From assembly GCF_013031355.1 (NCBI RefSeq), contig NZ_WPZO01000014.1, positions 1 to 64,000 of the forward strand: DNA of 64,000 nt. The letters run 5' to 3'. This document shows positions 1-64,000 of the stretch, in pieces (the first letter of the stretch is position 1; each line of letters begins with the position of its first letter). The notes below the pieces were generated by a model. The model did not search any database and was not told the origin of the DNA. It saw only the letters and a program-made list of their open reading frames with translations. The translations under genes were made by a program, and so were the position numbers. This DNA comes from Ruegeria arenilitoris (lineage in GTDB: Bacteria; Pseudomonadota; Alphaproteobacteria; Rhodobacterales; Rhodobacteraceae).

Positions 1-166
1 TGACAAACAACTCAATCTGGTCGCGCGACAGATTCCAATGATCAATCGCCAATGATCCCGCAACAGACTCGTCCAAATCCGTGCCAGCATGCAGGCGCGG
101 AAGCAGGATCGTGGCCCGCAAATGCTGGACCAGCTTGGCCTTGCAGGGTTTGGTGTCGGCTTTCAT
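1..166 (-). CDS. hypothetical protein, 3' end outside window
   Basis: A frame of 55 codons stays open from an ATG at 166 down to the window edge. A strong ribosome-binding site (GGGAGGG) sits about four bases upstream of that ATG, which is why I accept it as a gene. The visible N-terminus starts MKADTKPCKAK and shows no signal peptide or membrane segment. It is divergent from the GlxA-type regulator, with a 138-base shared upstream region. I do not recognise the family, and the fragment is too short to assign one. Confidence 0.5.
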   Translation of the reverse strand, partial: MKADTKPCKAKLVQHLRATILLPRLHAGTDLDESVAGSLAIDHWNLSRDQIELFV

Positions 167-233
167 TCGCCCTCCCCGGACGTATGGCGCGAATCGCGGC
201 GTTGCTTCGGTGTGCCATTAGTATTCCAAGAAA

Positions 234-246
234 ATACATATTGTAT
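234..246. promoter_or_regulatory. inverted repeat in divergent promoter region
   Basis: ATACA-TAT-TGTAT, a perfect five-base-arm repeat in an AT-rich patch between the two divergent genes. A TTGACT motif, possibly a -35 element, follows near 274. It could be an operator for the GlxA-type regulator. This is inference from position only. Confidence 0.25.
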
Positions 247-304
247 ATAGTAAAGAATCGTGCAGCATAGACTATTGACTACGTAAAACTGAACGGAACA
301 CCCG

Positions 305-1255
305 ATGCGCCAGCCGCGCCACATCACCTTCATTCTGGTCGAGGAATTTTCGCACCTCGCCTTTTCCTGTGCGGTCGAGCCACTGCGGATCGCGAATCTT
401 GTCAGTGGTGAGAAGCTTTACGAGTGGAGCTTCCTTTCCGAACATGGCGAACAGGCGGTCTGTTCCAACGGGTCGGTCACGCTGGTGCATGGCGGTTTGG
501 ATGTGTTGCCGAAGACCGATCAGCTGTTCGTGCTTTCCGGCATTAATATGCGTAACCACGCAACGCGGTCGTTGCTGGCAACGTTGCGGCGTGAACGCGC
601 GAAGGGAACCGCCCTTGGCGCGTTATGCTCTGGTGCCTGGCTGCTGGCCGAGGCCGGGTTTCTGGACGGGATGCAGGCGGCAATCCACTGGGAATACCAT
701 GACGCATTCATGGAAGCGTTCCCTGAAGTGAATTTGGTGCGCAGCGTCTTTGTAGCGGACGAAAAGCACATCACGGCCTCGGGCGGAACTGCGACCGCCG
801 ATCTGATGCTGCATCTGATCGAACGCGATCACGGTGAAGAACTGGCCATCGCAGTCGCAGATCAGATGGTCTATAACGCGGTGCGTAATGCCACTGCGAA
901 ACAGCGGGTCTCGCTTCAGTCGCGCAACGGGATGCGGAACGCCCATCTGGCCAAAGCGATCCACATCATGCGGGATTGTATCGAAGCACCGGTGTCGCCG
1001 TCGCAAATCGCGGAGGATCTGGGCATATCGACCCGACAGCTGGAACGATTGTTCGGCAAATACCTGAACTCTTCGCCCAAGAAGTACTTTATGGAATTGC
1101 GCCTGGAGCGTGCTCAAAAGCTGTTGCTGCAGACCGAGGCGTCGGTGACCGAGGTTGCCATGGCTTGCGGGTTCGAAAGCCCCGGGCATTTTTCGCGGGT
1201 GTATCGGTCCAGCTTTGGCGTCACGCCACATGCACAGAAAAGCAAAATCGACTGA
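305..1255 (+). CDS. GlxA family transcriptional regulator (DJ-1/PfpI + AraC HTH)
   Basis: 316 residues. The N-terminal half, about residues 5-190, is a DJ-1/PfpI-type class I amidotransferase-like domain with a nucleophile-elbow motif ALCSGAW whose cysteine is residue 108. The C-terminal part, about 215-312, holds the two helix-turn-helix motifs of an AraC regulator (ISTRQLERLF, then VAMACGF). This architecture is shared by regulators of glycine betaine, carnitine, arginine and choline catabolism (GbdR, CdhR, ArgR types), where the first domain binds a small nitrogenous ligand. The ligand here cannot be told. It sits ahead of an aspartate decarboxylation locus but is separated from asdA by an unrelated gene, so control of asdA is only a possibility. 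Confidence 0.9.
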   Translation: MRQPRHITFILVEEFSHLAFSCAVEPLRIANLVSGEKLYEWSFLSEHGEQAVCSNGSVTLVHGGLDVLPKTDQLFVLSGINMRNHATRSLLATLRRERAKGTALGALCSGAWLLAEAGFLDGMQAAIHWEYHDAFMEAFPEVNLVRSVFVADEKHITASGGTATADLMLHLIERDHGEELAIAVADQMVYNAVRNATAKQRVSLQSRNGMRNAHLAKAIHIMRDCIEAPVSPSQIAEDLGISTRQLERLFGKYLNSSPKKYFMELRLERAQKLLLQTEASVTEVAMACGFESPGHFSRVYRSSFGVTPHAQKSKID

Positions 1256-1665
1256 GTGTTAGCGGCGGGGGGAGCTGCTCTGGCCGTCGGCGAGCCCGGC
1301 TGGTCAGGCGCTCACCCCCTGGTCCCGCTCGTACCCCCTCGTTAAATTCAAACTCGTAAACTGATCAGCAGGATTAAGTATTCATAGATGCCAAAATGGG
1401 CATAACTATTACGAGATCGTGTCAGATATATGTAGGTTTTGGCCTAACTTAGCGTTGGTGCCCTAATTCAGGTTGAGCAGAAAGCCCGCACAAACAAGCA
1501 GGTACTGGTTGCCAGAGGCGACTTATGTTTGCGTTATTACTTGCTTTGTGTCATTTTTATTTAGCCAACAAAGGGACCATTTCTGAAAATAATGGCGTTA
1601 AATCGCAACCGAATTTCTTTGAGAGTTTCCAAGTCCTCATCAGGAGTTAACGTTGGAGGACGCAT
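1256..1665. other. 410-bp intergenic region, AT-rich in second half
   Basis: No supportable gene on either strand. The first 100 bases are GC-rich, and from about 1340 the sequence becomes clearly more AT-rich than its surroundings, with runs such as TTATTACTTGC near 1540. This probably holds the promoter of the orphan gene at 1666. A long minus-strand frame that covers the next gene begins here at 1561 and was rejected. Confidence 0.5.
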
Positions 1666-2172
1666 ATGAATTTGGAATCCCACGAAGCCGCAGTTGAATT
1701 TGCGCCGCGTATTATTTCTATTGCGAAGCGCGAGCGGCAGATCTGTCAGGCGTCCAAAGCTGCTGAAGCCGCGTTCGAACGTATCGCAGATGCGGCTACT
1801 GGTGGTGTTGCGGTGCATAGCGAATTGCAGGATCGGGTGTTTTCCATCTTCCGCTGGTATTTTCTTTCGGCCTTTTGCACGCGTCTGCTGACGGATGCCG
1901 AGCATCGGCTGGAGCATCAAACCCTGCAGGTGTCGGTGGACATCTTCAGCGCGGTCAAGATGGTTCTGACCGAACGCGAGATTGAACGCTCGATGGCGCT
2001 GGTCAGTGTCGAGCGCACGTCGCCCACGGTGGTACGGGCCAATGACATCGGTAGCCGCGGGCATACCGTGGGCTGGGTCGCCGCCGGGTTGCATGAAAAA
2101 GGTCGGGATTTCCCGGATGAGATTCAGCACGCGCTGGCCGGTGCGCTGGCAGCGTCGGCCCGGATCAACTGA
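1666..2172 (+). CDS. hypothetical protein of unknown family
   Basis: 168 residues. The start is set by GGAGGA five bases upstream of the ATG. The protein looks soluble and mostly helical, with no signal peptide and no membrane segment. The middle part (ELQDRVFSIFRWYF) is aromatic-rich and the C-terminus ends in an alanine-rich helix. I do not recognise a family. It lies between the GlxA-type regulator and asdA on the same strand, behind a long AT-rich spacer, so it is probably its own transcription unit. A 217-codon frame lies antisense across it but lacks a convincing ribosome-binding site. No function is proposed. Confidence 0.7.
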   Translation: MNLESHEAAVEFAPRIISIAKRERQICQASKAAEAAFERIADAATGGVAVHSELQDRVFSIFRWYFLSAFCTRLLTDAEHRLEHQTLQVSVDIFSAVKMVLTEREIERSMALVSVERTSPTVVRANDIGSRGHTVGWVAAGLHEKGRDFPDEIQHALAGALAASARIN

Positions 2173-2229
2173 CGCCTCGGTATTGGTTGCCTCTACGTCA
2201 GGGTCTGACTGCACAGTTTACACAAGCAT

Positions 2230-2284
2230 AAATCCTTGCGTACGATCCGGTTGAATTCTTCCGATTGATTTAACGCAAGGGTTT
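2230..2284 (+). promoter_or_regulatory. inverted repeat enclosing the asdA ribosome-binding site
   Basis: Arms AAATCCTTGCGT (2230-2241) and ACGCAAGGGTTT (2273-2284) are complementary at 11 of 12 positions with a 31-base loop. The downstream arm contains the AAGGG Shine-Dalgarno of asdA, whose ATG is at 2291. If transcription starts upstream of 2230 the RNA could fold and hide the ribosome-binding site. The arms could also be two operator half-sites. The repeat is seen directly and its role is inferred. Confidence 0.4.
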
Positions 2285-2290
2285 GATGCG

Positions 2291-3922
2291 ATGTCAGAAA
2301 CACTGGACCTGCATAAGTTTGAAAATCTAAGTCCTTTCCAGATAAAAGACGAACTCATAAAGCTGGCCGAGAAAGAGTCGCGCCAGATGGCCTTGCCCTA
2401 TCTGAATGCAGGGCGGGGCAATCCTAACTGGATCGCCACCAAGGCCCGCGAGGCGTTTTTTCTACTGGGCCAGTTCGCAATGACCGAAGCGCAGCGTCAT
2501 CGCAACGAACCGCAGGTTGGGTTGGCCGGGATGCCGCAGGGGCCGGGCTGCTATGATCGGCTCAAGGCGCATTGTGCGGACTCGGTTGCCAAGAACGGTC
2601 CTCCGGGCGCGGATACTCTAACCGCCGTTGTGGATTTTGCGGTTGAGAAATTTGGCTTCACGCCGGACGATTTCGTGCTGGAACTGACCGACGGCGTCGT
2701 GGGCGATCATTACCCGATGCCAGATCGCTGTATGAAGCACAACGAAGCGATCGTTCATGAATACGTGATGTGGGCGATGTGTGCGGGGCATCGGCCCGAC
2801 GCAAAGTTCGACATCTACGCGGTCGAAGGTGGCACCGCCGCGATGTGCTATATCTTCAAGGCGCTCAAGAACCAGAGACTGCTGAATGCGGGTGACACCA
2901 TCGCGCTGGGTACGCCGATCTTTACGCCTTACCTGGAAATGCCGGTGCTGGAAGATTATGGGCTGAACGTGGTGGATGTATCCTCGGAAGAGGAGGACCA
3001 TTTCCAGCTGACCGATGACGATCTGGAACAACTGGCCGACCCGAAGGTCAAAGCGCTGTTCCTGGTCAATCCGGGCAACCCGTCCTCGGTTGCGATCAGC
3101 CCCGAGGTGATGGCCCGACTGGTCGAGTTCGTCAAAACCCGGCGTCCCGACCTGATCATCCTGACCGATGATGTCTATGGTACGTTCATTCCGAACTTTC
3201 AGTCGGTGATGGGGCATCTGCCCGAGAATACGATCGGGGTTTATTCCTATTCCAAGTATTTCGGCTGCACCGGCTGGCGTCTGGGGGCCATTCTGGTGGC
3301 CGAGAACAACATCTTCGACAAGATGATCGCCGAGGCCCCGGCCGAGACCAAGGCCGTCGTGAATGCGCGGTACGAAACTCTGACCCCGGACCCGGACTCG
3401 TTCAAATTCATCGACCGGATCGTGGCCGACAGCCGCGATGTGGCGCTGAACCACACGGCGGGCCTGTCGCTGCCGCAGCAGGTGATGATGACGCTGTTTT
3501 CGCTGGTGGAACTGATGGACGAGGACAAAGCCTATCAGAAGTTCTGCTGGGGCATCCTGAAACACCGCTTTGATGAGTTGGTTGATGGGATGGGTATCGA
3601 GGTCCCCGACAACCCGCTGTTCGACCGGTATTACGGCATCATCGATTTCGAGTACTGGCTACGCAAATATGTCGGCGAAGAGGTGGTCGAGTGGATCAAG
3701 GAAAACGTCCACCCGTTGGATATTTCCTTCAAGCTGGCGCAGGACCACGGGATCGTGCTGCTGAACGGATCGGGTTTTGATGCCCCGAACTGGTCTGCGC
3801 GGGTGTCTTTCGCCAATCTTGATGACAGCGCCTATCGTCAGATCGGACGCGCGGTGCGGGCTGTGGCCATTGGCTATGTGCAGGCCTATCGCGCCTCGAA
3901 AGGCTTGCCGCTGCACGGCTGA
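2291..3922 (+). CDS. asdA: aspartate 4-decarboxylase (bifunctional aspartate aminotransferase)
   Basis: 543 residues, the usual length for AsdA. This PLP enzyme of fold type I removes the beta-carboxyl group of L-aspartate to give L-alanine and CO2, and also has some transaminase activity. Visible landmarks are NPGNPSS (260-266), the PLP-contacting LTDDVYG (291-297) and YSYSKYFGCTGWR (318-330), with K322 as the Schiff-base lysine. It is followed after 26 bases by an AspT-type exchanger. That pair is the established proton-motive aspartate/alanine cycle: aspartate enters in exchange for alanine while the cytoplasmic decarboxylation consumes a proton. A large inverted repeat encloses its ribosome-binding site. 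Confidence 0.93.
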   Translation: MSETLDLHKFENLSPFQIKDELIKLAEKESRQMALPYLNAGRGNPNWIATKAREAFFLLGQFAMTEAQRHRNEPQVGLAGMPQGPGCYDRLKAHCADSVAKNGPPGADTLTAVVDFAVEKFGFTPDDFVLELTDGVVGDHYPMPDRCMKHNEAIVHEYVMWAMCAGHRPDAKFDIYAVEGGTAAMCYIFKALKNQRLLNAGDTIALGTPIFTPYLEMPVLEDYGLNVVDVSSEEEDHFQLTDDDLEQLADPKVKALFLVNPGNPSSVAISPEVMARLVEFVKTRRPDLIILTDDVYGTFIPNFQSVMGHLPENTIGVYSYSKYFGCTGWRLGAILVAENNIFDKMIAEAPAETKAVVNARYETLTPDPDSFKFIDRIVADSRDVALNHTAGLSLPQQVMMTLFSLVELMDEDKAYQKFCWGILKHRFDELVDGMGIEVPDNPLFDRYYGIIDFEYWLRKYVGEEVVEWIKENVHPLDISFKLAQDHGIVLLNGSGFDAPNWSARVSFANLDDSAYRQIGRAVRAVAIGYVQAYRASKGLPLHG

Positions 3923-3948
3923 GGCGGAACTGCAGAGAGGCTGCTGCT

Positions 3949-5622
3949 TTGGAACTGATCGGGTCGATCTTTGGTTATCATCCTGCCCTCGCTCTGTTCT
4001 GCAGCCTCGCCCTTGGCTATGCGCTAGGCAAAATCACCGTCGGTTCGTTCACCGTTGGTTCGGTGGCGGGTTGCCTGTTGGCTGGTGTGCTGGTCGGCCA
4101 GACCGGGGTGGTGGTGTCGGATGATCTGAAACAGGCTTTCTTTCTGCTGTTCCTGTTTTCCATCGGCTACCGAACTGGACCACAGTTCTTTCGATCCCTG
4201 AATCTGCACGCTTTGCCACAGATTGTAGTCACCGCGCTGCTTTGCGTCGTGGCGCTGGTAGTCGCCCTGCTTTTGGCCCCGCTGATGGGGCTGTCAGTGG
4301 GGATTGCAGCGGGTCTTTTGGCGGGCGGTGTGACCGAAAGTGCTACGCTGGGCGTGGCCATTGACGCCTTTGCCAAAACCGGGGCGGACGAGGCGGCGCA
4401 GCAGATTTTCGATGGAGAGATCGCCACCGGTTTTGCCGTGGCCTATTTCGTTGGCGTGATCGCCACGATCTTTTTCCATACTCAACTGGCCCCCCGGTTC
4501 TATGGCCGGTCATTGAAAGCGGCCTGCGCGGAACATGAGGCCGAGCTGGATAACAACGGCGCCCCTATGGTGTCGGAACATCGAGATTTTGAGGCGCGGG
4601 CCTATCGCATCAATCCTGAATTTGCCGGCCACAGAATTTCCGAGCTTGAGGCCCGCGTGCCGGACCATGTTCGCGCCTATTTCGACCGGGTGCGGCGCGG
4701 GGAAAAGATCCTGCCGACCTCGCGCGATATGGTGCTGCAAGAGGGCGACATCGCCGCAATTGCAGGCGTGCGCTCTTATCTGATCGACCACACGGCCATG
4801 CTGGGAGAAGAGGTCGAAGACCCCGAACTTCTCGATCTTCCGGTTCAAACCAACGATATCGTCGTGACCAATAAAGAGGTGGTCAACCAAACCTTGGCCG
4901 AATTGTCGGCCCGCCCCGAGGCGCGCACTATCTATCTGCGCGGCATCATGCGCAGCGGTGAGCGGCTGCCGATCTTTCGCGGCGTGACCCTGCACAAGGG
5001 CGATGTGCTGACCGTATCGGGCACCCGCAGCCATATCGAAGATGCCGCCAATCGGTTGGGCTATCTGGATCGCGAAACCAACAAGACCGACATGGTCTTT
5101 GTGGCCTTCTTCATCCTGCTGGGTGGGCTGATCGGCATCCCCACGCTGAAGTACGGCGCGATTGAACTGGGTTTGGGCACCTCGGTAGGGGTGCTCTTGG
5201 GTGGTCTGGTGGCGGGGTGGCTGCGCTCGACCCACCGGACATTTGGTTTTGTGCCCGAGGCTACGCTGTGGATCTTCGACTCGCTGGGGCTGTGCGTGTT
5301 TGTGGCTTGTGTGGGCATCACCTCGGGACCCAGTTTTGTCACCGGGGTCATGGAAAACGGACCGACGTTGATCTTTGGTTCAATCGCCATTGTGCTTTTG
5401 GCCCACGGGACTGCGGTTTTCGTTGGCCGCAAGGTTTTTGGCATAAACGAGGGCGTTCTGGCCGGCACGTGCTGCGGGGCAGGGACGTCGGCCCCGGGTC
5501 TGGCCGCAGTGCAAGAGGCCGCGCAAAGCCAGGTTCCGACGCTGAGCTACGGCCTGGGTTACGCTGTCGGCAACGTGCTGTTGGCCTTGTGGGGTTCGGT
5601 CATCGTGATCCTGCTGATGTAG
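3949..5622 (+). CDS. aspT: aspartate:alanine antiporter AspT
   Basis: 557 residues with a TTG start placed eight bases after AGAGAGG. The architecture is that of the AAE exchanger family: an N-terminal membrane half of about five helices (1-170), a cytoplasmic stretch with two TrkA-C/RCK-C-like domains (about 205-375), and a C-terminal membrane half (about 385-557). AspT exchanges external L-aspartate for internal L-alanine, so with AsdA just upstream the pair generates a proton gradient. The gene follows asdA by 26 bases and is very likely cotranscribed. It ends one base from the stop of a convergent paralog. Confidence 0.88.
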   Translation: MELIGSIFGYHPALALFCSLALGYALGKITVGSFTVGSVAGCLLAGVLVGQTGVVVSDDLKQAFFLLFLFSIGYRTGPQFFRSLNLHALPQIVVTALLCVVALVVALLLAPLMGLSVGIAAGLLAGGVTESATLGVAIDAFAKTGADEAAQQIFDGEIATGFAVAYFVGVIATIFFHTQLAPRFYGRSLKAACAEHEAELDNNGAPMVSEHRDFEARAYRINPEFAGHRISELEARVPDHVRAYFDRVRRGEKILPTSRDMVLQEGDIAAIAGVRSYLIDHTAMLGEEVEDPELLDLPVQTNDIVVTNKEVVNQTLAELSARPEARTIYLRGIMRSGERLPIFRGVTLHKGDVLTVSGTRSHIEDAANRLGYLDRETNKTDMVFVAFFILLGGLIGIPTLKYGAIELGLGTSVGVLLGGLVAGWLRSTHRTFGFVPEATLWIFDSLGLCVFVACVGITSGPSFVTGVMENGPTLIFGSIAIVLLAHGTAVFVGRKVFGINEGVLAGTCCGAGTSAPGLAAVQEAAQSQVPTLSYGLGYAVGNVLLALWGSVIVILLM

Positions 5623-5623
5623 C

Positions 5624-7324
5624 CTAGGGCACAAACGCTACGACCAGCGGCCCCCACAAAGTCAGGAAGATGTTCGCCACCGCATAGGTCATTGTGAAGG
5701 CAGGCGTCGGGGTCGCGTTTCCGGTCTTTTCCAGCAGCGTCGCAAAACCCGGATTGCCCGAGCGTGACCCGGTCACCACCGCGCAGGCCTCGACCGGGTT
5801 TTTGATGCGCAGCACGAAATAGTTGATCGGGAACTGAACGATCATCGGCATCAGAGTGACGACCACGCCCAGCAGCAACAGGGTAATGCCGTATTCCTGA
5901 ATCGCCTCGAGCGCGGGCTTGCCTGCATTCAGACCGACGACCCCGACGAACACCGCAAGGCCAAAGCTCTGCAGGAAATTCGCGGCACCCCGGTTGATCC
6001 CACCGATCTTAGGCCTCCGGATACGCAGGTATCCGATGATCAGTCCGGTCACGAGACAACCAAGGCCCGACCCCAGCGCCACTTTCGTACCCGCGATGAC
6101 AAAGCTGATCTCGCCGATCAGATAGCCGACGGCCACACCGATCCCCAGCGCGATGAAATTCGTGACCGAGGCTGCGGGCGGCACATAGCCTGCCACTTTC
6201 GACACCCGGTTCAGATCGTCTTTGTGGCCGACGATTGAAACCTCGTCGCCTGCGTGGATTTCAGTGTTGTGCAGGACGGGCACGTCATGGCCCATGCGGG
6301 TGATCTTCGAGATATGAACCCCGCGCCGCTGATCCGCTGTCAGTGCCTCGCGCAGTTGCGACAGGGTCTTGCCCGCCAGCTTGCGGTTGGTGATGACGAT
6401 ATTGCGGCGTTCTTCCACAACGGTCAGCTCAGGCGGGTATTCTCCGATCTCGCCACTTGCGGTGCCCTCGAACTGCGTCAGGGTCGCAACGAGCGCTGAC
6501 ACGACGATGATGTCACCCGCGCTGACAACAGTTTCGGGCGTCGGGTCTACCGGGGCACCGTTTTGCAGTAGTTTTTCGACAATCAGGTCACCGTCATATC
6601 CGCCTTCGATGGCTTTCACCGTTTGGCCTGCAATCGAGGCTTCGGCGTTCACCTGATAGGCGCGGGCATCAAAGCGATTCATTGGAAGGAACTCACCTTC
6701 CTCCAGTTTGCGGCCGCCACCGCTGAGCTTTTGGGCCAGTTTGATCGCCTCCTGCCGCAGGTCGACGCGCATGATGATCGGGATGACGCTGACGGCCAGG
6801 ATCGGGCCGATCGAGCCAAAAATATAGGTGACCGAATACCCGACCGCGATGTTGGTCTTGAGCTTTTCAGCCTCATCCGCGGCTAGTCCCAGCAGGTCGA
6901 TGGCATTGCCTGCGGTGCCGATAATGGCAGATTGCGTCAGCCCTCCGGCGGCCAGACCGGCCGCCAGCCCTTTGTCCAGTCCGGCCAATCGGGCCACGAC
7001 GATAACAAAGAACAGCCCCCAAAGGGTCATCATGAACGCGGCCAGCAGCTTGGTCAGGGCGGTTCGGTTCAGGGCCGCAAAGAACTGCGGCCCGCCATTG
7101 TAGCCGACCATGAAGATGAACAGAGAGAAAAAGACGTTCTGAACATCCGTGCTCAGGTTGATGCCGCCGATCTGACCCACGAAGACCGCCACCAGCAGGG
7201 TCCCGGCGATACCGCCCAGCTCGAACTTGCCGACCCGGAACTTGCCGACGCCGTAGCCCAGGCCCAGACACAGAAACAGCGCCATGATCGGAAAGGCGCG
7301 AAGCTGTTCAGTGATCAATTCCAT
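5624..7324 (-). CDS. AspT-like aspartate:alanine exchanger, second copy
   Basis: 566 residues from the ATG at 7324, chosen because GGAGA lies about seven bases upstream and because the N-terminus (MELITEQLRAF) then lines up with that of the first copy (MELIGSIFGYH). The frame continues upstream to 7360 without such support. It has the same plan: membrane half, two TrkA-C-like domains, membrane half. It is convergent with aspT, with a single base between the two stop codons. The two proteins are clearly diverged, so a recent duplication is unlikely and the second may carry a different dicarboxylate/amino acid pair. No decarboxylase lies next to this copy on its own strand. Confidence 0.85.
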   Translation of the reverse strand: MELITEQLRAFPIMALFLCLGLGYGVGKFRVGKFELGGIAGTLLVAVFVGQIGGINLSTDVQNVFFSLFIFMVGYNGGPQFFAALNRTALTKLLAAFMMTLWGLFFVIVVARLAGLDKGLAAGLAAGGLTQSAIIGTAGNAIDLLGLAADEAEKLKTNIAVGYSVTYIFGSIGPILAVSVIPIIMRVDLRQEAIKLAQKLSGGGRKLEEGEFLPMNRFDARAYQVNAEASIAGQTVKAIEGGYDGDLIVEKLLQNGAPVDPTPETVVSAGDIIVVSALVATLTQFEGTASGEIGEYPPELTVVEERRNIVITNRKLAGKTLSQLREALTADQRRGVHISKITRMGHDVPVLHNTEIHAGDEVSIVGHKDDLNRVSKVAGYVPPAASVTNFIALGIGVAVGYLIGEISFVIAGTKVALGSGLGCLVTGLIIGYLRIRRPKIGGINRGAANFLQSFGLAVFVGVVGLNAGKPALEAIQEYGITLLLLGVVVTLMPMIVQFPINYFVLRIKNPVEACAVVTGSRSGNPGFATLLEKTGNATPTPAFTMTYAVANIFLTLWGPLVVAFVP

Positions 7325-7407
7325 CTCAAATTCTCCAGGTTTCAATTCTGGCCTTATCACCGCCTCGAAAGACGTCTCAGAACGCTGATAAATCTTGGAA
7401 ATTCAGA

Positions 7408-7435
7408 TTACCTGCATCGCGCTGCGCTCAGGTAA
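7408..7435. promoter_or_regulatory. inverted repeat upstream of second AspT gene
   Basis: TTACCTG (7408-7414) and CAGGTAA (7429-7435) form a perfect seven-base inverted repeat with a 14-base spacer. It lies 84 bases upstream of the exchanger start, in the 292-base region between two divergent genes that otherwise shows nothing I can name. It may be an operator or an RNA hairpin. Confidence 0.3.
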
Positions 7436-7616
7436 ACATCGACTTTGTGTTCTGTCAAATTGCACCTGAGAACCGATGTGCGCAAATGTGGCCGGGATGC
7501 ACGCGGTTCATCCGCGCCCCTTTATCAATGTCTGCTTGTAAACTCTGCGGATATGCGATTGGGTCAGTTGATCCGACAAATGAGGCTTTGTCTGTGGCGA
7601 TCAATTCGGTGAAGGC

Positions 7617-8774
7617 ATGACGATATCAGCTGTGCCGATTTTGATTTCGGGGGCACGTGCGCCAGTTGCGCTGCATCTGGCGCGATTGCTTGCCCAGGCG
7701 GGTCACCCGGTGACTTTGGTTGATCACTTGAAATATCCTGTTGCCGCCGCCAGCCGGTTGGACATCGGGTATCACCGCATCCCCACCTTCGCTGCCGAAC
7801 CCCAAGCAGCGCGGGCGGCGCTGTCAAAGATCATTTCGTCCAAAGGCATCAAAATCGTCATTCCCACCTGCGAGGAAGCACTGCATCTGGGCGCGATGTG
7901 GGCGCAGAACCGCATGAGGGCCGAGCTGTTCGCGCCAGAATTCGCCATGCTGAAACGGGTCCACAACAAATTTGCCTTTATTGAATTGTGCCGGAAAATT
8001 GGCCTCGACACCCCTGAAACTCACCTTCTGACCAGCCAAGCCGAATGCGCCGCCTACGCCGCATCTGCGCGGGATATGGTGTTCAAGCCGGTGTGGTCGC
8101 GGTTTGGGTCAAAGGTGCTGATCAGGCCTGATGCAGCGCGCCTGCGTCGGGTGAATCCTACGGTGGAGATGCCTTGGGTTGCGCAGGACTACATCTCGGG
8201 CGCGGAGCTATGCGTCTACGCCGTGGCGCGTCGGGGTCGAATTGTTGCGCTTTCAGCCTATCGCGGTTTGGTGCGTGCCGGACCGGGGGCGGCCGTTTGT
8301 TTTGAACCTGCCGATGCGCAGATTGCCCGCCCATTCGTAGAACGCTTTGTCCGCGCGACCGGATGGACCGGTCAGGTCTCGTTCGATCTGATGCATACGG
8401 AGGGCGGGCGGATCGTCCCGCTTGAATGCAATCCCCGCGCGACAAGCGGTCTGCATTTTTTCACCGAAGGGGCGGCCTTTGCACGTGCCCTCTTCATGGA
8501 TGACGCAGAGGTTAAGGCAGATGTCACCGACCCGCGGGCGGTACGGCTGGCGTTATGGCTCTACGGTCTGCCGATGACGCTGCGGCGACAGGAACAGCGT
8601 GTCTTTCGGGATGCCCTGCGCCACTCGGGCGATGTGCTGGGGTGGCCCGGCGATCCGGTTGGGTTAAGGGCGCAGCTTCGATCGGTCTCTGAGTTTGCCG
8701 GGATCGCCTTGCGGCATCGGATCCGTCTGGAAAGTGCCTCAACCTGGGGGATCGAATGGAATGGAGAGGGCTAG
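7617..8774 (+). CDS. ATP-grasp domain carboxylate-amine/thiol ligase-like protein
   Basis: 385 residues. Residues 6-100 form a Rossmann-like pre-ATP-grasp domain (ILISGARAPVALHLARLL), and about 115-290 resemble an ATP-grasp fold, with MVFKPVWSRFGSKV as the nucleotide-binding strand region and SFDLMHTEGGRIVPLECNPRATSG as the metal-binding E-x-N strand. The family couples ATP hydrolysis to ligation of a carboxylate, through acylphosphate, to an amine or thiol. It is convergent with the six-gene biosynthetic operon and shares a CTAG with it, the two stop codons overlapping. That suggests, without proving, a role in the same pathway. The substrate is unknown. Confidence 0.8.
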   Translation: MTISAVPILISGARAPVALHLARLLAQAGHPVTLVDHLKYPVAAASRLDIGYHRIPTFAAEPQAARAALSKIISSKGIKIVIPTCEEALHLGAMWAQNRMRAELFAPEFAMLKRVHNKFAFIELCRKIGLDTPETHLLTSQAECAAYAASARDMVFKPVWSRFGSKVLIRPDAARLRRVNPTVEMPWVAQDYISGAELCVYAVARRGRIVALSAYRGLVRAGPGAAVCFEPADAQIARPFVERFVRATGWTGQVSFDLMHTEGGRIVPLECNPRATSGLHFFTEGAAFARALFMDDAEVKADVTDPRAVRLALWLYGLPMTLRRQEQRVFRDALRHSGDVLGWPGDPVGLRAQLRSVSEFAGIALRHRIRLESASTWGIEWNGEG

Positions 8775-9739
8775 ATCTCCATCTCATAGTGTTGCACGCC
8801 GGGAGTCAGTGTTTGACCCGCTTCGATCAGCTCAATCTCACGCCGCAGAATGTCCAGCGGTCCGATCATGCGGGTGCTGCCGCGCCCGTTTTCTAAGGCC
8901 GACGCCAATACCCGGCGATCCTGTTCCAGCGCGACGCGAAACATCGGCTTGAAAAACAGCGCTTTGAGATGACCCAAACCATGTTGGCGCGGGGCGCTGA
9001 GCCAGCCAATGCCTTCGACCGTTTCCGCATCTGTCTGCCGAAGATGGAACGTGGTGGCCAGAACCATTCCCCGAGGTCCCCAATATTCCAGCTCGGCAAT
9101 TCCCGGACGGCGGTAGCGGCCCACGCCTTTGGTACGGGAACCGTCCAGCAAGGCGCTGACCAGGCCATGCTGGCGCTCTTCCCCGGTATAGACGGCCTCG
9201 ACCCAATCCGGGCCGCGTGTCACCTCGACCTGAACCCGGTAACGTTTGGCAGAGAGGCCGCGCAACAGGCCCTTGTGCGTGTAATGGGTATGGGTTGCAT
9301 CAAGGATGTTCTCGGCTACGTCGACTAGGGTCGAGCGCGTTGTGCTTTTGACGACCTGCGAAACGATGTCCTGCCCTTGCAGTGGATGAATAACGGGCGG
9401 GGCAGGGGGTTGCCCGCTGGACAGGAAAATCCCACCTTCTGCTTCCAGAACCCGGTAGCGCGGGACGCGGCAGCGGGGCAGGGCCTCGACTGTTCCAGGC
9501 ATGTCGACACATGTGCCATCGCCCGAAAAGCGCCAGCCGTGATAGGGGCATTCGATAGTATCACCCACCACGCGGCCGTCCGACAGCGGCACCAATCGAT
9601 GGGGGCATTGGTCGTGCAGCGCAGAGACGCCTGTTCCGTTTCGGAAAAGCGCAACGGGTTTACCGCCAAATCGCACACGGATCGGTTTGCGGCGCAGGTC
9701 ACGGGACCGGGCGACAGCGTGCCATAGGTCAGCAGTCAT
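8771..9739 (-). CDS. Rieske [2Fe-2S] non-heme iron oxygenase
   Basis: 322 residues. The N-terminal Rieske domain has C45-x-H47 (QCPHRL) and C64-x2-H67 (ECPYHGW), which bind the 2Fe-2S cluster. Residues 140-155 (VAENILDATHTHYTH) give the catalytic-domain histidines expected for the mononuclear iron of a vanillate demethylase/PaO-type monooxygenase. No reductase is encoded nearby, so it would need a shared reductase. It is the last gene of a six-gene operon, its ATG overlapping the previous stop by four bases. It probably hydroxylates, desaturates or demethylates a pathway intermediate. The substrate cannot be read from the sequence. Confidence 0.85.
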   Translation of the reverse strand: MTADLWHAVARSRDLRRKPIRVRFGGKPVALFRNGTGVSALHDQCPHRLVPLSDGRVVGDTIECPYHGWRFSGDGTCVDMPGTVEALPRCRVPRYRVLEAEGGIFLSSGQPPAPPVIHPLQGQDIVSQVVKSTTRSTLVDVAENILDATHTHYTHKGLLRGLSAKRYRVQVEVTRGPDWVEAVYTGEERQHGLVSALLDGSRTKGVGRYRRPGIAELEYWGPRGMVLATTFHLRQTDAETVEGIGWLSAPRQHGLGHLKALFFKPMFRVALEQDRRVLASALENGRGSTRMIGPLDILRREIELIEAGQTLTPGVQHYEMEI

Positions 9740-10830
9740 AGTTCGAACCTTTGCAGAAGGGGGACGCCGATGCCTGACAACACGGTTGAAATCGCGCGTA
9801 AGGCCATTCTTTGTCGTAGGGGCAGATGCCGGGCGTAGACGGCGCTGTATTCTATGGCCGGCACGGCCCCCCGATGACGTTTGAACCCCGCCGCGCCAGC
9901 GCTCATGTTGAACAGCAGACCGTTTTCCAATGCCGCTTGCTGTGCGAGCGCTGTTATCAACCGATATAGCCCATCCTTTTGCGGGCGGCTTGTGTCGTAG
10001 CCCAAAAGCGGTTGTGTCAGGGTGTGCCCGATCTGAAACCGCCCACCAAACGCCGCAAGCTCTCCGTCTTCACCGCGCAACCCCTCCAGCTCAATCAACC
10101 CGCGTTGGTGCATTTCAGCGATGAAAGTCGGAGTGTATTGCGGGTTCAGCGGGGTGTATTTTTCCAGATAAAGCAAACGATAAAGCGCGGAGCAGCGGGC
10201 ATAGTCGCGCGGCTCAAAGGCCTCGTTGGCAATCAATTCATACGGCGTTCTTCGCAGCAGTCGCCGATCGTTTTTCATGTCTTTTTGCGGCTTTGGAGCT
10301 ATGCGGCCATCAAACAGGTAGACCTGCCGTGACGGTAACAGATGGAAACCGTCGGCCCGGAAGGCACTCAGCGTAGACGCGTCCGCATAGGTATTGAGCG
10401 AGCGCAGGATGATCGCGTGGTCCGGAAATCGTGCCGTCAAGTTGTCGCGCAATGCGGCGGCTGTGGGGCGATCGATCTGCGGTGCCGGGTTGGTGGAAAA
10501 AAGCCAATTGTTCACCTGCACCGCGCGATCCAGCCCCGTGGCCCGAACGAAAGGTGATGCGGAGTGGATCAGCCCGATCAACGCCTGCCGCAACAGCGGG
10601 CGACTGACAAAGTTGCGGGTCTCTTCGATGGCATAGTTGATGTAGCCCGTCACCGGATCACAGATGTAGCAATTGCCTCGCAGCCCGCCATCGTTCACCG
10701 TCATCGGGACGCTCAGCCCGCCGATATCCAACTGCTCAACCCGTGTGGACAGGTTTGCAATCAGTGCTTCGGAACGGTGTCGGGCAAAGAGGTCGACAAA
10801 CTGCGCAACAGGGGCGGGGCTGTCCATCAT
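9736..10830 (-). CDS. GNAT/FemAB-like N-acyltransferase-fold protein
   Basis: 364 residues. It starts with an ATG whose bases overlap the TGA of the adenylating enzyme gene, and its own stop overlaps the Rieske gene start, so translation is probably coupled on both sides. The C-terminal half (about 180-340) fits a double-GNAT arrangement of the FemAB/Acetyltransf_6 kind (LLYLEKYTPLNPQYTP; then an F-N-x-S-A-G-A-A-G-F-K-R motif near 320 resembling the acceptor-binding end of such proteins). I infer transfer of an acyl or aminoacyl group to an amine. The family call is from pattern only and the donor is unknown. Confidence 0.6.
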   Translation of the reverse strand: MMDSPAPVAQFVDLFARHRSEALIANLSTRVEQLDIGGLSVPMTVNDGGLRGNCYICDPVTGYINYAIEETRNFVSRPLLRQALIGLIHSASPFVRATGLDRAVQVNNWLFSTNPAPQIDRPTAAALRDNLTARFPDHAIILRSLNTYADASTLSAFRADGFHLLPSRQVYLFDGRIAPKPQKDMKNDRRLLRRTPYELIANEAFEPRDYARCSALYRLLYLEKYTPLNPQYTPTFIAEMHQRGLIELEGLRGEDGELAAFGGRFQIGHTLTQPLLGYDTSRPQKDGLYRLITALAQQAALENGLLFNMSAGAAGFKRHRGAVPAIEYSAVYARHLPLRQRMALRAISTVLSGIGVPLLQRFEL

Positions 10831-12095
10831 GCGCCGCCATCCGGTGCAAAGCAGCGTTCGACCCGCCTGAGTTTCCGCGTCACGTTCAGCGTCAGCGGTT
10901 TGCGTGCCAATGTGACCTCTGCCCGAAGACCGCGACGCGTCAGCAGGGTTTCAAGCTGGTGTTTGGCGCGATCTGCCGCTTCTGAGGGCAAGTCCGGCAG
11001 CAGCGTCAGGACGATGTCCTGTGCGCCCGTCTGAACGATCCTGAAATCTGTAATCCGCGGGTCTGCTGTCAGCAAAGCATTACGCAGTACGTCCGGAGTG
11101 ATGAGTTGCCGCCCAGATTGGCCCAGCAGGTGAAAACAATCGTCCATGCGCCCGACCACCTCCTCCACCGCTTGCAAGGGTGACCCGCAGGGGCAGGGTT
11201 CAGGCGCAAGCCTGAGAAGGTCGTTCATCCGGTAGCGGGCAAGGATCTGCGTGTCCCTTCGGAAGGATGAAATCAATGGTGTGACAAGCCCGTCCTCCGC
11301 CGGTTCGAACTCAAAATGAATCGAGTCTTCGGCCAGATGCAGACACCCATGGCGGCAGGTCACGCCCAGCAGCCCCTCGGTGGCCATGTAGATTTGCTCC
11401 AACGGTGCCCCATAGGCTGTTTCGATCACCGGTCGGTCCACCGGATCAAGCGTTTCCGCCGCCGAGAAAACACGGGCCGGCTGCACCCGAAAACCCTGTT
11501 CTGCCATGTGGCGAAGCACTTTCGGCGGGGCGACGATCACCGAGGGGTCGAAGGCTTCCAGCGCGCCCCGCCATGTGTCCGGGCCGACCGAAAGATCGAA
11601 GAACCGCAACTGGATTTGCCGGAACTGGTTGGCGCTGTCATACAGCCCGGTTCCTTGCGGCAGGATGATCGCCACCCGCTGCCGGTGCCAAAGAAGATCG
11701 GCAATGGTTTTTGCCAGGATGGTCCCCAGCCAACGGAACCGCTCCGCGTCCGAGATGACAAAGAAACCGCGGTTTCCACTGGTTCCGGTGCTGGCACCCA
11801 CGGTGAGCGAACCGACGCGAAAATCATGCTCCATCGCGTTGCGGACTTGCTCGGCCGTCACGCCGGGCACGTTGTAGCTTGCGAAATCGGCCAAAAGCCG
11901 GGCCTTGTCCATCACAGGCAGATCCTGCAACCGGTCCGGCGCATTGGAGTAGGCGCGCACGTGTGGCACCGACTGCCTGAGCCATCGCGCAAGCGCGCGG
12001 GTCTGCAGCTGTTCGAACCGTGCGCGCGAAAGCCCCGCCTTTGAAAGGCGGCATGTCGTGACAAAGCTTATGGGTGCCTGAAACCGGGCGCTCAA
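10827..12095 (-). CDS. adenylate-forming enzyme, F390 synthetase/PaaK-like
   Basis: 422 residues, the length of phenylacetate-CoA ligase/coenzyme F390 synthetase relatives. The ATP-binding loop is STGTSGNRG at 102-110. The A5-like aromatic/Thr-Glu motif is IYMATEG, and the C-terminal hinge region is GRMDDCF. The C-terminal subdomain ends with a lysine/arginine-rich segment (NVTRKLRRVERCF) where the catalytic lysine is expected. These enzymes activate a carboxylic acid as acyl-AMP and pass it to CoA or another acceptor. It is fourth in the six-gene operon and overlaps both neighbours by four bases. Which acid is activated cannot be told. The next gene, GNAT-like, is a natural acceptor step. 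Confidence 0.78.
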   Translation of the reverse strand: MSARFQAPISFVTTCRLSKAGLSRARFEQLQTRALARWLRQSVPHVRAYSNAPDRLQDLPVMDKARLLADFASYNVPGVTAEQVRNAMEHDFRVGSLTVGASTGTSGNRGFFVISDAERFRWLGTILAKTIADLLWHRQRVAIILPQGTGLYDSANQFRQIQLRFFDLSVGPDTWRGALEAFDPSVIVAPPKVLRHMAEQGFRVQPARVFSAAETLDPVDRPVIETAYGAPLEQIYMATEGLLGVTCRHGCLHLAEDSIHFEFEPAEDGLVTPLISSFRRDTQILARYRMNDLLRLAPEPCPCGSPLQAVEEVVGRMDDCFHLLGQSGRQLITPDVLRNALLTADPRITDFRIVQTGAQDIVLTLLPDLPSEAADRAKHQLETLLTRRGLRAEVTLARKPLTLNVTRKLRRVERCFAPDGGA

Positions 12096-12916
12096 AGATA
12101 GGCCCCTTCTTCGACGTCAAAGAGAGAGGGTGCATCATCGTGGCACAGCATGACGCGGCCCCCGGAATTGCGAAACGCTTGGACATGATCGGTGCTGCGC
12201 CGCATGGCATCGTAATCGTCGGAAAGGAGGCGAGGCATCAGGCAGGGCCGCGCGGCCCGGGGCAAGGCATCGATCACCCATTGCGTATCCGTCGCGTAAA
12301 GCAGCGGTTCCTTCAATTGCGGGAACAACAGCCCGAAATGACCCGCTGCGTGGCCGGGCAGGGGTACCGACAAAACACTGCCATCCCCAAAGAGGTCATA
12401 ACCGTCCGGCAGGTGCTGAACGCCCTGGCGGGGCCTGTCTTCCACTGGCGTCAGGCGAGTGGCAAAATCATCCGGAAGCAGTTCCGCAAAAACCCCGTGC
12501 CGGATGTTCTGAAAATTCCCGTTGCGTTGAAGACTTGCCCAAGCCGCCCTGCTGCACATGAATTGCGCGTTCGGAAATTCCGACAGGCCAGAGACATGAT
12601 CGGCGTGAAAATGGGTGACAATGACCGTGGTGATATCCCGGGGGGCAAGACCAAAGCGGCTCAGGAACGGCTGCGGCTGCGCATCGTCGTTCAGCTTGGG
12701 CGCGAACGCGCGCCCATAAGCGCGCAGCCATCGGCTCCGCCCCGGTCCTTGGACGCTGTGGACGGTGTAGCCGGTATCGATCAGAACCGGCCCTGCATCA
12801 GGATGCACGAAGACCCCATAGCGCACCTTTAACCAGCGCTTCCGCCACACGCCGTTCCGCAAGATGAACCTTTCGCGTGTACTGATCCAGGCGCTGTTGG
12901 CAAAAACCGGTGTCAT
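12092..12916 (-). CDS. MBL-fold metallo-hydrolase
   Basis: 274 residues with the metallo-beta-lactamase zinc motif THFHADH at 101-107 and later D and H residues in the expected spacing (LPGHAAGHFG, then ATDTQW). Relatives include N-acyl-homoserine lactonases, glyoxalase II and polyketide-releasing thioesterases. In an operon with a ketosynthase and an acyl-activating enzyme, a role in thioester or lactone hydrolysis is reasonable but is inference. Its ATG overlaps the stop of the SDR gene and its stop overlaps the next start. No signal peptide is seen, so it acts in the cytoplasm. Confidence 0.85.
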   Translation of the reverse strand: MTPVFANSAWISTRERFILRNGVWRKRWLKVRYGVFVHPDAGPVLIDTGYTVHSVQGPGRSRWLRAYGRAFAPKLNDDAQPQPFLSRFGLAPRDITTVIVTHFHADHVSGLSEFPNAQFMCSRAAWASLQRNGNFQNIRHGVFAELLPDDFATRLTPVEDRPRQGVQHLPDGYDLFGDGSVLSVPLPGHAAGHFGLLFPQLKEPLLYATDTQWVIDALPRAARPCLMPRLLSDDYDAMRRSTDHVQAFRNSGGRVMLCHDDAPSLFDVEEGAYL

Positions 12917-13887
12917 GTCGCTTCTCCTTCTGCGAAGGTTCGCTCAAGCCCCTCGGAAAAGGATACCCTTGGTGTCCAGCCCAGTTCGTTTTGAGCGCGC
13001 GCGATATTGAGGCTTTGTTCAAACGCAAAAAGGCCCAGAGCGTATCGGGTGACCGCAGGTTCGGGTTGGCCGGGTCGCAACAGGGCGACAGCTTCGGCTG
13101 CACGGGCTGCGATCAATGCCGGTGCCAGCGGCATGTCACGCCACCGCGGTGCGATCCCGGCCCGCTTGCACACCTGTTCGACAATGTCATGGATCGGGAT
13201 CACTTCGCCCCCGGAAATATTGAAAACCCGTTGCTCAACCGAAGGCCCGGCATGAAGGGCGGCTAACACGGCCTCGACCACGTCATCCACGAAGGTCAGG
13301 TCAATCCGAGCCCGCCCGCCGCGAAACCGGGGCAGCGCGCGCGCTTTGGCAGAGCTCAGCAACCGGGGCAAAAGCGAGATGTCACCGGGCCCATAGATGC
13401 CACGCGGTCGCAAAATGATCGGGCCGACCTCTTTGGCGGCCGACACAAGGTTCTCGGCCGCAATCTTGCTTGCGGCGTACGCTGTAAACGGCCGGGGCAG
13501 AACCGCGTCTTCGCTCATGTCCAACTGATCGTTCAGAGCGAAATACACCGAGGGGCTGGAAATAAAGACGACCCGCCTGACGCCGCGTGTGCGTGCGAAC
13601 TCCAGGACGGCCTGCGTGCCTGCCACATTTGCTCTGTGAAACGCCCGGGGTGGGCCGAACGGCGCGGACAATCCGGCGCAGTGAACAATCGCTGAAACAT
13701 CATCAGGTATCCGGGCGTCGGGTGCCGGGTCGGGCAAGGACCAGCATACCGTGCGCAACCCTTGGTCCTCGAGTGCCGCAAGACGCCCGGTGTCACGCCC
13801 CTGACCAATGCCCCGCGCGTCCAACCGGCGCAGAACGGCACCGCCCAAAAAGCCGGTGGCCCCGGTGACAAGAGCGCGCCCCTCCAT
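12913..13887 (-). CDS. NAD(P)-dependent epimerase/dehydratase, extended SDR (OleD/3-beta-HSD-like)
   Basis: 324 residues of the extended short-chain dehydrogenase family. The nucleotide-binding motif TGATGFLGG is at residues 8-16 and the catalytic Y137-x3-K141 lies in FTAYAASK, preceded by the FISSPSVY serine strand. The sequence resembles 3-beta-hydroxysteroid dehydrogenase-type and OleD-type enzymes, which reduce or oxidise a beta-keto/beta-hydroxy acid. Directly downstream of a KASIII-type ketosynthase, with one base between the genes, reduction of the condensation product is the natural reading. The family is clear and the substrate is inferred. Confidence 0.85.
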   Translation of the reverse strand: MEGRALVTGATGFLGGAVLRRLDARGIGQGRDTGRLAALEDQGLRTVCWSLPDPAPDARIPDDVSAIVHCAGLSAPFGPPRAFHRANVAGTQAVLEFARTRGVRRVVFISSPSVYFALNDQLDMSEDAVLPRPFTAYAASKIAAENLVSAAKEVGPIILRPRGIYGPGDISLLPRLLSSAKARALPRFRGGRARIDLTFVDDVVEAVLAALHAGPSVEQRVFNISGGEVIPIHDIVEQVCKRAGIAPRWRDMPLAPALIAARAAEAVALLRPGQPEPAVTRYALGLFAFEQSLNIARAQNELGWTPRVSFSEGLERTFAEGEAT

Positions 13888-13888
13888 G

Positions 13889-14875
13889 TCAGATCACCAG
13901 CGCGGCGCCGCCAAAGCTGACGCCGGCGGAGGTTCCAAGCATCAGCACCCTGCTGCCCTCTGCCAACAGGCCCTTCTCTCGGGCGATATCGAGCGCAAAG
14001 GGAATGGAGGCCGCAATTTGGTTTCCATAGTCTTCGACAATGCGCACAACCCGATCCCGGTCGAAACCGGTTTGTCGGATCATGTGATCCAGCCCCGCCG
14101 GACTGGCCTGATGGGGGATCACCAGATCGACATCGGACCGGGCCCAGCCTGCCTGCTTGAGCAGGTCACCCATAAAGGTGTTGAAATGCTGCGATGTCAG
14201 CCGGAACAACTCTTTTCCGTTCATACCGAACTTGGCATTGGCGACAAACGCTTGGTGATCGGTTTCAAAATCGAACCGGGTGCCACCGGCACCGATGTGG
14301 CAGGCCTCGTAGGCCGAGGGAAAACTGCGGAGCCGAATTGCCTTTATCTCACTTGGCGCGCCGTCACCGGACGGCCCCAAAACCACCGCCGCCGCGCCGT
14401 CTCCGAAAAGGGCTGCGACCTCTGGTTGATCATCCCATGGCAGCGCGCGCGAGGCGATTTCCGACGAAATAACCAGCGCCCGCTTTGCGGCGCCGCCTTC
14501 GATCATCCGTGCCGCCGCCTCCAGCGCGCTGACAAAGCTGAGGCAAGTGCTGTTGATGTCAAAAGCTGCGGCGGTTCCATCAGTTATCCCCAATTCCCGC
14601 ATGATCAGCGGTGCGGTTGAGGGGATAGGCTGAAATGGCACGGACGACCCCGAAATCACCAGATCGATATCACCAACGGACAGTCCGGCATTTTCAAGCG
14701 CCGCAAGACCAGCGGCCTTTGCCAGATCGATCTGATCCTCATCGCGACAGACAAACCGCCGCTTCACGCCGGTAGAAGAAACGCGATCTACCAATCCCAA
14801 ATCGAAATCTATTGCGCTGCTTTGCAGTGACTGTGTCGGCAGGGACCGACCGGTTCCGAGAACGGAAACTTTCAT
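13889..14875 (-). CDS. 3-oxoacyl-ACP synthase III family ketosynthase (KASIII/OleA-like)
   Basis: 328 residues with the complete thiolase-fold Cys-His-Asn triad: C111 in DINSTCLSF, H255 in VIPHQAS and N285 in EDYGNQIAAS. Such enzymes join an acyl-CoA primer to malonyl-ACP (FabH) or to a second acyl-CoA (OleA type). This gene lies away from any fatty acid synthesis genes and heads a six-gene operon, so it is probably a dedicated ketosynthase, not the housekeeping FabH. The ATG follows AGGA by six bases. The 284-base upstream region up to the tRNA gene should hold the operon promoter. Confidence 0.85.
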   Translation of the reverse strand: MKVSVLGTGRSLPTQSLQSSAIDFDLGLVDRVSSTGVKRRFVCRDEDQIDLAKAAGLAALENAGLSVGDIDLVISGSSVPFQPIPSTAPLIMRELGITDGTAAAFDINSTCLSFVSALEAAARMIEGGAAKRALVISSEIASRALPWDDQPEVAALFGDGAAAVVLGPSGDGAPSEIKAIRLRSFPSAYEACHIGAGGTRFDFETDHQAFVANAKFGMNGKELFRLTSQHFNTFMGDLLKQAGWARSDVDLVIPHQASPAGLDHMIRQTGFDRDRVVRIVEDYGNQIAASIPFALDIAREKGLLAEGSRVLMLGTSAGVSFGGAALVI

Positions 14876-15159
14876 ACTGGTTCCTACGGTTGAGCCTTGA
14901 TCATATAGCTCGGCCGCGCGGTTTAAGAAATGGAGTTATTCCCCACCTGTATTCGCTATATCCCCAACCGTTGCGCCCTCTGACGTTGGCTCGTGCCCGT
15001 CGGAGCTCGCGTTTTTGAGTTGGTTCTGGCTTGACCGGAGAAAGCAAAGCCTAGACATCACGCGGCGCGCCATGGTCGATGGTGGAACTTTAGGAACACT
15101 TTTTCGGGGTCACACTGCCTGCGTCAGGGAACAGATGGCGATCTAATCGAGGGAGGATT

Positions 15160-15235
<76 letters not shown>

Positions 15236-15379
15236 TTCCAGGTACTGCCGAAGCAGTGGACGGACGTTTATGAGACGGTGGCTGTGAGTGCAAGTCCAAA
15301 AAAATGGAAAATGCCAAAAAGTTTCCGTTCCGCGTCCGGGGGTGGGCATGAGGCGGCGAGAGGCCGCCCCTGACCGGTC

Positions 15380-15706
15380 TTAGTTTTCGTCCTCCGACGA
15401 CATGTCGGTGATATCGTCCAGCGAGACGTTATCATTGTCGTCATCATCATCGTCCAGCAGATCATCGTCCAGTTCGACATCGACATTGTCGTCATCGTCC
15501 AGAACCAGATCCTCATCCGAAGCGTCTTTACGCGCTTTGGCCGAGGCGGCATCTTCCGCATCTGCGGCGATCATCCGGCTTTTGCCGGTCTCAAGCTCCA
15601 CGATCTCGCCAGTGTAGGGGCTGATGATCGGGTCCTTGTTCAGGTCGTAAAACCGCTTGCCGGTTGTCGGGCAAACGCGCTTTACGCCCCATTCTTCCTT
15701 GGGCAT
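15380..15706 (-). CDS. TIGR02300 family protein (FYDLN acid)
   Basis: 108 residues. The N-terminus WGVKRVCPTTGKRFYDLNKDPIISPYTG carries the FYDLN motif (residues 19-23) that names this alphaproteobacterial family. It has one cysteine in a short zinc-ribbon-like context, and the C-terminal half is an acidic, mostly aspartate tail from about residue 62. The function is unknown. The acidic tail suggests a protein that binds a basic partner. Position next to tRNA-Ala is typical of the group as I know it. Confidence 0.9.
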   Translation of the reverse strand: MPKEEWGVKRVCPTTGKRFYDLNKDPIISPYTGEIVELETGKSRMIAADAEDAASAKARKDASDEDLVLDDDDNVDVELDDDLLDDDDDDNDNVSLDDITDMSSEDEN

Positions 15707-15806
15707 GTCAAATCCCCTTGATATCAGGTGAGTCGTAATAATGATTCAGGTCACGTGCCACATGCAGCGGGCACTGTCAAAGCCTTTGAGCAGGAGAAAC
15801 AGGCAT

Positions 15807-16502
15807 ATGGGAGATCACGCACTGCCCGGGACGCCGCCGGTGCCGCTGACGTTGCGCAAATCGGCGCGGGCGCGGCGGATCAGCCTGCGGATTTCCCAAC
15901 TGGATGGGCGGGTTACGCTGACCTACCCGCAGGGTGTGCCCGAGACTGAGGCGCTGAGTTTTGCCCGCACCAAGGAAGAGTGGATACGTCAGCACTTGCA
16001 GGATCGCCCCGATCCGGCCGTTGTGCAGTTCGGTCAGACCATCCCCATCGAAGGCGTAGAACGGCGAATCGTTCCTGCGAAAGGCCGTCGGGTTCTGTTG
16101 CAGGGCGATGAGATTGCCGTGCCCACTGGGGCCGAGGCGCGGCGTCTGGCGCGGTTTCTCAAGGAATTGGCGCGGGACCGTCTGACCGGGGCTTGTGACG
16201 ATTACGCGGCGATGCTGGGCCGGTCTTATTCCAGCCTGACCATTCGCGACACCCGCTCCCGCTGGGGGTCGTGCAGCTCGGCCGGGGGGCTGATGTTTTC
16301 CTGGCGGCTGATCCTCGCCCCGTCCGAGATTCTGCACTACGTCGCCGCGCATGAGGTGGCACATCTGGCCGAGATGAACCACTCGCCCGCCTTCTGGGCG
16401 CAGGTCGAACGCATTTTCGGTGATTACAGTGACCAGAGGCTCTGGTTGCGCGACAACGGGGCGCAGCTTCACCAGTATAGATTTGATGCCGCGGTGAGTT
16501 GA
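15807..16502 (+). CDS. YgjP-like M48-type metallopeptidase (DUF45)
   Basis: 231 residues from the ATG at 15807, preceded nine bases away by AGGAGA. The longer frame from 15741 has no such site. The zinc site is H182-E183-x2-H186 (AHEVAHL) with the third ligand H192 in the following MNHSPAFW. The upstream signature SRWGSCSS at about 151-158 is diagnostic of the YgjP/WLM-like DUF45 group. The protein is cytoplasmic, with no signal peptide. Substrates are unknown. It ends just before the palindrome that controls or precedes the GntR gene. Confidence 0.88.
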   Translation: MGDHALPGTPPVPLTLRKSARARRISLRISQLDGRVTLTYPQGVPETEALSFARTKEEWIRQHLQDRPDPAVVQFGQTIPIEGVERRIVPAKGRRVLLQGDEIAVPTGAEARRLARFLKELARDRLTGACDDYAAMLGRSYSSLTIRDTRSRWGSCSSAGGLMFSWRLILAPSEILHYVAAHEVAHLAEMNHSPAFWAQVERIFGDYSDQRLWLRDNGAQLHQYRFDAAVS

Positions 16503-16513
16503 CCTCGGGCCTG

Positions 16514-16527
16514 TTTGTGATCACAAA
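16514..16527. promoter_or_regulatory. probable GntR-family operator palindrome
   Basis: TTTGTGATCACAAA is a perfect 14-base palindrome seven bases upstream of the GntR gene ATG and 12 bases after the end of the peptidase gene. It fits the TTGT-N4-ACAA style of site bound by FCD-domain GntR repressors, so autoregulation is likely. Confidence 0.6.
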
Positions 16528-16533
16528 TTGGGA

Positions 16534-17181
16534 ATGTTGACCACACGCCCCTCCGACTCTCACGGCGCGACACATGACCGGGTGTATCGCACGCTGCGCT
16601 CTCGAATCATGCATGGCGAGATGGCGCCGGGGCAGGCGTTGACCCTGCGCGGGATCGGCAAGGAGTTCGGTGTCTCGATGACCCCCGCGCGCGAGGCCGT
16701 GCGGAGGCTGGCGGCCGAAGGGGCGTTATTTCTGTCCACGTCTGGCCGCGTTTCGACGCCCGAACTTACCAATGACCGGATCGAGGAACTGGCAGCCCTG
16801 CGGGCATTGCTTGAGGTCGAGCTGGCCAGCCGCGCCCTGCCACGGGCGCATATGGCGCTGATCGATCGGCTGCAGAGCATCAACATGAACGTGGCCGAGA
16901 TGGTCACCAAGCGCGATGCCGTCGGCTATATCCGCACAAATCTCGAGTTCCACCGCACGCTTTACCTGCGGGCGCAGGCCCCGGCGATGCTGGCGATTGC
17001 GGAAACAGTCTGGCTGCAGTTGGGCCCAACCATGCGCGCGCTTTATGGCAGGTTACGGCGGACCGATCCTCCGCATAACCACAAGCTGATCATCGCGGCG
17101 TTGCAGGCTGGGGACGAGCCGGGATTGCGGCTGGCGGTCCGATCGGATGTGACACAGGGTTTGCGGTTGCTGGTCAGCTAA
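16534..17181 (+). CDS. GntR family transcriptional regulator (FCD domain)
   Basis: 215 residues from ATG 16534. A TTG at 16528 in the same frame is the alternative, and neither has a clear ribosome-binding site, so the message may be leaderless. The winged helix occupies about 12-75 (YRTLRSRIMHGEMAPGQAL; VSMTPAREAVRRL). The all-helical FCD ligand domain follows, with the E-FHR motif LEFHRTLY. FCD regulators usually respond to small carboxylates. No obvious metabolic target lies next to it: upstream is a peptidase and downstream a lytic transglycosylase. The perfect palindrome at its start suggests self-control. Confidence 0.85.
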   Translation: MLTTRPSDSHGATHDRVYRTLRSRIMHGEMAPGQALTLRGIGKEFGVSMTPAREAVRRLAAEGALFLSTSGRVSTPELTNDRIEELAALRALLEVELASRALPRAHMALIDRLQSINMNVAEMVTKRDAVGYIRTNLEFHRTLYLRAQAPAMLAIAETVWLQLGPTMRALYGRLRRTDPPHNHKLIIAALQAGDEPGLRLAVRSDVTQGLRLLVS

Positions 17182-17292
17182 GCGGCTTGTTGCCGAAGGT
17201 CTGAAATTGCCCCTGATCGGCTTTGTCGTTGTGGCTTGAAGATTGGGTCTGGGTTACTCTGGTCCAAATCACAACAAGAGCAGATTTCAATC

Positions 17293-18420
17293 ATGATCGA
17301 TCGACGGATATTTTCACTGGGCCTCGGGTCGGCCTTGCTGACAGCCTGTTCAACCGGTGCGCCCACCAATACGCCCGCCTCGCGGATGCGCCCGGTGCCC
17401 AATGCCGGGTGGGACGCCTGGGTTGCAAGTTTCAAGGGCCGGGCGTCGGCGCAAGGGATTTCACAGAACACCCTCAACCTTGCCTTTCAGGGGTCAGGCT
17501 ATTTGCCCGAGGTGATCGAGCGCGACCGCAATCAGGTCGAATTCAAACGCTCGCTTGAGGATTATCTGGCGATTGCGGCTTCGGACGAGCGGATCGACAC
17601 CGGCAAGCAGATGCTGGTGCGCCACGCAGGCACCCTGTCGCAGATCGAGGCGAAATATGGTGTCGACAAAGAGGTGGTCGTGGCGGTTTGGGGGCTGGAA
17701 AGCCGCTATGGCGCGCGGCGCGGAGATGTGCCGGTGATCTCGGCGGTGTCCACGCTGGCCTATGACGGACGGCGCGGCGCGTTCTTTGAAAAGCAACTGG
17801 TGGCGGCACTGCAGATTATTCAGGAGGGTGACACTAGCCCTGCCAACATGACCGGCAGCTGGGCCGGAGCGATGGGGCATACACAGTTCATCCCGACGTC
17901 TTATCTAGCTTATGCGGTGGATTTCACCGGCGACGGGCGGCGGGATATCTGGTCGGATGATCCGACGGATTCGCTGGCCTCAACCGCCGCTTATCTGGCG
18001 CGCGCGGGTTGGGTGCGGGGACGGCCTTGGGGGGGTGAGGCCGGTACTGTCTCGGGCACGCCGGTTGCAGTGCTACAGCCGCAACAACCGGGGCCGCGTA
18101 TTGCGGTGTTCCGCAACTTTCAGGTGATCAAACGTTACAATAACTCGGACAGCTATGCGATTGGGGTCGGGCATCTGTCTGACCGGATCGCGGGCGGTGC
18201 GCCGTTTCAGGCCTCGTTCGGGCCGGATGCTACGGGGCTGACGCTGGAGGACCGTAAAGAGCTTCAGCGCCGCCTGACCTCGGCGGGCTACGACACGCAG
18301 GGCGCGGACGGGGTGATTGGCAAGAATACCGAATCTGCGATCAGCGGATATCAACGTGCCAATGGGTTGGCCGTTACCGGCAAACCCTCGGTCGAGTTGT
18401 TGCGGCAGTTGGGCGGTTAG
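17293..18420 (+). CDS. lytic murein transglycosylase (MltB-like) with peptidoglycan-binding domain
   Basis: 375 residues from the ATG at 17293, which gives a proper lipoprotein signal (LGSALLTAC, lipid-modified C19). The MltB/SLT catalytic domain spans about 35-300. The catalytic glutamate is E136 in VWGLESRYG, followed by the [13 protein letters not shown] signature. A peptidoglycan-binding domain of the PF01471 type is at about 308-375 ([16 protein letters not shown]). It cleaves glycan strands in the periplasm to 1,6-anhydro products. Its stop overlaps the accA stop by four bases in convergent orientation. Confidence 0.92.
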
Positions 18421-19379
18421 GCCGCCAACCCTTTCGAGCCAATATCGAGGAATTTCTGACGGCGGTCCTGAATCAGGGCTGCCGCATCCTTGCCGTCCAG
18501 CTCTTGCAGCATGGCGGCAATTGCCGAGCGCACCGATTCAACCGTCGCTTCGCGATCCCGGTGGGCACCGCCTTTGGGTTCAGTAATGATCCGGTCGCAA
18601 ACGCCCAGCTTGTGCAGGTCCTGTGCAGTCAGACGCAGCGCCTCGGCAGCTTCGCGCATCTTCTCGGCATCCTTCCACAGGATCGAGGCGCAGCCCTCGG
18701 GCGAGATCACCGAATAAACCGAATGCTCCAGCATTGCGACGCGGTTGGCCGTGGCAAAGGCCACAGCCCCGCCTGAACCACCTTCGCCGATGATCACCGA
18801 CACCAGCGGAACACCGATCTTCAGGCACATCTCGGTCGAGCGCGCGATGGCCTCAGATTGACCGCGTTCCTCGGCCCCTTTACCAGGATAGGCACCTGCC
18901 GTGTCGATCAGAGTGATCACCGGCAGGCCAAAACGGCCGGCCATTTCCATCAGGCGCACAGCCTTGCGATAGCCTTCGGGGCGGGCCATGCCAAAGTTGC
19001 GTTCGATCCGCGACTTGGTGTCCGAGCCCTTTTCGTGGCCGATCACCATCACCGGCTGATCGTTGAACCGGGCCAAACCGCCAATGACGGCCAGATCGTC
19101 GGCAAAGTTCCGGTCCCCGGCCAGCGGGGTGAATTCGGTGAACAGGGCGTCAACGTAATCGTTGCAATGCGGGCGTTCCGGGTGGCGGGCCACCTGGCAT
19201 TTCCGCCAGGGGGTCAGTTCGCCATAGAGCTCCTCCAGCAGCTTGGCGGCTTTGGCGTCCAGCGCTGCGGCTTCTTCGGCCACGTCCATCTCTTCGTTGG
19301 CGCGGGCCAGCGCGCGCAGTTCCTCGGCCTTGCCTTCGATTTCGGCCAGGGGTTTTTCGAAATCCAGATACTGGGTCAT
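18417..19379 (-). CDS. accA: acetyl-CoA carboxylase carboxyltransferase subunit alpha
   Basis: 320 residues, normal for AccA. The start at 19379 ([11 protein letters not shown]) follows GAGAGG, and the frame also extends to a TTG at 19391. The crotonase-like carboxyltransferase fold is clear, with [11 protein letters not shown], the oxyanion-hole glycines in GEGGSGGA and the typical [12 protein letters not shown]. AccA and AccD transfer the carboxyl group from carboxybiotin to acetyl-CoA to make malonyl-CoA, the first step of fatty acid synthesis. It stands alone, as accA often does. It is convergent with the lytic transglycosylase gene. Confidence 0.95.
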
Positions 19380-19500
19380 GACGCCTCTCAACGCGGAAGT
19401 TCATTGCTATATGACCTGTGGTTGCCCCGGATGCAACTCAGCAAGATTTGTGGATGCGGAATATGCAACCACGGATGGGCAAAGAGAAGGAAGGACACCA

Positions 19501-20397
19501 ATGCCGACCAGCTATGAAAACCGCATTCTGCGCGTGCTGGACTATATCCACGACCACCCCGCCGGGGATCTGTCGCTGGATGCGCTGGCCGACGTGGCCG
19601 CGATGTCCCGGTTTCATTGGCATCGGGTGTTTCGCGCCCTGACCGGTGAAACCTGCGCGCAGGCGGTGCGTCGTATCCGTCTGCATCGTGCGGCCGTCGC
19701 GTTGGTTCAATCCGACAAAACGTTGGCGCGGATTGCGTCGGACGTTGGCTATCCCAACCTGAACTCCTTTGCACGGGCCTTTTCCGAGGCCTACGGCAGC
19801 AGCCCTGCCGCATTTCGCAAGGCCGGGCAGTTTCTGCCCGCCCATCCACGATTCAGAACCGGAGAGTATCCAATGTATCCAGTAACCACCCGAACCGAAC
19901 CCGCCCGCCGCGTTATCGGCCTGCCGCACAAAGGTGCCTATGCTGAGATCGGCAAGAGCTTTGAGGCCTTCGGGGCCTTGTGCGAATCCCGTCAGCTGTG
20001 GCCGCAGGTCGGGCCGGTGATTGGCATCTACCTCGACAGCCCAGACGCGGTGCCCGTCGAGGAACTGCGCAGCTATGCGGGGGCTGAATTCTGCGGTGAC
20101 GAAACACCCGAAGGCATGGAGGCCGTGCAAATCCCCGGCGGCAAGACGGCCGTTCTGACCTTCAAGGGCCCGTATTCGGGGCTTGGGGCAGCCTATCACA
20201 GCCTGTTCGGCAACTGGTTGCCGGAATCGGGTGAGGAGCCGGCGGATCAGCCCTGTTACGAAATCTACCTGAACGACCCCCGCGATACCGCGCCCGAGGA
20301 GTTGCTGACGGAAATCTGCCTGCCGCTGAAGTTACTCAGTTCGGCCACAGGACCGGGTAAAGCGATGCGACCAGCAGCGCCGCCATTGTCCAGTTGA
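19501..20397 (+). CDS. AraC family regulator with GyrI-like effector domain
   Basis: 298 residues. The ATG at 19501 is preceded by GGAAGG, and the much longer upstream frame is antisense to accA and was not used. Residues 5-105 are the two helix-turn-helix motifs of an AraC regulator (SLDALADVAAMSRFHWHRVF; IASDVGYPNLNSFARAF). Residues 130-285 are a GyrI-like small-molecule-binding domain, as in Rob and SbmC (IPGGKTAVLTFKGPYSGL). Such proteins sense drugs or hydrophobic compounds. The last 20 codons run 62 bases past the convergent lysE stop, and the family usually ends near LPLK, so the tail may be a recent extension. Confidence 0.88.
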   Translation: MPTSYENRILRVLDYIHDHPAGDLSLDALADVAAMSRFHWHRVFRALTGETCAQAVRRIRLHRAAVALVQSDKTLARIASDVGYPNLNSFARAFSEAYGSSPAAFRKAGQFLPAHPRFRTGEYPMYPVTTRTEPARRVIGLPHKGAYAEIGKSFEAFGALCESRQLWPQVGPVIGIYLDSPDAVPVEELRSYAGAEFCGDETPEGMEAVQIPGGKTAVLTFKGPYSGLGAAYHSLFGNWLPESGEEPADQPCYEIYLNDPRDTAPEELLTEICLPLKLLSSATGPGKAMRPAAPPLSS

Positions 20398-20932
20398 ACA
20401 CCACCAACCGGCGCGGGTTCGTGAGGACTCGTGCCATTTGCTGCCCCAAAACGGTCCATGTGCTGACTGACGGCAGGTTCACCGCGCCAAAGATCAGTGC
20501 CACGATCACGATGGCCTGCAACGTATGGTCCGGCGTGTAGGCAGTGGTGGCCGTCAGGGCCATGGCCCAGGCCTTGGGATTGACCCATTGAAACGCGGCG
20601 GCTTGCAGGAAGGTCATGGGATCGCCCTCAGACGCCTTGCCCTTGGTTGGGGCTGCATGTGCGATTTTCCAGGCCAGAAACAGCAGATACCCGACCGAGG
20701 CGAGTTTCAGCGCCGTGTAGCTGACCGGATACTTGTCGAACAGCTGCACCAGCCCGGTTCCGACCAGCAGGACCATGATGGTAAATCCCAGACCGATCCC
20801 CAGCATATGCGGGATGGTGCGGCGAAAACCGAAATTGGCGCCCGACGCCATCAGCATCAGGTTGTTCGGCCCCGGTGTGATGGACGAAACAAAGGCAAAG
20901 GCGATCAGGGCCAGAAGGATGTCATAGGTCAT
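20336..20932 (-). CDS. LysE/RhtB family amino acid exporter
   Basis: 198 residues with six hydrophobic segments and the LysE/RhtB signature SSITPGPNNLMLMASG near the N-terminus. The family exports amino acids or homoserine lactone-like compounds across the inner membrane. The divergent neighbour is an Lrp-type regulator, the classic arrangement for exporters induced by their own substrate. The start at 20932 has no strong ribosome-binding site, but the N-terminus fits the family. Its 3' end overlaps the convergent AraC gene. Confidence 0.88.
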   Translation of the reverse strand: MTYDILLALIAFAFVSSITPGPNNLMLMASGANFGFRRTIPHMLGIGLGFTIMVLLVGTGLVQLFDKYPVSYTALKLASVGYLLFLAWKIAHAAPTKGKASEGDPMTFLQAAAFQWVNPKAWAMALTATTAYTPDHTLQAIVIVALIFGAVNLPSVSTWTVLGQQMARVLTNPRRLVVFNWTMAALLVASLYPVLWPN

Positions 20933-21005
20933 GGTGGCTATAATTGCCGCAAAACGACCAAATGAAATTGCGTTTTCGTGCGTGATTGCAGTAATCTTAC
21001 AATTA

Positions 21006-21458
21006 ATGACGAAAGTCGACCAAATAAATCAACAGATATTGCGTGAGCTGTCCCGCGATGGCCGCATCAGCAATCTGGAACTGGCGGACCGCGTTGGCCT
21101 GTCGCCTTCGGCCTGTCTGCGCCGGGTGCAGGAACTTGAGCGCGTGGGCGTGATCTCGGGCTATCGCGCGGTACTGAACCCGGCGGCGATGGGGGTGGGG
21201 TTCGTGGCCTATATCGGCGTTGGTCTGGGCGAGCATACCAAGGCTGCGCAGGAAGGGTTCGAACGCGCCTTGCAACGCGCGCCGGAGGTGGTGGAATGTC
21301 ACAATATCACTGGCACGATCGAATACTTGCTGCGCGTGGAATGCACCGACCTTGCCGCATACAAGACCTTTCACACCGACGTTTTGGGAACCTTGCCGCA
21401 TGTGACGTCGATCACGTCCTACGTTGTGATGGGATCCCCCAAGGACATGCGCGCCTGA
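21006..21458 (+). CDS. Lrp/AsnC family transcriptional regulator
   Basis: 150 residues from ATG 21006. The N-terminal helix-turn-helix (ILRELSRDGRISNLELADRVGLSPSACLRRV) is followed by the RAM ligand-binding domain (ECHNITGTIEYLLRVEC). The frame also runs upstream to 20931 but the family N-terminus is MTKVDQIN. It is divergent from the LysE exporter with a 73-base shared region, so it most likely switches that gene in response to an amino acid. Confidence 0.9.
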   Translation: MTKVDQINQQILRELSRDGRISNLELADRVGLSPSACLRRVQELERVGVISGYRAVLNPAAMGVGFVAYIGVGLGEHTKAAQEGFERALQRAPEVVECHNITGTIEYLLRVECTDLAAYKTFHTDVLGTLPHVTSITSYVVMGSPKDMRA

Positions 21459-21575
21459 CGGGTGGAAAAGTTAACTGTAACCGTCTTGCCGGGCAAAAAC
21501 TGAGGTCATAATGTTATCTCAAAGGTTCAACAATTGGGGATCAACCTTAGCTGGACCAAATTCAGGGAGATGACC

Positions 21576-22154
21576 ATGACATTCGTCCGGACCAGTGCGC
21601 TTGCCGCAGCTTTGGCGTTAATCGCCGGGGCAGCAATGTCCGCGCCATTGAAACTGCAACCCGCCAACCCGCAGCCCAGCCCGAAGGCCGGGTTGAACGT
21701 GAAATACTATGGTACAGGCAATCAACACAAAAAGATCCGAGATCTGAGCCAGGCCAAAAGCTTGCTGTCTCAGGCGCAGCCCGGAAAACCTTTGCGGGGG
21801 TTAGACTATGCTGACACCAGCAAGGGTGAGGATGTCATGACGTTCGACGGTGCTTACAATGTTGCCGCCGAGGTCACGGGGTATATGCGATTTGATTCAC
21901 CCGGAATCTACGAACTCGAAACATGGTCCAACGACGGGATAGAAGCATGGGTTGGTGGTCAACAGATTGGCCACGTGAATGGCATTCAGGGGTGCGAAGC
22001 CAATCAGCGAACCGAGGTGGAAGTACCGCAAGCCGGGTGGTATCCGCTGAAAATCTATTATTACCAGAAACTCGGAACGTCTTGTCTGATGATGAAGTCG
22101 GGCAAACAGGGTGAGCGTTTCACCTGGACGCCCAACAACGTCTTCGGTCGGTAA
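21576..22154 (+). CDS. secreted PA14-like domain protein
   Basis: 192 residues from the ATG at 21576, six bases after GGGAG. A second ATG at 21570 has no spacing. A signal peptide covers about residues 1-21 (SALAAALALIAGAAMSA). The rest resembles a PA14 beta-barrel: LNVKYYGTG, then GYMRFDSPGIYELETWSNDGIEAWVGG with the acidic and Asn/Asp-Gly ligand loop seen in carbohydrate-binding PA14 domains, and AGWYPLKIYYYQ. PA14 domains bind glycans or cell-surface ligands. It is a single gene with its own terminator. Confidence 0.7.
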   Translation: MTFVRTSALAAALALIAGAAMSAPLKLQPANPQPSPKAGLNVKYYGTGNQHKKIRDLSQAKSLLSQAQPGKPLRGLDYADTSKGEDVMTFDGAYNVAAEVTGYMRFDSPGIYELETWSNDGIEAWVGGQQIGHVNGIQGCEANQRTEVEVPQAGWYPLKIYYYQKLGTSCLMMKSGKQGERFTWTPNNVFGR

Positions 22155-22160
22155 GTAGAA

Positions 22161-22185
22161 AGGCGCCCCGCAGGGCGCCTTTTTT
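22161..22185 (+). terminator. rho-independent terminator
   Basis: A perfect eight-base stem, AGGCGCCC / GGGCGCCT, with loop CGCA followed by a T run. It ends the PA14-like gene transcript. Confidence 0.9.
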
Positions 22186-22187
22186 CA

Positions 22188-23150
22188 TTAGGCGTTGGCG
22201 GCGATCAGTTCGGCCTGCGCCACAATGACTTCGGCCTGTTTGATCGAAGCGATATCGACCAGACGCCCTTTGTAAACGGTGGCACCTTCACCATTGGCCT
22301 TTGCTTGCTCCATCGCGGCCAGAATTTCGCGCGCTTCGGAAACAGCCTCGTCCGACGGGGTAAAGACCTGGTTGGCCAAAGCGATCTGTTTCGGGTGGAT
22401 CGCCCATTTGCCCACCATGCCCAGCGTGGCCGAGCGTTTGGCCTGCGCGATATAGCCCTCGTCATCCGAGAAATCGCCGAACGGCCCGTCCACCGGCAGC
22501 ACGCCATGGGTGCGGCACGCCGCGACGATGGCGGCCTGCGCCCAGTGCCACGGATCGGACCAGTGCTTTTCACCCTCGCGCAGCATGTAATAGTTCTCCT
22601 GCGTGCCGCCGATGCCGGTGGTCTGCATTCCCATCGAGGCTGCAAAATCCGCCGCACCCAGGCTCATCGCTTGCATCCGGGGGGATGAGGCTGCGATCTC
22701 TTCGACATGGGCGATACCCGCGGCGGATTCGATAATGACTTCAAAGCTGACCGGTTTGGTGCGGCCCTTGGCGCGCTCAATGGCGGTAACCAAGGCATCT
22801 ACTGCGTAGACATCCGCCGCGCAGCCGACCTTGGGGATCATGATCTGGTCCAGACGGTCGCCTGCCTGTTCCAGCAGATCGACCACATCGCGATACCAAT
22901 AAGGCGTGTCCAGCCCGTTGATCCGGACGGACATATACTTGTTGCCCCAATCGGCAGTGTTTAGCGCCTCGATCACGTTGGCGCGCGCGACGTTTTTGTC
23001 CGACGGCGCGACCGAGTCTTCAAGGTCGAGGTTGATCACATCCGCTGCCGATGCAGCCATTTTCGGGAACAGCTTGGTGTTCGATCCCGGCCCGAACAGC
23101 TGACAACGGTTGGGGCGCGCGGGGGCGGCGGGTTGAATGCGAAAGCTCAT
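22188..23150 (-). CDS. mcl1: L-malyl-CoA/beta-methylmalyl-CoA lyase
   Basis: 320 residues from the ATG at 23150, preceded by GAGG. A CitE/HpcH-type lyase with the typical start RIQPAAPARPNRCQLFGPGS and metal-binding acidic motifs NLDLEDSV and FEVIIESAAG, then IGGTQENYYM. The Rhodobacter enzyme cleaves malyl-CoA to acetyl-CoA and glyoxylate, and methylmalyl-CoA to propionyl-CoA and glyoxylate, in the ethylmalonyl-CoA pathway. In roseobacters it serves assimilation of acetate and C1/C2 compounds. It is divergent from the D-amino acid operon. Confidence 0.9.
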   Translation of the reverse strand: MSFRIQPAAPARPNRCQLFGPGSNTKLFPKMAASAADVINLDLEDSVAPSDKNVARANVIEALNTADWGNKYMSVRINGLDTPYWYRDVVDLLEQAGDRLDQIMIPKVGCAADVYAVDALVTAIERAKGRTKPVSFEVIIESAAGIAHVEEIAASSPRMQAMSLGAADFAASMGMQTTGIGGTQENYYMLREGEKHWSDPWHWAQAAIVAACRTHGVLPVDGPFGDFSDDEGYIAQAKRSATLGMVGKWAIHPKQIALANQVFTPSDEAVSEAREILAAMEQAKANGEGATVYKGRLVDIASIKQAEVIVAQAELIAANA

Positions 23151-23209
23151 CTGGACCTCGTGCAAGAAAGGAAATTACGATTTTCTTGCCATATGAGGTA
23201 TTAAATTGC

Positions 23210-23302
23210 GCGAAGCTTCGCAAGCGTCTTTGTGCAGCTGCGGCAATGCAATCGCAGCATCTGCCGTGGGTTGGGGTCTGCGTGGTGATTAAAGATTAAT
23301 CA
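23210..23302. promoter_or_regulatory. divergent promoter region with two palindromes
   Basis: Between mcl1 and the dgcN operon lie GCGAAGCTTCGC (23210-23221, perfect 12-base palindrome) and TGATTA-AAGAT-TAATCA (23286-23302). The first is nearer mcl1 and the second nearer dgcN. They are good candidates for two separate operators. Which proteins bind is unknown, because no regulator gene lies next to them. Confidence 0.35.
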
Positions 23303-23444
23303 GTGTGAAAACTTGGGAGATTTTTGCGCGCTGACTTCTATCTGTGCAAAAATTTCCCTCTCGGGCAACTGAACCCGAAGGAAAACGCGAAACACTCGCT
23401 AAGCACGTCCCTTAGCCTGCGTCGGAATCAAAGGAGTGACCGCA

Positions 23445-24446
23445 ATGATCGAGACACCGTACCTGCTGTTTTTGGGCGATGCGCCCGACCAATTGGCGGC
23501 CAAAGTAGCAGTTGGAATTAAGGACTGGCGCCCCGAAAACGCCGTGGGCCAGTACCGGATGGACGGCTGCAAGGCCGATCTGGGCCTGACGGACATGACC
23601 CTGACCGAGGCGAAAGCGGCCGGGGCAAAGACCCTTGTCATCGGTGTGGCCAACCGCGGTGGCGTGATCAGCCAGGAATGGAAAAAGGTTCTGGTCATGG
23701 CGCTGGAAGAAGGGTTCGACCTCGCCTCGGGTTTGCACAACCTGTTGCGCGACGAACCCGATCTGGTTGCCGTTGCCGAGGCGACCGGCCAGAAACTGCA
23801 CGACGTGCGCGTACCCGAAGTCGACTATCCGATTGCCAATGGCATCAAGCGTAAGGGCAAGCGGTGTCTGGCCGTGGGCACCGATTGCTCGGTCGGCAAG
23901 ATGTACACCGCTCTGGCAATGGATGCCGAGATGCGCGAGCGTGGTATGAAATCGACCTTCCGCGCCACCGGTCAGACCGGCATTCTGATCACCGGTGACG
24001 GTGTGCCGCTGGACGCAGTGATCGCCGACTTCATGGCCGGCTCTGTCGAATGGCTGACACCCGACAATGACGACGACCACTGGGATCTGATCGAAGGGCA
24101 GGGGTCGCTGTTCCACGTGTCTTATTCGGGCGTGACCATGGCTCTGGTCCACGGTGGTCAGCCCGACGCGCTGATCCTGTGCCACGAACCGACGCGCGAG
24201 CATATGCGTGGCCTGCCGACCTATCAGCTGCCGACGCTTGAAACCTTGCGTGACACTGCGCTGGCGCTGTCCAAAGTCGGCAACCCGGATTGCCAGGTCG
24301 TGGGCGTTTCGGTCAACACGCAGCACATGTCCGAGGAAGACGCATCGGCCTATCTGGCCAAGATCGAAGCCGACATGGGCCTGCCCGCGACCGACCCGTT
24401 CCGTTTCGGTTCGGGTAAGTTGGTGGACGCGCTGGCCGCGATGTGA
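23445..24446 (+). CDS. dgcN: DUF1611 family protein, D-glutamate N-acetyltransferase (DgcN-type)
   Basis: 333 residues from the ATG at 23445, eight bases after AAGGAG. A GTG nine bases earlier is the alternative. DUF1611 proteins have an N-terminal Rossmann-like part and a C-terminal P-loop-like part; here GTDCSVGK is at 145-152. In marine bacteria a member, DgcN, was shown to N-acetylate D-glutamate as the first step of a D-glutamate catabolic route with DgcA. The next gene here is a DgcA-type enzyme and the third a D-amino acid aminotransferase-like enzyme, so the same role is likely. The activity itself is inferred from family and context. Confidence 0.8.
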   Translation: MIETPYLLFLGDAPDQLAAKVAVGIKDWRPENAVGQYRMDGCKADLGLTDMTLTEAKAAGAKTLVIGVANRGGVISQEWKKVLVMALEEGFDLASGLHNLLRDEPDLVAVAEATGQKLHDVRVPEVDYPIANGIKRKGKRCLAVGTDCSVGKMYTALAMDAEMRERGMKSTFRATGQTGILITGDGVPLDAVIADFMAGSVEWLTPDNDDDHWDLIEGQGSLFHVSYSGVTMALVHGGQPDALILCHEPTREHMRGLPTYQLPTLETLRDTALALSKVGNPDCQVVGVSVNTQHMSEEDASAYLAKIEADMGLPATDPFRFGSGKLVDALAAM

Positions 24447-24456
24447 TCTGAACAAC

Positions 24457-24492
24457 GCGCCGGAGGCGGGGTTCTTCGCCCCGGCGCCTTTT
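24457..24492 (+). terminator. intercistronic terminator-like hairpin
   Basis: GCGCCGG (24457-24463) pairs with CCGGCGC (24481-24487), with a smaller GGCG/CGCC stem inside, followed after one base by TTTT. It sits in the 69 bases between dgcN and dgcA. It may reduce read-through into dgcA or protect the dgcN message end. Confidence 0.5.
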
Positions 24493-24515
24493 GGAAAAGA
24501 TGAAGGAGCGTTTGC

Positions 24516-25481
24516 GTGCAGGTAGAGGTCTCTCGTGATGTGTTTCGGCTGGCGCAGGTGTTCACCATCTCGCGCGGGTCGCGGACCGAGGCAAAGGTGC
24601 TGACGGTTCGGATTTCCGATGGAACTCATCAGGGCTGGGGCGAATGCGTTCCCTATGCGCGTTATGATGAGACGCTCGAGTCGGTTGAGGCCGAGATTGC
24701 GGGTCTGCCTGCCGAGTTTACCCGCCAGTCGCTGATGGACCTGTTGCCTGCTGGCGCCGCCCGGAACGCCGTGGATTGCGCCCTTTGGGACCTGGAAAGC
24801 AAGCGCGCGGGCAAACGGGCGTGGGATCTGGCCGGGATGCCAATTCCGGGGCCTGAGATCACCGCCTACACCCTGTCGCTGGACACGCCAGAAGCGATGC
24901 AGGCGCAGGCGGCGCAGAATGCGCACCGTCCCTTGCTGAAGATAAAGCTGGGCACGCCGGACGACATGCCCCGGTTGGAAGCCGTGCGCGCAGGGGCGCC
25001 CAAGTCCAAGATCATCGTGGATGCAAACGAGGGCTGGTCGGCCGAGGTGTATGCCGATCTTGCGCCGCATCTGGTGCGATTAGGCGTTGAGCTGGTCGAG
25101 CAGCCTCTGCCCGCGGGGGAAGACCATGCGCTGATCGGGATGGAGCGCCCGGTGCCTGTCTGTGCTGACGAATCCTGCCATGACCGCACCAGCCTGCCTG
25201 CCTTGAAGGGCAAATATGATGTGGTGAACATCAAGCTGGATAAAACCGGTGGCCTGACCGAGGCGCTGGCCCTGCGTGAAGCGGCGCTTGCCGAAGGCTA
25301 CAAAGTCATGGTCGGCTGCATGGTCGGCAGCTCGCTAGCCATGGCCCCTGCGACCCTGTTGGCACAGGGTGCGATGGTAACGGACCTTGACGGCCCGCTT
25401 CTGTTGGCCGAAGACCGCGAAAACCCGCTGATTTTTGATGACGCCGGAGTGCACCCGCCTGTGGCGACGCTCTGGGGCTGA
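24516..25481 (+). CDS. dgcA: N-acetyl-D-glutamate racemase DgcA (enolase superfamily)
   Basis: 321 residues with a GTG start seven bases after GAAGGAG. A muconate-lactonizing/dipeptide epimerase-type enolase-superfamily enzyme. Visible active-site residues are the K142-x-K144 pair (LLKIKLG), metal ligands D169 (VDANEGW), E195 (VEQPLP) and D218 (CADES), and K240 (VNIKLDKTGG), giving the two-base racemisation machinery. In the described pathway DgcA converts N-acetyl-D-glutamate to the L-form. Many relatives are annotated as dipeptide epimerase. The DUF1611 gene upstream favours DgcA. Confidence 0.82.
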   Translation: MQVEVSRDVFRLAQVFTISRGSRTEAKVLTVRISDGTHQGWGECVPYARYDETLESVEAEIAGLPAEFTRQSLMDLLPAGAARNAVDCALWDLESKRAGKRAWDLAGMPIPGPEITAYTLSLDTPEAMQAQAAQNAHRPLLKIKLGTPDDMPRLEAVRAGAPKSKIIVDANEGWSAEVYADLAPHLVRLGVELVEQPLPAGEDHALIGMERPVPVCADESCHDRTSLPALKGKYDVVNIKLDKTGGLTEALALREAALAEGYKVMVGCMVGSSLAMAPATLLAQGAMVTDLDGPLLLAEDRENPLIFDDAGVHPPVATLWG

Positions 25482-25491
25482 GGAGAGATAC

Positions 25492-26352
25492 ATGACCCGC
25501 ACCGTTTACGTAAATGGCGAATACCTGCCCGAGACCGAGGCCAAGGTGTCCATCTTTGACCGTGGTTTCCTGTTCGCAGACGCCGTTTACGAAGTCACCA
25601 GCGTACTGGACGGCAAGCTGATCGATTTCGAAGGCCACGCGGTACGCCTCAAGCGGTCGTTGGACGAGCTGGAGATGGCAGAGCCCTGCACCAAGGAAGA
25701 GCTGCTGGAGATTCACCGCAAGCTGGTTGAGCTGAACGGCATTGAGGAGGGCCTGATCTATCTGCAGGTCAGCCGTGGCTCAGACGGCGACCGGGATTTC
25801 GTGTTCCCGTCCGCCGATACCAAACCCAGCCTCGTGCTGTTCACCCAGAACAAGCCCGGCCTGGCCGACAGCCCTGCGGCCAAGAAAGGCGCCAAGATCA
25901 TCTCGATTGAAGATATCCGCTGGGGCCGTCGTGACATCAAGACCGTGCAGCTGCTCTACCCGTCGATGGGCAAGATGATGGCCAAGAAGGCGGGCTGCGA
26001 TGATGCGTGGCTGGTCGAGGACGGCTATGTCACCGAGGGCACCAGCAACAACGCCTATTTCGTGAAAAGCGGCAAGATCGTCACCCGCCCGCTGTCCAAC
26101 GACATTCTGCACGGCATCACCCGTAAGGCCGTGCTGCGCATGGCAGCTGAGGCACAGATGGAAATTGAAGAGCGTCTGTTCACCATCGACGAGGCGAAAG
26201 AGGCAGATGAGGCCTTTACCACCTCGGCCAGCGCATTTGTCATGCCGGTGGTTGAGATCGACGGGGTGACATTGGGCGACGGCACGCCGGGTCCGATTTC
26301 GAAACGCCTGCGTGAGATCTATCTGGACGAAAGCCGCAAGGCCGCGATCTAA
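25492..26352 (+). CDS. D-amino acid aminotransferase (class IV PLP)
   Basis: 286 residues from the ATG at 25492, just after AGGAGAG and ten bases past the dgcA stop. A class IV (fold type IV) aminotransferase: VSIFDRGFLFADAVYEV at the N-terminus, the PLP lysine K150 in RRDIKTVQLL, and EGTSNNAYFV for the phosphate/carboxylate site. It is close to D-alanine aminotransferase, which moves the amino group between D-amino acids and 2-oxoglutarate or pyruvate and forms D-glutamate. It would feed D-glutamate into DgcN/DgcA. Branched-chain aminotransferase is the alternative but is less likely here. Confidence 0.87.
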   Translation: MTRTVYVNGEYLPETEAKVSIFDRGFLFADAVYEVTSVLDGKLIDFEGHAVRLKRSLDELEMAEPCTKEELLEIHRKLVELNGIEEGLIYLQVSRGSDGDRDFVFPSADTKPSLVLFTQNKPGLADSPAAKKGAKIISIEDIRWGRRDIKTVQLLYPSMGKMMAKKAGCDDAWLVEDGYVTEGTSNNAYFVKSGKIVTRPLSNDILHGITRKAVLRMAAEAQMEIEERLFTIDEAKEADEAFTTSASAFVMPVVEIDGVTLGDGTPGPISKRLREIYLDESRKAAI

Positions 26353-26356
26353 AGCA

Positions 26357-26385
26357 AAGGCCCGCCAAAGCGGCGGGCCTTTTTC
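26357..26385 (+). terminator. rho-independent terminator of the dgc operon
   Basis: AAGGCCCGCC (26357-26366) pairs with GGCGGGCCTT (26372-26381) around loop AAAGC, followed by a T run. It starts four bases after the aminotransferase stop codon. Confidence 0.9.
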
Positions 26386-26395
26386 GTTCCGGGCG

Positions 26396-26710
26396 TCAGC
26401 CCTTTTTCAAAACGTTTTCTTCGAAGGCGACTTTGAAGGCGGCCTGTTTCTCGGGGCTGGCATCAGTCTGGTAGTTGGCCTTCCACTCATCCATGGTCAT
26501 GCCGTAGAAAATCTCGCGGGCTTCGTCCTTGCCCATTTCGATGCCTTTTTCGTTGGCGGCTTCCTGATACCAGCGGGCCAGGCAGTTGCGGCAGAATCCG
26601 GCCAGATTCATCATGTCGATGTTCTGAACGTCGGTGCGATCTTCCATCAGGTGCTCTTGAAGCCGACGGAACGCGGCGGCCTGAAGTTCGATTTCGGTTT
26701 GCTTGTCCAT
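26396..26710 (-). CDS. DUF1244 family protein
   Basis: 104 residues, soluble and mainly helical. The core NLAGFCRNCLARWYQEAA and the later EIFYGMTMDEWKANYQ are the conserved parts of this short alphaproteobacterial family. Two cysteines three residues apart (CRNC) could bind metal. The function is unknown. It stands alone, tail to tail with the D-amino acid operon. Confidence 0.85.
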   Translation of the reverse strand: MDKQTEIELQAAAFRRLQEHLMEDRTDVQNIDMMNLAGFCRNCLARWYQEAANEKGIEMGKDEAREIFYGMTMDEWKANYQTDASPEKQAAFKVAFEENVLKKG

Positions 26711-26781
26711 GGTCTGGCTCCGGATGACAGTTTTGTTGTCTCTGACCTAGCGGTCCTGTGGTGATGTTTCAACACGGTGGC

Positions 26782-27021
26782 TCAGGCCAGTTTCAAAGCC
26801 AGCCAGGGGACGATGCAGAAGATCAAGGTCAGGATTTTATAATTCGCCAAATACCGGAAATACGCTCGTTTCACATCCGGACGCTCCATCTGGAACATCC
26901 GGCCATGAACACCTGCGATCCAATCCTGCAACAGCACGATCATCAGGGTCGTGAAAAGCAAAACCGCGATATTGAGCACCGCCATCCAGCCAAAGACGGA
27001 GGTCAGAAACTCCTGAGTCAT
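26782..27021 (-). CDS. small inner-membrane protein (DUF6868-like)
   Basis: 79 residues from the ATG at 27021, with GGAGG upstream. The longer frame to 27069 lacks support. There are two hydrophobic segments, at about 10-33 (AVLNIAVLLFTTLMIVLLQ) and 57-76 (KILTLIFCIVPWLALKL), with a short polar loop containing MFQMERPDVKRAYF. This matches a small family of marine bacterial membrane proteins of unknown role. The family name is from memory and less certain than the topology. Confidence 0.7.
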   Translation of the reverse strand: MTQEFLTSVFGWMAVLNIAVLLFTTLMIVLLQDWIAGVHGRMFQMERPDVKRAYFRYLANYKILTLIFCIVPWLALKLA

Positions 27022-27081
27022 GATCGCCTCCTTTCCCCTTAATATATGGGGATCAGCGGCCGACCCCACAATGAGGTGTGA

Positions 27082-27819
27082 TCAAAGGCCGCTGTCAGCC
27101 AGAGCATCCTGAAGGATCACGGCCATGCGCTCGGCCCAGGCGCGTTGACCGGTGTGGTCGGCGATCAGGTCGTTGCGCAGCTCGATCAGGGCGTTCGGGC
27201 GGCCATGGGCGGAACAGTGGCGGTCAATCGCGTCACCGGGCAGGACACCGGTATAGGGTTCGTTGACGCCTACGCACAGATCGCCCTCGGCCCCGAGCCG
27301 GTTGACCAGCGGGCGCGAGAACCGTTCGTCCGGCGTGTGCAGTACACCGATGTGCCACGGGCGTGGCGCACGACCGCGCAGCTGGCGGGTAAAGGAATGC
27401 ATCGACACGATCACCGCGTGGGGCAGGCCCGCCATGCGCCCAAGCGCTTCATGGTAAGGGCGATAGCACATGTTCAAGCGCCGTTCGCGTTCAGCCGCGT
27501 CGGCGTGGCGGTTGCCGGGGATAATCGAGCCGTCATAGAGCTTCATCAGCAGGGTCGGATCGTCCTCGCCCCTGTTCGGGTCAATCACGAGGCGCGAGAA
27601 ATTTGCTGCAATCACCGGCGCGTTCAGGATCTCGCCTAAATGCTTGGACACTTCATAGGCGCCGACGTCATAAGCGATGTGACGCTCCATATCCTCGCGC
27701 GGCAGGCCGAGGTCGCCACCATTGATTTCGGGTGGCACTGTATTGGTTGCATGGTCGCATGTGATCAGCCAGCGCGACGGGCGATCAGCGCCGTGGATAA
27801 AAAACGGAGAATACGTCAT
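27082..27819 (-). CDS. N-formylglutamate amidohydrolase family protein
   Basis: 245 residues from ATG 27819. The family N-terminus (PFFIHGADRPSRWLITCDHATNTVP) supports this over the longer frame, although the ribosome-binding site is weak. Zinc-site-type residues are in ITCDHATN, and the SMHSFTR motif follows near the middle. Relatives such as HutG hydrolyse N-formyl-L-glutamate at the end of histidine degradation. No hut genes are nearby. It lies 1.3 kb from the dgc operon, whose pathway needs an N-acyl-glutamate hydrolase, so an N-acylglutamate substrate deserves testing. Confidence 0.82.
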   Translation of the reverse strand: MTYSPFFIHGADRPSRWLITCDHATNTVPPEINGGDLGLPREDMERHIAYDVGAYEVSKHLGEILNAPVIAANFSRLVIDPNRGEDDPTLLMKLYDGSIIPGNRHADAAERERRLNMCYRPYHEALGRMAGLPHAVIVSMHSFTRQLRGRAPRPWHIGVLHTPDERFSRPLVNRLGAEGDLCVGVNEPYTGVLPGDAIDRHCSAHGRPNALIELRNDLIADHTGQRAWAERMAVILQDALADSGL

Positions 27820-27952
27820 AAGCCTGTCATCTAGTTTGTCGCAGGTGTAGGGCAGTTGCTTTGAAAAGGGAATTGCGCAATAAGCAGCGTGAAGCAATGT
27901 TTGCGGTAACATTTATGCGAAACCAAGAGATGACGTCAGGAGAACACCATCA

Positions 27953-29398
27953 ATGCGACGCCTGAGAAATGTAAAAATCGTGGCGACGCTGGGACCGGCG
28001 TCCAATGACTATGACATGATCCGCGCCCTGCACGAGGCCGGTGCTGATGTGTTCCGCCTGAACATGAGCCACGGCAGTCACGACGAGATCCGCGAGCGGC
28101 ACCGGATTATCCGGCAGGTGGAAAAGGATCTGGACAGCCCGATCGCCATCCTGGCCGATCTTCAGGGTCCGAAACTGCGCGTGGGCGAGTTCGCCAATGG
28201 AGCCGAGGAACTGGAGGAGGGCGCCACTTTCCGGCTGGACCTTGATCCGGCACCCGGCGACGTAGGCCGCGTGTGCCTGCCGCACCCCGAGATTTTCGCA
28301 GCCCTTGAGCCGGGCGCACGTCTGTTGGTCAATGACGGCAAGATCCGTCTGATCGTACAAGACTGCGGCCAGGATTTCGCAAATTGTACGGTCGAGGTCG
28401 GCGGTACCATCTCGAACCGCAAAGGCGTCAACGTGCCCGATGTGGTGCTGCCTCTGGCGGCACTTTCGGCCAAGGATCGCGACGATCTGGAATTTGTCTG
28501 CCAGTTGGGCGTCGACTGGCTAGCGCTGAGCTTTGTTCAGCGCGCCAAGGACGTGTTCGAGGCCCGCGCGCTGGCTGACGGCCGTGCCTCGATCCTGTCC
28601 AAGATCGAAAAGCCTGCGGCGGTTGAAGCCTTTGACGACATCCTCGACGCCTCGGATGGGATCATGGTCGCGCGCGGCGATCTGGGGGTCGAACTGCCGG
28701 TGTCTGCCGTGCCGCCCATCCAGAAACGTCTGGTTCGGAAATGCCGCGGCGCTGCCAAGCCGGTGATCGTGGCCACCCAGATGCTGGAGAGCATGATCGA
28801 AAGCCCGATGCCCACCCGGGCCGAGGTATCGGACGTGGCAACCGCCATCTATGAGGGTACCGACGCCATTATGCTGAGTGCTGAGTCCGCGGCGGGCTCG
28901 TACCCGGTCGAGGCTGTGCAGACCATGAACAAGGTCGCCATCGAGGTTGAGGCCGACCCGACTTATATGCAGATCATTTCCGCTTCGCGCAGCGCGAAGG
29001 GCACAACGATTGCTGATGGGATTGTGGCCGCCGCGCGTGAGATTGCGGAAAAGACCGATATCAAGGCGATCTGCTGTTTCACCCAAAGTGGCACCACGGC
29101 GCTGCTGACTGCACGGGAACGTCCCAGTGTGCCGATCATCGCCATGACACCGGCCACCGGAACCGCACGGCGTCTGTGCCTGAGCTGGGGTTGCCACTGC
29201 GTGATGACGCCCGAGCTGGAGCGGTTCAAGGGTGCCGTCGTCAACGCGGCCCGCGCGGCGCGGGCAGGCGGATTTGCGGCCGAAGCGGATCAGATCGTTG
29301 TGACTGCCGGTGTCCCCTTCAACGTGCCGGGAACCACCAATATTCTGCGTATCGCACCGTGTGATGAGCGTCTGATCTACAACACGGACCCGGGCTGA
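27953..29398 (+). CDS. pyk: pyruvate kinase
   Basis: 481 residues starting after CAGGAGAACACC. The TIM-barrel signature ILSKIEKPAAV and the metal site MVARGDLGVELP are present, with a B domain inserted at about 70-170 and a C-terminal allosteric domain from about 345 (CCFTQSGTTALLTARERPSVPIIAMTP). It transfers phosphate from phosphoenolpyruvate to ADP in the last glycolytic step. It is divergent from the N-formylglutamate amidohydrolase-like gene and has its own weak terminator. Confidence 0.96.
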   Translation: MRRLRNVKIVATLGPASNDYDMIRALHEAGADVFRLNMSHGSHDEIRERHRIIRQVEKDLDSPIAILADLQGPKLRVGEFANGAEELEEGATFRLDLDPAPGDVGRVCLPHPEIFAALEPGARLLVNDGKIRLIVQDCGQDFANCTVEVGGTISNRKGVNVPDVVLPLAALSAKDRDDLEFVCQLGVDWLALSFVQRAKDVFEARALADGRASILSKIEKPAAVEAFDDILDASDGIMVARGDLGVELPVSAVPPIQKRLVRKCRGAAKPVIVATQMLESMIESPMPTRAEVSDVATAIYEGTDAIMLSAESAAGSYPVEAVQTMNKVAIEVEADPTYMQIISASRSAKGTTIADGIVAAAREIAEKTDIKAICCFTQSGTTALLTARERPSVPIIAMTPATGTARRLCLSWGCHCVMTPELERFKGAVVNAARAARAGGFAAEADQIVVTAGVPFNVPGTTNILRIAPCDERLIYNTDPG

Positions 29399-29421
29399 CC
29401 CATACGGTAAAGCCTCTTTCC

Positions 29422-29452
29422 CACCGCTGGCTTGCGGTGTTTGCCTATTTTT
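29422..29452 (+). terminator. probable terminator of pyk
   Basis: CACCGC / GCGGTG stem (29422-29427, 29434-29439) with loop TGGCTT, followed by TTT and then a TTTTTT run a few bases on. Shorter than the other terminators in the window. Confidence 0.55.
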
Positions 29453-29594
29453 TGGGCGAAAAAAGTGTAATAATATCAACAGAAAGCCGGACTCTGGGTT
29501 GAGTTCGGCAATTTCCCCTCTGTTTTTCGGTGTTTTTCCCGGATACTGGTTCGCGTGGGCAGTCTACTCAGAAAGTTCCAGGTTCCGGCTGCCC

Positions 29595-29616
29595 TGCCGG
29601 GGACACGGCCCCGGCA
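29595..29616 (+). promoter_or_regulatory. hairpin in uspA leader
   Basis: TGCCGGGG and CCCCGGCA form a perfect eight-base stem with a six-base loop, ending 16 bases before the GGAGG of the UspA gene. No T run follows, so it is more likely a leader structure than a terminator. Confidence 0.4.
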
Positions 29617-29642
29617 CAATCATAAAATAACGGAGGAACGTC

Positions 29643-30080
29643 ATGACAACGAAAATTGTCATTGGACTGGACGGGACAGAAACCGGGGAACGTGCGATCA
29701 CCTTTGCCAAGGATTTGGCCGGGCGGATCGGATCATGTGAATTGCTAGTGGTTTACGTGATCGAATGGTCCCCTTTCACTTTCCAGACACCTGAAGAAAA
29801 CGCGCTGCGTCACAAGCGGCGCGAGGAAGAGGTCGAACTGGCCACCAACCGCATTGTCACTCCTGCGGTAGATGCGCTGAAGGCAGAAGGTTTCGCAGCG
29901 CATGGCATTGTGCGCCATGGTGACGTGGCCGAAACGCTGAATGCGATAACGGTCGAAAACGGCGGTACCCAGATTATCGTCGGGCGCGCCTCGGCGGACG
30001 GGTTCAAGAAACGCCTGTTCGGCAGCTCGACCCAGAATCTGGTCATGCACGCTGATGTGCCGGTCACTGTCGTGAACTGA
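29643..30080 (+). CDS. universal stress protein UspA family
   Basis: 145 residues with the single-domain Usp fold: KIVIGLDGTETGERAITFAKDLA at the start, IIVGRASADGFKKRLFGSST near the end and VPVTVV as the last strand. The ATP-binding G-x2-G-x9-G-S signature is partly degenerate at its second glycine. The gene ends 14 bases before the sodium:alanine symporter gene, so the two are probably cotranscribed. Usp proteins paired with transporters often modulate transport. That role is inference. Confidence 0.88.
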   Translation: MTTKIVIGLDGTETGERAITFAKDLAGRIGSCELLVVYVIEWSPFTFQTPEENALRHKRREEEVELATNRIVTPAVDALKAEGFAAHGIVRHGDVAETLNAITVENGGTQIIVGRASADGFKKRLFGSSTQNLVMHADVPVTVVN

Positions 30081-30094
30081 GGGGAGTGACGAGT

Positions 30095-31645
30095 ATGAAT
30101 ACGCTTCAAAGACTGAGCTTTGCTGCATCCGCAGTTCTGTTCGCCAGCCCCGCATTTGCGCAGGAAGCACCGGGTCTGGATGATAAGATCAATCAGGCAT
30201 TCGCCGACTTCACCGGACCGTTTGTCAGCTTTATCTTCGCGCCGTTCCCGGGAACGGGGTTCCCATGGATCGTGGGATGGCTGGTGATCGCGGCGACGGT
30301 GTTTTCGCTGTATTTCGCCTTTGTGCAGTTCCGCTTTTTTGGACACGCTGTCAGCCTTGTGAAAGGTGATTATTCCGATCCCAACGACGCGGGTGAGGTC
30401 AGCCACTTTCAGGCGTTGGCTACTGCGCTTTCGGGCACGGTCGGTCTGGGTAACATCGCCGGTGTGGCGGTGGCCGTCGGAATCGGCGGGCCGGGTGCTA
30501 CGTTCTGGATGATCATGGCGGGCCTGCTGGGCATGGCCTCGAAGTTCACCGAATGTACGCTGGGCGTGAAGTACCGCAACGAATACGAGGACGGCACCGT
30601 TTCGGGTGGTCCGATGTATTACATGTCCAAGGGATTCAGCGAACTGGGCCTGCCGGGCGGTAAGATTCTGGCCGTTCTGTTCTCGATCTTCTGTATTCTT
30701 GGCGCGCTGGGCGGGGGCAATATGTTCCAGGCCAACCAGGCGCACCAGCAGATCGCAGGTATTACCGGTGACTATCCCGGCTGGATAACTGGCCTGGTCT
30801 TCGCCGGCATCGTGTTTGCGGTGATCGTGGGCGGCCTGAAATCCATCGCACGCGTGACCGAAAAGGTCGTGCCCTTCATGGGCGTTATGTATGTGGTGGC
30901 CGCGCTGGTCATCATCATCATGCATGCAGATCAGATCGGCTGGGCATTCGGCCAGATCTTCGCAGGTGCCTTCACGGGTCTCGGCGTGGCTGGTGGTATG
31001 GTTGGCGCGCTGATCCAGGGCTTCCGTCGTGCGGCGTTCTCGAACGAAGCGGGCGTTGGTTCTGCTGCGATTGCGCACTCGGCCGTGCGGACGAGCGAGC
31101 CGATCACCGAAGGCTTCGTGTCGCTGCTGGAGCCGTTCATCGATACGGTTGTGATCTGTACCATGACCGCGCTGGTGATCATCATCACCCAGCAGCTGAT
31201 CATTGATCCGCAAACCGGTCTTTACATGCTGAACGAAGATGGCGGCGGTATTGCAACCGTTGACGGAAACTCGGGCGTCAGCCTGACCTCGGCGGCCTTT
31301 GCCAGCGCCTTTGGCTGGTTCCCGTATGTGCTGGCCGTTGCTGTGGTTCTGTTTGCCTTCTCGACCATGATCAGCTGGTCCTACTACGGCCTGAAAGCTT
31401 GGACCTATCTGTTCGGCGAGGGCCACACCAAGGAACTGGTGTTCAAGATCATCTTCTGCGTCTTCGTCGTGATCGGTGCGGCGGCCAACCTTGGCCCGGT
31501 CATCGACTTCTCGGACGCGGCGATCTTTGCGATGGCGGTTGTGAACGTCTTTGCGCTCTACTTCCTGATGAAAGTGGTGCGGGAAGAGCTGGCCAGCTAT
31601 TCGGCTCGCCTGAAAAGCGGCGAGATCCGCAAATTCGAGCACTAA
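30095..31645 (+). CDS. sodium:alanine symporter (AGCS family) with N-terminal signal-like segment
   Basis: 516 residues from the ATG at 30095, after GGGGAG. About 10-11 membrane helices follow. The AGCS signature ALSGTVGLGNIAGVAVAVGIGGPGA appears as ATALSGTVGLGNIAG, and the conserved GGPMYYMSKG lies at about 170. Residues 1-26 (SAVLFASPAFAQEA) look like a cleavable Sec signal with an AFA-QE site, placing the following loop in the periplasm. The protein imports alanine or glycine with sodium. It may take up the alanine produced or exchanged by the AsdA/AspT and D-amino acid systems of the same window. Confidence 0.9.
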   Translation: MNTLQRLSFAASAVLFASPAFAQEAPGLDDKINQAFADFTGPFVSFIFAPFPGTGFPWIVGWLVIAATVFSLYFAFVQFRFFGHAVSLVKGDYSDPNDAGEVSHFQALATALSGTVGLGNIAGVAVAVGIGGPGATFWMIMAGLLGMASKFTECTLGVKYRNEYEDGTVSGGPMYYMSKGFSELGLPGGKILAVLFSIFCILGALGGGNMFQANQAHQQIAGITGDYPGWITGLVFAGIVFAVIVGGLKSIARVTEKVVPFMGVMYVVAALVIIIMHADQIGWAFGQIFAGAFTGLGVAGGMVGALIQGFRRAAFSNEAGVGSAAIAHSAVRTSEPITEGFVSLLEPFIDTVVICTMTALVIIITQQLIIDPQTGLYMLNEDGGGIATVDGNSGVSLTSAAFASAFGWFPYVLAVAVVLFAFSTMISWSYYGLKAWTYLFGEGHTKELVFKIIFCVFVVIGAAANLGPVIDFSDAAIFAMAVVNVFALYFLMKVVREELASYSARLKSGEIRKFEH

Positions 31646-31652
31646 ACCCTTC

Positions 31653-31680
31653 CACCGGGGCGGCCAGTGCTGCCCCGGTG
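31653..31680 (+). terminator. hairpin after symporter gene
   Basis: CACCGGGGC and GCCCCGGTG form a perfect nine-base stem with a ten-base loop, eight bases after the stop codon. No T run follows, so it may terminate weakly or protect the 3' end. Confidence 0.45.
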
Positions 31681-31827
31681 CCTGACCACCCTGCGAAAAG
31701 CGCAGATTCTGGTCCAAACCCCCTTGCCAGTATGACCGAACTTGCGTAAACGGCGCTTCTGATCGCGTGACCGGCCGAGATGGCATGCCGAGTCGCGTTT
31801 AGTACCGAACCCTGAAAGGAGACGGAA

Positions 31828-32028
31828 ATGCCTAAGATGAAGACCAAGTCGAGCGCCAAGAAGCGCTTTAAGGTGACTGCGACCGGTAAGGTCCTTGCTG
31901 GCCAGGCCGGCAAACGGCACGGCATGATCAAGCGGACCAAGAAGTTCATCCGCGACGCCCGTGGCAACACCACCCTGTCCGCCCCCGACGCCAAGATCGT
32001 CAAGGGCTACATGCCCTACGACCGCTAA
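31828..32028 (+). CDS. rpmI: 50S ribosomal protein L35
   Basis: 66 residues beginning [16 protein letters not shown], the standard L35 start, and ending GYMPYDR. The ATG follows AAAGGAGA. It lies 14 bases before rplT. infC is not adjacent, so this pair has its own promoter in the 182 bases upstream. Confidence 0.98.
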
Positions 32029-32042
32029 GAGGAGATTAAGAG

Positions 32043-32408
32043 ATGTCCCGCGTTAAAGGTGGAACCGTAACTCACGCCCGTCACAAGAAGGTCATCAAGG
32101 CCGCCAAAGGTTACTATGGCCGCCGCAAGAGCACCTTCAAGGTTGCCCGTCAGGCCGTCGACAAGGCCAACCAGTATGCAACCCGCGACCGCAAGAACCG
32201 CAAGCGCAACTTCCGCGCGCTGTGGATCCAGCGTATCAACGCTGCTGTCCGTTCGCATGACGAAGCACTGACATATTCCCGCTTCATCAACGGCCTGAAC
32301 CTGGCCGGTATCGAAGTGGACCGCAAAGTTCTGGCCGACCTGGCCGTGCACGAACCGGAAGCGTTCGGCGCGATCGTCGCCAAAGCTCAGGCCGCTCTGG
32401 CTGCCTGA
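32043..32408 (+). CDS. rplT: 50S ribosomal protein L20
   Basis: 121 residues beginning [20 protein letters not shown], with the basic N-terminal helix and the globular C-terminal half ([17 protein letters not shown] appears as [10 protein letters not shown]). L20 is needed for early 50S assembly and in some bacteria represses its own operon. It is cotranscribed with rpmI and followed by a terminator. Confidence 0.98.
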
Positions 32409-32437
32409 TCCTCTTTTCAGAGAGACAGTGAATGAAG

Positions 32438-32464
32438 GGCCGTCCCATGTGGGCGGCCTTTTTT
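32438..32464 (+). terminator. rho-independent terminator of rpmI-rplT
   Basis: GGCCGTCC pairs with GGGCGGCC (one G-T) around loop CATGT, followed by six T residues. Confidence 0.92.
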
Positions 32465-32612
32465 GTTTTGTGTTCATTCAGACGATTACTTCCGACACCA
32501 AACGCTCGGGCTGAATCCTGATTGTCGACGAATTAAGAAAACTTAATCCAAACCCGCTATGCGCAGCTATGAACCATCAACACATGAAGCTTACCTAATA
32601 GGAGTGAGCACC

Positions 32613-32783
32613 ATGAAATATACTGCTGCTTTGGGTCTCGTTGCCCTAAACCTGGCTGTTCTGAGTGGGCCAGCCCTTGCCGATTGTTACTTCGGAACTG
32701 ATGCGGTGACCGGCGCCGAGACAATCATCTGCGAAACGGATGGGGGCTTTTCCAGCTGGGGAACGATGATCGCTGAAGCGTGA
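32613..32783 (+). CDS. small secreted protein, 56 aa
   Basis: The ATG at 32613 follows AGGAGTGAGCACC. A signal peptide of about 22 residues (ALGLVALNLAVLSGPALA) leaves a mature peptide of about 34 residues. It holds two cysteines, C24 in DCYFGTD and C40 in IICETDG, which could form one disulfide. I do not recognise a family. It precedes the secreted phosphatase gene by 44 bases on the same strand, so a joint transcript is possible. Confidence 0.65.
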   Translation: MKYTAALGLVALNLAVLSGPALADCYFGTDAVTGAETIICETDGGFSSWGTMIAEA

Positions 32784-32827
32784 AGCTTTTTGTCAGAGCC
32801 TGTTGAATAATCTGAAAGGAAACGGCC

Positions 32828-33511
32828 GTGCTTAAGAGTACAATTGCTGTTGTTGCCTTCGTGGCTTTTGCTGGCCCTGCCATATCGAGCCAGTTCTATC
32901 CGGCGAACAGTCTTGACAGTGTGGCACTGATCGGACCTCCGGCAGAGCCAGGATCAGTTGAGTTCGACATGGAAATGTTCACCGTCCTGTGGCTGCAGGA
33001 GAGCCGAACCCCTGAACAGATGGCGTTTGTTCAAAAGTCCGTCGACCTGGACCGCTTCGCACCTATCGTTGCAACCGGGTTGCTGGATGTGGACACACAA
33101 GTATTGGGTGAAACGCTAGAGCAGATTATCGATGAAGTTCGCGACGACTATAATCTGGTCAAAGCGAATTACGATATTCCGCGGCCTTTCGTGATCAACG
33201 ACGCTGTTGAACCCGTCGCGACGGCATTCCCCGTGACGTCATATCCAAGCGGGCACACGATCCGCGCAATAGTCTATACGTCGGTCCTTTCGGATATCTT
33301 TCCCGAGCATTCCGAACAGCTTGAAGCTCTTGGGCGTGAAATCGGCTACGGTCGTGTGATCGGAGGCGTTCACTATCCAATGGACGTCAAATCCGGACAG
33401 GTGCTGGGTGATGCCTACATGGATGTGATACGGGAACAGCCTGCCTATCAGGATGCGTTGAGTGCTATCCGGAACGAGAAAAGCAACGAAGCCCTGCCAG
33501 TCACGCAATAA
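32828..33511 (+). CDS. secreted PAP2-superfamily acid phosphatase (class A NSAP-like)
   Basis: 227 residues with a GTG start after AAAGGA and a signal peptide ending near AISS (20). The three phosphatase motifs are present: K112-x6-R119-P120, P140-S-G-H143 and R176-x5-H182-x3-D186. In the third, the usual serine before the arginine is glycine (G175). The layout matches class A non-specific acid phosphatases such as PhoN, which hydrolyse phosphomonoesters in the periplasm. A phosphate-scavenging role is plausible. No Pho box was found by eye. Confidence 0.83.
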   Translation: MLKSTIAVVAFVAFAGPAISSQFYPANSLDSVALIGPPAEPGSVEFDMEMFTVLWLQESRTPEQMAFVQKSVDLDRFAPIVATGLLDVDTQVLGETLEQIIDEVRDDYNLVKANYDIPRPFVINDAVEPVATAFPVTSYPSGHTIRAIVYTSVLSDIFPEHSEQLEALGREIGYGRVIGGVHYPMDVKSGQVLGDAYMDVIREQPAYQDALSAIRNEKSNEALPVTQ

Positions 33512-33664
33512 GCGTTGCCAGAGTGCACCCAAGGGGGCGTCGCTCAATGGAGCAGTGGGTTTCGGCTTCGCGGAAACGGAAGGATGCCACCCAATTTCCC
33601 GCACGTGCCAGCAGCTGAATTGCGGATGCGGTGGACGTCTCTCGCTTTTACCGTGGGTGTTGGG

Positions 33665-34123
33665 TTACTTGCTGTCCTTCTTCACCAACTGCGCCGCAAA
33701 GGCCACGCCCGTGCCCGGTCCGGCATAAGTGACCATGATCACGTCATCCAGATAGACCCCGTTGAAAATACCGGCCGAAACGTCCTCTCCCGATATCCCG
33801 GCCTCGGCCAGTACAAAGCGGGTGGGATCGTCCAGGCTGAATGTGCCCATCGCTTCTTCGACGATCCAATCGGTGTCTCCGATCCGGCGCCAACGGTTGG
33901 TGGCGGTGATCAGGTTGCCATCGAGCTTGGTGATCTCCAACTCCATCTCGGTCTTCAATAGACCCTTTTCGTGGTTCGGGTTTGATTTGGCAAAAGCCAC
34001 CAGATAGGTGCCGTGCCATGTGCCGACGATCTGAGGGAAACCGCTACCGTCTTCGGCGCTGGCAGGGGCGGCGATGGAAAGTGCAAGAATCGTGATCATG
34101 CTTCGAAGGAAACTGAATGCCAT
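33665..34123 (-). CDS. hypothetical secreted protein
   Basis: 152 residues from the ATG at 34123, preceded by AGGAGAT. The signal peptide covers about 1-23 (SMITILALSIAAPASA). The mature part begins GFPQIVGTWHGTY and looks like an all-beta, lipocalin-like small barrel, with ITATNRWRRIGDTDW and FNGVYLDDVIMVTYAG. I do not know the family. It stands alone between the phosphatase gene and the aminotransferase gene. Confidence 0.75.
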   Translation of the reverse strand: MAFSFLRSMITILALSIAAPASAEDGSGFPQIVGTWHGTYLVAFAKSNPNHEKGLLKTEMELEITKLDGNLITATNRWRRIGDTDWIVEEAMGTFSLDDPTRFVLAEAGISGEDVSAGIFNGVYLDDVIMVTYAGPGTGVAFAAQLVKKDSK

Positions 34124-34196
34124 GGGGTATCTCCTGAATTGAATGGCCACAGGCTACCCGAGTTCAGGAGTTTGGCAAAACACGGTCCAAAAACGA

Positions 34197-34221
34197 AAAA
34201 ACCGGCGCGGTGGGCGCCGGT
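34197..34221 (-). terminator. rho-independent terminator of the aminotransferase gene
   Basis: ACCGGCGC (34201-34208) pairs with GCGCCGGT (34214-34221). On the minus strand it is followed by a run of six T. It lies 24 bases after the aminotransferase stop. Confidence 0.88.
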
Positions 34222-34244
34222 TTTCTTATGAACAGTGCGGGGCC

Positions 34245-35636
34245 TTAGCCGAACACGCGACCCAGCGCGCCATCGACCGCGTCGGTGATTTGGTCGATGT
34301 CGTCCGGCGTGGCGATCAGCGCGGGCGAGAAGCACAGCGTGTTGTTGCGGCCGGGGACCGAGCGGTTGGTGACGCCGATGATCACGCCCTGCGCCATACA
34401 ATCGGCCACAACCGCCTGCGCCAGCTTCTCGTCCACCGGCTCTTTGCTGCTGCGATCCGCAACCAGTTCGGCGCCCAGGAACAGACCCTTGCCGCGCACG
34501 TCGCCGATGACTTTATGCTTTTCCATCAGCGCCTGCAGGTTGCCCATCATGCGATCGCCCATGGCCGAGCAGTTCCCCAACAGGTTCTCGTCCTCGATGA
34601 TGCGCATATTCTCGATCGCGGCCGCCGGACCGGCGGTGCAACCACCAAAGGTCGAGATGTCGCGGAAATAGTTCAGCGGATCGGCTGCGTCGTCCTTGAA
34701 CATTTCAAAGACTTCCTCGGTGGTCACCATGCAGGCAATCGCCGCATAGCCCGAGGCAACGCCCTTGGCCATGGTCACGAAGTCCGGCTTGATACCGTAT
34801 TGCTGATAGCCGAACCATGTACCGGTGCGGCCAACGCCACAGACGACCTCGTCGATATGCAGCAGGATGTCGTATTTCTTGCAGATCTCCTGCACGCGCT
34901 GCCAGTAACCCTCGGGCGCTTCGATCACGCCGCCACCAGCAGTCACCGGTTCAAGGCACAGCGCGCCAACAGTGTCGGGACCTTCGCGCAGGATAACCTC
35001 TTCGATCTGATCCGCGGCCCATTCGCCGAAGTTCTCGACCGGTGCACCGTCCAGCTCGTGCTTGCGGTATTCCATGCAATGCGGCACGCGCACGAAACCG
35101 GGCGCGAAGGGGCCGTATTGCGCGTTGCGCTCATCCTGGCCACCTGCTGACATCGTGGCCAGAGTCGAGCCGTGGTAGTCGCGGTCGCGGTACAGAATCT
35201 TGGTCTTTTTACCGCCGTACTTCTTGTGGGCGATCTGGCGGATCATCTTGAACGCCTTCTCATTCGCCTCAGAGCCCGAGTTGGTGTAGTAGACGCGGCT
35301 CATGCCCGGCATCTTGTCGATCAGCTTCTCGGCGAAGATTGCACCGGGGATCGAACCGGCGGAGTTGGCGAAGTAGCACAGCTTCATCAGCTGGTCATAC
35401 ACGGCCTTGCAGATCGATTCGCGGCCATAGCCCACGTTGACGGTCCAGACGCCGCCCGAAACGGCATCCAGATGCTCTTTGCCGTTCTGATCCCAAACAC
35501 GCATTCCCTTGCCTTCGACAATGATGCGGGGATCATTGGTTTCAAAGGGCTTATGCTGGATCAGGTGGTGCCAGATATGGGCGCGGTCGGCCTCGACCAC
35601 GCGGGAAAGATCGTTTTCGTTGAACGTGCCGTCCAT
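34245..35636 (-). CDS. tpa: class III aminotransferase, probable taurine--pyruvate aminotransferase
   Basis: 463 residues from the ATG at 35636 (MDGTFNENDL), with AAAGGA upstream. The frame continues to 35780 without support. Fold type I landmarks are GSEANE (121-126), the PLP aspartate D262 in IDEV and the Schiff-base lysine K291 in TMAKGVASGY. Its sequence has the flavour of roseobacter Tpa proteins, which move the amino group of taurine to pyruvate to give sulfoacetaldehyde and alanine. The usual neighbours xsc, pta and tauR are not in the window, so another omega-amino acid is possible. It is divergent from the acyl-CoA ligase gene. Confidence 0.7.
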   Translation of the reverse strand: MDGTFNENDLSRVVEADRAHIWHHLIQHKPFETNDPRIIVEGKGMRVWDQNGKEHLDAVSGGVWTVNVGYGRESICKAVYDQLMKLCYFANSAGSIPGAIFAEKLIDKMPGMSRVYYTNSGSEANEKAFKMIRQIAHKKYGGKKTKILYRDRDYHGSTLATMSAGGQDERNAQYGPFAPGFVRVPHCMEYRKHELDGAPVENFGEWAADQIEEVILREGPDTVGALCLEPVTAGGGVIEAPEGYWQRVQEICKKYDILLHIDEVVCGVGRTGTWFGYQQYGIKPDFVTMAKGVASGYAAIACMVTTEEVFEMFKDDAADPLNYFRDISTFGGCTAGPAAAIENMRIIEDENLLGNCSAMGDRMMGNLQALMEKHKVIGDVRGKGLFLGAELVADRSSKEPVDEKLAQAVVADCMAQGVIIGVTNRSVPGRNNTLCFSPALIATPDDIDQITDAVDGALGRVFG

Positions 35637-35859
35637 GACATGTCCTTTCAGAAGTATTGGGTGCGCAAGATGCGGGTACGTTGCCGCCCCGGCTTGGAAT
35701 TTTCGATGGCCCAGATCACCGCGAATGGCCATCTGTAGATAGGGCCAGATTGCATCATCCCGTATTGCCAGTCCATGCACTCGGCGTATTTTTACGGGTT
35801 TGTCAGATGCGGTACTTTGTGATCAAGTCGCGCAGAATCTGAACTGGGAGGGTCAGCAG

Positions 35860-37488
35860 ATGGCAACGGCCAATATCTACGAACGTCATTTGGACAAGAA
35901 CCGCGCGAATTACACGCCCTTGTCCCCGCTGAGTTTCATTGAACGTACCGCAAAGATTTACCCGGACTACCCGTCGGTGGTCTATGGTGAGCGCCGGTAT
36001 AGCTGGGCGGAAACCTATACCCGGTGCCGTCGTCTGGCGGGGGCGCTATCGGCGCGGGGGATCGGCAAGGGTGACACGGTCTCGATCATCGCCGCCAACA
36101 TCCCCGAGATGTACGAGGCCCATTTCGGCGTGCCCATGGCCGGTGGAGTGCTGAACACGATCAACACGCGACTGGACGCGCCGATCATCGCCTTCATCCT
36201 GAACCACGCCGAAGCCAAGGTGCTGCTGGTCGACCCAGAGTTTTCGGGCGTGGTGAAAGAGGCCCTGAAACAGGTGGATCATGATCTGCTGGTGATCGAC
36301 ATCGAAGACCCCAGTTTTGATGGCGGTGAAAAGCTGGGCAGCCTGACCTATGACGCGCTGCTGGCCGAGGGCGACCCGGAATTCGCATGGTCTCTGCCCG
36401 ATGACGAATGGGACGCGATCACGCTGAACTATACCTCCGGGACCACGGGCAATCCGAAAGGGGTCGTGTATCACCACCGGGGCGCGACGCTGAATGCACA
36501 GTCGGACCTGCTGGACTGGGACATGCCGAAACACTCGGTCTATCTGTGGACCCTGCCGATGTTCCACTGCAACGGCTGGTGTTTCCCTTGGGCAATGGCG
36601 GCCAATGCCGGGGTCTCGGTCTGCCTGCGGGCGGTGCGGGATGAGCCGATCTATGCCGCCTTCCGCGATGAAAAGGTCACCCATTTCTGCGGCGCGCCAA
36701 TTGTTCTGAACATGCTGGCCAACGCGCCGGATCACCTGAAAGATTTCGATCATGAGATCAAAGTGATGACCGCAGGTGCCCCGCCGCCTGCCGCAGTGAT
36801 CGAAAAGATGGAAGGCATGGGCGTGGAAGTGACCCATGTGTATGGGTTGACCGAGACCTATGGCCCCTCGGTTGTGTGTGCGTGGAAAGACGAGTGGAAC
36901 AGCAAAGGCGCCGAGGAGCGTGCGGCGCTCAAGGTCCGTCAGGGTGTTCCCTATACGGCCCTGTCGGGGCTGATGGTGGCCGATCCGGATACCCTTGAAC
37001 CCGTGCCTGCAGACGGCGAGACGATGGGTGAGATTTTCATGCAGGGCAATGTCGTCATGAAAGGCTATCTGAAAAACGCCGAGGCCTCAGACAAGGCGTT
37101 TCGTGGCGGCTGGTTTGCCTCGGGCGATTTGGGGGTGATGCACCCGGATGGCTATATCGCGCTCAAGGATCGGTCCAAGGACATCATCATCTCGGGTGGC
37201 GAAAATATCTCATCGGTCGAGGTCGAGGATATTCTCTACAAACACCCCGCCGTGATGGAGGCCGCCGTGGTCGCGCGCCCGGATGAGAAATGGGGTGAAA
37301 CGCCCTGTGCTTTCATCGAACTCAAGCCGGATGCGCAGGCGAGTGAGGCGGATATCATTGCCTTCTGTCGGGACAACATGGCCCATTTCAAAGCACCCAA
37401 GACGGTGGTGTTCGGGGCATTGCCCAAGACCTCGACCGGTAAGATCCAGAAGTTCAAACTGCGGGATCAGGCAAGGTCGCTGACCTAG
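35860..37488 (+). CDS. acyl-CoA ligase, DmdB-like AMP-dependent synthetase
   Basis: 542 residues from the ATG at 35860, eight bases after GGGAGG. The P-loop motif YTSGTTGNPKG is at 191-201, YGLTETYGP follows near 330, and the C-terminal TGKIQK lysine closes the two-step adenylation/thioesterification site. The family ligates short to medium acids to CoA. In roseobacters close relatives are DmdB, methylmercaptopropionate-CoA ligases of dimethylsulfoniopropionate breakdown. The substrate cannot be fixed from sequence alone and no other dmd gene is nearby. Its TAG overlaps the stop of the next, convergent gene. Confidence 0.82.
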   Translation: MATANIYERHLDKNRANYTPLSPLSFIERTAKIYPDYPSVVYGERRYSWAETYTRCRRLAGALSARGIGKGDTVSIIAANIPEMYEAHFGVPMAGGVLNTINTRLDAPIIAFILNHAEAKVLLVDPEFSGVVKEALKQVDHDLLVIDIEDPSFDGGEKLGSLTYDALLAEGDPEFAWSLPDDEWDAITLNYTSGTTGNPKGVVYHHRGATLNAQSDLLDWDMPKHSVYLWTLPMFHCNGWCFPWAMAANAGVSVCLRAVRDEPIYAAFRDEKVTHFCGAPIVLNMLANAPDHLKDFDHEIKVMTAGAPPPAAVIEKMEGMGVEVTHVYGLTETYGPSVVCAWKDEWNSKGAEERAALKVRQGVPYTALSGLMVADPDTLEPVPADGETMGEIFMQGNVVMKGYLKNAEASDKAFRGGWFASGDLGVMHPDGYIALKDRSKDIIISGGENISSVEVEDILYKHPAVMEAAVVARPDEKWGETPCAFIELKPDAQASEADIIAFCRDNMAHFKAPKTVVFGALPKTSTGKIQKFKLRDQARSLT

Positions 37489-37826
37489 GTGCCCATCTTG
37501 TCAAAGAGGGAAAGATCAAGCTCCAGCATCTCACCCATCCACACCGCACGGTCCCGGTGATCTTCCAGATGGTCGCCGGTTTCCGGGTGGGTGAAGATGG
37601 TTAGACCCTGCCGGTTAAGCATCAGCCAAGGGATGACTTGATCGAAAGCGTCCGGTGCAAAACCCAGTTGGCAGCTCCAACGCGGATGCGGGCCGACATT
37701 CTTGGCATGCATCCGGCCTATTCTAACCGGAAACAGGCGCGCGGCCTCTTGGCAGACCTGTTGCGCAACGTGCTGCGTATTGGCGTCGAAGTAGACATGG
37801 GCGTGATAGCCGGTGATCTCGGGCAT
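37485..37826 (-). CDS. DOPA 4,5-dioxygenase-like protein
   Basis: 113 residues of the small DOPA-dioxygenase family. It starts ITGYHAHVYFD, has RMHAKNVGPHPRWSCQLGF in the centre and GLTIFTHPETGDHLEDH near the end, giving the conserved histidines expected to bind iron. Fungal relatives open the DOPA ring for betalain or muscaflavin pigments, while bacterial ones are mostly uncharacterised. Its position at the end of a homogentisate operon suggests action on a catechol-like aromatic. It shares CTAG with the acyl-CoA ligase stop. Confidence 0.82.
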   Translation of the reverse strand: MPEITGYHAHVYFDANTQHVAQQVCQEAARLFPVRIGRMHAKNVGPHPRWSCQLGFAPDAFDQVIPWLMLNRQGLTIFTHPETGDHLEDHRDRAVWMGEMLELDLSLFDKMGT

Positions 37827-37910
37827 TGGGGCCTCCTGCGTGCGTAGACAGGCTACACGGGGCAGGCCGTCCTCGCCACCAGAGCCCGCACACAGGACCT
37901 GTGCGCCAGT

Positions 37911-38543
37911 TCAGGTCACGGTGTCGGGGTGGGCAGCCCTGAAGGCGGGATGAGCGGCGCAGGCGGCCTCGACCGCCAGAATGCGCGGCAGCTCGGACAG
38001 GTCCACTTGCCAGCGTCGCGCGTTGTACAATTGCGGGATCAGACACAGATCGGCCAGACCGGGCTGTGACCCTGCGCAATAGGGGGCCTGTTCGAACTCA
38101 GCCAACAGCGCCTCGAACGACAGCAGGCCGGGGCGGATAAAGTGGCGCATCCAATCGCCCAACGTCCCGTCAGTCCCGCCGCCGAGCGTGGTGGCGTACT
38201 GAGCGACCGAGAGGTTGCAGACCGGGTGGATATCCACGGCAATGGACTGCGCCAAGGCCGCTACTTTGGCCCGATGCGCGGGTTCAGCCGACAGCAAACC
38301 CAGACCCCGGGTCTGATCCAGATAGTCGATGATCGCCAGAGATTGCGTCAGCCGCAGTCCGTCAATCTCAAGCACCGGAACCAGTCCCTGCGGATTGCGC
38401 GCCAGGTGGGTCTGCGATTTTTGTGCCCCGTCCCTGAGATCGACCGAGACAGCACGATAGGCGATCCCGGCCAGATTCAGCGCAATGCGCACCCGGTAGC
38501 TGGCCGATGACTGCCCGTAGTCGAACAGGATCACCTCGGTCAT
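37911..38543 (-). CDS. maiA: maleylacetoacetate isomerase (zeta-class GST)
   Basis: 210 residues with the zeta-class motif SSASYRVRIALNLAGI (SSxxxR), the NPQGLVPVLE glutathione-binding loop and LTQSLAIIDYLD. It isomerises 4-maleylacetoacetate to fumarylacetoacetate using glutathione, the step between homogentisate dioxygenase and fumarylacetoacetase. Both partners are encoded upstream in the same direction. It lies five bases after the small DUF2783 gene. Confidence 0.92.
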   Translation of the reverse strand: MTEVILFDYGQSSASYRVRIALNLAGIAYRAVSVDLRDGAQKSQTHLARNPQGLVPVLEIDGLRLTQSLAIIDYLDQTRGLGLLSAEPAHRAKVAALAQSIAVDIHPVCNLSVAQYATTLGGGTDGTLGDWMRHFIRPGLLSFEALLAEFEQAPYCAGSQPGLADLCLIPQLYNARRWQVDLSELPRILAVEAACAAHPAFRAAHPDTVT

Positions 38544-38547
38544 GCTG

Positions 38548-38745
38548 TCAGCCGTTTTTCAACGCGGCAGCTTTCAAGGCTTGCGCCAGTACATCCGCGT
38601 TTCCGATATGGTTTGCCAGCACCAGAATAAGCCGTGCGTTCAGGGCTTCGCTTTCCGACTTTTCCAACCCGTCATGGGCGGTCAGCAACTCGGCATAGAA
38701 ATCGTCGCCATTGTCGAGGTTTGGGGTGAGGATCAGATCGGCCAT
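38548..38745 (-). CDS. DUF2783 protein, possible small coupling subunit (MhaB-like)
   Basis: 65 residues, soluble and helical: LTPNLDNGDDFYAELLTAHDGLEKSESEALNARL, with each motif continuing into an Asn/His-containing helix (ILVLANHIGN). It lies five bases after the flavin hydroxylase gene. In Pseudomonas putida the two-component 3-hydroxyphenylacetate 6-hydroxylase has a large flavoprotein, MhaA, and a very small coupling protein, MhaB. This pair matches that layout and size. The DUF2783 family call is good, and the MhaB role is inferred from the pairing. Confidence 0.7.
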   Translation of the reverse strand: MADLILTPNLDNGDDFYAELLTAHDGLEKSESEALNARLILVLANHIGNADVLAQALKAAALKNG

Positions 38746-38750
38746 CTTGC

Positions 38751-40361
38751 TTACTCCTTACCGGTGGCCCGGCGGATCGCCTGCCGGAATGCGTTTTCTT
38801 CGAACGTGTCGCGCCGTGCAGCCACGTGTTGATCCGGGCGGATCAGGTAGACCGCGCTGGTGGCATCGCCCAGATAGCGTCGCTTCAGCTCAAGCGTCAG
38901 GTCATCCTTGACCGACAGCGCCAACCGGGTGGTTTCGATGCCGTCTTCCTCGATCCGGGCCGGGGCGTCGGCGTCGATGGTCAGCAGGGTGAATTTACCC
39001 GCCAGTTTCGGCAACAGGAAGTCATCGCCCAAAGGCGCATCGGGGCAGGCCGCACCCGGGCGGGTGATATCCGGCCCGTTCAGGGCATCCGCCGAGCTGA
39101 GCGAGGACCCCTCGTAAGTGCATGGCGTGCTCAGCCGCCCGGAATTCACCAGCGGCCGGGCAAAGTCAAAATGTTCGCTTAGGTCCAGAACCGCATCCCG
39201 GAACTGTCGCGACATGTCGGATTTCGGCGTGATGAAATCGGTCGAGCGCGTGGACATGCGGATATTTTCGTCAGCGGCCTGAACCCGCTCGCGGTTGTAG
39301 CTGTCCAACAGAATTTCGGGTGCTTTGCCGTCGATGACCAGTTTGAGCTTCCAGCACAGGTTATCCGCATCCTGCATTCCGGAATTTGCACCGCGCGCCC
39401 CAAAAGGGCTGACTTGATGCGCACTGTCCCCGGCGAACAAAACGCGGCCATAGCGGAACCGTTCCATCCGCCGACATTGGAACGTGTAGATCGATACCCA
39501 TTCCAGATCGAACTTCACATCCTCACCCAACATTGCCTTGAGTCGCGGGATGACGTTCTCGGGCTTTTGTTCACGCTCCTTGTCGATATCCCACCCCAGT
39601 TGCAGATCGATGCGCCAGACATTGTCGGGCTGCTTGTGCAGCAGTGCCGATTGCCCGCGATTGAAGGGCGGATCGAACCAGAACCAGCGCTCGGTCGGGA
39701 AATCGGCCTCCATCACCACGTCGGCGATCAGAAAGTTGTCTTCGAATACGCGGCCTTCGAAATCCAGCCCCAGCATCCGCCGTGTCGGTGAGTTCGCCCC
39801 GTCACAGGCGATCAGCCAGTCGGCCTCAATATTATAGGGGCCTTCGGGGGTTTCTACCTCGAGCGTGACATGGCTGTTATGGGTTCCGATGGCTTCGACC
39901 TTGTTGCGGCCACGGATTTCAAGGGACGCGCCTTCAGCCTGCAATTCGCGCACCCTGTCTACAAGGGCCTTTTCGAAATAGTATTGCTGCAGGTTGATGA
40001 AGGCCGGGTTCGCGTATCCGGTATCGGGCTGCAAGTTGAACTCATACACCTGACGCTCATCGAAATAGACTTTGCCCGCGTTCCACAGCACCCCTTTTTC
40101 CATCATTGGACGCCCCGCGCCCAGACGGTCGGCGATATCAAGCGTACGCTGCGAAAAGCAGATCGCACGGCTGCCGAAACTGACCTTGTCATTGTCGTCC
40201 AGCACCACGACCTCGACCCCTTGCTGGGCCAGATCAATCGCGGTGGCCAGTCCAATCGGCCCCGCACCGATCACGATCACTTTGTGCCGGACAGGCGTGG
40301 AAGCATCCTGATCCGGGCTGCGTTCATAGGCGTAAAGCGGGACTTCGAAAATCTTGTTCAT
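38751..40361 (-). CDS. FAD-dependent aromatic hydroxylase (MhaA-like)
   Basis: 536 residues of the class A flavin monooxygenases. The FAD dinucleotide fold VIVIGAGPIGLATAIDLAQQG is at about 28-50 (GAGPIG), the DG motif is WLIACDGANSPTRR and the GD motif is GRVLFAGDSAHQVSPFGARG. A C-terminal thioredoxin-like domain follows, as in MhpA and PHBH-type phenol hydroxylases. Within a homogentisate operon, the most economical role is ring hydroxylation that makes homogentisate from 3-hydroxyphenylacetate. The small gene downstream would be its partner. Other hydroxyaromatics remain possible. Confidence 0.75.
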   Translation of the reverse strand: MNKIFEVPLYAYERSPDQDASTPVRHKVIVIGAGPIGLATAIDLAQQGVEVVVLDDNDKVSFGSRAICFSQRTLDIADRLGAGRPMMEKGVLWNAGKVYFDERQVYEFNLQPDTGYANPAFINLQQYYFEKALVDRVRELQAEGASLEIRGRNKVEAIGTHNSHVTLEVETPEGPYNIEADWLIACDGANSPTRRMLGLDFEGRVFEDNFLIADVVMEADFPTERWFWFDPPFNRGQSALLHKQPDNVWRIDLQLGWDIDKEREQKPENVIPRLKAMLGEDVKFDLEWVSIYTFQCRRMERFRYGRVLFAGDSAHQVSPFGARGANSGMQDADNLCWKLKLVIDGKAPEILLDSYNRERVQAADENIRMSTRSTDFITPKSDMSRQFRDAVLDLSEHFDFARPLVNSGRLSTPCTYEGSSLSSADALNGPDITRPGAACPDAPLGDDFLLPKLAGKFTLLTIDADAPARIEEDGIETTRLALSVKDDLTLELKRRYLGDATSAVYLIRPDQHVAARRDTFEENAFRQAIRRATGKE

Positions 40362-40454
40362 GGGCTCTCCCCCGATGGTCTGGCGCTGGCTACGCGCAAG
40401 ATTTCGTTCTCCGACCCTGCGAGGCCGAAGGCTTGAACCAATGGTTTCACCGAA

Positions 40455-40493
40455 AATTCCGCCGCAAAACGATCTGGATCAAATGCGGCGGAA
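40455..40493. promoter_or_regulatory. hairpin with FNR-like box in loop, between fahA and hydroxylase gene
   Basis: TTCCGCCGCA (40457-40466) pairs with TGCGGCGGAA (40484-40493). On the minus strand the stem is followed by TTTT, so it can act as terminator after fahA. The 17-base loop contains, on the minus strand, TTGATCCAGATCGT, close to the FNR/FnrL consensus TTGAT-N4-ATCAA. The region may separate two transcription units. Confidence 0.4.
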
Positions 40494-40516
40494 ATTCCTT
40501 GTCCTTTGTAAGGCCC

Positions 40517-41773
40517 TTACCGCGCGTAGGGAGATGCGAGAGCAGGCAATACCGTGCCGGTGCAGTCGCCGAACCCGATTGTGTAACCCTTGCCTTTGGC
40601 TGCACCTGTCAGGGTCAGGGTGTCGCCGTCTTCAATGAAGCTACGGGTTTCACCGCTGTCCAGTGTCAGCGGTTCTTTTCCGCCCCAGCTGAGTTCCAGC
40701 AGCGAACCCCGTTCCGGTTTCGTCGGGCCCGAGATGGTGCCCGACCCCAGCAGATCGCCGGTATTCATTGGGCAGCCCGAGGTGGTGTGATGCGCCAGTT
40801 GCTGCGCGGCGGAATAGTACATTTCCTTGTAATTCGTCCGGGCAATTGTGGTGGCCGGTTTGCCCGCGGGCGCCATCGTCACGGACAGGTCGATGTCATA
40901 CAGCATAGGGCCGCAGTCTTTCAGGTGGTCCAGCAACTCGTGCTCGCGCGCGGGGGTGTCGCAGCGGAAGGGTTCCAAAGCGGTTTTGGTGACAATCCAC
41001 GGGCTGATCGAGGTAGCGGTGGCCTTGGCCTGAAACGGGCCAAGAGGCTGGTATTCCCACGCCTGAATGTCCCGCGCGGACCAGTCGTTCAGCAGGACGT
41101 ATCCGAAGATGTGGTCATCCGCTTCCTGCACGGTGATCGGGCCATCCGAGGGCGTGCCGACAATGGCGCCCATCTCAAGCTCGATGTCAAAGCGGCGGCT
41201 GGGCAGGAATGCGGGCTTCTCTTGGTCTAGTGATTTCAACTGACCCCAGGGACGACGGATATCGGAGCCCGATACGACAACCGAGGATGCCCGGCCATTG
41301 TACCCGATGGGAATGTGCAACCAGTTCGGAGGCAGCGCGTTTTCCGGCCCGCGGAACATTGTGCCCACGTTTTGTGCGTGGTGGCGGCCGGCATAGAAAT
41401 CGGTGTATTCGCTGACCGCAAAAGGCATTTGCAGTTCTGCTGCGTCCTGCGGAACCAGAAGGGGTTCGACCTTTTCCTGTTCGTCAGACCCTTCGGCCAG
41501 CAGAGATGTCAGACGCGCACGCAATGCAGCCCAGACGGCCGGGCCTTGCTCCATCAGCGGGTTCCAGAAGGGGAGGTCGAACAGTGGCTCGTCGTCCAGA
41601 ACGATCACCCCTTCAGCCTCAGCTGCGGTTACGTCCAGAATCATGCTTCCAATCGCCACGCCGCAATGCGGTTCGGATCCGTCGACCGAAAAGACACCAT
41701 AAGGCAGGTTGTTCAGCGGAAAAGGATGGTCGGCGTCATTGGCCGAGGCCACCCAGGATTTCATCAATGGCAT
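40517..41773 (-). CDS. fahA: fumarylacetoacetase
   Basis: 418 residues. The N-terminal SH3-like domain (PLNNLPYGVFS) is followed by the catalytic FAH domain, with the active-site region YTDFYAGRHHAQNVGTMFRG and the metal ligands around FDIELEMGAIVG and NDWSARDIQAWEY. It hydrolyses fumarylacetoacetate to fumarate and acetoacetate, the final step of the homogentisate route. The ATG follows AAGGAT by six bases. It lies 17 bases after the LysE-type gene and in the same direction as hmgA. Confidence 0.96.
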   Translation of the reverse strand: MPLMKSWVASANDADHPFPLNNLPYGVFSVDGSEPHCGVAIGSMILDVTAAEAEGVIVLDDEPLFDLPFWNPLMEQGPAVWAALRARLTSLLAEGSDEQEKVEPLLVPQDAAELQMPFAVSEYTDFYAGRHHAQNVGTMFRGPENALPPNWLHIPIGYNGRASSVVVSGSDIRRPWGQLKSLDQEKPAFLPSRRFDIELEMGAIVGTPSDGPITVQEADDHIFGYVLLNDWSARDIQAWEYQPLGPFQAKATATSISPWIVTKTALEPFRCDTPAREHELLDHLKDCGPMLYDIDLSVTMAPAGKPATTIARTNYKEMYYSAAQQLAHHTTSGCPMNTGDLLGSGTISGPTKPERGSLLELSWGGKEPLTLDSGETRSFIEDGDTLTLTGAAKGKGYTIGFGDCTGTVLPALASPYAR

Positions 41774-41790
41774 CTGTGATCCTTGTCAGT

Positions 41791-42414
41791 TTATTGCGCG
41801 TCCCGCAGGGATTTCAGCCCCAGCAGAAGCGCGGCCAATATCATGAACCCGCCGCCAGCTCGGTCCAGCCACAGCCGCGCCGAGCCCTTGAGACGCGTTG
41901 CCAGCCAACTGGCGCTGCCGCCATAGACGGTCAGAAACAGTCCGTCGATGGTCAGATAGGTGACCGAGAGGATGGCGAATTGCGGCCAGAACGGCAACGC
42001 GCTGTCGATGAACAGCGGGAACAGGGCAGCAAAGAACACCACTGCTTTGGGATTGGCGGCGGAGGTGATGAAACCCTGCGTCCAAAGCGACTTGCGGCTG
42101 GCGTGCGGTGCTGTCTGGGTCGTTTTGCGTTCCGCTTTGACGATCATCTTCACCCCAAGAAACACCAGGTAAGCCACGCCCAGCCACTTGATCACCGCCA
42201 GCGCCGCGCCCGAGGCGGCGATGATCGCGGCCAGACCAAGCCCGGCCGCCAACATTTGCAGCAGGTTCGCCGTTAGGTCTCCGGCCGCCGTAAACATCCC
42301 GCGCTTCAGCCCGTTGGTTGCCGAGTTGGACAGCATCAGCAACTGGCTCGGGCCGGGTGTGCTCATCAGCAGCAGGACGGTGGCAACATAGGTGATCCAG
42401 ATATCAAAGCTCAT
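41791..42414 (-). CDS. LysE family exporter inside the homogentisate operon
   Basis: 207 residues from the ATG at 42414 (MSFDIWITY). Six membrane segments with the family signature MSTPGPSQLLMLSNS near the N-terminus. It starts seven bases after the hmgA stop and ends 17 bases before fahA, so it is transcribed with them. The family exports amino acids. In this setting a role in releasing excess tyrosine, phenylalanine or an aromatic acid is a reasonable guess but is untested. The frame upstream to 42513 is antisense read-through and was not used. Confidence 0.85.
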   Translation of the reverse strand: MSFDIWITYVATVLLLMSTPGPSQLLMLSNSATNGLKRGMFTAAGDLTANLLQMLAAGLGLAAIIAASGAALAVIKWLGVAYLVFLGVKMIVKAERKTTQTAPHASRKSLWTQGFITSAANPKAVVFFAALFPLFIDSALPFWPQFAILSVTYLTIDGLFLTVYGGSASWLATRLKGSARLWLDRAGGGFMILAALLLGLKSLRDAQ

Positions 42415-42421
42415 GCCTACT

Positions 42422-43777
42422 TCACTTCTTGCCCGGTGTTCCGTCGAACTTTTTCTCAAGTGAGGTCCAGCAGTCAATGTAATCGTCCTGCAAGGGGGCC
42501 TCGTCGGCCGCAAAAGGCGTCAGATGCTGCGGGAACCGGGTTTCGAACATGAAGGACATGGTGTTGTCCAGCTTGTCTGGGCCAAGGTTCGCATTCGACG
42601 CTTTTTCGAACGCCTCGCGGTCCGGCCCGTGCGGCAGCATCATATTGTGCAGGCTCATGCCGCCGGGAACAAAGCCCTGCGGCTTGGCATCGTACTGACC
42701 GTAGATGTTGCCCATAAGCTCGGACATGATGTTCTTGTGATACCAAGGCGGGCGGAACGTATCCTCGGCCACCATCCAGCGTTCACGGAACAGGACAAAG
42801 TCGATATTGGCCGTGCCCGGCTGCCCCGAAGGTGCGGTCAGCACGGTAAAGATCGACGGGTCAGGGTGATCGAACAGGATCGCTCCGACCGGGCAATAGG
42901 TGCGCAGGTCGTATTTGTAGGGTGCATAGTTGCCGTGCCATGCGACCACGTCCAGCGGGCTTTGGCCGATCTTGGTAGTATGGAACTGCCCGCACCATTT
43001 GACAGTCACGGTCGAGGGCACCTCACGATCCTCAAACGCCGCGACAGGCGCCTTGAAATCGCGTGGGTTGGCCATGCAGTTGGCGCCGATCGGGCCGCGG
43101 CCCGGCAGCTCGAATTTCTGACCGTAGTTCTCGCAGACAAAGCCGCGCGCGGGACCCTCCAGTACCTCAACCCTGTACACCAGCCCACGTGGAATAATCG
43201 CGATTTCCTTGGGCTCAAGGTCGATGATCCCCAGCTCGGTCGCAAAGCGCAGGCGGCCTTCCTGCGGCACCACCAGCAACTCGGAATCGGCCGAGTAGAA
43301 ATAGGCGTCCACCATCGACTCGGTGACCAGATAGATGTGGCTGGCCATGCCCACCTGCGTGTTCACGTCGCCTGCCGTGGTCATCGTGTGCATACCTGTC
43401 AGCCAGGTCAGCCCCTGATCGGAATGCGGCACCGCATCCCAGCGGTACTGGCCCAGGCTGATCACGTCCGGATCGACAAAAGGCGCGGATTTCCAATAAG
43501 GCAGGTCGATCTTTTCATAGCGGTGCGAATGCTTGACCGACGGCCGGATGCGATAGCACCACGTCCGTTCCGGCGGGTTGGCGGTGAAAGCCGTACCGCT
43601 GAGTTGCTCACCATAGAGACCATAGTTGCAGCGCTGCGGGCTGTTCATTCCCTGCGGCAGCGCGCCGGGCAGGGCCTCGGTTTCGAAGTCATTTCCAAAG
43701 CCGGGCATATAGCCCGCATGGGTGCCGACCGGGCTGCTGGCCTGGGTCATTTCATGCGGATCAGTCGGATGGTTCAT
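42422..43777 (-). CDS. hmgA: homogentisate 1,2-dioxygenase
   Basis: 451 residues starting after [25 protein letters not shown] is the family N-terminus, with [14 protein letters not shown] following. The iron site region near the C-terminus includes [25 protein letters not shown] and the acidic ligand between them. The enzyme opens the homogentisate ring to 4-maleylacetoacetate using oxygen. It heads the operon hmgA-lysE-fahA and probably the hydroxylase-DUF2783-maiA-DOPA part. A MarR gene is divergent from it. Confidence 0.97.
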
Positions 43778-43819
43778 CCTGCGTTCCTCCGTTTGCTGCT
43801 TGTGGGATAATAGTCGGTT

Positions 43820-43832
43820 TTGTAACTAACAA
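43820..43832. promoter_or_regulatory. candidate MarR operator between hmgA and marR
   Basis: TTGT-AACTA-ACAA, an imperfect palindrome in the 75 bases between the divergent starts. It lies 43 bases upstream of hmgA and 21 bases upstream of the preferred marR start. MarR repressors commonly bind such sites to control both genes. Confidence 0.45.
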
Positions 43833-43852
43833 GCATGACTCGGGACGATTCC

Positions 43853-44287
43853 ATGAAAAAAGATGACTTTAATTTGCAAAATTTCTTGCCCTACCTGCTG
43901 AACCGGGCGGCCGAGGAAAGCTCGTTGGAATTTCAGAAGGTCTACAAGGACCACTACGGTATGCTGCGTAACGAATGGCGGGTCCTGTTCCACTTGGGCA
44001 ATTACGGCGAAATGACCGCGAAAGAGATCGGCGAACGCGCCAGGCTCCACAAAACCAAGGTCAGCCGTGCGGTGCACAGGCTGGAGGAACGCCGGTATCT
44101 GCTGCGCAGCCGCAGTGACACGGATCGCAGGGTGGAAAATCTGATGCTGACGACCTTGGGGCAATCCGTCTATCACGAGCTATACGGTATCGCCGGGCAA
44201 TATGATGCAAAGCTGGCAGCACAATTCAGTTCGGACGAGGTGGCCCTGTTGCGCAAAATGCTGCGCCAGCTGGCGCATATGGAGTGA
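43853..44287 (+). CDS. MarR family regulator of the homogentisate operon
   Basis: 144 residues from the ATG at 43853, seven bases after GGGA. An ATG at 43835 is in frame but abuts the candidate operator and has no ribosome-binding site. The winged helix is visible (MTAKEIGERARLHKTKVSRAVHRLEERRYLLR, with the wing D-x-R-D-R appearing as SDTDRRVENL). Divergent from hmgA, it is the likely local repressor, relieved by homogentisate or a related aromatic. That is inference from context. Its stop overlaps a possible GTG start of the cyclase gene. Confidence 0.85.
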   Translation: MKKDDFNLQNFLPYLLNRAAEESSLEFQKVYKDHYGMLRNEWRVLFHLGNYGEMTAKEIGERARLHKTKVSRAVHRLEERRYLLRSRSDTDRRVENLMLTTLGQSVYHELYGIAGQYDAKLAAQFSSDEVALLRKMLRQLAHME

Positions 44288-44352
44288 TCACTGGTAATCC
44301 CGGTCTCTGGCCCCCAGATGACAACCAGAGTGGACACTGGAATAATAACAAA

Positions 44353-45588
44353 ATGACGACCCTGAACGCCGATGCGGCGAAATCAACTGATTTGATCGAA
44401 TGGATTGTGACACGCGGCCTCGAGGGAGCCGCGAAAGAAGACCTGTTGGACGGCTACTGCAACAAGCTGTTGGAACTGGGCGTGCCTTTGATGCGCTTTC
44501 ATGCGGCGCAATCGGCATTGCACCCGGTCTACGGCGGCACCGGGTTCAGTTGGTATCAGGGGCGAGGGGGTGAGTCCGAGACCTTTGAGTATACCGAAGA
44601 GCCCAGCGAACAGTGGAGGCAAAGCCCCCTTTTCGCAATTCTGAACAATGAGGTGGACGAAATCCGCGAGCGTCTGGTCGATCAGAACGAGGCCAATCGC
44701 TATCCCTTGCTGAATGACCTGCGCCAGATCGGGGCGACGGATTACTATGCCACCGGGGTCAGCTTTAACGTGCCGACCCAAAGCGTGACAGGAATTGCCA
44801 AAGAGGCCGTGGACGGGGTTCTGATGTCCTGGGCCTCAAACGCGCCGGAAGGATTCCGTGACAGTGATCTGGACCTGATCAACACGGCGCTGCCGCATCT
44901 GGGGTTGGCGCTGAAATCCGCGTCGAGTGCCCGGATATCTAAAGACCTTATGCGGGTGTATCTGGGCCGCGACGCGGGGCGCCGCGTGTTGTCGGGCGAA
45001 ATCCGGCGAGGATCATTGCAGCAGATCGATGCAGTGATGTGGAACTTTGACCTTGAGGGTTTTACCAGCCTGTCTGAGGAACTGCCGGGCAATGAAATCA
45101 TCGACATGCTGAATGATTATCTGGCCGTCGCCGTGGGTGTCGTGCACGACAATCGCGGTAATATCCTGAAATTCATGGGCGACGGGCTGATGGCGATGTT
45201 CGACGTCGGCGAGATCGACGAGGACGCGCGGGCGGCCCTTAAAGCCGTGCCGGTGTTGCAGGAACGGATGGAGGCGCTGAATGCCCGCCGCAAGGCCGAG
45301 GGCCTGCCGGTGGCCAGCTTCACCCTCGCCCTGCACGCTGGTGAAATCCTGTACGGCAATATCGGATCCGAGACGAGATTGGACTTTACGGTGATCGGCC
45401 CCGCCGTGAACCAGACTGCGCGAATTGCCGGGATGCACAAGTCACTGGGACAGCGGATTCTGATCTCGGATGATGTTGCACGCGCGGCGCAGCCTTGCGG
45501 TCATAACCTTGTGTCTGTCGGGCGCTACATGCTGCGCGGCGTGCCGGAACCGAAAGAGCTGTTTACGATCTACGAACCTCGACACTGA
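44353..45588 (+). CDS. class III adenylate/guanylate cyclase
   Basis: 411 residues from ATG 44353. A GTG at 44284, overlapping the marR stop as GTGA, is an alternative and would mean coupling. The first 210 residues form a sensor-like region with GAF-like character and no membrane segment. The cyclase domain (about 225-405) has both metal aspartates (NFDLEGFTSLSE and KFMGDGLMAMF), the adenine-selecting lysine in NILKFMGDG, and the N and R of PAVNQTARIAG, so it should be active, most likely on ATP. It is placed behind the MarR gene of the aromatic operon, which suggests but does not prove a signalling link. Confidence 0.87.
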   Translation: MTTLNADAAKSTDLIEWIVTRGLEGAAKEDLLDGYCNKLLELGVPLMRFHAAQSALHPVYGGTGFSWYQGRGGESETFEYTEEPSEQWRQSPLFAILNNEVDEIRERLVDQNEANRYPLLNDLRQIGATDYYATGVSFNVPTQSVTGIAKEAVDGVLMSWASNAPEGFRDSDLDLINTALPHLGLALKSASSARISKDLMRVYLGRDAGRRVLSGEIRRGSLQQIDAVMWNFDLEGFTSLSEELPGNEIIDMLNDYLAVAVGVVHDNRGNILKFMGDGLMAMFDVGEIDEDARAALKAVPVLQERMEALNARRKAEGLPVASFTLALHAGEILYGNIGSETRLDFTVIGPAVNQTARIAGMHKSLGQRILISDDVARAAQPCGHNLVSVGRYMLRGVPEPKELFTIYEPRH

Positions 45589-45661
45589 AAACCCGGCTGT
45601 GCCCTGACAGCAAAGACCTGTTCTTTAACGATTTTGACGAAAAAAGCTTCTGTCGTATGAT

Positions 45662-45688
45662 CACCCCCTGTCGTTGCCGACAGGGGTG
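45662..45688. promoter_or_regulatory. GC-rich hairpin upstream of AEC transporter
   Basis: CACCCCCTGTCG and CGACAGGGGTG form an 11-pair stem with one bulged C and a TTGC loop, 37 bases before the transporter start. No T run follows on the plus strand, so it may be a weak terminator for the cyclase gene or a leader structure. Confidence 0.35.
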
Positions 45689-45724
45689 AGTAACAAGTTG
45701 CGTCGACAAGGAGCTGATCAGACC

Positions 45725-46672
45725 TTGCAGTTCGATAGTCTCTTCGATTCATTTATCGTGATGCTGGCCCTGGTCGGGTCGGCGGTGTGGTTCCGGCACA
45801 GCAATGTCATTCAAGAGCGCGAACAGGGCGTGTTCGCCCGCTTGGTCACCGATTTTGCTTTGCCGGCTTTGATATTCGCCAATCTCAGCAGCGAACCGTT
45901 TCGCGTTCGGAACTTCGAGCTTGCCCTTGTGCTTTTCATGGCCATCGCCGTGGTCATGACGGTCGCGTGGTTGGCCGGGCGATGGATGCGATTGGACAGG
46001 CCGGTGCTGGGGTCGGTGATCCTTGTGTCAGGGGTCGGCAGCACGTCGACGCTGGGGTATTCGCTGCTTCAGAACATTTATGGCGACAACACCGAAATCA
46101 TGAGCCAGCTCGTCGTGATGGGCGAAATTGGCGTAGTGCTGCCCCTGTTTACCGTCGGCGTCGCCATCGCCAGCTATTACGGTGAAAATAACGACGAAGG
46201 GCCAACGATAGCGGATGCCCTGAAGACATTCGTGCGGTCACCGATTTTCCTGGCCTTTGTATTGGGTGTTTTGGCGTCTGCCATTGGCCTTCCGCAAGGC
46301 AGCAGGGTTGTGGAACTGCTGAATGACTTCCTTGGGATTGCCAGCGCGTCGCTGACCTTCCTCGTGGCCTTCACGATCGGGCTGATGCTGCGACCAGTCG
46401 GATTTCAGCAGTTCGCTGGTTTGTTCGTTCTGGTCTGCGCGCTGAAATTGCTGCTCGAGCCGTTGGTCGCAGGCGGGTTTGCCTTTGTGCTGGGGTTGCC
46501 GGACTTTCAACGCGACATACTGGTGATCGAGGCCGCGATGCCGTCCGGGGCTTTGGCCGCAGTGATCGCCGCGCGCTACGGGTGCGACGCGGCAATTGCC
46601 TCAGCCTTGTTGATCGCGACCTTCGTGCTCAGCCTGTTTGCGGTGCCGCTGATTGGGTATTTGGCGCTGTAG
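45725..46672 (+). CDS. AEC family transporter (auxin efflux carrier-like)
   Basis: 315 residues with a TTG start, 11 bases after AAGGAG. A second TTG at 45674 is the alternative. About ten membrane helices in two halves, with the typical VTDFALPALIFANLS near the first helices and IEAAMPSGALAAVIAARYG near the end. Bacterial AEC proteins such as MdcF and YwkB-type carriers move dicarboxylates or malonate. The substrate here is unknown. It is the first of two AEC genes within 3 kb. Confidence 0.85.
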   Translation: MQFDSLFDSFIVMLALVGSAVWFRHSNVIQEREQGVFARLVTDFALPALIFANLSSEPFRVRNFELALVLFMAIAVVMTVAWLAGRWMRLDRPVLGSVILVSGVGSTSTLGYSLLQNIYGDNTEIMSQLVVMGEIGVVLPLFTVGVAIASYYGENNDEGPTIADALKTFVRSPIFLAFVLGVLASAIGLPQGSRVVELLNDFLGIASASLTFLVAFTIGLMLRPVGFQQFAGLFVLVCALKLLLEPLVAGGFAFVLGLPDFQRDILVIEAAMPSGALAAVIAARYGCDAAIASALLIATFVLSLFAVPLIGYLAL

Positions 46673-46673
46673 G

Positions 46674-47492
46674 TTACCCCTCCGCTGGGGGCACGACCCG
46701 TTGGTAGAGGTGCCACGTGGCATGGCCAAGAATTGGCAGGGTGAAGATCAGGCCCAGAAATGCCGGAACCATCGACAATAGCATGGTGACCGAGATGATC
46801 GCCGCCCAGGTCAGCATGACCACAGGATTTTCCGCAACGACGCGGATGGACGTCAGCATGGCGGACACGAAATTGGTTTCCCGGTCAAGCAGCATGGGCA
46901 TTGCAATGACAGTCACCGAGAACAGAACTGCCGACAAAAAGGCACCGACGCAGGTGCCAACGGCCAGGAAGGTCCAGCCCTGCGGTGTGAAGAAGACGGT
47001 ATTTAGGAATCCGTCAAAATCCGAGAAGGATGCGTTCTGCAGGATGATCGCAAGCCAAAGCCGAATTTGGTAAATCCACACCCAGAAAATGAACAGGGTG
47101 ACAAAGGCCATCCAGCCCATTTCGCGTTTGCGCTGATTGGCCATGACGCCGAGGATTTCAGACCAACCGAAACTTTCCCCCTTCTGCAATCGGCGAGACA
47201 TCTCGTACAGCCCGGCGGCGGCGAAGGGCGCGACCAGTGGGAAACCTACAATGGCGGGAATGATCATCCAGATCTTGCCAAGCCAGACCAGACCCCAAAC
47301 AAACAGGATGCCGAAGACTGCATAGAAAAGGCCGAAAAAGCCGCTCATCAACGGGCGCGCCAGAAAATCTGAAAAACCGGCTTTCAGCGAGGCGGTGATG
47401 TCACTGGATGTCACCGTGTTTACTTCGGGCACGGATTGTTGCTGCGGCTTCAGATTGTCCGGTGGTGTGGACCCTTCGGTGTCGGATGTCAT
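46674..47492 (-). CDS. DUF2189 integral membrane protein
   Basis: 272 residues from ATG 47492, with GGAGGAG upstream. A polar, Pro/Gln-rich N-terminus of about 35 residues (STPPDNLKPQQQSVPEV) precedes about six hydrophobic segments, beginning with GFFGLFYAVFGILFVWGLVWL. The family is common in Rhodobacteraceae and has no known function. The stop lies one base from the end of the convergent AEC gene. Confidence 0.82.
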   Translation of the reverse strand: MTSDTEGSTPPDNLKPQQQSVPEVNTVTSSDITASLKAGFSDFLARPLMSGFFGLFYAVFGILFVWGLVWLGKIWMIIPAIVGFPLVAPFAAAGLYEMSRRLQKGESFGWSEILGVMANQRKREMGWMAFVTLFIFWVWIYQIRLWLAIILQNASFSDFDGFLNTVFFTPQGWTFLAVGTCVGAFLSAVLFSVTVIAMPMLLDRETNFVSAMLTSIRVVAENPVVMLTWAAIISVTMLLSMVPAFLGLIFTLPILGHATWHLYQRVVPPAEG

Positions 47493-47656
47493 GGCACGCT
47501 CCTCCCAAAGCACAGTGCTTTGCTGGTCCGTTTGCCAACGGACCCAGCTGTGAACAGGCGCCTTTCCTCTGCAAACAAGTCTGCATCAGGTAAGGCACAA
47601 GGGCAAGGTGGAGGAGGTTGGCAGCTTAGCTGCGCGTGTTGTGCGGGCAGAACCCC

Positions 47657-48466
47657 TTAAAAATCGATCTCGACGCCCGGCAGGTTCAGCTCTTTCATCA
47701 TGTCACGCAACTCTTGCCGCGCGGCGATGTTCGAGATGTTCAGCTGTTTGACCCCAATATCCTTGAGGTCCAGCAGGGTCAGGCCGCGCGGGAAGAGTTC
47801 GCGGAAAATCACCCGCTCGGAAAAGCCCGAGGCGACGCGGAAGCCGATGCGCTGCGACAGCATCTCGATCGCGCGTTGCATCTTTTCCTTGTTGACCATG
47901 CGCTGTGTACCAACACGGTTGCGCACGACGACCCAGTCGATGGGTTTCAGCCCGGCTTGCGCGCGCAGCTGCCGCGCGTTCCAGACCATTTCGGAGTACA
48001 CCGACGGCCCTAGGATTTTCTCACCCTTTGAATCGATCCGCGCCAGCAGGTCGAAATCGATGAAACTGTCGTTCAGTGGTGTGATCAGCGTATCGGCCAG
48101 CGAATGCGCCACCTGGCTGAGGCGGGTGTGTGAGCCGGGGCAATCGATCAGGATAAAGTCGCTGTCGCTTTCCAGTTCGGCCACCGCGGCGGACAGGCGG
48201 TGGTCATAGATATTCTCACCGGGTTTCAGCTTGCTTGCATCGATCTCGGGCAGATCATGGTGGCGCGGGCTGGGCAGACGTGCCTCGGAGCCGTTCATGA
48301 AGTTGCCGCGGTTTTCGAAATAACGCCCAAGGCTGCGCTGCCGCAGGTCAAGGTCCAGCGTGCTGACCTTGTGCCCCAGTCGCGCCAGCGCGGTTGCGAC
48401 ATGCATCGACACGGTCGATTTGCCTGCGCCGCCCTTCTCGTTCCCCACTACGATGATATGTGCCAT
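47657..48466 (-). CDS. mipZ: division-plane positioning ATPase MipZ
   Basis: 269 residues from ATG 48466 (MAHIIVVGNEKGG). A ParA/MinD-type P-loop ATPase with the deviant Walker A KGGAGKS at 11-17, LDLDLRQRSLGRYFENR after it and ILIDCPGSHTRLSQVAHSLAD as switch/Walker B. MipZ binds ParB at the chromosome origin, forms a bipolar gradient and blocks FtsZ polymerisation away from midcell. It replaces MinCD in many alphaproteobacteria and supports that assignment here. It is a single gene. Confidence 0.95.
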   Translation of the reverse strand: MAHIIVVGNEKGGAGKSTVSMHVATALARLGHKVSTLDLDLRQRSLGRYFENRGNFMNGSEARLPSPRHHDLPEIDASKLKPGENIYDHRLSAAVAELESDSDFILIDCPGSHTRLSQVAHSLADTLITPLNDSFIDFDLLARIDSKGEKILGPSVYSEMVWNARQLRAQAGLKPIDWVVVRNRVGTQRMVNKEKMQRAIEMLSQRIGFRVASGFSERVIFRELFPRGLTLLDLKDIGVKQLNISNIAARQELRDMMKELNLPGVEIDF

Positions 48467-48673
48467 GCTTGTATTCCCATGTCCCGCCGTGCTTGCCCAC
48501 ACGTTGTTGTGAGCCACTATATGTTGTGGAAAGCTGGAAGGGAAGGACCCCAATAGGTGATATCAGGCTCTAATTTGGAAAACCAAGGTGTGCGGGCGGG
48601 TTAGGCTGTACTCTTGTCAAACACCGTGCCCTGTTTCACTGTCGGGGGCAGGGAAATGCGATAGGGGCAGCCG

Positions 48674-49561
48674 TTGGATCACCTGTTTCTGAACGTTCTG
48701 AACGTGGTCCTGCCGGTGCTGATCTGCGCCGGGATCGGCTATAGTCTGGCCCTGATCAAGGCGCCCTTCGACAACAAGGTGATCGGCGGGATTGTCTCGC
48801 GTGTCGGGTACCCGACGCTGATCATCTCGCACCTGTCCACCACCAATATCGCCGTCGGTACGTTTCTGGATGTGATGGCCGCTGCCGCGTTGGCGATTGC
48901 CGGGTTCGGCGTGCTGGGGTTCGTTGCCTTGAAGGCGATGCGCCTGCCGGTGCGGGCGTTTCTGACACCGCTGATGCATGGCAATGTTGGCAATATCGGC
49001 CTGCCGATCACACTGCTGGCGCTTGGCGATGCCGGTATGGCTTATACGATGGGCTTCGTGGTGGTCGTGCTGATCAGTATCTTCACTGTGGGCATGTGGA
49101 TACCGGCCGGAGAGTTTTCCCCGAAAAAACTCGCCACATCGCCGATCATCTATGCGGTGGTGATCTCGCTGATCCTGATGGCGACCGGATACAGCTTGCC
49201 GCAGCCGGTGGCCAAGTCCTTTGACATACTCGGTGGCTTGTCCATCCCGCTGATGCTGCTGACGCTGGGCCACACGCTGGCAACATTGCAGATCCAGAGC
49301 CTGGGCCGGGCGGTGATGCTGACCGTTCTGCATCTGGCGATGGCAGTTGTGATCGCCAGCGGTCTGGTCTGGGCGTTCGGCTTTACCGGGGCGGAACGCG
49401 GTGCGGTGATCCTGTGTTGCCTAATGCCGTCTTCGGTGGCGACCTACCTGTTCATTGACCAGCACGTGCCGGAATACGGGTCGGATGTAGCAGGCTTTAT
49501 CCTGATATCGACGCTCAGCACGATTGTCGTGCTGCCCGTTGCGCTGTCTTATTGGATCTGA
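48674..49561 (+). CDS. AEC family transporter, second copy
   Basis: 295 residues with a TTG start after AGGGGCA. About ten hydrophobic segments; LPVLICAGIGYSLALIKAPFD starts the fold and VILCCLMPSSVATYLF, with the polar break typical of the family, is near the C-terminus. It is not a close duplicate of the AEC gene at 45.7 kb, as the sequences differ throughout. Substrate unknown, likely an organic acid. It is divergent from mipZ. Confidence 0.85.
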   Translation: MDHLFLNVLNVVLPVLICAGIGYSLALIKAPFDNKVIGGIVSRVGYPTLIISHLSTTNIAVGTFLDVMAAAALAIAGFGVLGFVALKAMRLPVRAFLTPLMHGNVGNIGLPITLLALGDAGMAYTMGFVVVVLISIFTVGMWIPAGEFSPKKLATSPIIYAVVISLILMATGYSLPQPVAKSFDILGGLSIPLMLLTLGHTLATLQIQSLGRAVMLTVLHLAMAVVIASGLVWAFGFTGAERGAVILCCLMPSSVATYLFIDQHVPEYGSDVAGFILISTLSTIVVLPVALSYWI

Positions 49562-49641
49562 CGCGGGTACTATGCGCAGAGGTAAAAATCGCTAAACTTC
49601 TGAATAATTGCGTTAATCAACCATAGTTTGAGGGCAATTTG

Positions 49642-51237
49642 ATGCGTGACAAGACCTCGGAAGACGTGAGCCCGCAGGCCCGCGCTCGTGTCGTTCTGGC
49701 GATGACGGCGATTTGTATGATGGTCGTAGGGTTCAACACAACCGCCGTCGCCACCGTCCTGCCCAACCTAAAGGCCGAGTTCGATCTGACCCCGTCCGGG
49801 CTGCAATGGGTGATGGCAACTTATACGGTGGCCAGCGCCACGCTTGTCACCATCGTCAGCCGGCTGGGTGATATCACCGGCAAGATGGGTGTGTTTTTCT
49901 TTGGCATGATCGTTTTTGCCATCGGGTCGGCCTCGGTCCTGTTTGCGCAGGATGGGGTGATGCTGCTGTTTGGGCGTGGCGCACAGGGGGCGGGGGCGGC
50001 GGCGCTGTTCGGAACCTCTCTGTCGCTGCTGACCGCCGCCACGCCCGAGGAGCAACGCGCCAGCGTCACCGGGGCTTGGGGCGCGATTGTTGGCCTGGCT
50101 ATCGGTGTCGGGCCAATCGTCGGAGGGGCCTTCGGCCACTATGTCAGTTGGAGGGCGGTTTTTGCGGCTGATCTGGTGCTGTTGGCGGTGGCCTTTGCCA
50201 TTGGGCTGCATGTCAGTCGGCGCAATTACGTCCCCGACACGCGCCTTGCGGGGGCAAAATTCGACTATCCGGGGGCGGTTGCCATCCTCTTGTTCCTCGG
50301 GCCTCTTTCCTTTGCGCTCAGCAATGGGGAAAGCGGCGGCTGGGCCACGCCCCTTACGCTGATACCACTGGCCATTGCTGCGATGGCAACGGTTGTATTG
50401 GTCATCGTCTCACGCCGCGCCGAAGACCCGCTGATCGAACTGCGATACTTCCGCCACCCGCGTTACTTCATGGCTGCGGCGGGGATGTTTTTTACCGGCT
50501 TCACGCTGTTCTGCTTCTTTGTCTATTTCAACACTTTCGTGCAGTCGCCGGATGCCTTTGGGTATAGCTCCATCGGCGCAGGGCTGGCGATCATGCCGCT
50601 CAGTCTCAGCATGTTTGTCATCTCGGTCACTGCGCCGCGGTTTCTGGCGCCCTACAGCTTTCAATGGCCAGTTGCGATTGGGCTTGGGGCGATGGCCTGC
50701 GGGTTCCTGTTGCTGATGACCACCGCGAACACCACGCAATATGCCGAGATCTGGTGGAAACTGTTGATTGTCGGCATCGGAATGGGCATCTGTTTCTCGC
50801 TGCTGCCGCGTCTTGGTTTGCGCCTTTTGCCCGAGGAACATGTGGGGCAGGGGTCAGGCGTGATCAACGCCTGCCTCTATTTCGGTGCCACCTTGGGGGC
50901 CGTGGTCGGAGGCCTTGCCGAATCCATCACCAAACGTCGTGGCCTGTCCGAAGTGATCGATGCGCTGCCCGCCGGATCGACCCAGCGCGAGGATCTGGCC
51001 CATGCGCTTACCCATGGCACGCCCAGCCAGATACAGCAGCAGATAGCCGGGATGGACCCTACCGCCAGCGCCGCTCTGGCCAAGGCGCTGCGGGATTTGC
51101 AGGACAACGCCTTTGACAGTGCCATGCTGGTTGCGGCGGTTGCGGCGCTGGTCGGGATGGGGCTGGCGTTGATGCTATTGCGTGGACCGGTGCCACCGCT
51201 GCACAGTGCGGCCGAGTTGACGCGCGGGGGGCGTTAA
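49642..51237 (+). CDS. MFS exporter, DHA2 (EmrB/QacA) type
   Basis: 531 residues from ATG 49642, after GAGGG. Fourteen hydrophobic segments are expected for this length. Motif A-like residues appear in VSRLGDITGKMGVFFFG, and motif C-like glycines in AIVGLAIGVGPIVGGAFGHYVSWRAVF. It is a proton-driven drug or metabolite exporter. No membrane-fusion partner (EmrA) or regulator is adjacent, so the substrate is open. Confidence 0.9.
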   Translation: MRDKTSEDVSPQARARVVLAMTAICMMVVGFNTTAVATVLPNLKAEFDLTPSGLQWVMATYTVASATLVTIVSRLGDITGKMGVFFFGMIVFAIGSASVLFAQDGVMLLFGRGAQGAGAAALFGTSLSLLTAATPEEQRASVTGAWGAIVGLAIGVGPIVGGAFGHYVSWRAVFAADLVLLAVAFAIGLHVSRRNYVPDTRLAGAKFDYPGAVAILLFLGPLSFALSNGESGGWATPLTLIPLAIAAMATVVLVIVSRRAEDPLIELRYFRHPRYFMAAAGMFFTGFTLFCFFVYFNTFVQSPDAFGYSSIGAGLAIMPLSLSMFVISVTAPRFLAPYSFQWPVAIGLGAMACGFLLLMTTANTTQYAEIWWKLLIVGIGMGICFSLLPRLGLRLLPEEHVGQGSGVINACLYFGATLGAVVGGLAESITKRRGLSEVIDALPAGSTQREDLAHALTHGTPSQIQQQIAGMDPTASAALAKALRDLQDNAFDSAMLVAAVAALVGMGLALMLLRGPVPPLHSAAELTRGGR

Positions 51238-51257
51238 GTGCCGCGGCCTAACCGAGC

Positions 51258-51485
51258 TTACCCGCCAAGATACACCCCATCTTTCGGGCGGTAGAACACC
51301 TTCTGATCATGCAACTTACCCAGAAGATCGTGAATGCGGCGTAGAGTGTCTTCGCGCCCCGCTTTGCCGCCTTCGTCTTCATCCATCGCAGCCTGCGACA
51401 ACGAGGCAACCGAGCCACGCAACGCCGTTTCGATCAGGTCCATATCCTCTACCGAAAGCTCGATCATGTCATTGTACTGGGGCAT
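51258..51485 (-). CDS. small conserved-looking hypothetical protein
   Basis: 75 residues from ATG 51485 (MPQYNDMIELS), eight bases after GGAG. An ATG at 51500 is possible but lacks a ribosome-binding site. Soluble, acidic and helical in the first half, then KVFYRPKDGVYLGG. I do not recognise the family. It lies 191 bases downstream of rpmE on the same strand, beyond the rpmE terminator. The frame runs on upstream through rpmE but only this part has coding character. Confidence 0.65.
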   Translation of the reverse strand: MPQYNDMIELSVEDMDLIETALRGSVASLSQAAMDEDEGGKAGREDTLRRIHDLLGKLHDQKVFYRPKDGVYLGG

Positions 51486-51625
51486 TGTCAGGGTCTCCAT
51501 CGTGGCTTCGTTTATGTTACCGCCAAATACAGAATCCACCAGCCCTTGAGGTGATCGGTGCCATAGGTGCGCAATCTCTCTCTCGAGGTTCGTGGAGACG
51601 ACGCGCCGCTTTTGAGGCGCACAAT

Positions 51626-51652
51626 AGAAAAAGGCCGCCCCAAGGGACGGCC
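51626..51652 (-). terminator. rho-independent terminator of rplS-rpmE
   Basis: GGCCGTCCC pairs with GGGCGGCC on the minus strand, with one bulged base and loop TTG, then TTTTT. It lies 25 bases after the rpmE stop. Confidence 0.9.
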
Positions 51653-51676
51653 TTTCGCATCTCGAACAAGTCAGGC

Positions 51677-51898
51677 TTAGAAACCCAGACCTTCGTACTT
51701 CTTTTTGAACTTCGACACGCGGCCGCCGGCGTCCATCAGGCGCGACGAGCCACCGGTCCACGCGGGGTGCGAGGAGGGGTCGATTTCCAGAGCCAGCTGG
51801 TCGCCTTCGGAGCCCCAGGTGGATTTCATTTTCACGATCGAGCCGTCGGTCATTTTGACGTCGATGAAGTGGTAATCGGGATGGATGTCTTTTTTCAT
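51677..51898 (-). CDS. rpmE: 50S ribosomal protein L31
   Basis: 73 residues beginning [18 protein letters not shown] and ending [10 protein letters not shown]. The zinc-binding CxxC motifs of C+ type L31 are absent; the protein has no cysteine, so it is the zinc-independent form. It is 11 bases downstream of rplS. Confidence 0.96.
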
Positions 51899-51909
51899 CT
51901 TTCCGCTCC

Positions 51910-52293
51910 TTACGCCTCGGCGCCAGCCTTGGGCTTGTAGTTGGTGACTTCTGCGATACGTGCGGATTTACCACGGCGCGAGCGCAGGTAGTACAGTTTG
52001 GCGCGACGAACGCGGCCACGGCGGACTACGGTGATGCTGTCGATGTTGGTCGAGTGCAGCGGGAAAACACGTTCCACGCCTTCGCCAAACGAGATTTTGC
52101 GGACGGTGAACGAACCGGCGATGCCGCTGCCACCTTTACGCGCGATGCAGACGCCTTCGTAGTTCTGCACACGGGTGCGCGAGCCTTCGGTCACTTTAAA
52201 GCCGACACGAATGGTGTCACCGGCTTTGAAATCGGGGATGTCTTTCCCCAGGGCGGCAATCTGTTCCGCCTCAAGCTGTGCGATCAGGTCCAT
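51910..52293 (-). CDS. rplS: 50S ribosomal protein L19
   Basis: 127 residues with the L19 core [28 protein letters not shown] and [23 protein letters not shown], and a short alanine-rich tail. L19 sits at the 30S-50S interface. The start follows AGGAGAAACTGCG. Unlike the classic order it is not directly behind trmD, since two other genes intervene, so it needs its own promoter in the 379-base upstream region. Confidence 0.97.
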
Positions 52294-52672
52294 CGCAGTT
52301 TCTCCTATCTGCTCGTGGTTGGTCCACGAAGTTGAGCACGGCCTGAGAGCTCTTGGTCTTCACCGGGTCCTGCGCACAGCCCGCCAGAGGTCAGATCGAA
52401 TGTTCCTTTGGTTCGGTCCGCCCTGACACGCTGCGGCTGAAGAAAGCCCGGCGTTGCGCCATGGTGCAAACCAAAACACCGGAGTCGCGCAGTTGCGGCA
52501 CCGGATTGCGCTGCTTTACGAGGTTTGCGGGCAGGGATCAAGCCAAAATCGCCATATTTTCAAAGGTAGACGGTGGGATTTCGCCGTCCGCAAAATACCC
52601 CGTTGCCTTGTGAGGCCGATCAGGCATTCTGGAGGGAATTATACGAGCAGAAATTTGAAACAGGAACAGACG
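52294..52672. other. 379-bp divergent intergenic region with a hairpin in the rplS leader
   Basis: It lies between rplS (minus) and the GH25 gene (plus). No supportable gene. On the minus strand, just upstream of the rplS ribosome-binding site, GCTC...GTGG/CCAC...GAGC segments between 52311 and 52337 can fold into an interrupted hairpin. This might be an autoregulatory leader or incidental. The rest should hold the two promoters. Confidence 0.4.
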
Positions 52673-53473
52673 ATGCGCATAGCGTTGATGCTGGCCGTTC
52701 TGGCCACGGCGACCCTGTCCTGCGGTCGCAGTACCCCTCCGCCTCAACAGGTCGAGGCCAAGGCTTTTCTGGATACCACGTCGCCTTCGGTCATCTACCC
52801 GGCCTTTGGCGATGCCGACCCTCATGACTGGGATGGGCGGCATCCCGGCCATTATCCGGTGCACGGGCTGGATGTGTCGCGCTGGCAGGGAACAATTGAC
52901 TGGCACCGGGCCAAAGCATCAGGTGTCAGTTTTGTCTTCATCAAAGCGACCGAGGGCGGTGACGTGGCCGATCCCATGTTCGGTGATCACCGGCGCGGGG
53001 CGCAGGCGGCGGGAGTGCCGTGGGGGGCGTACCACTACTACTATTTCTGTCGCCCGGCGCACGAGCAGGCGCGATGGTTCATCCAAAACGTGCCCAAAGG
53101 CTCGGACCTGCCGCATGTGTTGGACATGGAATGGACGGCGCATTCCAGAACCTGCCGGCTGCGCCCCGATGGGGCCAAGGTTCGTTCAGAAGCCAAGCGA
53201 TTCCTCGATATCCTCGAACGCCACTACGGGCGACGGCCGATCGTCTACACAACAGTGGATTTTTACGACGACACCGGTATTGGCCGTTTGCCCGGAACCG
53301 AGTTCTGGCTGCGGTCCGTTGCCGGGCATCCGCACAAAGTCTACCCCCGGGCTTCGTGGCGGTTCTGGCAATATACCGGCACCGGGCTGGTGCCGGGCGT
53401 GCAGGGCAAAGTGGATATCAACACGTTCAACGGCCACCCCGAGACATGGGCGCGTTGGAAGGCGGGCGGTTAG
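52673..53473 (+). CDS. glycoside hydrolase family 25 lysozyme, exported
   Basis: 266 residues from the ATG at 52673, after CAGGAACAGACG. A signal segment (LMLAVLATATLSC) is followed by a Pro-rich linker. The sequence before C17 (T-L-S-C) is a poor lipobox, so lipoprotein status is uncertain. The GH25 barrel begins VHGLDVSRWQG (D67) and contains FIKATEGGD and the catalytic LDMEW (D151, E153), ending WQYTGTG and VDINTFNG. It cleaves the beta-1,4 bond between MurNAc and GlcNAc. Its stop overlaps the next, convergent gene by four bases. Confidence 0.9.
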   Translation: MRIALMLAVLATATLSCGRSTPPPQQVEAKAFLDTTSPSVIYPAFGDADPHDWDGRHPGHYPVHGLDVSRWQGTIDWHRAKASGVSFVFIKATEGGDVADPMFGDHRRGAQAAGVPWGAYHYYYFCRPAHEQARWFIQNVPKGSDLPHVLDMEWTAHSRTCRLRPDGAKVRSEAKRFLDILERHYGRRPIVYTTVDFYDDTGIGRLPGTEFWLRSVAGHPHKVYPRASWRFWQYTGTGLVPGVQGKVDINTFNGHPETWARWKAGG

Positions 53474-53895
53474 CTGTTGGGCGCCTCGTAAGTTTCCATG
53501 GTGCCTCCGGCCACAAGGTGATCCAGACGGCGCACCCGTTCGTCTCCGCTCGCGTTACGTAACCATGACCGCTCGGCGCTTGTAAGATCGCGTCGCTCAA
53601 ACCCTCGCTCGGTCAAGCAGCGGTCAACTTGGTCTATTTCGCCCCGGATGCGCAGGTCGTGCCTTCCGCTGTATGCAGCTGCCGTGCCGATCAAGGGTGA
53701 CGTCATAAGGATGAACGTCGGGTAGCTGCCAATCACAGCAGCGTTGCCGCCAATGTCGGCTTCGGTCGAGCAGGCTTCCACCGCAAACCGTGCTGAATGC
53801 AGATTGTGACCAGCTTGCGTCGGGACCGACATTTCAAGGGGTTTCGTTGCGCAGGCCGAAAGGGCGAGCACAGATAAGCACATGGTTTTCTTCAT
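53470..53895 (-). CDS. hypothetical lipoprotein
   Basis: 141 residues with a clear lipoprotein signal (CLSVLALSAC, lipid-modified C15). The mature part has two more cysteines (VEACSTEAD and VDRCLTERG) that could form a disulfide, and a hydrophobic stretch ILMTSPLIGTAAAY. Family not recognised. It lies downstream of trmD on the same strand, 133 bases away. Its ribosome-binding site is weak. Confidence 0.7.
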   Translation of the reverse strand: MKKTMCLSVLALSACATKPLEMSVPTQAGHNLHSARFAVEACSTEADIGGNAAVIGSYPTFILMTSPLIGTAAAYSGRHDLRIRGEIDQVDRCLTERGFERRDLTSAERSWLRNASGDERVRRLDHLVAGGTMETYEAPNS

Positions 53896-54028
53896 TTAAC
53901 AGCCTGTAAGGTGTTGGTTGGAAATGCGTTTCACAACATCTTTAAGGCGAATATTTTGAAGAAAAATCAGCTGCAAGTGGTGCGTGTCAAAAGCTTGTAC
54001 TTGCGGCATACAGGCCACACACCGGGGC

Positions 54029-54838
54029 TCAATCCTGGCCTTCATCCCCAGAGTCAGCATAGCGTTCCCACAGATCGGGGCGCCGTTCTTGGGTGATCTG
54101 TTCCGACATCTCGTGCCGCCACTTGGCAATGCGCCCATGGTGGCCGGACATCAGGATATCCGGGATCGGGCGGCCCTTCCATTCGGCGGGGCGGGTATAT
54201 TGCGGATGCTCCAGCAGGCCCGAAGAAAAGCTCTCTTCCTCGGCTGAGGCCTGATTGCCCAGCACGCCGGGGATCAGCCGCACCGTCGCATCGATCAGAG
54301 CCTGCGCGGCGATCTCGCCGCCGGTCATGACGAAATCACCCAAGGAGACTTCTTGCACGCCGTAATGCTCCAGCACACGTTCGTCGACGCCTTCGAAACG
54401 GCCGCACAGCAGGGTCATGCCGTCACAGCGTGCGAGGTTCTGCATCATGCGCTGGTCCATCCGGCGACCACGGGGGCTGAGATAGATTAGCGGCCAGTTG
54501 CCCTGCACACCCGCCATTGTGTGTTCGATCGCTTCCCCCAGCACGTCGGCGCGCAGCACCATGCCCGCGCCGCCGCCAGCGGGCGTGTCATCCACGTTGC
54601 GGTGCTTGCCGATACCGAACTGGCGCAGATCAACAGTTTCCAGCTGCCACAGCCCCTCTTGCAACGCTTTGCCGGTCAGGCTTTCGCCCAGCACACCGGG
54701 AAAGGCCGAGGGGAACAGGGTGATGATCTTGGCCTTCCACACGCCATGCAGGTCCGGCGTGGGGGTCATCAACTCACGCGGTTTCAGTGTCGGGCGGATC
54801 GCCTTGCGACCGTGGGATTTACTGGGCTTCTCTGTCAT
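54029..54838 (-). CDS. trmD: tRNA (guanine-37-N1)-methyltransferase
   Basis: 269 residues from ATG 54838, whose first bases overlap the previous gene's stop (ATGA). An internal start at the methionine before TPTPDL would give a more standard length. SPOUT trefoil-knot motifs are clear: IYLSPRGRRMDQ, LLCGRFEGVDERVLEHY and SLGDFVMTGGEIAA. It methylates G37 of tRNAs reading CNN codons and prevents frameshifting. It belongs to the rpsP-rimM-trmD unit, here interrupted by a sulfotransferase-like gene. Confidence 0.96.
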   Translation of the reverse strand: MTEKPSKSHGRKAIRPTLKPRELMTPTPDLHGVWKAKIITLFPSAFPGVLGESLTGKALQEGLWQLETVDLRQFGIGKHRNVDDTPAGGGAGMVLRADVLGEAIEHTMAGVQGNWPLIYLSPRGRRMDQRMMQNLARCDGMTLLCGRFEGVDERVLEHYGVQEVSLGDFVMTGGEIAAQALIDATVRLIPGVLGNQASAEEESFSSGLLEHPQYTRPAEWKGRPIPDILMSGHHGRIAKWRHEMSEQITQERRPDLWERYADSGDEGQD

Positions 54839-55650
54839 GTCGTGCCGATCAGCGCGCTTTTCGCGCGTTCAATTATTGCATTTTTTTGCTCGATCAAAGC
54901 TGCCTCATCCAGACGCGAGCGGTTCAGGTCCAGCAACTCTGCGAGAACATCCTCGGGCAGGCGACTGTTGGCCTTGGAGGGCTGCACCAGCAGCTTGGCC
55001 TTGTCGCGCGGCAAGTCCAAATACTCGGCAAATGGAGTGCCGGGGCCATAGCGGCGCAATTGCAGTTCTTCAAGCCAATCGGCCGTAACGGTGACCGAAG
55101 GCAGCCGGTCCCGGATCTGACCCACCGTGTCCTGCAACGGTGGCAGGTGATCCAGATTTGATCGAAAGTCTTCAAAATCATGGACCTGGCGAATGCGCTC
55201 CAGATCATGCGCCCAAAGGCTGCGCAGCCAGCCGCCGCGTTGGCGCAGCGACAGGTAGATCGTGATGTCGACCTCTTGCCCGGAGAAGCGATGGCGGATG
55301 GCATCCACCAGACATGCCGCAAGCTCGGGCGCTGCTGCATAGCCGTTTTCGAAATTACGGCTGGGGCGCAACCCGGCGAAGTTTTCTTCGCTGACGATCA
55401 GGCCACGTTTGTCGCCAAAATCGATCGAGTCCAAAAAACCGCGAACCTGTGTGCCAAATTCGGACAGCGTGCCGACGGTGCCATAGACTGAGTGGTTGGT
55501 GGCCGCCCGCGACAGGCCGGACTTGCGGGTGCGAAAGGGTAGCACCAGTGCGAAATGCGGCCAGATCAGTTCGCGATTGTCATAGAGGAAAGACTGTGCC
55601 GCAGTGGTTCCTGTCTTGTGCAGGCCCAGGTGCAGCAGGATGCGGCGCAT
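54835..55650 (-). CDS. sulfotransferase-like P-loop protein between rimM and trmD
   Basis: 271 residues. The N-terminus ILLHLGLHKTGTTAAQSFL holds the 5'-phosphosulfate-binding loop (HKTGTT, residues 11-16) typical of sulfotransferases that use PAPS. LIVSEENFAGL and ITIYLSLRQRGGWLRSLWAHDL, with its arginine, match the 3'-phosphate-binding part. Sulfotransferases move a sulfuryl group to a hydroxyl or amine, often on surface glycans or lipids. Its start overlaps the rimM stop (TGATG) and its stop overlaps the trmD start (ATGA), so it is translationally tied into a housekeeping operon. The acceptor is unknown. Confidence 0.8.
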   Translation of the reverse strand: MRRILLHLGLHKTGTTAAQSFLYDNRELIWPHFALVLPFRTRKSGLSRAATNHSVYGTVGTLSEFGTQVRGFLDSIDFGDKRGLIVSEENFAGLRPSRNFENGYAAAPELAACLVDAIRHRFSGQEVDITIYLSLRQRGGWLRSLWAHDLERIRQVHDFEDFRSNLDHLPPLQDTVGQIRDRLPSVTVTADWLEELQLRRYGPGTPFAEYLDLPRDKAKLLVQPSKANSRLPEDVLAELLDLNRSRLDEAALIEQKNAIIERAKSALIGTT

Positions 55651-56153
55651 CAGATCAGCCCTTCGGGCGGATCGGCGATGATGCGACCCTTGTCCAGATC
55701 GACTGTCGGCACGGCCTCGAGCGTGAAGGGTAGCAGAACGGTTGCTTTCAGACCCGGCCCGTGCAGTTCCAGAAGATCCGCCGCGCCGTGGTTCTGCACC
55801 GACTTGACCCGGCCCAGCAGGGTGCCGCCTGTATCATAAACCTCGAGCCCGATCAGGTCGGTGTGGTAGAATTCGTCATCCGGCAGGGACGGCAGCTGAT
55901 CACGCCGCGCAAACAGGCGCAGGCCTTTCAGCGCGTCGGCCTCTTCCTTGGTCTCGACCCCGCCCAGTCGTGCGGCGAACCCGTTCTTGATCGAGCGGGT
56001 CAGAACCAATGGATACCGCTGGGCGCCGGTCTCATCCGTCAGAGGAGAATACGCTTCGATATCTTCCGGGATCGCGCAATAGCTTTTCAGGCGCACTTCG
56101 CCGCGCACACCATACGACCCCGCAACGCTGCCTACGCAGATCAGATCACTCAT
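55650..56153 (-). CDS. rimM: 16S rRNA processing protein RimM
   Basis: 167 residues: [21 protein letters not shown] at the start, with the RimM N-terminal barrel, and the PRC-barrel part [31 protein letters not shown]. It binds ribosomal protein S19 and helps mature the 30S head. Its ATG overlaps the end of a small membrane-protein gene by eight bases and its TGA overlaps the sulfotransferase start by one. Confidence 0.96.
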
Positions 56154-56295
56154 TTGGCTTGTCCACCGTCACACATAGACCATCTTGCCAGTCGCCCCGC
56201 GACGCACAGGCCTCGCGTTGGTTACTACGTTCAAAAAACACGCCGACAATAAATGCGATCAGCAACAGGATGGGAAGCCGTATCAGCCCGAACAT
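56146..56295 (-). CDS. small single-pass membrane protein, 49 aa
   Basis: An open frame from ATG 56295 to TGA 56146 encodes 49 residues. It has one N-terminal hydrophobic helix ([18 protein letters not shown]), then a charged, cysteine-containing tail ([19 protein letters not shown]) with two cysteines that may pair outside the membrane. It fills exactly the gap between bluB and rimM and overlaps the rimM start by eight bases in another frame, which suggests coupling. The ribosome-binding site is weak (AGG close to the ATG). Family not recognised. Confidence 0.6.
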
Positions 56296-56299
56296 CTGC

Positions 56300-56935
56300 C
56301 TATCGTACCTCGACCGGCAGTGTGTCGTAGCGGGATTCCCAGCCGACGCGTTCCAGCTCGGGCGAGTCCAACAGCTCTTCCGGCCAGCCGACGCAGAAGT
56401 ATCCGATCAGGCGCCAGCCATCCGGAACGTTCAGGTCACGGGTCATCTTGTCGGGGTCCAAAATGGACACCCAGCCCAAGCCCAGCCCGTGTGTTCGCAG
56501 GGCCAGCCAGAACAGCGTGATTGCCGAAACGACGGAATAGCGCCGCGCCTCGGGCATCGTACCCGCGCCCAGACCTTGCCCCTTGTCGGTGGCATCGTCG
56601 CAGAACACGGCTAATTGCACTGGGGCTTCCTGCATCCCGGACAGTTTCAGACCGCTGTAGATCTGCGCTTTCTCACCGGAATAGCCAGCCAGAGACTCGG
56701 CATTGGCAGCCTGGAAATTCTTCAGCGCCGCCGCTCGTGCGGCTTCGCTTTCGACGCGGATCACGCGCCAGGGTTCGCTCAACCCCACCGATGGGGCCAG
56801 GCGAAATGCGTCGAGGCAACGCGTCAGCACTGCCTCGTCCACGGGATCTGTGCGGAACCGGCGCACATCGCGCCGGAGCCGCATCAACAGATCGAACTGC
56901 GTGCGAAAATCGTCGTTGAAAGTTTGATCCTGCAC
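56300..56935 (-). CDS. bluB: 5,6-dimethylbenzimidazole synthase
   Basis: 211 residues with a GTG start about eight bases after AAGG. A nitroreductase-fold flavoenzyme with the BluB pattern LRRDVRRFRTDPVDEAVL at the N-terminus, LAPSVGLSEPWR for FMN binding and LGWVSILDPDKM near the end. BluB cleaves reduced FMN with oxygen to make the lower ligand of vitamin B12. No other cobalamin gene is in the window. It lies 12 bases after rpsP and four bases before the small membrane gene, so it is embedded in the ribosomal operon. Confidence 0.9.
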   Translation of the reverse strand: MQDQTFNDDFRTQFDLLMRLRRDVRRFRTDPVDEAVLTRCLDAFRLAPSVGLSEPWRVIRVESEAARAAALKNFQAANAESLAGYSGEKAQIYSGLKLSGMQEAPVQLAVFCDDATDKGQGLGAGTMPEARRYSVVSAITLFWLALRTHGLGLGWVSILDPDKMTRDLNVPDGWRLIGYFCVGWPEELLDSPELERVGWESRYDTLPVEVR

Positions 56936-56947
56936 GCGCTCGCCTTC

Positions 56948-57337
56948 TTACTCTTCTGCGGTTGCTTCTTCTGCAGGTGCAGCAGCAGCTTCGGCAGCTT
57001 CAGCGGCCTTTGCAGCTTTCTCTTCCGCACGCTCCTGAGCTTTCTTGCCCGGGGTACCCTTGTTGGGGTTGTTACGCTCGGCCTTTTCACGGGTGCCGGC
57101 TGCTTCCAGCATACGTGCGATACGGTCGGTGGGCTGTGCACCCTGGTCCAGCCAGTACTGAACGCGCTCCATGTCCATTTTCACGCGCTCTTCGCTGTCT
57201 TTCGGCAGCAGCGGGTTGTAGGTGCCCAGTTTCTCGATGAAACGGCCGTCGCGGGGCATCCGGCTGTCAGCAGCCACGATGCGGTAGAAGGGACGTTTTT
57301 TCGAGCCGCCGCGGGCGAGACGAATTTTCATTGCCAT
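56948..57337 (-). CDS. rpsP: 30S ribosomal protein S16 with acidic Ala/Glu tail
   Basis: 129 residues. The core of about 80 residues starts [20 protein letters not shown] and includes [14 protein letters not shown]. The rest, from about residue 95, is a low-complexity Ala/Glu/Lys tail ([15 protein letters not shown]), a known alphaproteobacterial extension. S16 is needed for 30S assembly. The ATG is preceded by AAGGAGATACC. It is followed closely by bluB. Confidence 0.97.
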
Positions 57338-57407
57338 GGTGGTATCTCCTTTGGATGGCGTGACCGGGAAGTGCCCGGTTATTCTTGGTATTCGTGGAAA
57401 CGGATGA

Positions 57408-57704
57408 TTATTCCTGATGTTTCCGGTGGTGTCGGATGACTTCCTGAATGATGAAATTCAGGAAAGCCTTGGCGAAATCAGGGTCCAGATTGGCCTGTAT
57501 TGCCAGGTCTTCTAACCGTGCGATCTGCGCGGCCTCGCGCGAGGGATCGGACGGGGGAAGGTCGTGTTCGGCCTTGAGCTTGCCAACGGCCTGCGTGTGC
57601 TTGAACCGCTCGCCCAGCGTATAGACGAGGATCGCGTCCAGCCGGTCGATACTTTCGCGGTGTTCTTTCAACAGCGTGGCTGCCCGCGTCACGGGGTTGG
57701 TCAT
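57408..57704 (-). CDS. chorismate mutase (AroQ type)
   Basis: 98 residues from ATG 57704, preceded by AAAGGA. All-helical AroQ fold with the catalytic pattern [37 protein letters not shown] and a later [10 protein letters not shown]. It rearranges chorismate to prephenate for phenylalanine and tyrosine. Free-standing chorismate mutase beside ffh and rpsP is common in this bacterial family. It starts 34 bases after the GNAT gene stop. Confidence 0.92.
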
Positions 57705-57738
57705 TGGCCGGTCCTTTCGGAGGTCAAAGCGGTGTAGG

Positions 57739-58293
57739 TCATGCGTAGGCCTCCATCCCGCCATTCACCAGATCCTCTGGGGCGGGGTGGCGCCAGATTT
57801 CGGTGGTGCCGAATTTCGGGTGCTCATAATGATAGTCGAGCTGGGCGCCCAACCGTTTGGCAACGGCTTTGCTGGCGTCGTTATCCGGGTCGATCAGCGA
57901 GATCGCGGTTTCCCAGCCCAGAATGTCATAAGCGTGGGTGCGCGCGGCCAAGGCGGCTTCGGTCGCGTAGCCTTTGCCGGTGGCATAGGTCATCAGCGTC
58001 CAACCGACCTCGGGCTCGGGCCAGCCTTCGGGGAACCACAGGCCGACACGACCGACATAGATGCCGGTCTCTTTTTCCTCGACGCCCCAAAAACCAAAGC
58101 CGCGAATGGCCCAATGTCCCAGCAGCATAGCGATCGACCGCCATGTCTCATCCCGACGCAGCGGGCCGCCAACATATTTGGCGGCGTCCGAGGCGAAAAA
58201 CTCGGCCTCGGCGTCAAGATCGGCGACAGACGGCGCGCGCAGGATCAGGCGCTCGGTCTCAAGCCGGGGGATATGTTGGGCGATGGCGGTCAT
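57739..58293 (-). CDS. GNAT acetyltransferase, RimJ/RimL type
   Basis: 184 residues with LETERLILRAPSVADLDAEAEFFAS at the start, the acetyl-CoA-binding strand-loop VGWTLMTYATGKGYATEAALAARTHAYD, and IDPDNDASKAVAKRLGA near the end. Relatives acetylate protein N-termini or small amines. The gene starts directly at the ffh stop (no spacing) and continues into aroQ, so it is part of the ffh operon. Substrate unknown. Confidence 0.9.
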   Translation of the reverse strand: MTAIAQHIPRLETERLILRAPSVADLDAEAEFFASDAAKYVGGPLRRDETWRSIAMLLGHWAIRGFGFWGVEEKETGIYVGRVGLWFPEGWPEPEVGWTLMTYATGKGYATEAALAARTHAYDILGWETAISLIDPDNDASKAVAKRLGAQLDYHYEHPKFGTTEIWRHPAPEDLVNGGMEAYA

Positions 58294-59799
58294 TTACTTC
58301 TTCTTGCCAAACCCGCTGAGACCCGGAGGCAGGGCCATGCCGCCGCCCATGCCAGGCATTCCGGGCATCTTGCCGCCCATCGCCTTGGCCGCCTGTTCCA
58401 GCGCTTTGGGGTCCATGCCCGCAGCCATTTCCTCGGGGCTTGGGCCGCCCTTGCCGAACATGCCTTTCATGGCTTGTTTCAGCATCTTGCCTTTGCCCAT
58501 CTTGCCCATCTTTTTCATCATGTCCGACATTTGCCGGTGCATCTTGAGCAGCTTGTTGAGGTCGCTGACCTCCATCCCGGAACCCGCTGCAATCCGCTTC
58601 TTGCGGCTGGCTTGCAGCAGTTGCGGGTTCGCGCGTTCGCGTTTGGTCATCGACTGGATCATGGCGATCTGCTGGCGCAGGATTTTGTCGTCCAGACCGG
58701 CCTGATCCATCTGCTTGGCCATCTTGCCCATGCCCGGCATCATGCCCATCATGCCCTGCATGCCGCCCATCTGGATCATCTGTTCCAGCTGCATCTTCAG
58801 GTCGTTCATGTTGAACTGACCTTTGACCATGCGCTTCATCATGCGCTCGGTCTGTTCCATCTCCATCGTTTCCTGGGCCTTTTCGACCAGAGCAACGATG
58901 TCGCCCATGCCCAGAATACGACCGGCGATCCGGTCCGGCTCGAAGGTTTCGAGCGCGTCCATCTTCTCGCCCAGACCGACAAAACGAATGGGCTTTCCGG
59001 TGACTGCGCGCATCGACAGCGCCGCACCACCGCGCCCGTCACCGTCCATCCGGGTCAGAACCACGCCCGAGATGCCGACCTTGTCGTCGAACTCCTCGGC
59101 CACTTCCACGGCGACCTGACCGGTCAGGCCGTCGACGACCAGCAGGGTCTCGCGCGGGTCAACCGCGTTTCGGACCTGCTCGACCTCGTCCATCAGGACT
59201 TCGTCGATATGCAGACGGCCCGCAGTATCCAGCATGTAGACGTCGTAGCCACCCAGTGTCGCCTGTTGCTTGGCGCGTTTGGCGATATCGACCGGTTTCT
59301 GACCGGGAACAATTGGCAGGGTGTCCACGCCGACCTGCGTACCCAGAACGGCCAACTGATCCATCGCCGCGGGGCGATAGACGTCGAGCGAGGCCATCAG
59401 GACCTTCTTGCCCTCTTTCTCTTTCAGGCGTTTGGCGAGCTTACCGGTGGTGGTCGTCTTACCCGAACCCTGCAGACCAACCATGAGGATTGGAGCAGGC
59501 GGGTTGTCGATCTTCAGCTTGCCGGGGTCTTCCTCGCCACGCAGGGTATCGACCAGCGCATCGTGCACGATCTTGACGACCTGCTGGCCGGGCGTGATCG
59601 ACTTGGTAACGGCCTGACCAGTCGCCTGTTCCTGTACCTTCTTGACGAACTCACGGGCCACCGGCAGCGAGACGTCAGCCTCAAGCAGCGCAACCCGGAC
59701 CTCACGCAGAGCGGTCTTGACGTCTTCTTCGGACAGAGCACCCTGTTTGGTCAGCCGGTCAAAGACGCCGGAAAGGCGTTCGGATAGATTTTCAAACAT
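58294..59799 (-). CDS. ffh: signal recognition particle protein Ffh
   Basis: 501 residues. The N domain (1-90) is followed by the GTPase domain with GLQGSGKTT (108-116), the DTAGR motif in YMLDTAGRLHID and TRMDGDGRGGA. The methionine-rich M domain (about 300-500) binds 4.5S RNA and signal sequences. With FtsY and SRP RNA it directs inner-membrane proteins to the translocon. The C-terminus is extended by a Gly/Met/Pro-rich tail. It heads the minus-strand block that leads to rpsP. Confidence 0.97.
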   Translation of the reverse strand: MFENLSERLSGVFDRLTKQGALSEEDVKTALREVRVALLEADVSLPVAREFVKKVQEQATGQAVTKSITPGQQVVKIVHDALVDTLRGEEDPGKLKIDNPPAPILMVGLQGSGKTTTTGKLAKRLKEKEGKKVLMASLDVYRPAAMDQLAVLGTQVGVDTLPIVPGQKPVDIAKRAKQQATLGGYDVYMLDTAGRLHIDEVLMDEVEQVRNAVDPRETLLVVDGLTGQVAVEVAEEFDDKVGISGVVLTRMDGDGRGGAALSMRAVTGKPIRFVGLGEKMDALETFEPDRIAGRILGMGDIVALVEKAQETMEMEQTERMMKRMVKGQFNMNDLKMQLEQMIQMGGMQGMMGMMPGMGKMAKQMDQAGLDDKILRQQIAMIQSMTKRERANPQLLQASRKKRIAAGSGMEVSDLNKLLKMHRQMSDMMKKMGKMGKGKMLKQAMKGMFGKGGPSPEEMAAGMDPKALEQAAKAMGGKMPGMPGMGGGMALPPGLSGFGKKK

Positions 59800-59869
59800 G
59801 CCTTCGGCCTCCTTAGCCGGTTATCTGGTGGCACTTCCTAGGTAGGAAACACCGGTTAAATACACAATT

Positions 59870-59901
59870 GCCCCCACGGGCGAAACTCGCTGGTGGGGGG
59901 C
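59870..59901. promoter_or_regulatory. GC-rich inverted repeat upstream of ffh
   Basis: GCCCCCAC (59870-59877) and GTGGGGGGC (59893-59901) form an eight-base stem with one extra G and a 15-base loop, 71 bases upstream of ffh. No T run follows. It could be a leader hairpin of ffh. I checked this region for the SRP RNA gene and did not find its conserved tetraloop core. Confidence 0.3.
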
Positions 59902-60061
59902 GATCCCTGAACGACTCAAGGGACCGGAAGGATCGTCTCTTCCGGATGTTGGGCGGTTCATTATGTCCGTTTTCGTCCATAGTCAAGCCGGACGGGCCGG
60001 ACAGGCCTTGATCCCGGTTGGCTTTAGCGGCATCAGCGGGCGATATTATCAGGAGCCCGCC

Positions 60062-60592
60062 ATGGACGCATCATCCGCCTTTCAGGACACACTGCCGCTC
60101 AGCTCGGATGCGCTGCTGGCGCAATTGGACGACTGGGGACTGGCCTATCGGCTTCATACCCATGTGCCACTGCGCACGGTCGAAGATTCGAAATCGGTCG
60201 AGGATCAGTTCATGGTGCCGGGCGAAAACGCCCTGCGCCTGAAGAACCTGTACTTGCGCGACAAGAAAAAGCGGAACTATCTGGTTACGCTGGAGCAAAG
60301 CCGCGAGATTGACCTCAAGGCGCTGGGGGCGGAGCTAGGCGTGGGCAATCTGTCATTCGGCTCGGCGGATCGGCTGCTGCAGAACCTGGGTATCCGGCCC
60401 GGTGCGGTCAGCCCGCTGGCGATGATCAACGGAGTTCAGAACGACGTGCGGTTCTTCATGGATGGGGCGGCGCAGCAGGCCGACGTCATCTACATGCACC
60501 CGCTGGTCAATGATCGTACTGTTGCGATGGCGCGGACCGAACTGATGGCGTTCTTCGACCGGATCGGTTGTGAGGTGACCTGGCTGCCCTGA
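60062..60592 (+). CDS. YbaK/ProX-type aminoacyl-tRNA deacylase
   Basis: 176 residues from ATG 60062, after AGGAG. YbaK/EbsC-fold editing domain with the conserved lysine region LRLKNLYLRDKKKRNYLVTLE and the substrate loop GIRPGAVSPLAMIN. Stand-alone ProX/PrdX-type proteins hydrolyse Ala-tRNA(Pro) or related mischarged tRNAs. It is convergent with azoR. Confidence 0.88.
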   Translation: MDASSAFQDTLPLSSDALLAQLDDWGLAYRLHTHVPLRTVEDSKSVEDQFMVPGENALRLKNLYLRDKKKRNYLVTLEQSREIDLKALGAELGVGNLSFGSADRLLQNLGIRPGAVSPLAMINGVQNDVRFFMDGAAQQADVIYMHPLVNDRTVAMARTELMAFFDRIGCEVTWLP

Positions 60593-60614
60593 ACCCAAGC
60601 CATAGAATAAGTGC

Positions 60615-60642
60615 GCCCAGCCGTTGTAGGAACAGGCTGGGC
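60615..60642. terminator. hairpin between convergent genes
   Basis: GCCCAGCC (60615-60622) and GGCTGGGC (60635-60642) form a perfect eight-base stem in the 76 bases between the convergent deacylase and azoR genes. T runs are short on both strands, so it may serve both as a weak bidirectional terminator. Confidence 0.55.
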
Positions 60643-60668
60643 ACGCAGGTTGTTATAGGTACAGACGA

Positions 60669-61250
60669 TCAGGCCGCCAGTTCCAAAACGGCTTTTTGTG
60701 CCTTTGCCAACGTGGTTTCTGCGTCCAGAGCCATCTGGTCGGCGGCAACAACATCCACTTCGTGAATGCCGATAAAGCCCAGCACGTGTTTGGCGTAGTT
60801 GGTGGCGAAATCGACCTCGGACCCGACAGCGGTACCGCCCGAAGCGATGGCGAGAACCGCGCGTTTGCCTTCCAGCAGGCCCTTGGGTCCGTTCTCGGTG
60901 TAGCTAAAGGTCAAACCGACGCGGGCCACCAGATCGATCCATGCCTTAAACGCGGCGGGCACCGAGAAGTTATAGATCGGCAGACCGACGACGATGGTGT
61001 CGGCCTCTTGCAGTTCGTTCACCAGCGTATCCGACAGCGCCAGCTGATCGCGCTGGGTCTCGTCTCGCTGATCGGCGGGGGTGAAATTGGCATTGATCCA
61101 GTCTTCGGTCAGCAGGGGCAGGGGGCTGGCCAAATCGCGGCGGATGATGCGCGCGGCGCCCAGATGCTTGACGATGCGGTCGGACAGGTCACGGGTCGCA
61201 GACCCATCGCGGCGGGCCGAGGCGTCGATATGCAGGATGGTCTTGGTCAT
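60669..61250 (-). CDS. azoR: FMN-dependent NADH-azoreductase
   Basis: 193 residues from ATG 61250, with AAGGATC upstream. Flavodoxin-like fold with TILHIDASARRDGSATRDLSDR at the FMN phosphate site, VGLPIYNFSVPAAFKAWIDLVARVG as dimer and active-site region, and the conserved LAIASGGTAVGSE. It reduces azo compounds and quinones with NADH and often protects against electrophiles. It is divergent from a LysR gene across a region holding a perfect palindrome. Confidence 0.9.
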   Translation of the reverse strand: MTKTILHIDASARRDGSATRDLSDRIVKHLGAARIIRRDLASPLPLLTEDWINANFTPADQRDETQRDQLALSDTLVNELQEADTIVVGLPIYNFSVPAAFKAWIDLVARVGLTFSYTENGPKGLLEGKRAVLAIASGGTAVGSEVDFATNYAKHVLGFIGIHEVDVVAADQMALDAETTLAKAQKAVLELAA

Positions 61251-61327
61251 TTCACTTGATCCTTTTTGGATAGGGAATTCTCTTCTGCGCCCAATATGGA
61301 TGTTGCGTGCGTGAACAAAACTCGGAT

Positions 61328-61344
61328 ACATCAACAGTTGATGT
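61328..61344. promoter_or_regulatory. perfect palindrome between azoR and lysR
   Basis: ACATCAAC-A-GTTGATGT, eight-base arms around one base, 78 bases upstream of azoR and 28 bases before the LysR start. It contains the T-N11-A pattern favoured by LysR regulators and is the likely operator for both genes. Confidence 0.6.
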
Positions 61345-61371
61345 TGGAAATTGCACAGTAGTGGTGATGCC

Positions 61372-62250
61372 GTGGACAATTGGGACGAAGTGAGAACCGC
61401 CTATCAGGTGGCCCGCATGGGCACCGTCAGCGGCGCGGCCGAAGTTTTAGGTGTTCACCATGCAACGGTGATCCGCCACATCGACGCGATTGAGGCGCGG
61501 TTGGGAACCAAGCTGTTCCAGCGCCACGCGCGGGGCTATACGCCCACCGAGGCCGGAAATGACCTGCTGCGCGTGGCACAGGCGACCGAGGATCAGTTCA
61601 ACCAATTGGTCGGGCGGATGAAGGGGCGTGGCGATGATGTCTCGGGTGAGTTGGTCGTGACGTCTCTGTCCTCATTGGCGCCGCTGGTGGTGCCAGTGCT
61701 CAGCGAGTTTCAGCGCCTGCATCCGGGTCTGATCGTACGCTACCTGACCGGAGACCGCCTGTTCCGCCTGGAATATGGCGAGGCACACGTGGCCATTCGC
61801 GCAGGGTCGGCCCCGGACCAGCCGGACAATGTGGTACAGCCCTTTGTCACCCAGGAAATCGGCCTGTTTGCCAGCAAGGGCTATGTGAAGCGCCACGGTA
61901 AGCCCGCAGGCGTAGAGGATTTCGCCAACCACTATTTCGTCAGCACCGACGACGAAAACAGCCGCGCTCCGTTTTCCCGGTGGTTGCGTGCGACAGTTCC
62001 CGCCGAAAACATCACCTTTCGCTGCACTAACAACTTCTGCATCCGCGAGGCAGTGCTGTCCGGTGCCGGGATCGGGTTCATGGCCCGTTGGGAGGCAAGC
62101 CGGGATCCCGATCTGATCGAGGTGATCGATCCGCTGCGGGAATGGTTCGGGAACCTATGGCTGGTGACCCATGTGGATCTGCACCGCACAACCAAAGTGC
62201 AGAGCTTTCTGACATACCTGAAGGATCAATCCAAAGGCTGGCTGGCGTGA
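61372..62250 (+). CDS. LysR family transcriptional regulator
   Basis: 292 residues from a GTG at 61372; a TTG at 61351 is the alternative start. N-terminal winged helix (RTAYQVARMGTVSGAAEVLGVHHATVIRHIDAIEARLGTKLF) followed by a periplasmic-binding-protein-like effector domain. It is divergent from azoR, so it most likely controls azoR in response to a quinone or electrophile, and its GTGA overlap with the EamA gene suggests the transporter is in the same unit. Confidence 0.87.
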   Translation: MDNWDEVRTAYQVARMGTVSGAAEVLGVHHATVIRHIDAIEARLGTKLFQRHARGYTPTEAGNDLLRVAQATEDQFNQLVGRMKGRGDDVSGELVVTSLSSLAPLVVPVLSEFQRLHPGLIVRYLTGDRLFRLEYGEAHVAIRAGSAPDQPDNVVQPFVTQEIGLFASKGYVKRHGKPAGVEDFANHYFVSTDDENSRAPFSRWLRATVPAENITFRCTNNFCIREAVLSGAGIGFMARWEASRDPDLIEVIDPLREWFGNLWLVTHVDLHRTTKVQSFLTYLKDQSKGWLA

Positions 62251-63158
62251 GCCCTCAGGCACAGGGCCATCTGGCCATGCTTGTTTTTTCGGCCCTGGTG
62301 GCGGGCAGCTTTTCGCTGGGCTCGCTCGTAGCCAACGAGATCGCACCCGAGGCCCTTACGGCGGCGCGCTTCCTGATCGCCTCGGTCGTGATTGGCACTA
62401 CGGCGCTGATAACCACCGGCCTGCCATGCAGCGCAGCGCAGGCGCCGTGGCGCTATCTGGTGCTGGGCGGGTTGTTTGCCACTTATTTCGTCCTGATGTT
62501 CCATGGCCTGAAAACCGCACCCCCGGTCAGTGCAGCCGCCGTGTTCACGCTGACCCCGGTGATGTCGGCGGTGGCCGGGTGGGTGTTGTTGCGGCAGATC
62601 ACGACGCCCCGGATGGCCTTGGCCCTGACCGTGGGTGCCGTGGGGGCGCTCTGGGTTATTTTCCGCGCGGACTGGCAGGCATTCACCGCGTTTCAGATCG
62701 GCGGCGGCGAGATTATCTATTTCTGGGGCTGTATCGCGCATGCGATCTATACGCCGATGGTGCGCAAGCTGAACAGGGGCGAACCGGCGGTGGTGTTCAG
62801 TTTTGGCACTATGGTCGCGGGCTGTGTTTTGCTCACGCTCTACGGCTGGTCCGACATCCGCGCAACCGATTGGATCAACCTGCCTCTGATCGTCTGGGTG
62901 GGGCTGCTGTACCTGTCGATCTTTGCCACCGCAGTTAGCTTTGTTCTGGTGCAGTTTGCGACGTTGCGGCTGCCTTCGGCCAAGGTGATGGCCTATACCT
63001 ACCTGACCCCCAGCTGGGTGATCCTGTGGGAAATCGGGCTGGGTCAGCAGCCGCCTCCGCTGTTGGTTGTTGTAGGTGCAATTCTGACCGTCGTTGCGCT
63101 TGTTCTGCTGCTGAAAACCGAAGAACAGCGCCGCACAACGACCCCGATGCCTGAATGA
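62247..63158 (+). CDS. EamA family (DMT) transporter
   Basis: 303 residues with a GTG start overlapping the LysR stop by four bases. Ten membrane segments in two EamA repeats: AMLVFSALVAGSFSLGSLVANEIAPEAL starts the first, and WGCIAHAIYTPMVRKLNRGEP the second. Family members export amino acids or metabolites. Coupling to a LysR gene beside azoR hints at export of a toxic aromatic or quinone derivative, which is inference. Confidence 0.87.
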   Translation: MSPQAQGHLAMLVFSALVAGSFSLGSLVANEIAPEALTAARFLIASVVIGTTALITTGLPCSAAQAPWRYLVLGGLFATYFVLMFHGLKTAPPVSAAAVFTLTPVMSAVAGWVLLRQITTPRMALALTVGAVGALWVIFRADWQAFTAFQIGGGEIIYFWGCIAHAIYTPMVRKLNRGEPAVVFSFGTMVAGCVLLTLYGWSDIRATDWINLPLIVWVGLLYLSIFATAVSFVLVQFATLRLPSAKVMAYTYLTPSWVILWEIGLGQQPPPLLVVVGAILTVVALVLLLKTEEQRRTTTPMPE

Positions 63159-63216
63159 AGCTTGCTTTCCCCTCAAATTGTGCCAGCGTCGGATCCAGGC
63201 AACACACGGGCACGAG

Positions 63217-63501
63217 ATGACGAGACCGGCATTCTTTCTGATCACAGCGGCAGGATTGGCTGCCTGTACTCAACCCGGACCGAGCACCGCAGTTTCAGAA
63301 GCAGATCTGCAAGGCAGTTGCGAGGCGCTTGTCTCAGCCGAAACCGGGGTGAGACCCGAGGACGTTTCTGCGGTTTCCACAAAGACCGAGCCTACGGGGT
63401 CAGTAACCACGCTGTCTGTTGTTGGCGCGCAGGCACCGTGGTTGTGTCTGTCGGACCCGTTCGGCGTCATCACCGGCGTTGAATACAGTCAGGAAGGATA
63501 G
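63217..63501 (+). CDS. small hypothetical lipoprotein
   Basis: 94 residues from ATG 63217. The lipobox is TAAGLAAC with C17 to be lipid-modified, followed by TQPGPSTAVSEADLQ. Two further cysteines lie in LQGSCEAL and PWLCLSDP. The body resembles a small YnfA-like or hedgehog-type beta domain only vaguely, so no family is claimed. The ribosome-binding site is weak. Confidence 0.65.
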   Translation: MTRPAFFLITAAGLAACTQPGPSTAVSEADLQGSCEALVSAETGVRPEDVSAVSTKTEPTGSVTTLSVVGAQAPWLCLSDPFGVITGVEYSQEG

Positions 63502-63589
63502 CCAGCATTCGGCGCAGGCCGTCCGTTGAGGCAGATCAAGGTCGATACATGCGAATATCCCTATGCTTGAGGGCAAGGAGGAATTCGCC

Positions 63590-64000
63590 ATGTATACTCA
63601 CATAATGTTCCCCGTTGACCTGCATCTTCCGCCAGAAGTTCGCAAAGCGGCTGATGTTGCAGCCGAGGTTGCCAAGTGGCAGGGCGCCAAGATCACTGTT
63701 GTCAGCGTGACCGGCACCCAACCCGGTGATCCGGTTCAGACGGATGCCACAATCAACGACGATCTGCGCGCCTTCGCTGAACAGCTTGCCACGAACAGCG
63801 GGACGGAAGTCGCATACCTAAACATCCACTCGGTCGATGTCGCGGCCGAGGTCGATGGCGACCTGGCCCGCGCTGCCGAGGAAATCGGAGCCGACCTGAT
63901 TGTTGTGGGCACCCATGCGCCGCGGATCACCGACTATATCTTTTCGAGTCACGCCGGGTATCTGGCCAATCACGCGAAAGTTTCGGTATTCGTCGTGCGC
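63590..64000 (+). CDS. universal stress protein UspA family, 3' end outside window
   Basis: The ATG at 63590 follows AAGGAGG by eight bases. 137 codons are open to the window edge: YTHIMFPVDLHLPPEVRKAADVAAEVAKW, GAKITVVSVTG, EIGADLIVVGTHAPRITDYIF and HAKVSVFVVR, which is the Usp fold almost to its last strand, so little is missing. The ATP-binding glycine motif is degenerate (GTHAPRIT), so it may not bind ATP. It is the second Usp gene of the window and differs from the first throughout. Confidence 0.88.
   Translation, partial: MYTHIMFPVDLHLPPEVRKAADVAAEVAKWQGAKITVVSVTGTQPGDPVQTDATINDDLRAFAEQLATNSGTEVAYLNIHSVDVAAEVDGDLARAAEEIGADLIVVGTHAPRITDYIFSSHAGYLANHAKVSVFVVR

Follow-up and report, generated by a model that had tools for sequence, protein, structure and literature searches.

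The window analyzed here, a stretch of 64,000 nucleotides from Ruegeria arenilitoris, contains a unit of seven genes with a four-gene core, comprising genes for a KASIII-type condensing enzyme (KAS), an SDR reductase, a metallo-beta-lactamase-fold (MBL) hydrolase, and an F390-synthetase-related adenylating enzyme (adenylase). On balance, the core probably makes a hydroxylated fatty scaffold, to which lineage-specific enzymes attach an exchangeable polar head. We infer this chemistry from the conservation of the core, its intact active sites, and the mutual replacement of the accessory modules, all three of which were observed.

Organization, context, and spread of the locus

The original prediction described six tightly coupled minus-strand genes, and all six open reading frames were present. 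They are ordered as KAS (positions 13889 to 14875), SDR (12913 to 13887), MBL (12092 to 12916), adenylase (10827 to 12095), a "GNAT" protein (9736 to 10830), and a Rieske non-heme iron oxygenase (8771 to 9739). The spacing between the KAS and SDR genes is one base, and the four other junctions are 4-base overlaps. The overlaps were predicted to read ATGA, which is correct for the adenylase/GNAT junction, but the sequence is TTGA at the MBL/adenylase junction, owing to the TTG start codon of the adenylase. In addition, the prediction of a six-gene unit overlooked a seventh gene, encoding a convergent ATP-grasp ligase (7617 to 8774, plus strand), whose 3' end overlaps the 3' end of the Rieske gene in CTAG. 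The predicted conservation of gene order was borne out by the genome comparison, in which the order was kept in many relatives and the genes formed one unit. Among the relatives, the 4-base SDR/MBL overlap was found in 73 of 103 cases, and the KAS/SDR spacing was between -11 and +14 bases in 96 of 97; thus, the tight gene packing is not due to chance. Spacing in the relatives was looser at the MBL/adenylase (-23 to 362 bases) and GNAT/Rieske (-4 to 56 bases) junctions. For these counts, gene starts were picked by a script, and gene pairs separated by more than 400 bases were excluded.

A tRNA-Ala(GGC) gene (15160 to 15235, minus strand), detected using ARAGORN, lies 0.3 kb from the start of the KAS gene and forms the border between the conserved backbone and the variable region with the operon. 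Homology to genomes of the same genus stopped at this tRNA, at about position 15154, in all three genomes compared, indicating that the operon is located in variable DNA. When the window was searched for a duplicated tRNA end as a mark of integration, the sole match was the tRNA itself. No minus-strand sigma-70 promoter site was detected upstream of the KAS gene, and none of the open reading frames of at least 45 amino acids between this gene and the next conserved gene resembled a carrier protein by eye.

The KAS, SDR, and MBL genes were found within 9 kb of the adenylase gene in 107 of 114 distinct loci, which extended beyond Alphaproteobacteria to E. coli and Bacilli. Nine duplicate loci were dropped before these counts, two of which are still present in an earlier set of 97 loci, and relatives of the window, including many from Mesorhizobium, are overrepresented in the sample. 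Of 5426 E. coli genomes, 672 carried the adenylase gene, those of Nissle 1917 and ATCC 25922 among them, and the accessory set there was a different one. At an E value of 0.001, an adenylase match was found in 11 of 101 genomes, including the window genome, and this patchy presence ruled out housekeeping fatty acid synthesis. Besides the window genome, strong matches within the genus were limited to four genomes (G003, G010, G012, and G038), with a weak match in a fifth (G024; 8.8e-6). A draw from the family gave matches in 16 of 394 genomes. When genomes were drawn evenly from the class, at least 3 of 385, the window genome being one of them, matched at an E value of 1e-40; no more than four candidates were scored among the matches listed, which makes this draw a poor measure of frequency. 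Two plasmid loci speak against a universal operon: on a P. amygdali plasmid (L150), the adenylase gene and a weak ATP-grasp match occurred without the other core genes, and on the Pseudomonas Leaf58 plasmid (L114), the core genes were scattered.

Active sites and relatives of the encoded enzymes

The KAS (328 amino acids; PF08541 and PF08545) carries the FabH-type Cys-His-Asn triad (C111, H255, and N285), which was intact in 105 of 105 sequences; in this and the following residue counts for the SDR, MBL, adenylase, and Rieske proteins, sequences shorter than 75% of the window protein were excluded. It was predicted to be a KASIII/OleA-type enzyme, but the OleA part of this label did not hold. 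The nearest solved structures were MxnB (4v2p) and CorB (4yuc), followed by FabH, with 318 bits to MxnB versus 113 bits to the OleA structure 3s23. The score against the FabH model TIGR00747 was 192.9 bits, below the cut-off of 292.1. At the position of the OleA glutamate (E117), which we placed ourselves using the conserved proline, Ile was found in 65 and Leu in 40 of the 105 sequences and Glu in none, with Pro following in all. The Glu-Pro hallmark is reported for all but two of the OleA proteins in PMC7064751. PMC4578411 also gives the glutamate as a hallmark and reports that MxnB and CorB lack it, with Val in its place.

The extended SDR (324 amino acids; PF01370) retains its catalytic Tyr and Lys (Y137xxxK141) in 104 of 104 sequences. 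Its predicted likeness to OleD was not supported. The top NCBIfam match was OleD (NF042422), but the score of 173 bits fell far short of the 580 required by that family, and the model also weakly matched proteins in 14 of 14 control genomes; the next SDR in the window genome scored 76 bits. The MBL hydrolase (274 amino acids; PF00753) has a complete two-metal site, in which the ligands HxHxDH, H189, D210, and H259 (third His, bridging Asp, and last His) were conserved in 109 of 109 sequences, and its nearest solved structures were N-acylhomoserine lactonases.

The PaaK-like adenylase (422 amino acids) matched TIGR02304, "F390 synthetase-related protein," over nearly its full length with 251.8 bits, 0.1 bit short of the cut-off of 251.9. 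The window protein matched no Pfam family at an E value of 0.01 and hence not AMP-binding PF00501; its relatives in the PDB were phenylacetate-CoA ligases. K408 was conserved in 112 of 112 sequences, and C247, C301, and C303 were conserved in 109 of 112. We know of no reaction assigned to the TIGR02304 family, which is named by similarity, and PaaK/F390-like adenylases in general activate acids.

The protein predicted to be GNAT-like (364 amino acids; PF13480 below cut-off) does belong to the GNAT superfamily by fold, and its AlphaFold model (pLDDT, 94.5) specifies this further as the fold of Fem/MprF aminoacyl-tRNA-dependent transferases. The best matches were Sbb17 (Z, 16.9; rmsd, 3.5; 248 residues aligned), FemX (Z, 16.5; rmsd, 3.7; 269 residues aligned), and MprF, and among the GNAT-fold proteins listed, these aminoacyl-tRNA-dependent enzymes were the closest to the modeled fold. 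The double-GNAT likeness extends across most of the length, with Z scores from 16.9 to about 13, but identity is only 8 to 15%, the window protein lacks the membrane part of MprF, and its use of tRNA is putative. Aminoacyltransferases that act on lipids, on peptidoglycan, and in antibiotic synthesis share this type of fold. In sequence searches against solved structures, the GNAT and ATP-grasp proteins each returned one chance-level match, and DUF3419 (see below) returned no solved relative.

The Rieske oxygenase (322 amino acids; PF00355) retains its cluster site (C45, H47, C64, and H67; CxH-x16-CxxH) in 59 of 59 sequences. Residues N144, D147, H150, H155, D274, and D296 were conserved in at least 90% of the 59 and are candidates for the mononuclear iron site, whose ligands, by analogy with DdmC, would be two His and one Asp. 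The nearest solved structures were DdmC and SxtDIOX/SxtT. The ATP-grasp ligase (385 amino acids) matched PF02655 (31.5 bits; cut-off, 23.2), resembled PRK06849 below the cut-off of that model, and had no PHROG match. Its fold matched GAR synthetase, PurK, PylC, amino acid ligases, and biotin carboxylases; ligases, PurK, and biotin carboxylases matched alike, and the fold does not fix the substrate. In two Bacilli records, the ATP-grasp gene lies within the operon.

Mutual replacement of accessory modules

The ATP-grasp gene was present in 67 of the 107 core loci. The remaining loci carried a DUF3419/BtaA-like gene (11 loci), a sulfotransferase (9 loci), a glycosyltransferase (8 loci), a PAP2, hydroxylase, and desaturase set (2 loci, with no obvious head transferase), or no recognized module (10 loci), and no core locus carried two modules. 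A module was counted as present when a tblastn match of at least 50 bits was found within 9 kb, a threshold that weak or new modules may escape. Eighteen of the 107 loci were fetched after the pattern was first noticed, and the accessory queries were taken from loci where it first appeared. Three loci initially without a module (L085, L112, and L142) had EryCIII-like glycosyltransferases nearby, one of them also a GT21/HpnI-like enzyme, and were relabeled accordingly for the paired test below. In the seven loci that still lacked a recognized module, the head may be absent or unseen.

The adenylase tree covered 105 of the 107 core loci, two (L149 and L159) being lost for short adenylase stretches. 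Its well-supported branches forced at least seven changes for DUF3419, two for the sulfotransferase, and two for the glycosyltransferase. In a paired test on 10 independent well-supported pairs, 5.8 pairs on average had another module where ATP-grasp was absent, and 0.0 showed the reverse (median P = 0.031; range, 0.016 to 0.25; resting on about 10 independent pairs). One locus with a bad stretch and a long branch (L065) was left out of this test. At one locus (L072), a DUF3419 gene lies between the Rieske and MBL genes, where sister loci have the GNAT and ATP-grasp genes, and a second DUF3419 gene and a GNAT gene lie beyond the adenylase. All three DUF3419 proteins scanned matched PF11899 above its cut-off; BtaA, the betaine-lipid aminocarboxypropyl transferase, belongs to DUF3419. 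Elsewhere, the window genome has a separate, stronger DUF3419 gene. The GNAT gene accompanied only those two modules that would be expected to supply an amine: it was present at 61 of the 67 loci with ATP-grasp and at 6 of the 11 with DUF3419 but at none of the other 29. Neither GNAT nor Rieske was present in 37 of the 107 core loci.

Proposed pathway and alternatives

In the pathway that we favor, the KAS would join a fatty acyl thioester and a second thioester, either malonyl or beta-ketoacyl, by condensation, and the SDR would turn the ketone of the product into a hydroxyl. Hydrolysis of a thioester or lactone would fall to the MBL enzyme, and the resulting carboxylate would be activated by the adenylase for coupling to an alcohol or amine. 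The scaffold hydroxyl (or carboxyl) would take a lineage-specific polar group. In the window, the ATP-grasp enzyme may ligate an amino acid at this point, and elsewhere the group may be a sulfate, a sugar, or, at DUF3419 loci, 3-amino-3-carboxypropyl. If the head bears an amine, the Fem/MprF-like protein would add an aminoacyl (or acyl) group, and in many loci the Rieske oxygenase may hydroxylate the product of this step.

The original prediction proposed a fixed N-acyl amide, in which the adenylase activates the condensed and reduced acid, the GNAT protein transfers it to an amine, and oxidation follows. Condensation and reduction, joining, and oxidation remain plausible, and the acid-activating family of the adenylase, the GNAT-superfamily fold, and the intact Rieske cluster site speak for such an amide. 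However, the core loci without GNAT and Rieske, the closer likeness of the GNAT fold to aminoacyl-tRNA-dependent transferases, and the lack of a role for the ATP-grasp enzyme make a fixed amide unlikely, and the comparative pattern favors an exchangeable polar head. The catabolic or signal-quenching operon suggested by a lactonase-like MBL, a CoA-ligase-like enzyme, and a Rieske oxygenase, a type frequent in catabolism, is very improbable, as a conserved KAS with exchangeable transferases looks biosynthetic and the seven genes include no transporter or beta-oxidation gene.

Standard Ole hydrocarbon synthesis was ruled out, since the features sought for OleA, OleD, OleC, and OleB were all absent. 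A disguised version, in which the KAS, SDR, and adenylase take the OleA, OleD, and OleC roles toward a beta-lactone or olefin, with the metallo-hydrolase in place of OleB, would explain why the enzyme classes of the Ole operon recur here, why OleD is the top match of the SDR, well ahead of the next SDR in the genome, and why the MBL resembles lactonases. We consider it quite unlikely. OleC carries PF00501 and OleB has an alpha/beta-hydrolase fold, whereas this locus has an F390/PaaK-type adenylase without PF00501 and an MBL-fold hydrolase, with no OleB-type beta-lactone decarboxylase among the seven genes. Moreover, the KAS lacks the glutamate and is far closer to MxnB, the SDR is far under the OleD cut-off, and polar-head enzymes are ill-suited to a hydrocarbon. 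The kinship of the KAS with MxnB and CorB, the stand-alone ketosynthases of myxopyronin and corallopyronin, which share the triad and the missing Glu base, could instead point to an alpha-pyrone or related two-chain signal that the remaining genes tailor or degrade. This is an improbable reading, because neither an adenylase nor a beta-ketone-reducing SDR would be needed for a pyrone, and both, with the MBL, come after the KAS here; the seven genes include no modular PKS or beta-ketoacyl supplier; and the FabH score is only moderately below that of the nearest relatives.

As predicted, no described pathway with this gene set was found in the literature searched, most subscription journals being outside its scope. 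The scaffold-and-head pathway could, tentatively, yield polar lipids or lipid-like signals of a bacterial class not yet described, in which the same core is kept and the head (aminoacyl, homoserine ether, sulfate, or sugar) is repeatedly exchanged. A core that ranges so widely, with no product assigned in that literature, predicts a family of amphiphiles, some of them in well-studied E. coli strains. If this is true, strains with different modules should share a backbone and differ in the head. The Fem/MprF-like protein also suggests that phosphatidylglycerol may not be the only kind of lipid to draw on aminoacyl-tRNA.

Operon layout and genomic setting

The six minus-strand genes of the original prediction, encoding a KASIII-type protein (KAS), an SDR, an MBL-fold hydrolase (MBL), an adenylase, a "GNAT" (Fem/MprF-like) protein and a Rieske oxygenase, were all present where it had placed them. 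Its account of the junctions also held, with a one-base gap between KAS and SDR and four-base overlaps at the other four, except that ATGA did not occur throughout: one overlap reads TTGA because the adenylase start codon is TTG. On the plus strand, an ATP-grasp gene (7617-8774) ends against the Rieske gene, with CTAG common to both, and this gene turns out to be a member of the set. Overlap between the ends of the Rieske gene and a convergent gene, as at window 8771-8774, recurs among relatives. Among convergent pairs no more than 400 bases apart, 18 of 33 Rieske/ATP-grasp pairs overlapped, by 4 to 19 bases, as did 10 of 11 Rieske/adenylase pairs.

A tRNA-Ala(GGC) gene lies 0.3 kb from where the gene block begins. 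From about 15154 rightwards, long matches of approximately 80 to 84% identity were found to three same-genus genomes, and in all three the similarity ends at this tRNA gene; thus, the operon lies in variable DNA. Two same-genus genomes (G010 and G003) carried another version of the cluster. The tRNA gene (window 15154-15235) forms a sharp homology edge against the three genomes, and beyond it these relatives also differ among themselves (one pair compared). The site is likely an insertion hotspot; a search of the window for a second copy of the tRNA end found none.

Elsewhere in the window (2291-7360), a 543-aa aminotransferase-fold protein, presumably aspartate 4-decarboxylase-like, adjoins two Asp-Al_Ex exchangers on opposite strands. 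Such side-by-side exchangers were also paired in two compared genomes (G011 and G022). In addition, the window's own genome carries a strong DUF3419 (BtaA-like) gene (337 bits; contig C3:18512-19636) away from the core cluster.

A conserved four-gene core

An initial collection of 97 loci, including two duplicates, was drawn from plasmid records, genomes of the same genus and a GTDB scan with the adenylase alignment; of the 560 places confirmed in that scan, the best 80 were kept. KAS, SDR and MBL genes were found within 9 kb in 91 of the 97. With more genomes and plasmids added and duplicates dropped, the full core was present in 107 of 114 distinct loci. Among the other seven, three (L033, L091, and L107) had the adenylase without other genes of the set; three (L042, L058, and L088), all at contig ends, had it with ATP-grasp, GNAT and Rieske genes and at least one core gene absent; and L150 had it with only a weak ATP-grasp match.

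Core hosts included Mesorhizobium, Rhizobium, Sphingomonas and roseobacters in the Alphaproteobacteria and, beyond them, Burkholderiales, E. coli, Pseudomonas, Paenibacillus, Pontibacillus and Gracilibacillus, together with one Fusobacterium record and one Acidobacteriota MAG. A locus labelled as a Flavobacteriaceae MAG (L036) carried the window-type seven-gene set with a 66% identical adenylase, reflecting either inter-phylum transfer or mis-binning. The adenylase gene was present in 672 of 5426 complete E. coli genomes, with 670 chromosomal places. In E. coli ATCC 25922 (L157, 3200-10081), the core and genes for a PAP2 phosphatase, a sterol-desaturase-family protein and an acyl-CoA desaturase occupy the narI-purU interval, adjoined by two tRNA-Tyr genes.

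Pfam and NCBIfam matches pointed to KASIII, extended SDR, MBL-fold hydrolase, Rieske oxygenase and ATP-grasp ligase. For the adenylase, the indicated family was the F390-synthetase-related one, with a score of 251.8 bits where the cut-off is 251.9, and the "GNAT" score was under the Pfam cut-off. Catalytic residues were retained in all or nearly all aligned relatives. The closest solved structures were phenylacetate-CoA ligases for the adenylase, N-acylhomoserine lactonases for MBL, and DdmC and SxtDIOX for the Rieske protein. KAS scored 318 bits against MxnB (4v2p), 306 against CorB, at most 263 against FabH, and 113 against OleA (3s23). PMC7064751 and PMC4578411 describe a Glu as an OleA feature; all 105 KAS sequences had either Ile or Leu at this position, so OleA was rejected as the identity of KAS. 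MxnB and CorB likewise lack the Glu and have Val there (PMC4578411).

Exchangeable modules

The 107 core loci carried ATP-grasp (67), DUF3419 (11), sulfotransferase (9), glycosyltransferase (8), or PAP2 with fatty acid hydroxylase and desaturase (2) as a module, with none recognised in 10; none of the 107 carried two. In PMC10685587, a DUF3419 protein was considered a putative synthase of betaine lipids. Of the ten loci with no recognised module, three (L112, L142, and L085) had EryCIII-like glycosyltransferases nearby, with an additional GT21/HpnI-like glycosyltransferase at L112. Nineteen of the 114 loci (18 core-bearing) were fetched only after the pattern had emerged. These had ATP-grasp (7, including L150), DUF3419 (4), sulfotransferase (3), glycosyltransferase (1) or none recognised (4), and none had two modules.

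Module labels on the adenylase tree (105 rows) required 21 changes, and well-supported branches forced at least seven for DUF3419, at least two for sulfotransferase and at least two for glycosyltransferase. In a paired test on independent, well-supported branches (10 pairs), ATP-grasp was missing with another module in its stead in a mean of 5.8 pairs and the reverse in 0.0 (median P = 0.031, range 0.016 to 0.25). L146 has a DUF3419 gene inside the sulfotransferase clade. In L072, a DUF3419 gene lies between the Rieske and MBL genes, the place taken by GNAT and ATP-grasp in sister loci; its GNAT and a second DUF3419 gene are on the far side of the adenylase.

The Fem/MprF-like protein and the proposed product

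The "GNAT" gene accompanied ATP-grasp at 61 of 67 loci, accompanied DUF3419 at 6 of 11 and was present at 0 of the 29 other core loci; the corresponding values for Rieske were 54 of 67, 3 of 11 and 0 of 29. Tree-aware pairs of GNAT with the modules expected to supply an amine (ATP-grasp and DUF3419) were 6.1 concordant and 0.0 opposite. The AlphaFold model of the "GNAT" protein (mean pLDDT, 94.5) matched Sbb17/Sba18 (Z = 16.9, rmsd 3.5, 248 aligned), FemX (Z = 16.5) and MprF (Z = 14.9); the other GNAT-fold proteins among the matches listed scored lower (Z ≤ 12.5). These relatives, part of which are named in PDB titles as tRNA-dependent amino acid transferases, move an amino acid from tRNA to the hydroxyl of a lipid or to an amine. 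For the ATP-grasp protein, the model (pLDDT, 93.4) matched carboxylate-amine ligases, PurK and biotin carboxylases generally, and this spread over several enzyme kinds means that the fold does not fix the substrate.

No description of this cluster turned up when the available papers were searched for the names of the families and for combinations of the enzymes. A Pseudomonas syringae pv. actinidiae mutant in a "Coenzyme F390 synthetase" gene (IYO_RS29540), which may belong to the adenylase family, is listed in a transposon-mutant table (PMC9823363), and an F390 synthetase appears in a gene table of one P. aeruginosa strain against PAO1 (PMC5467263).

For the core steps, we infer the sequence of reactions and the substrates. 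Because the amine-bringing modules are the sole ones accompanied by the Fem/MprF-like protein, the results suggest that this protein acts on the amine brought by the module. Sulfotransferases and glycosyltransferases usually target hydroxyls. Because these enzymes and DUF3419 proteins swap on an unchanged core, the pattern suggests that the core product bears a hydroxyl that accepts a polar head, and KAS and SDR together would yield such a hydroxyl.
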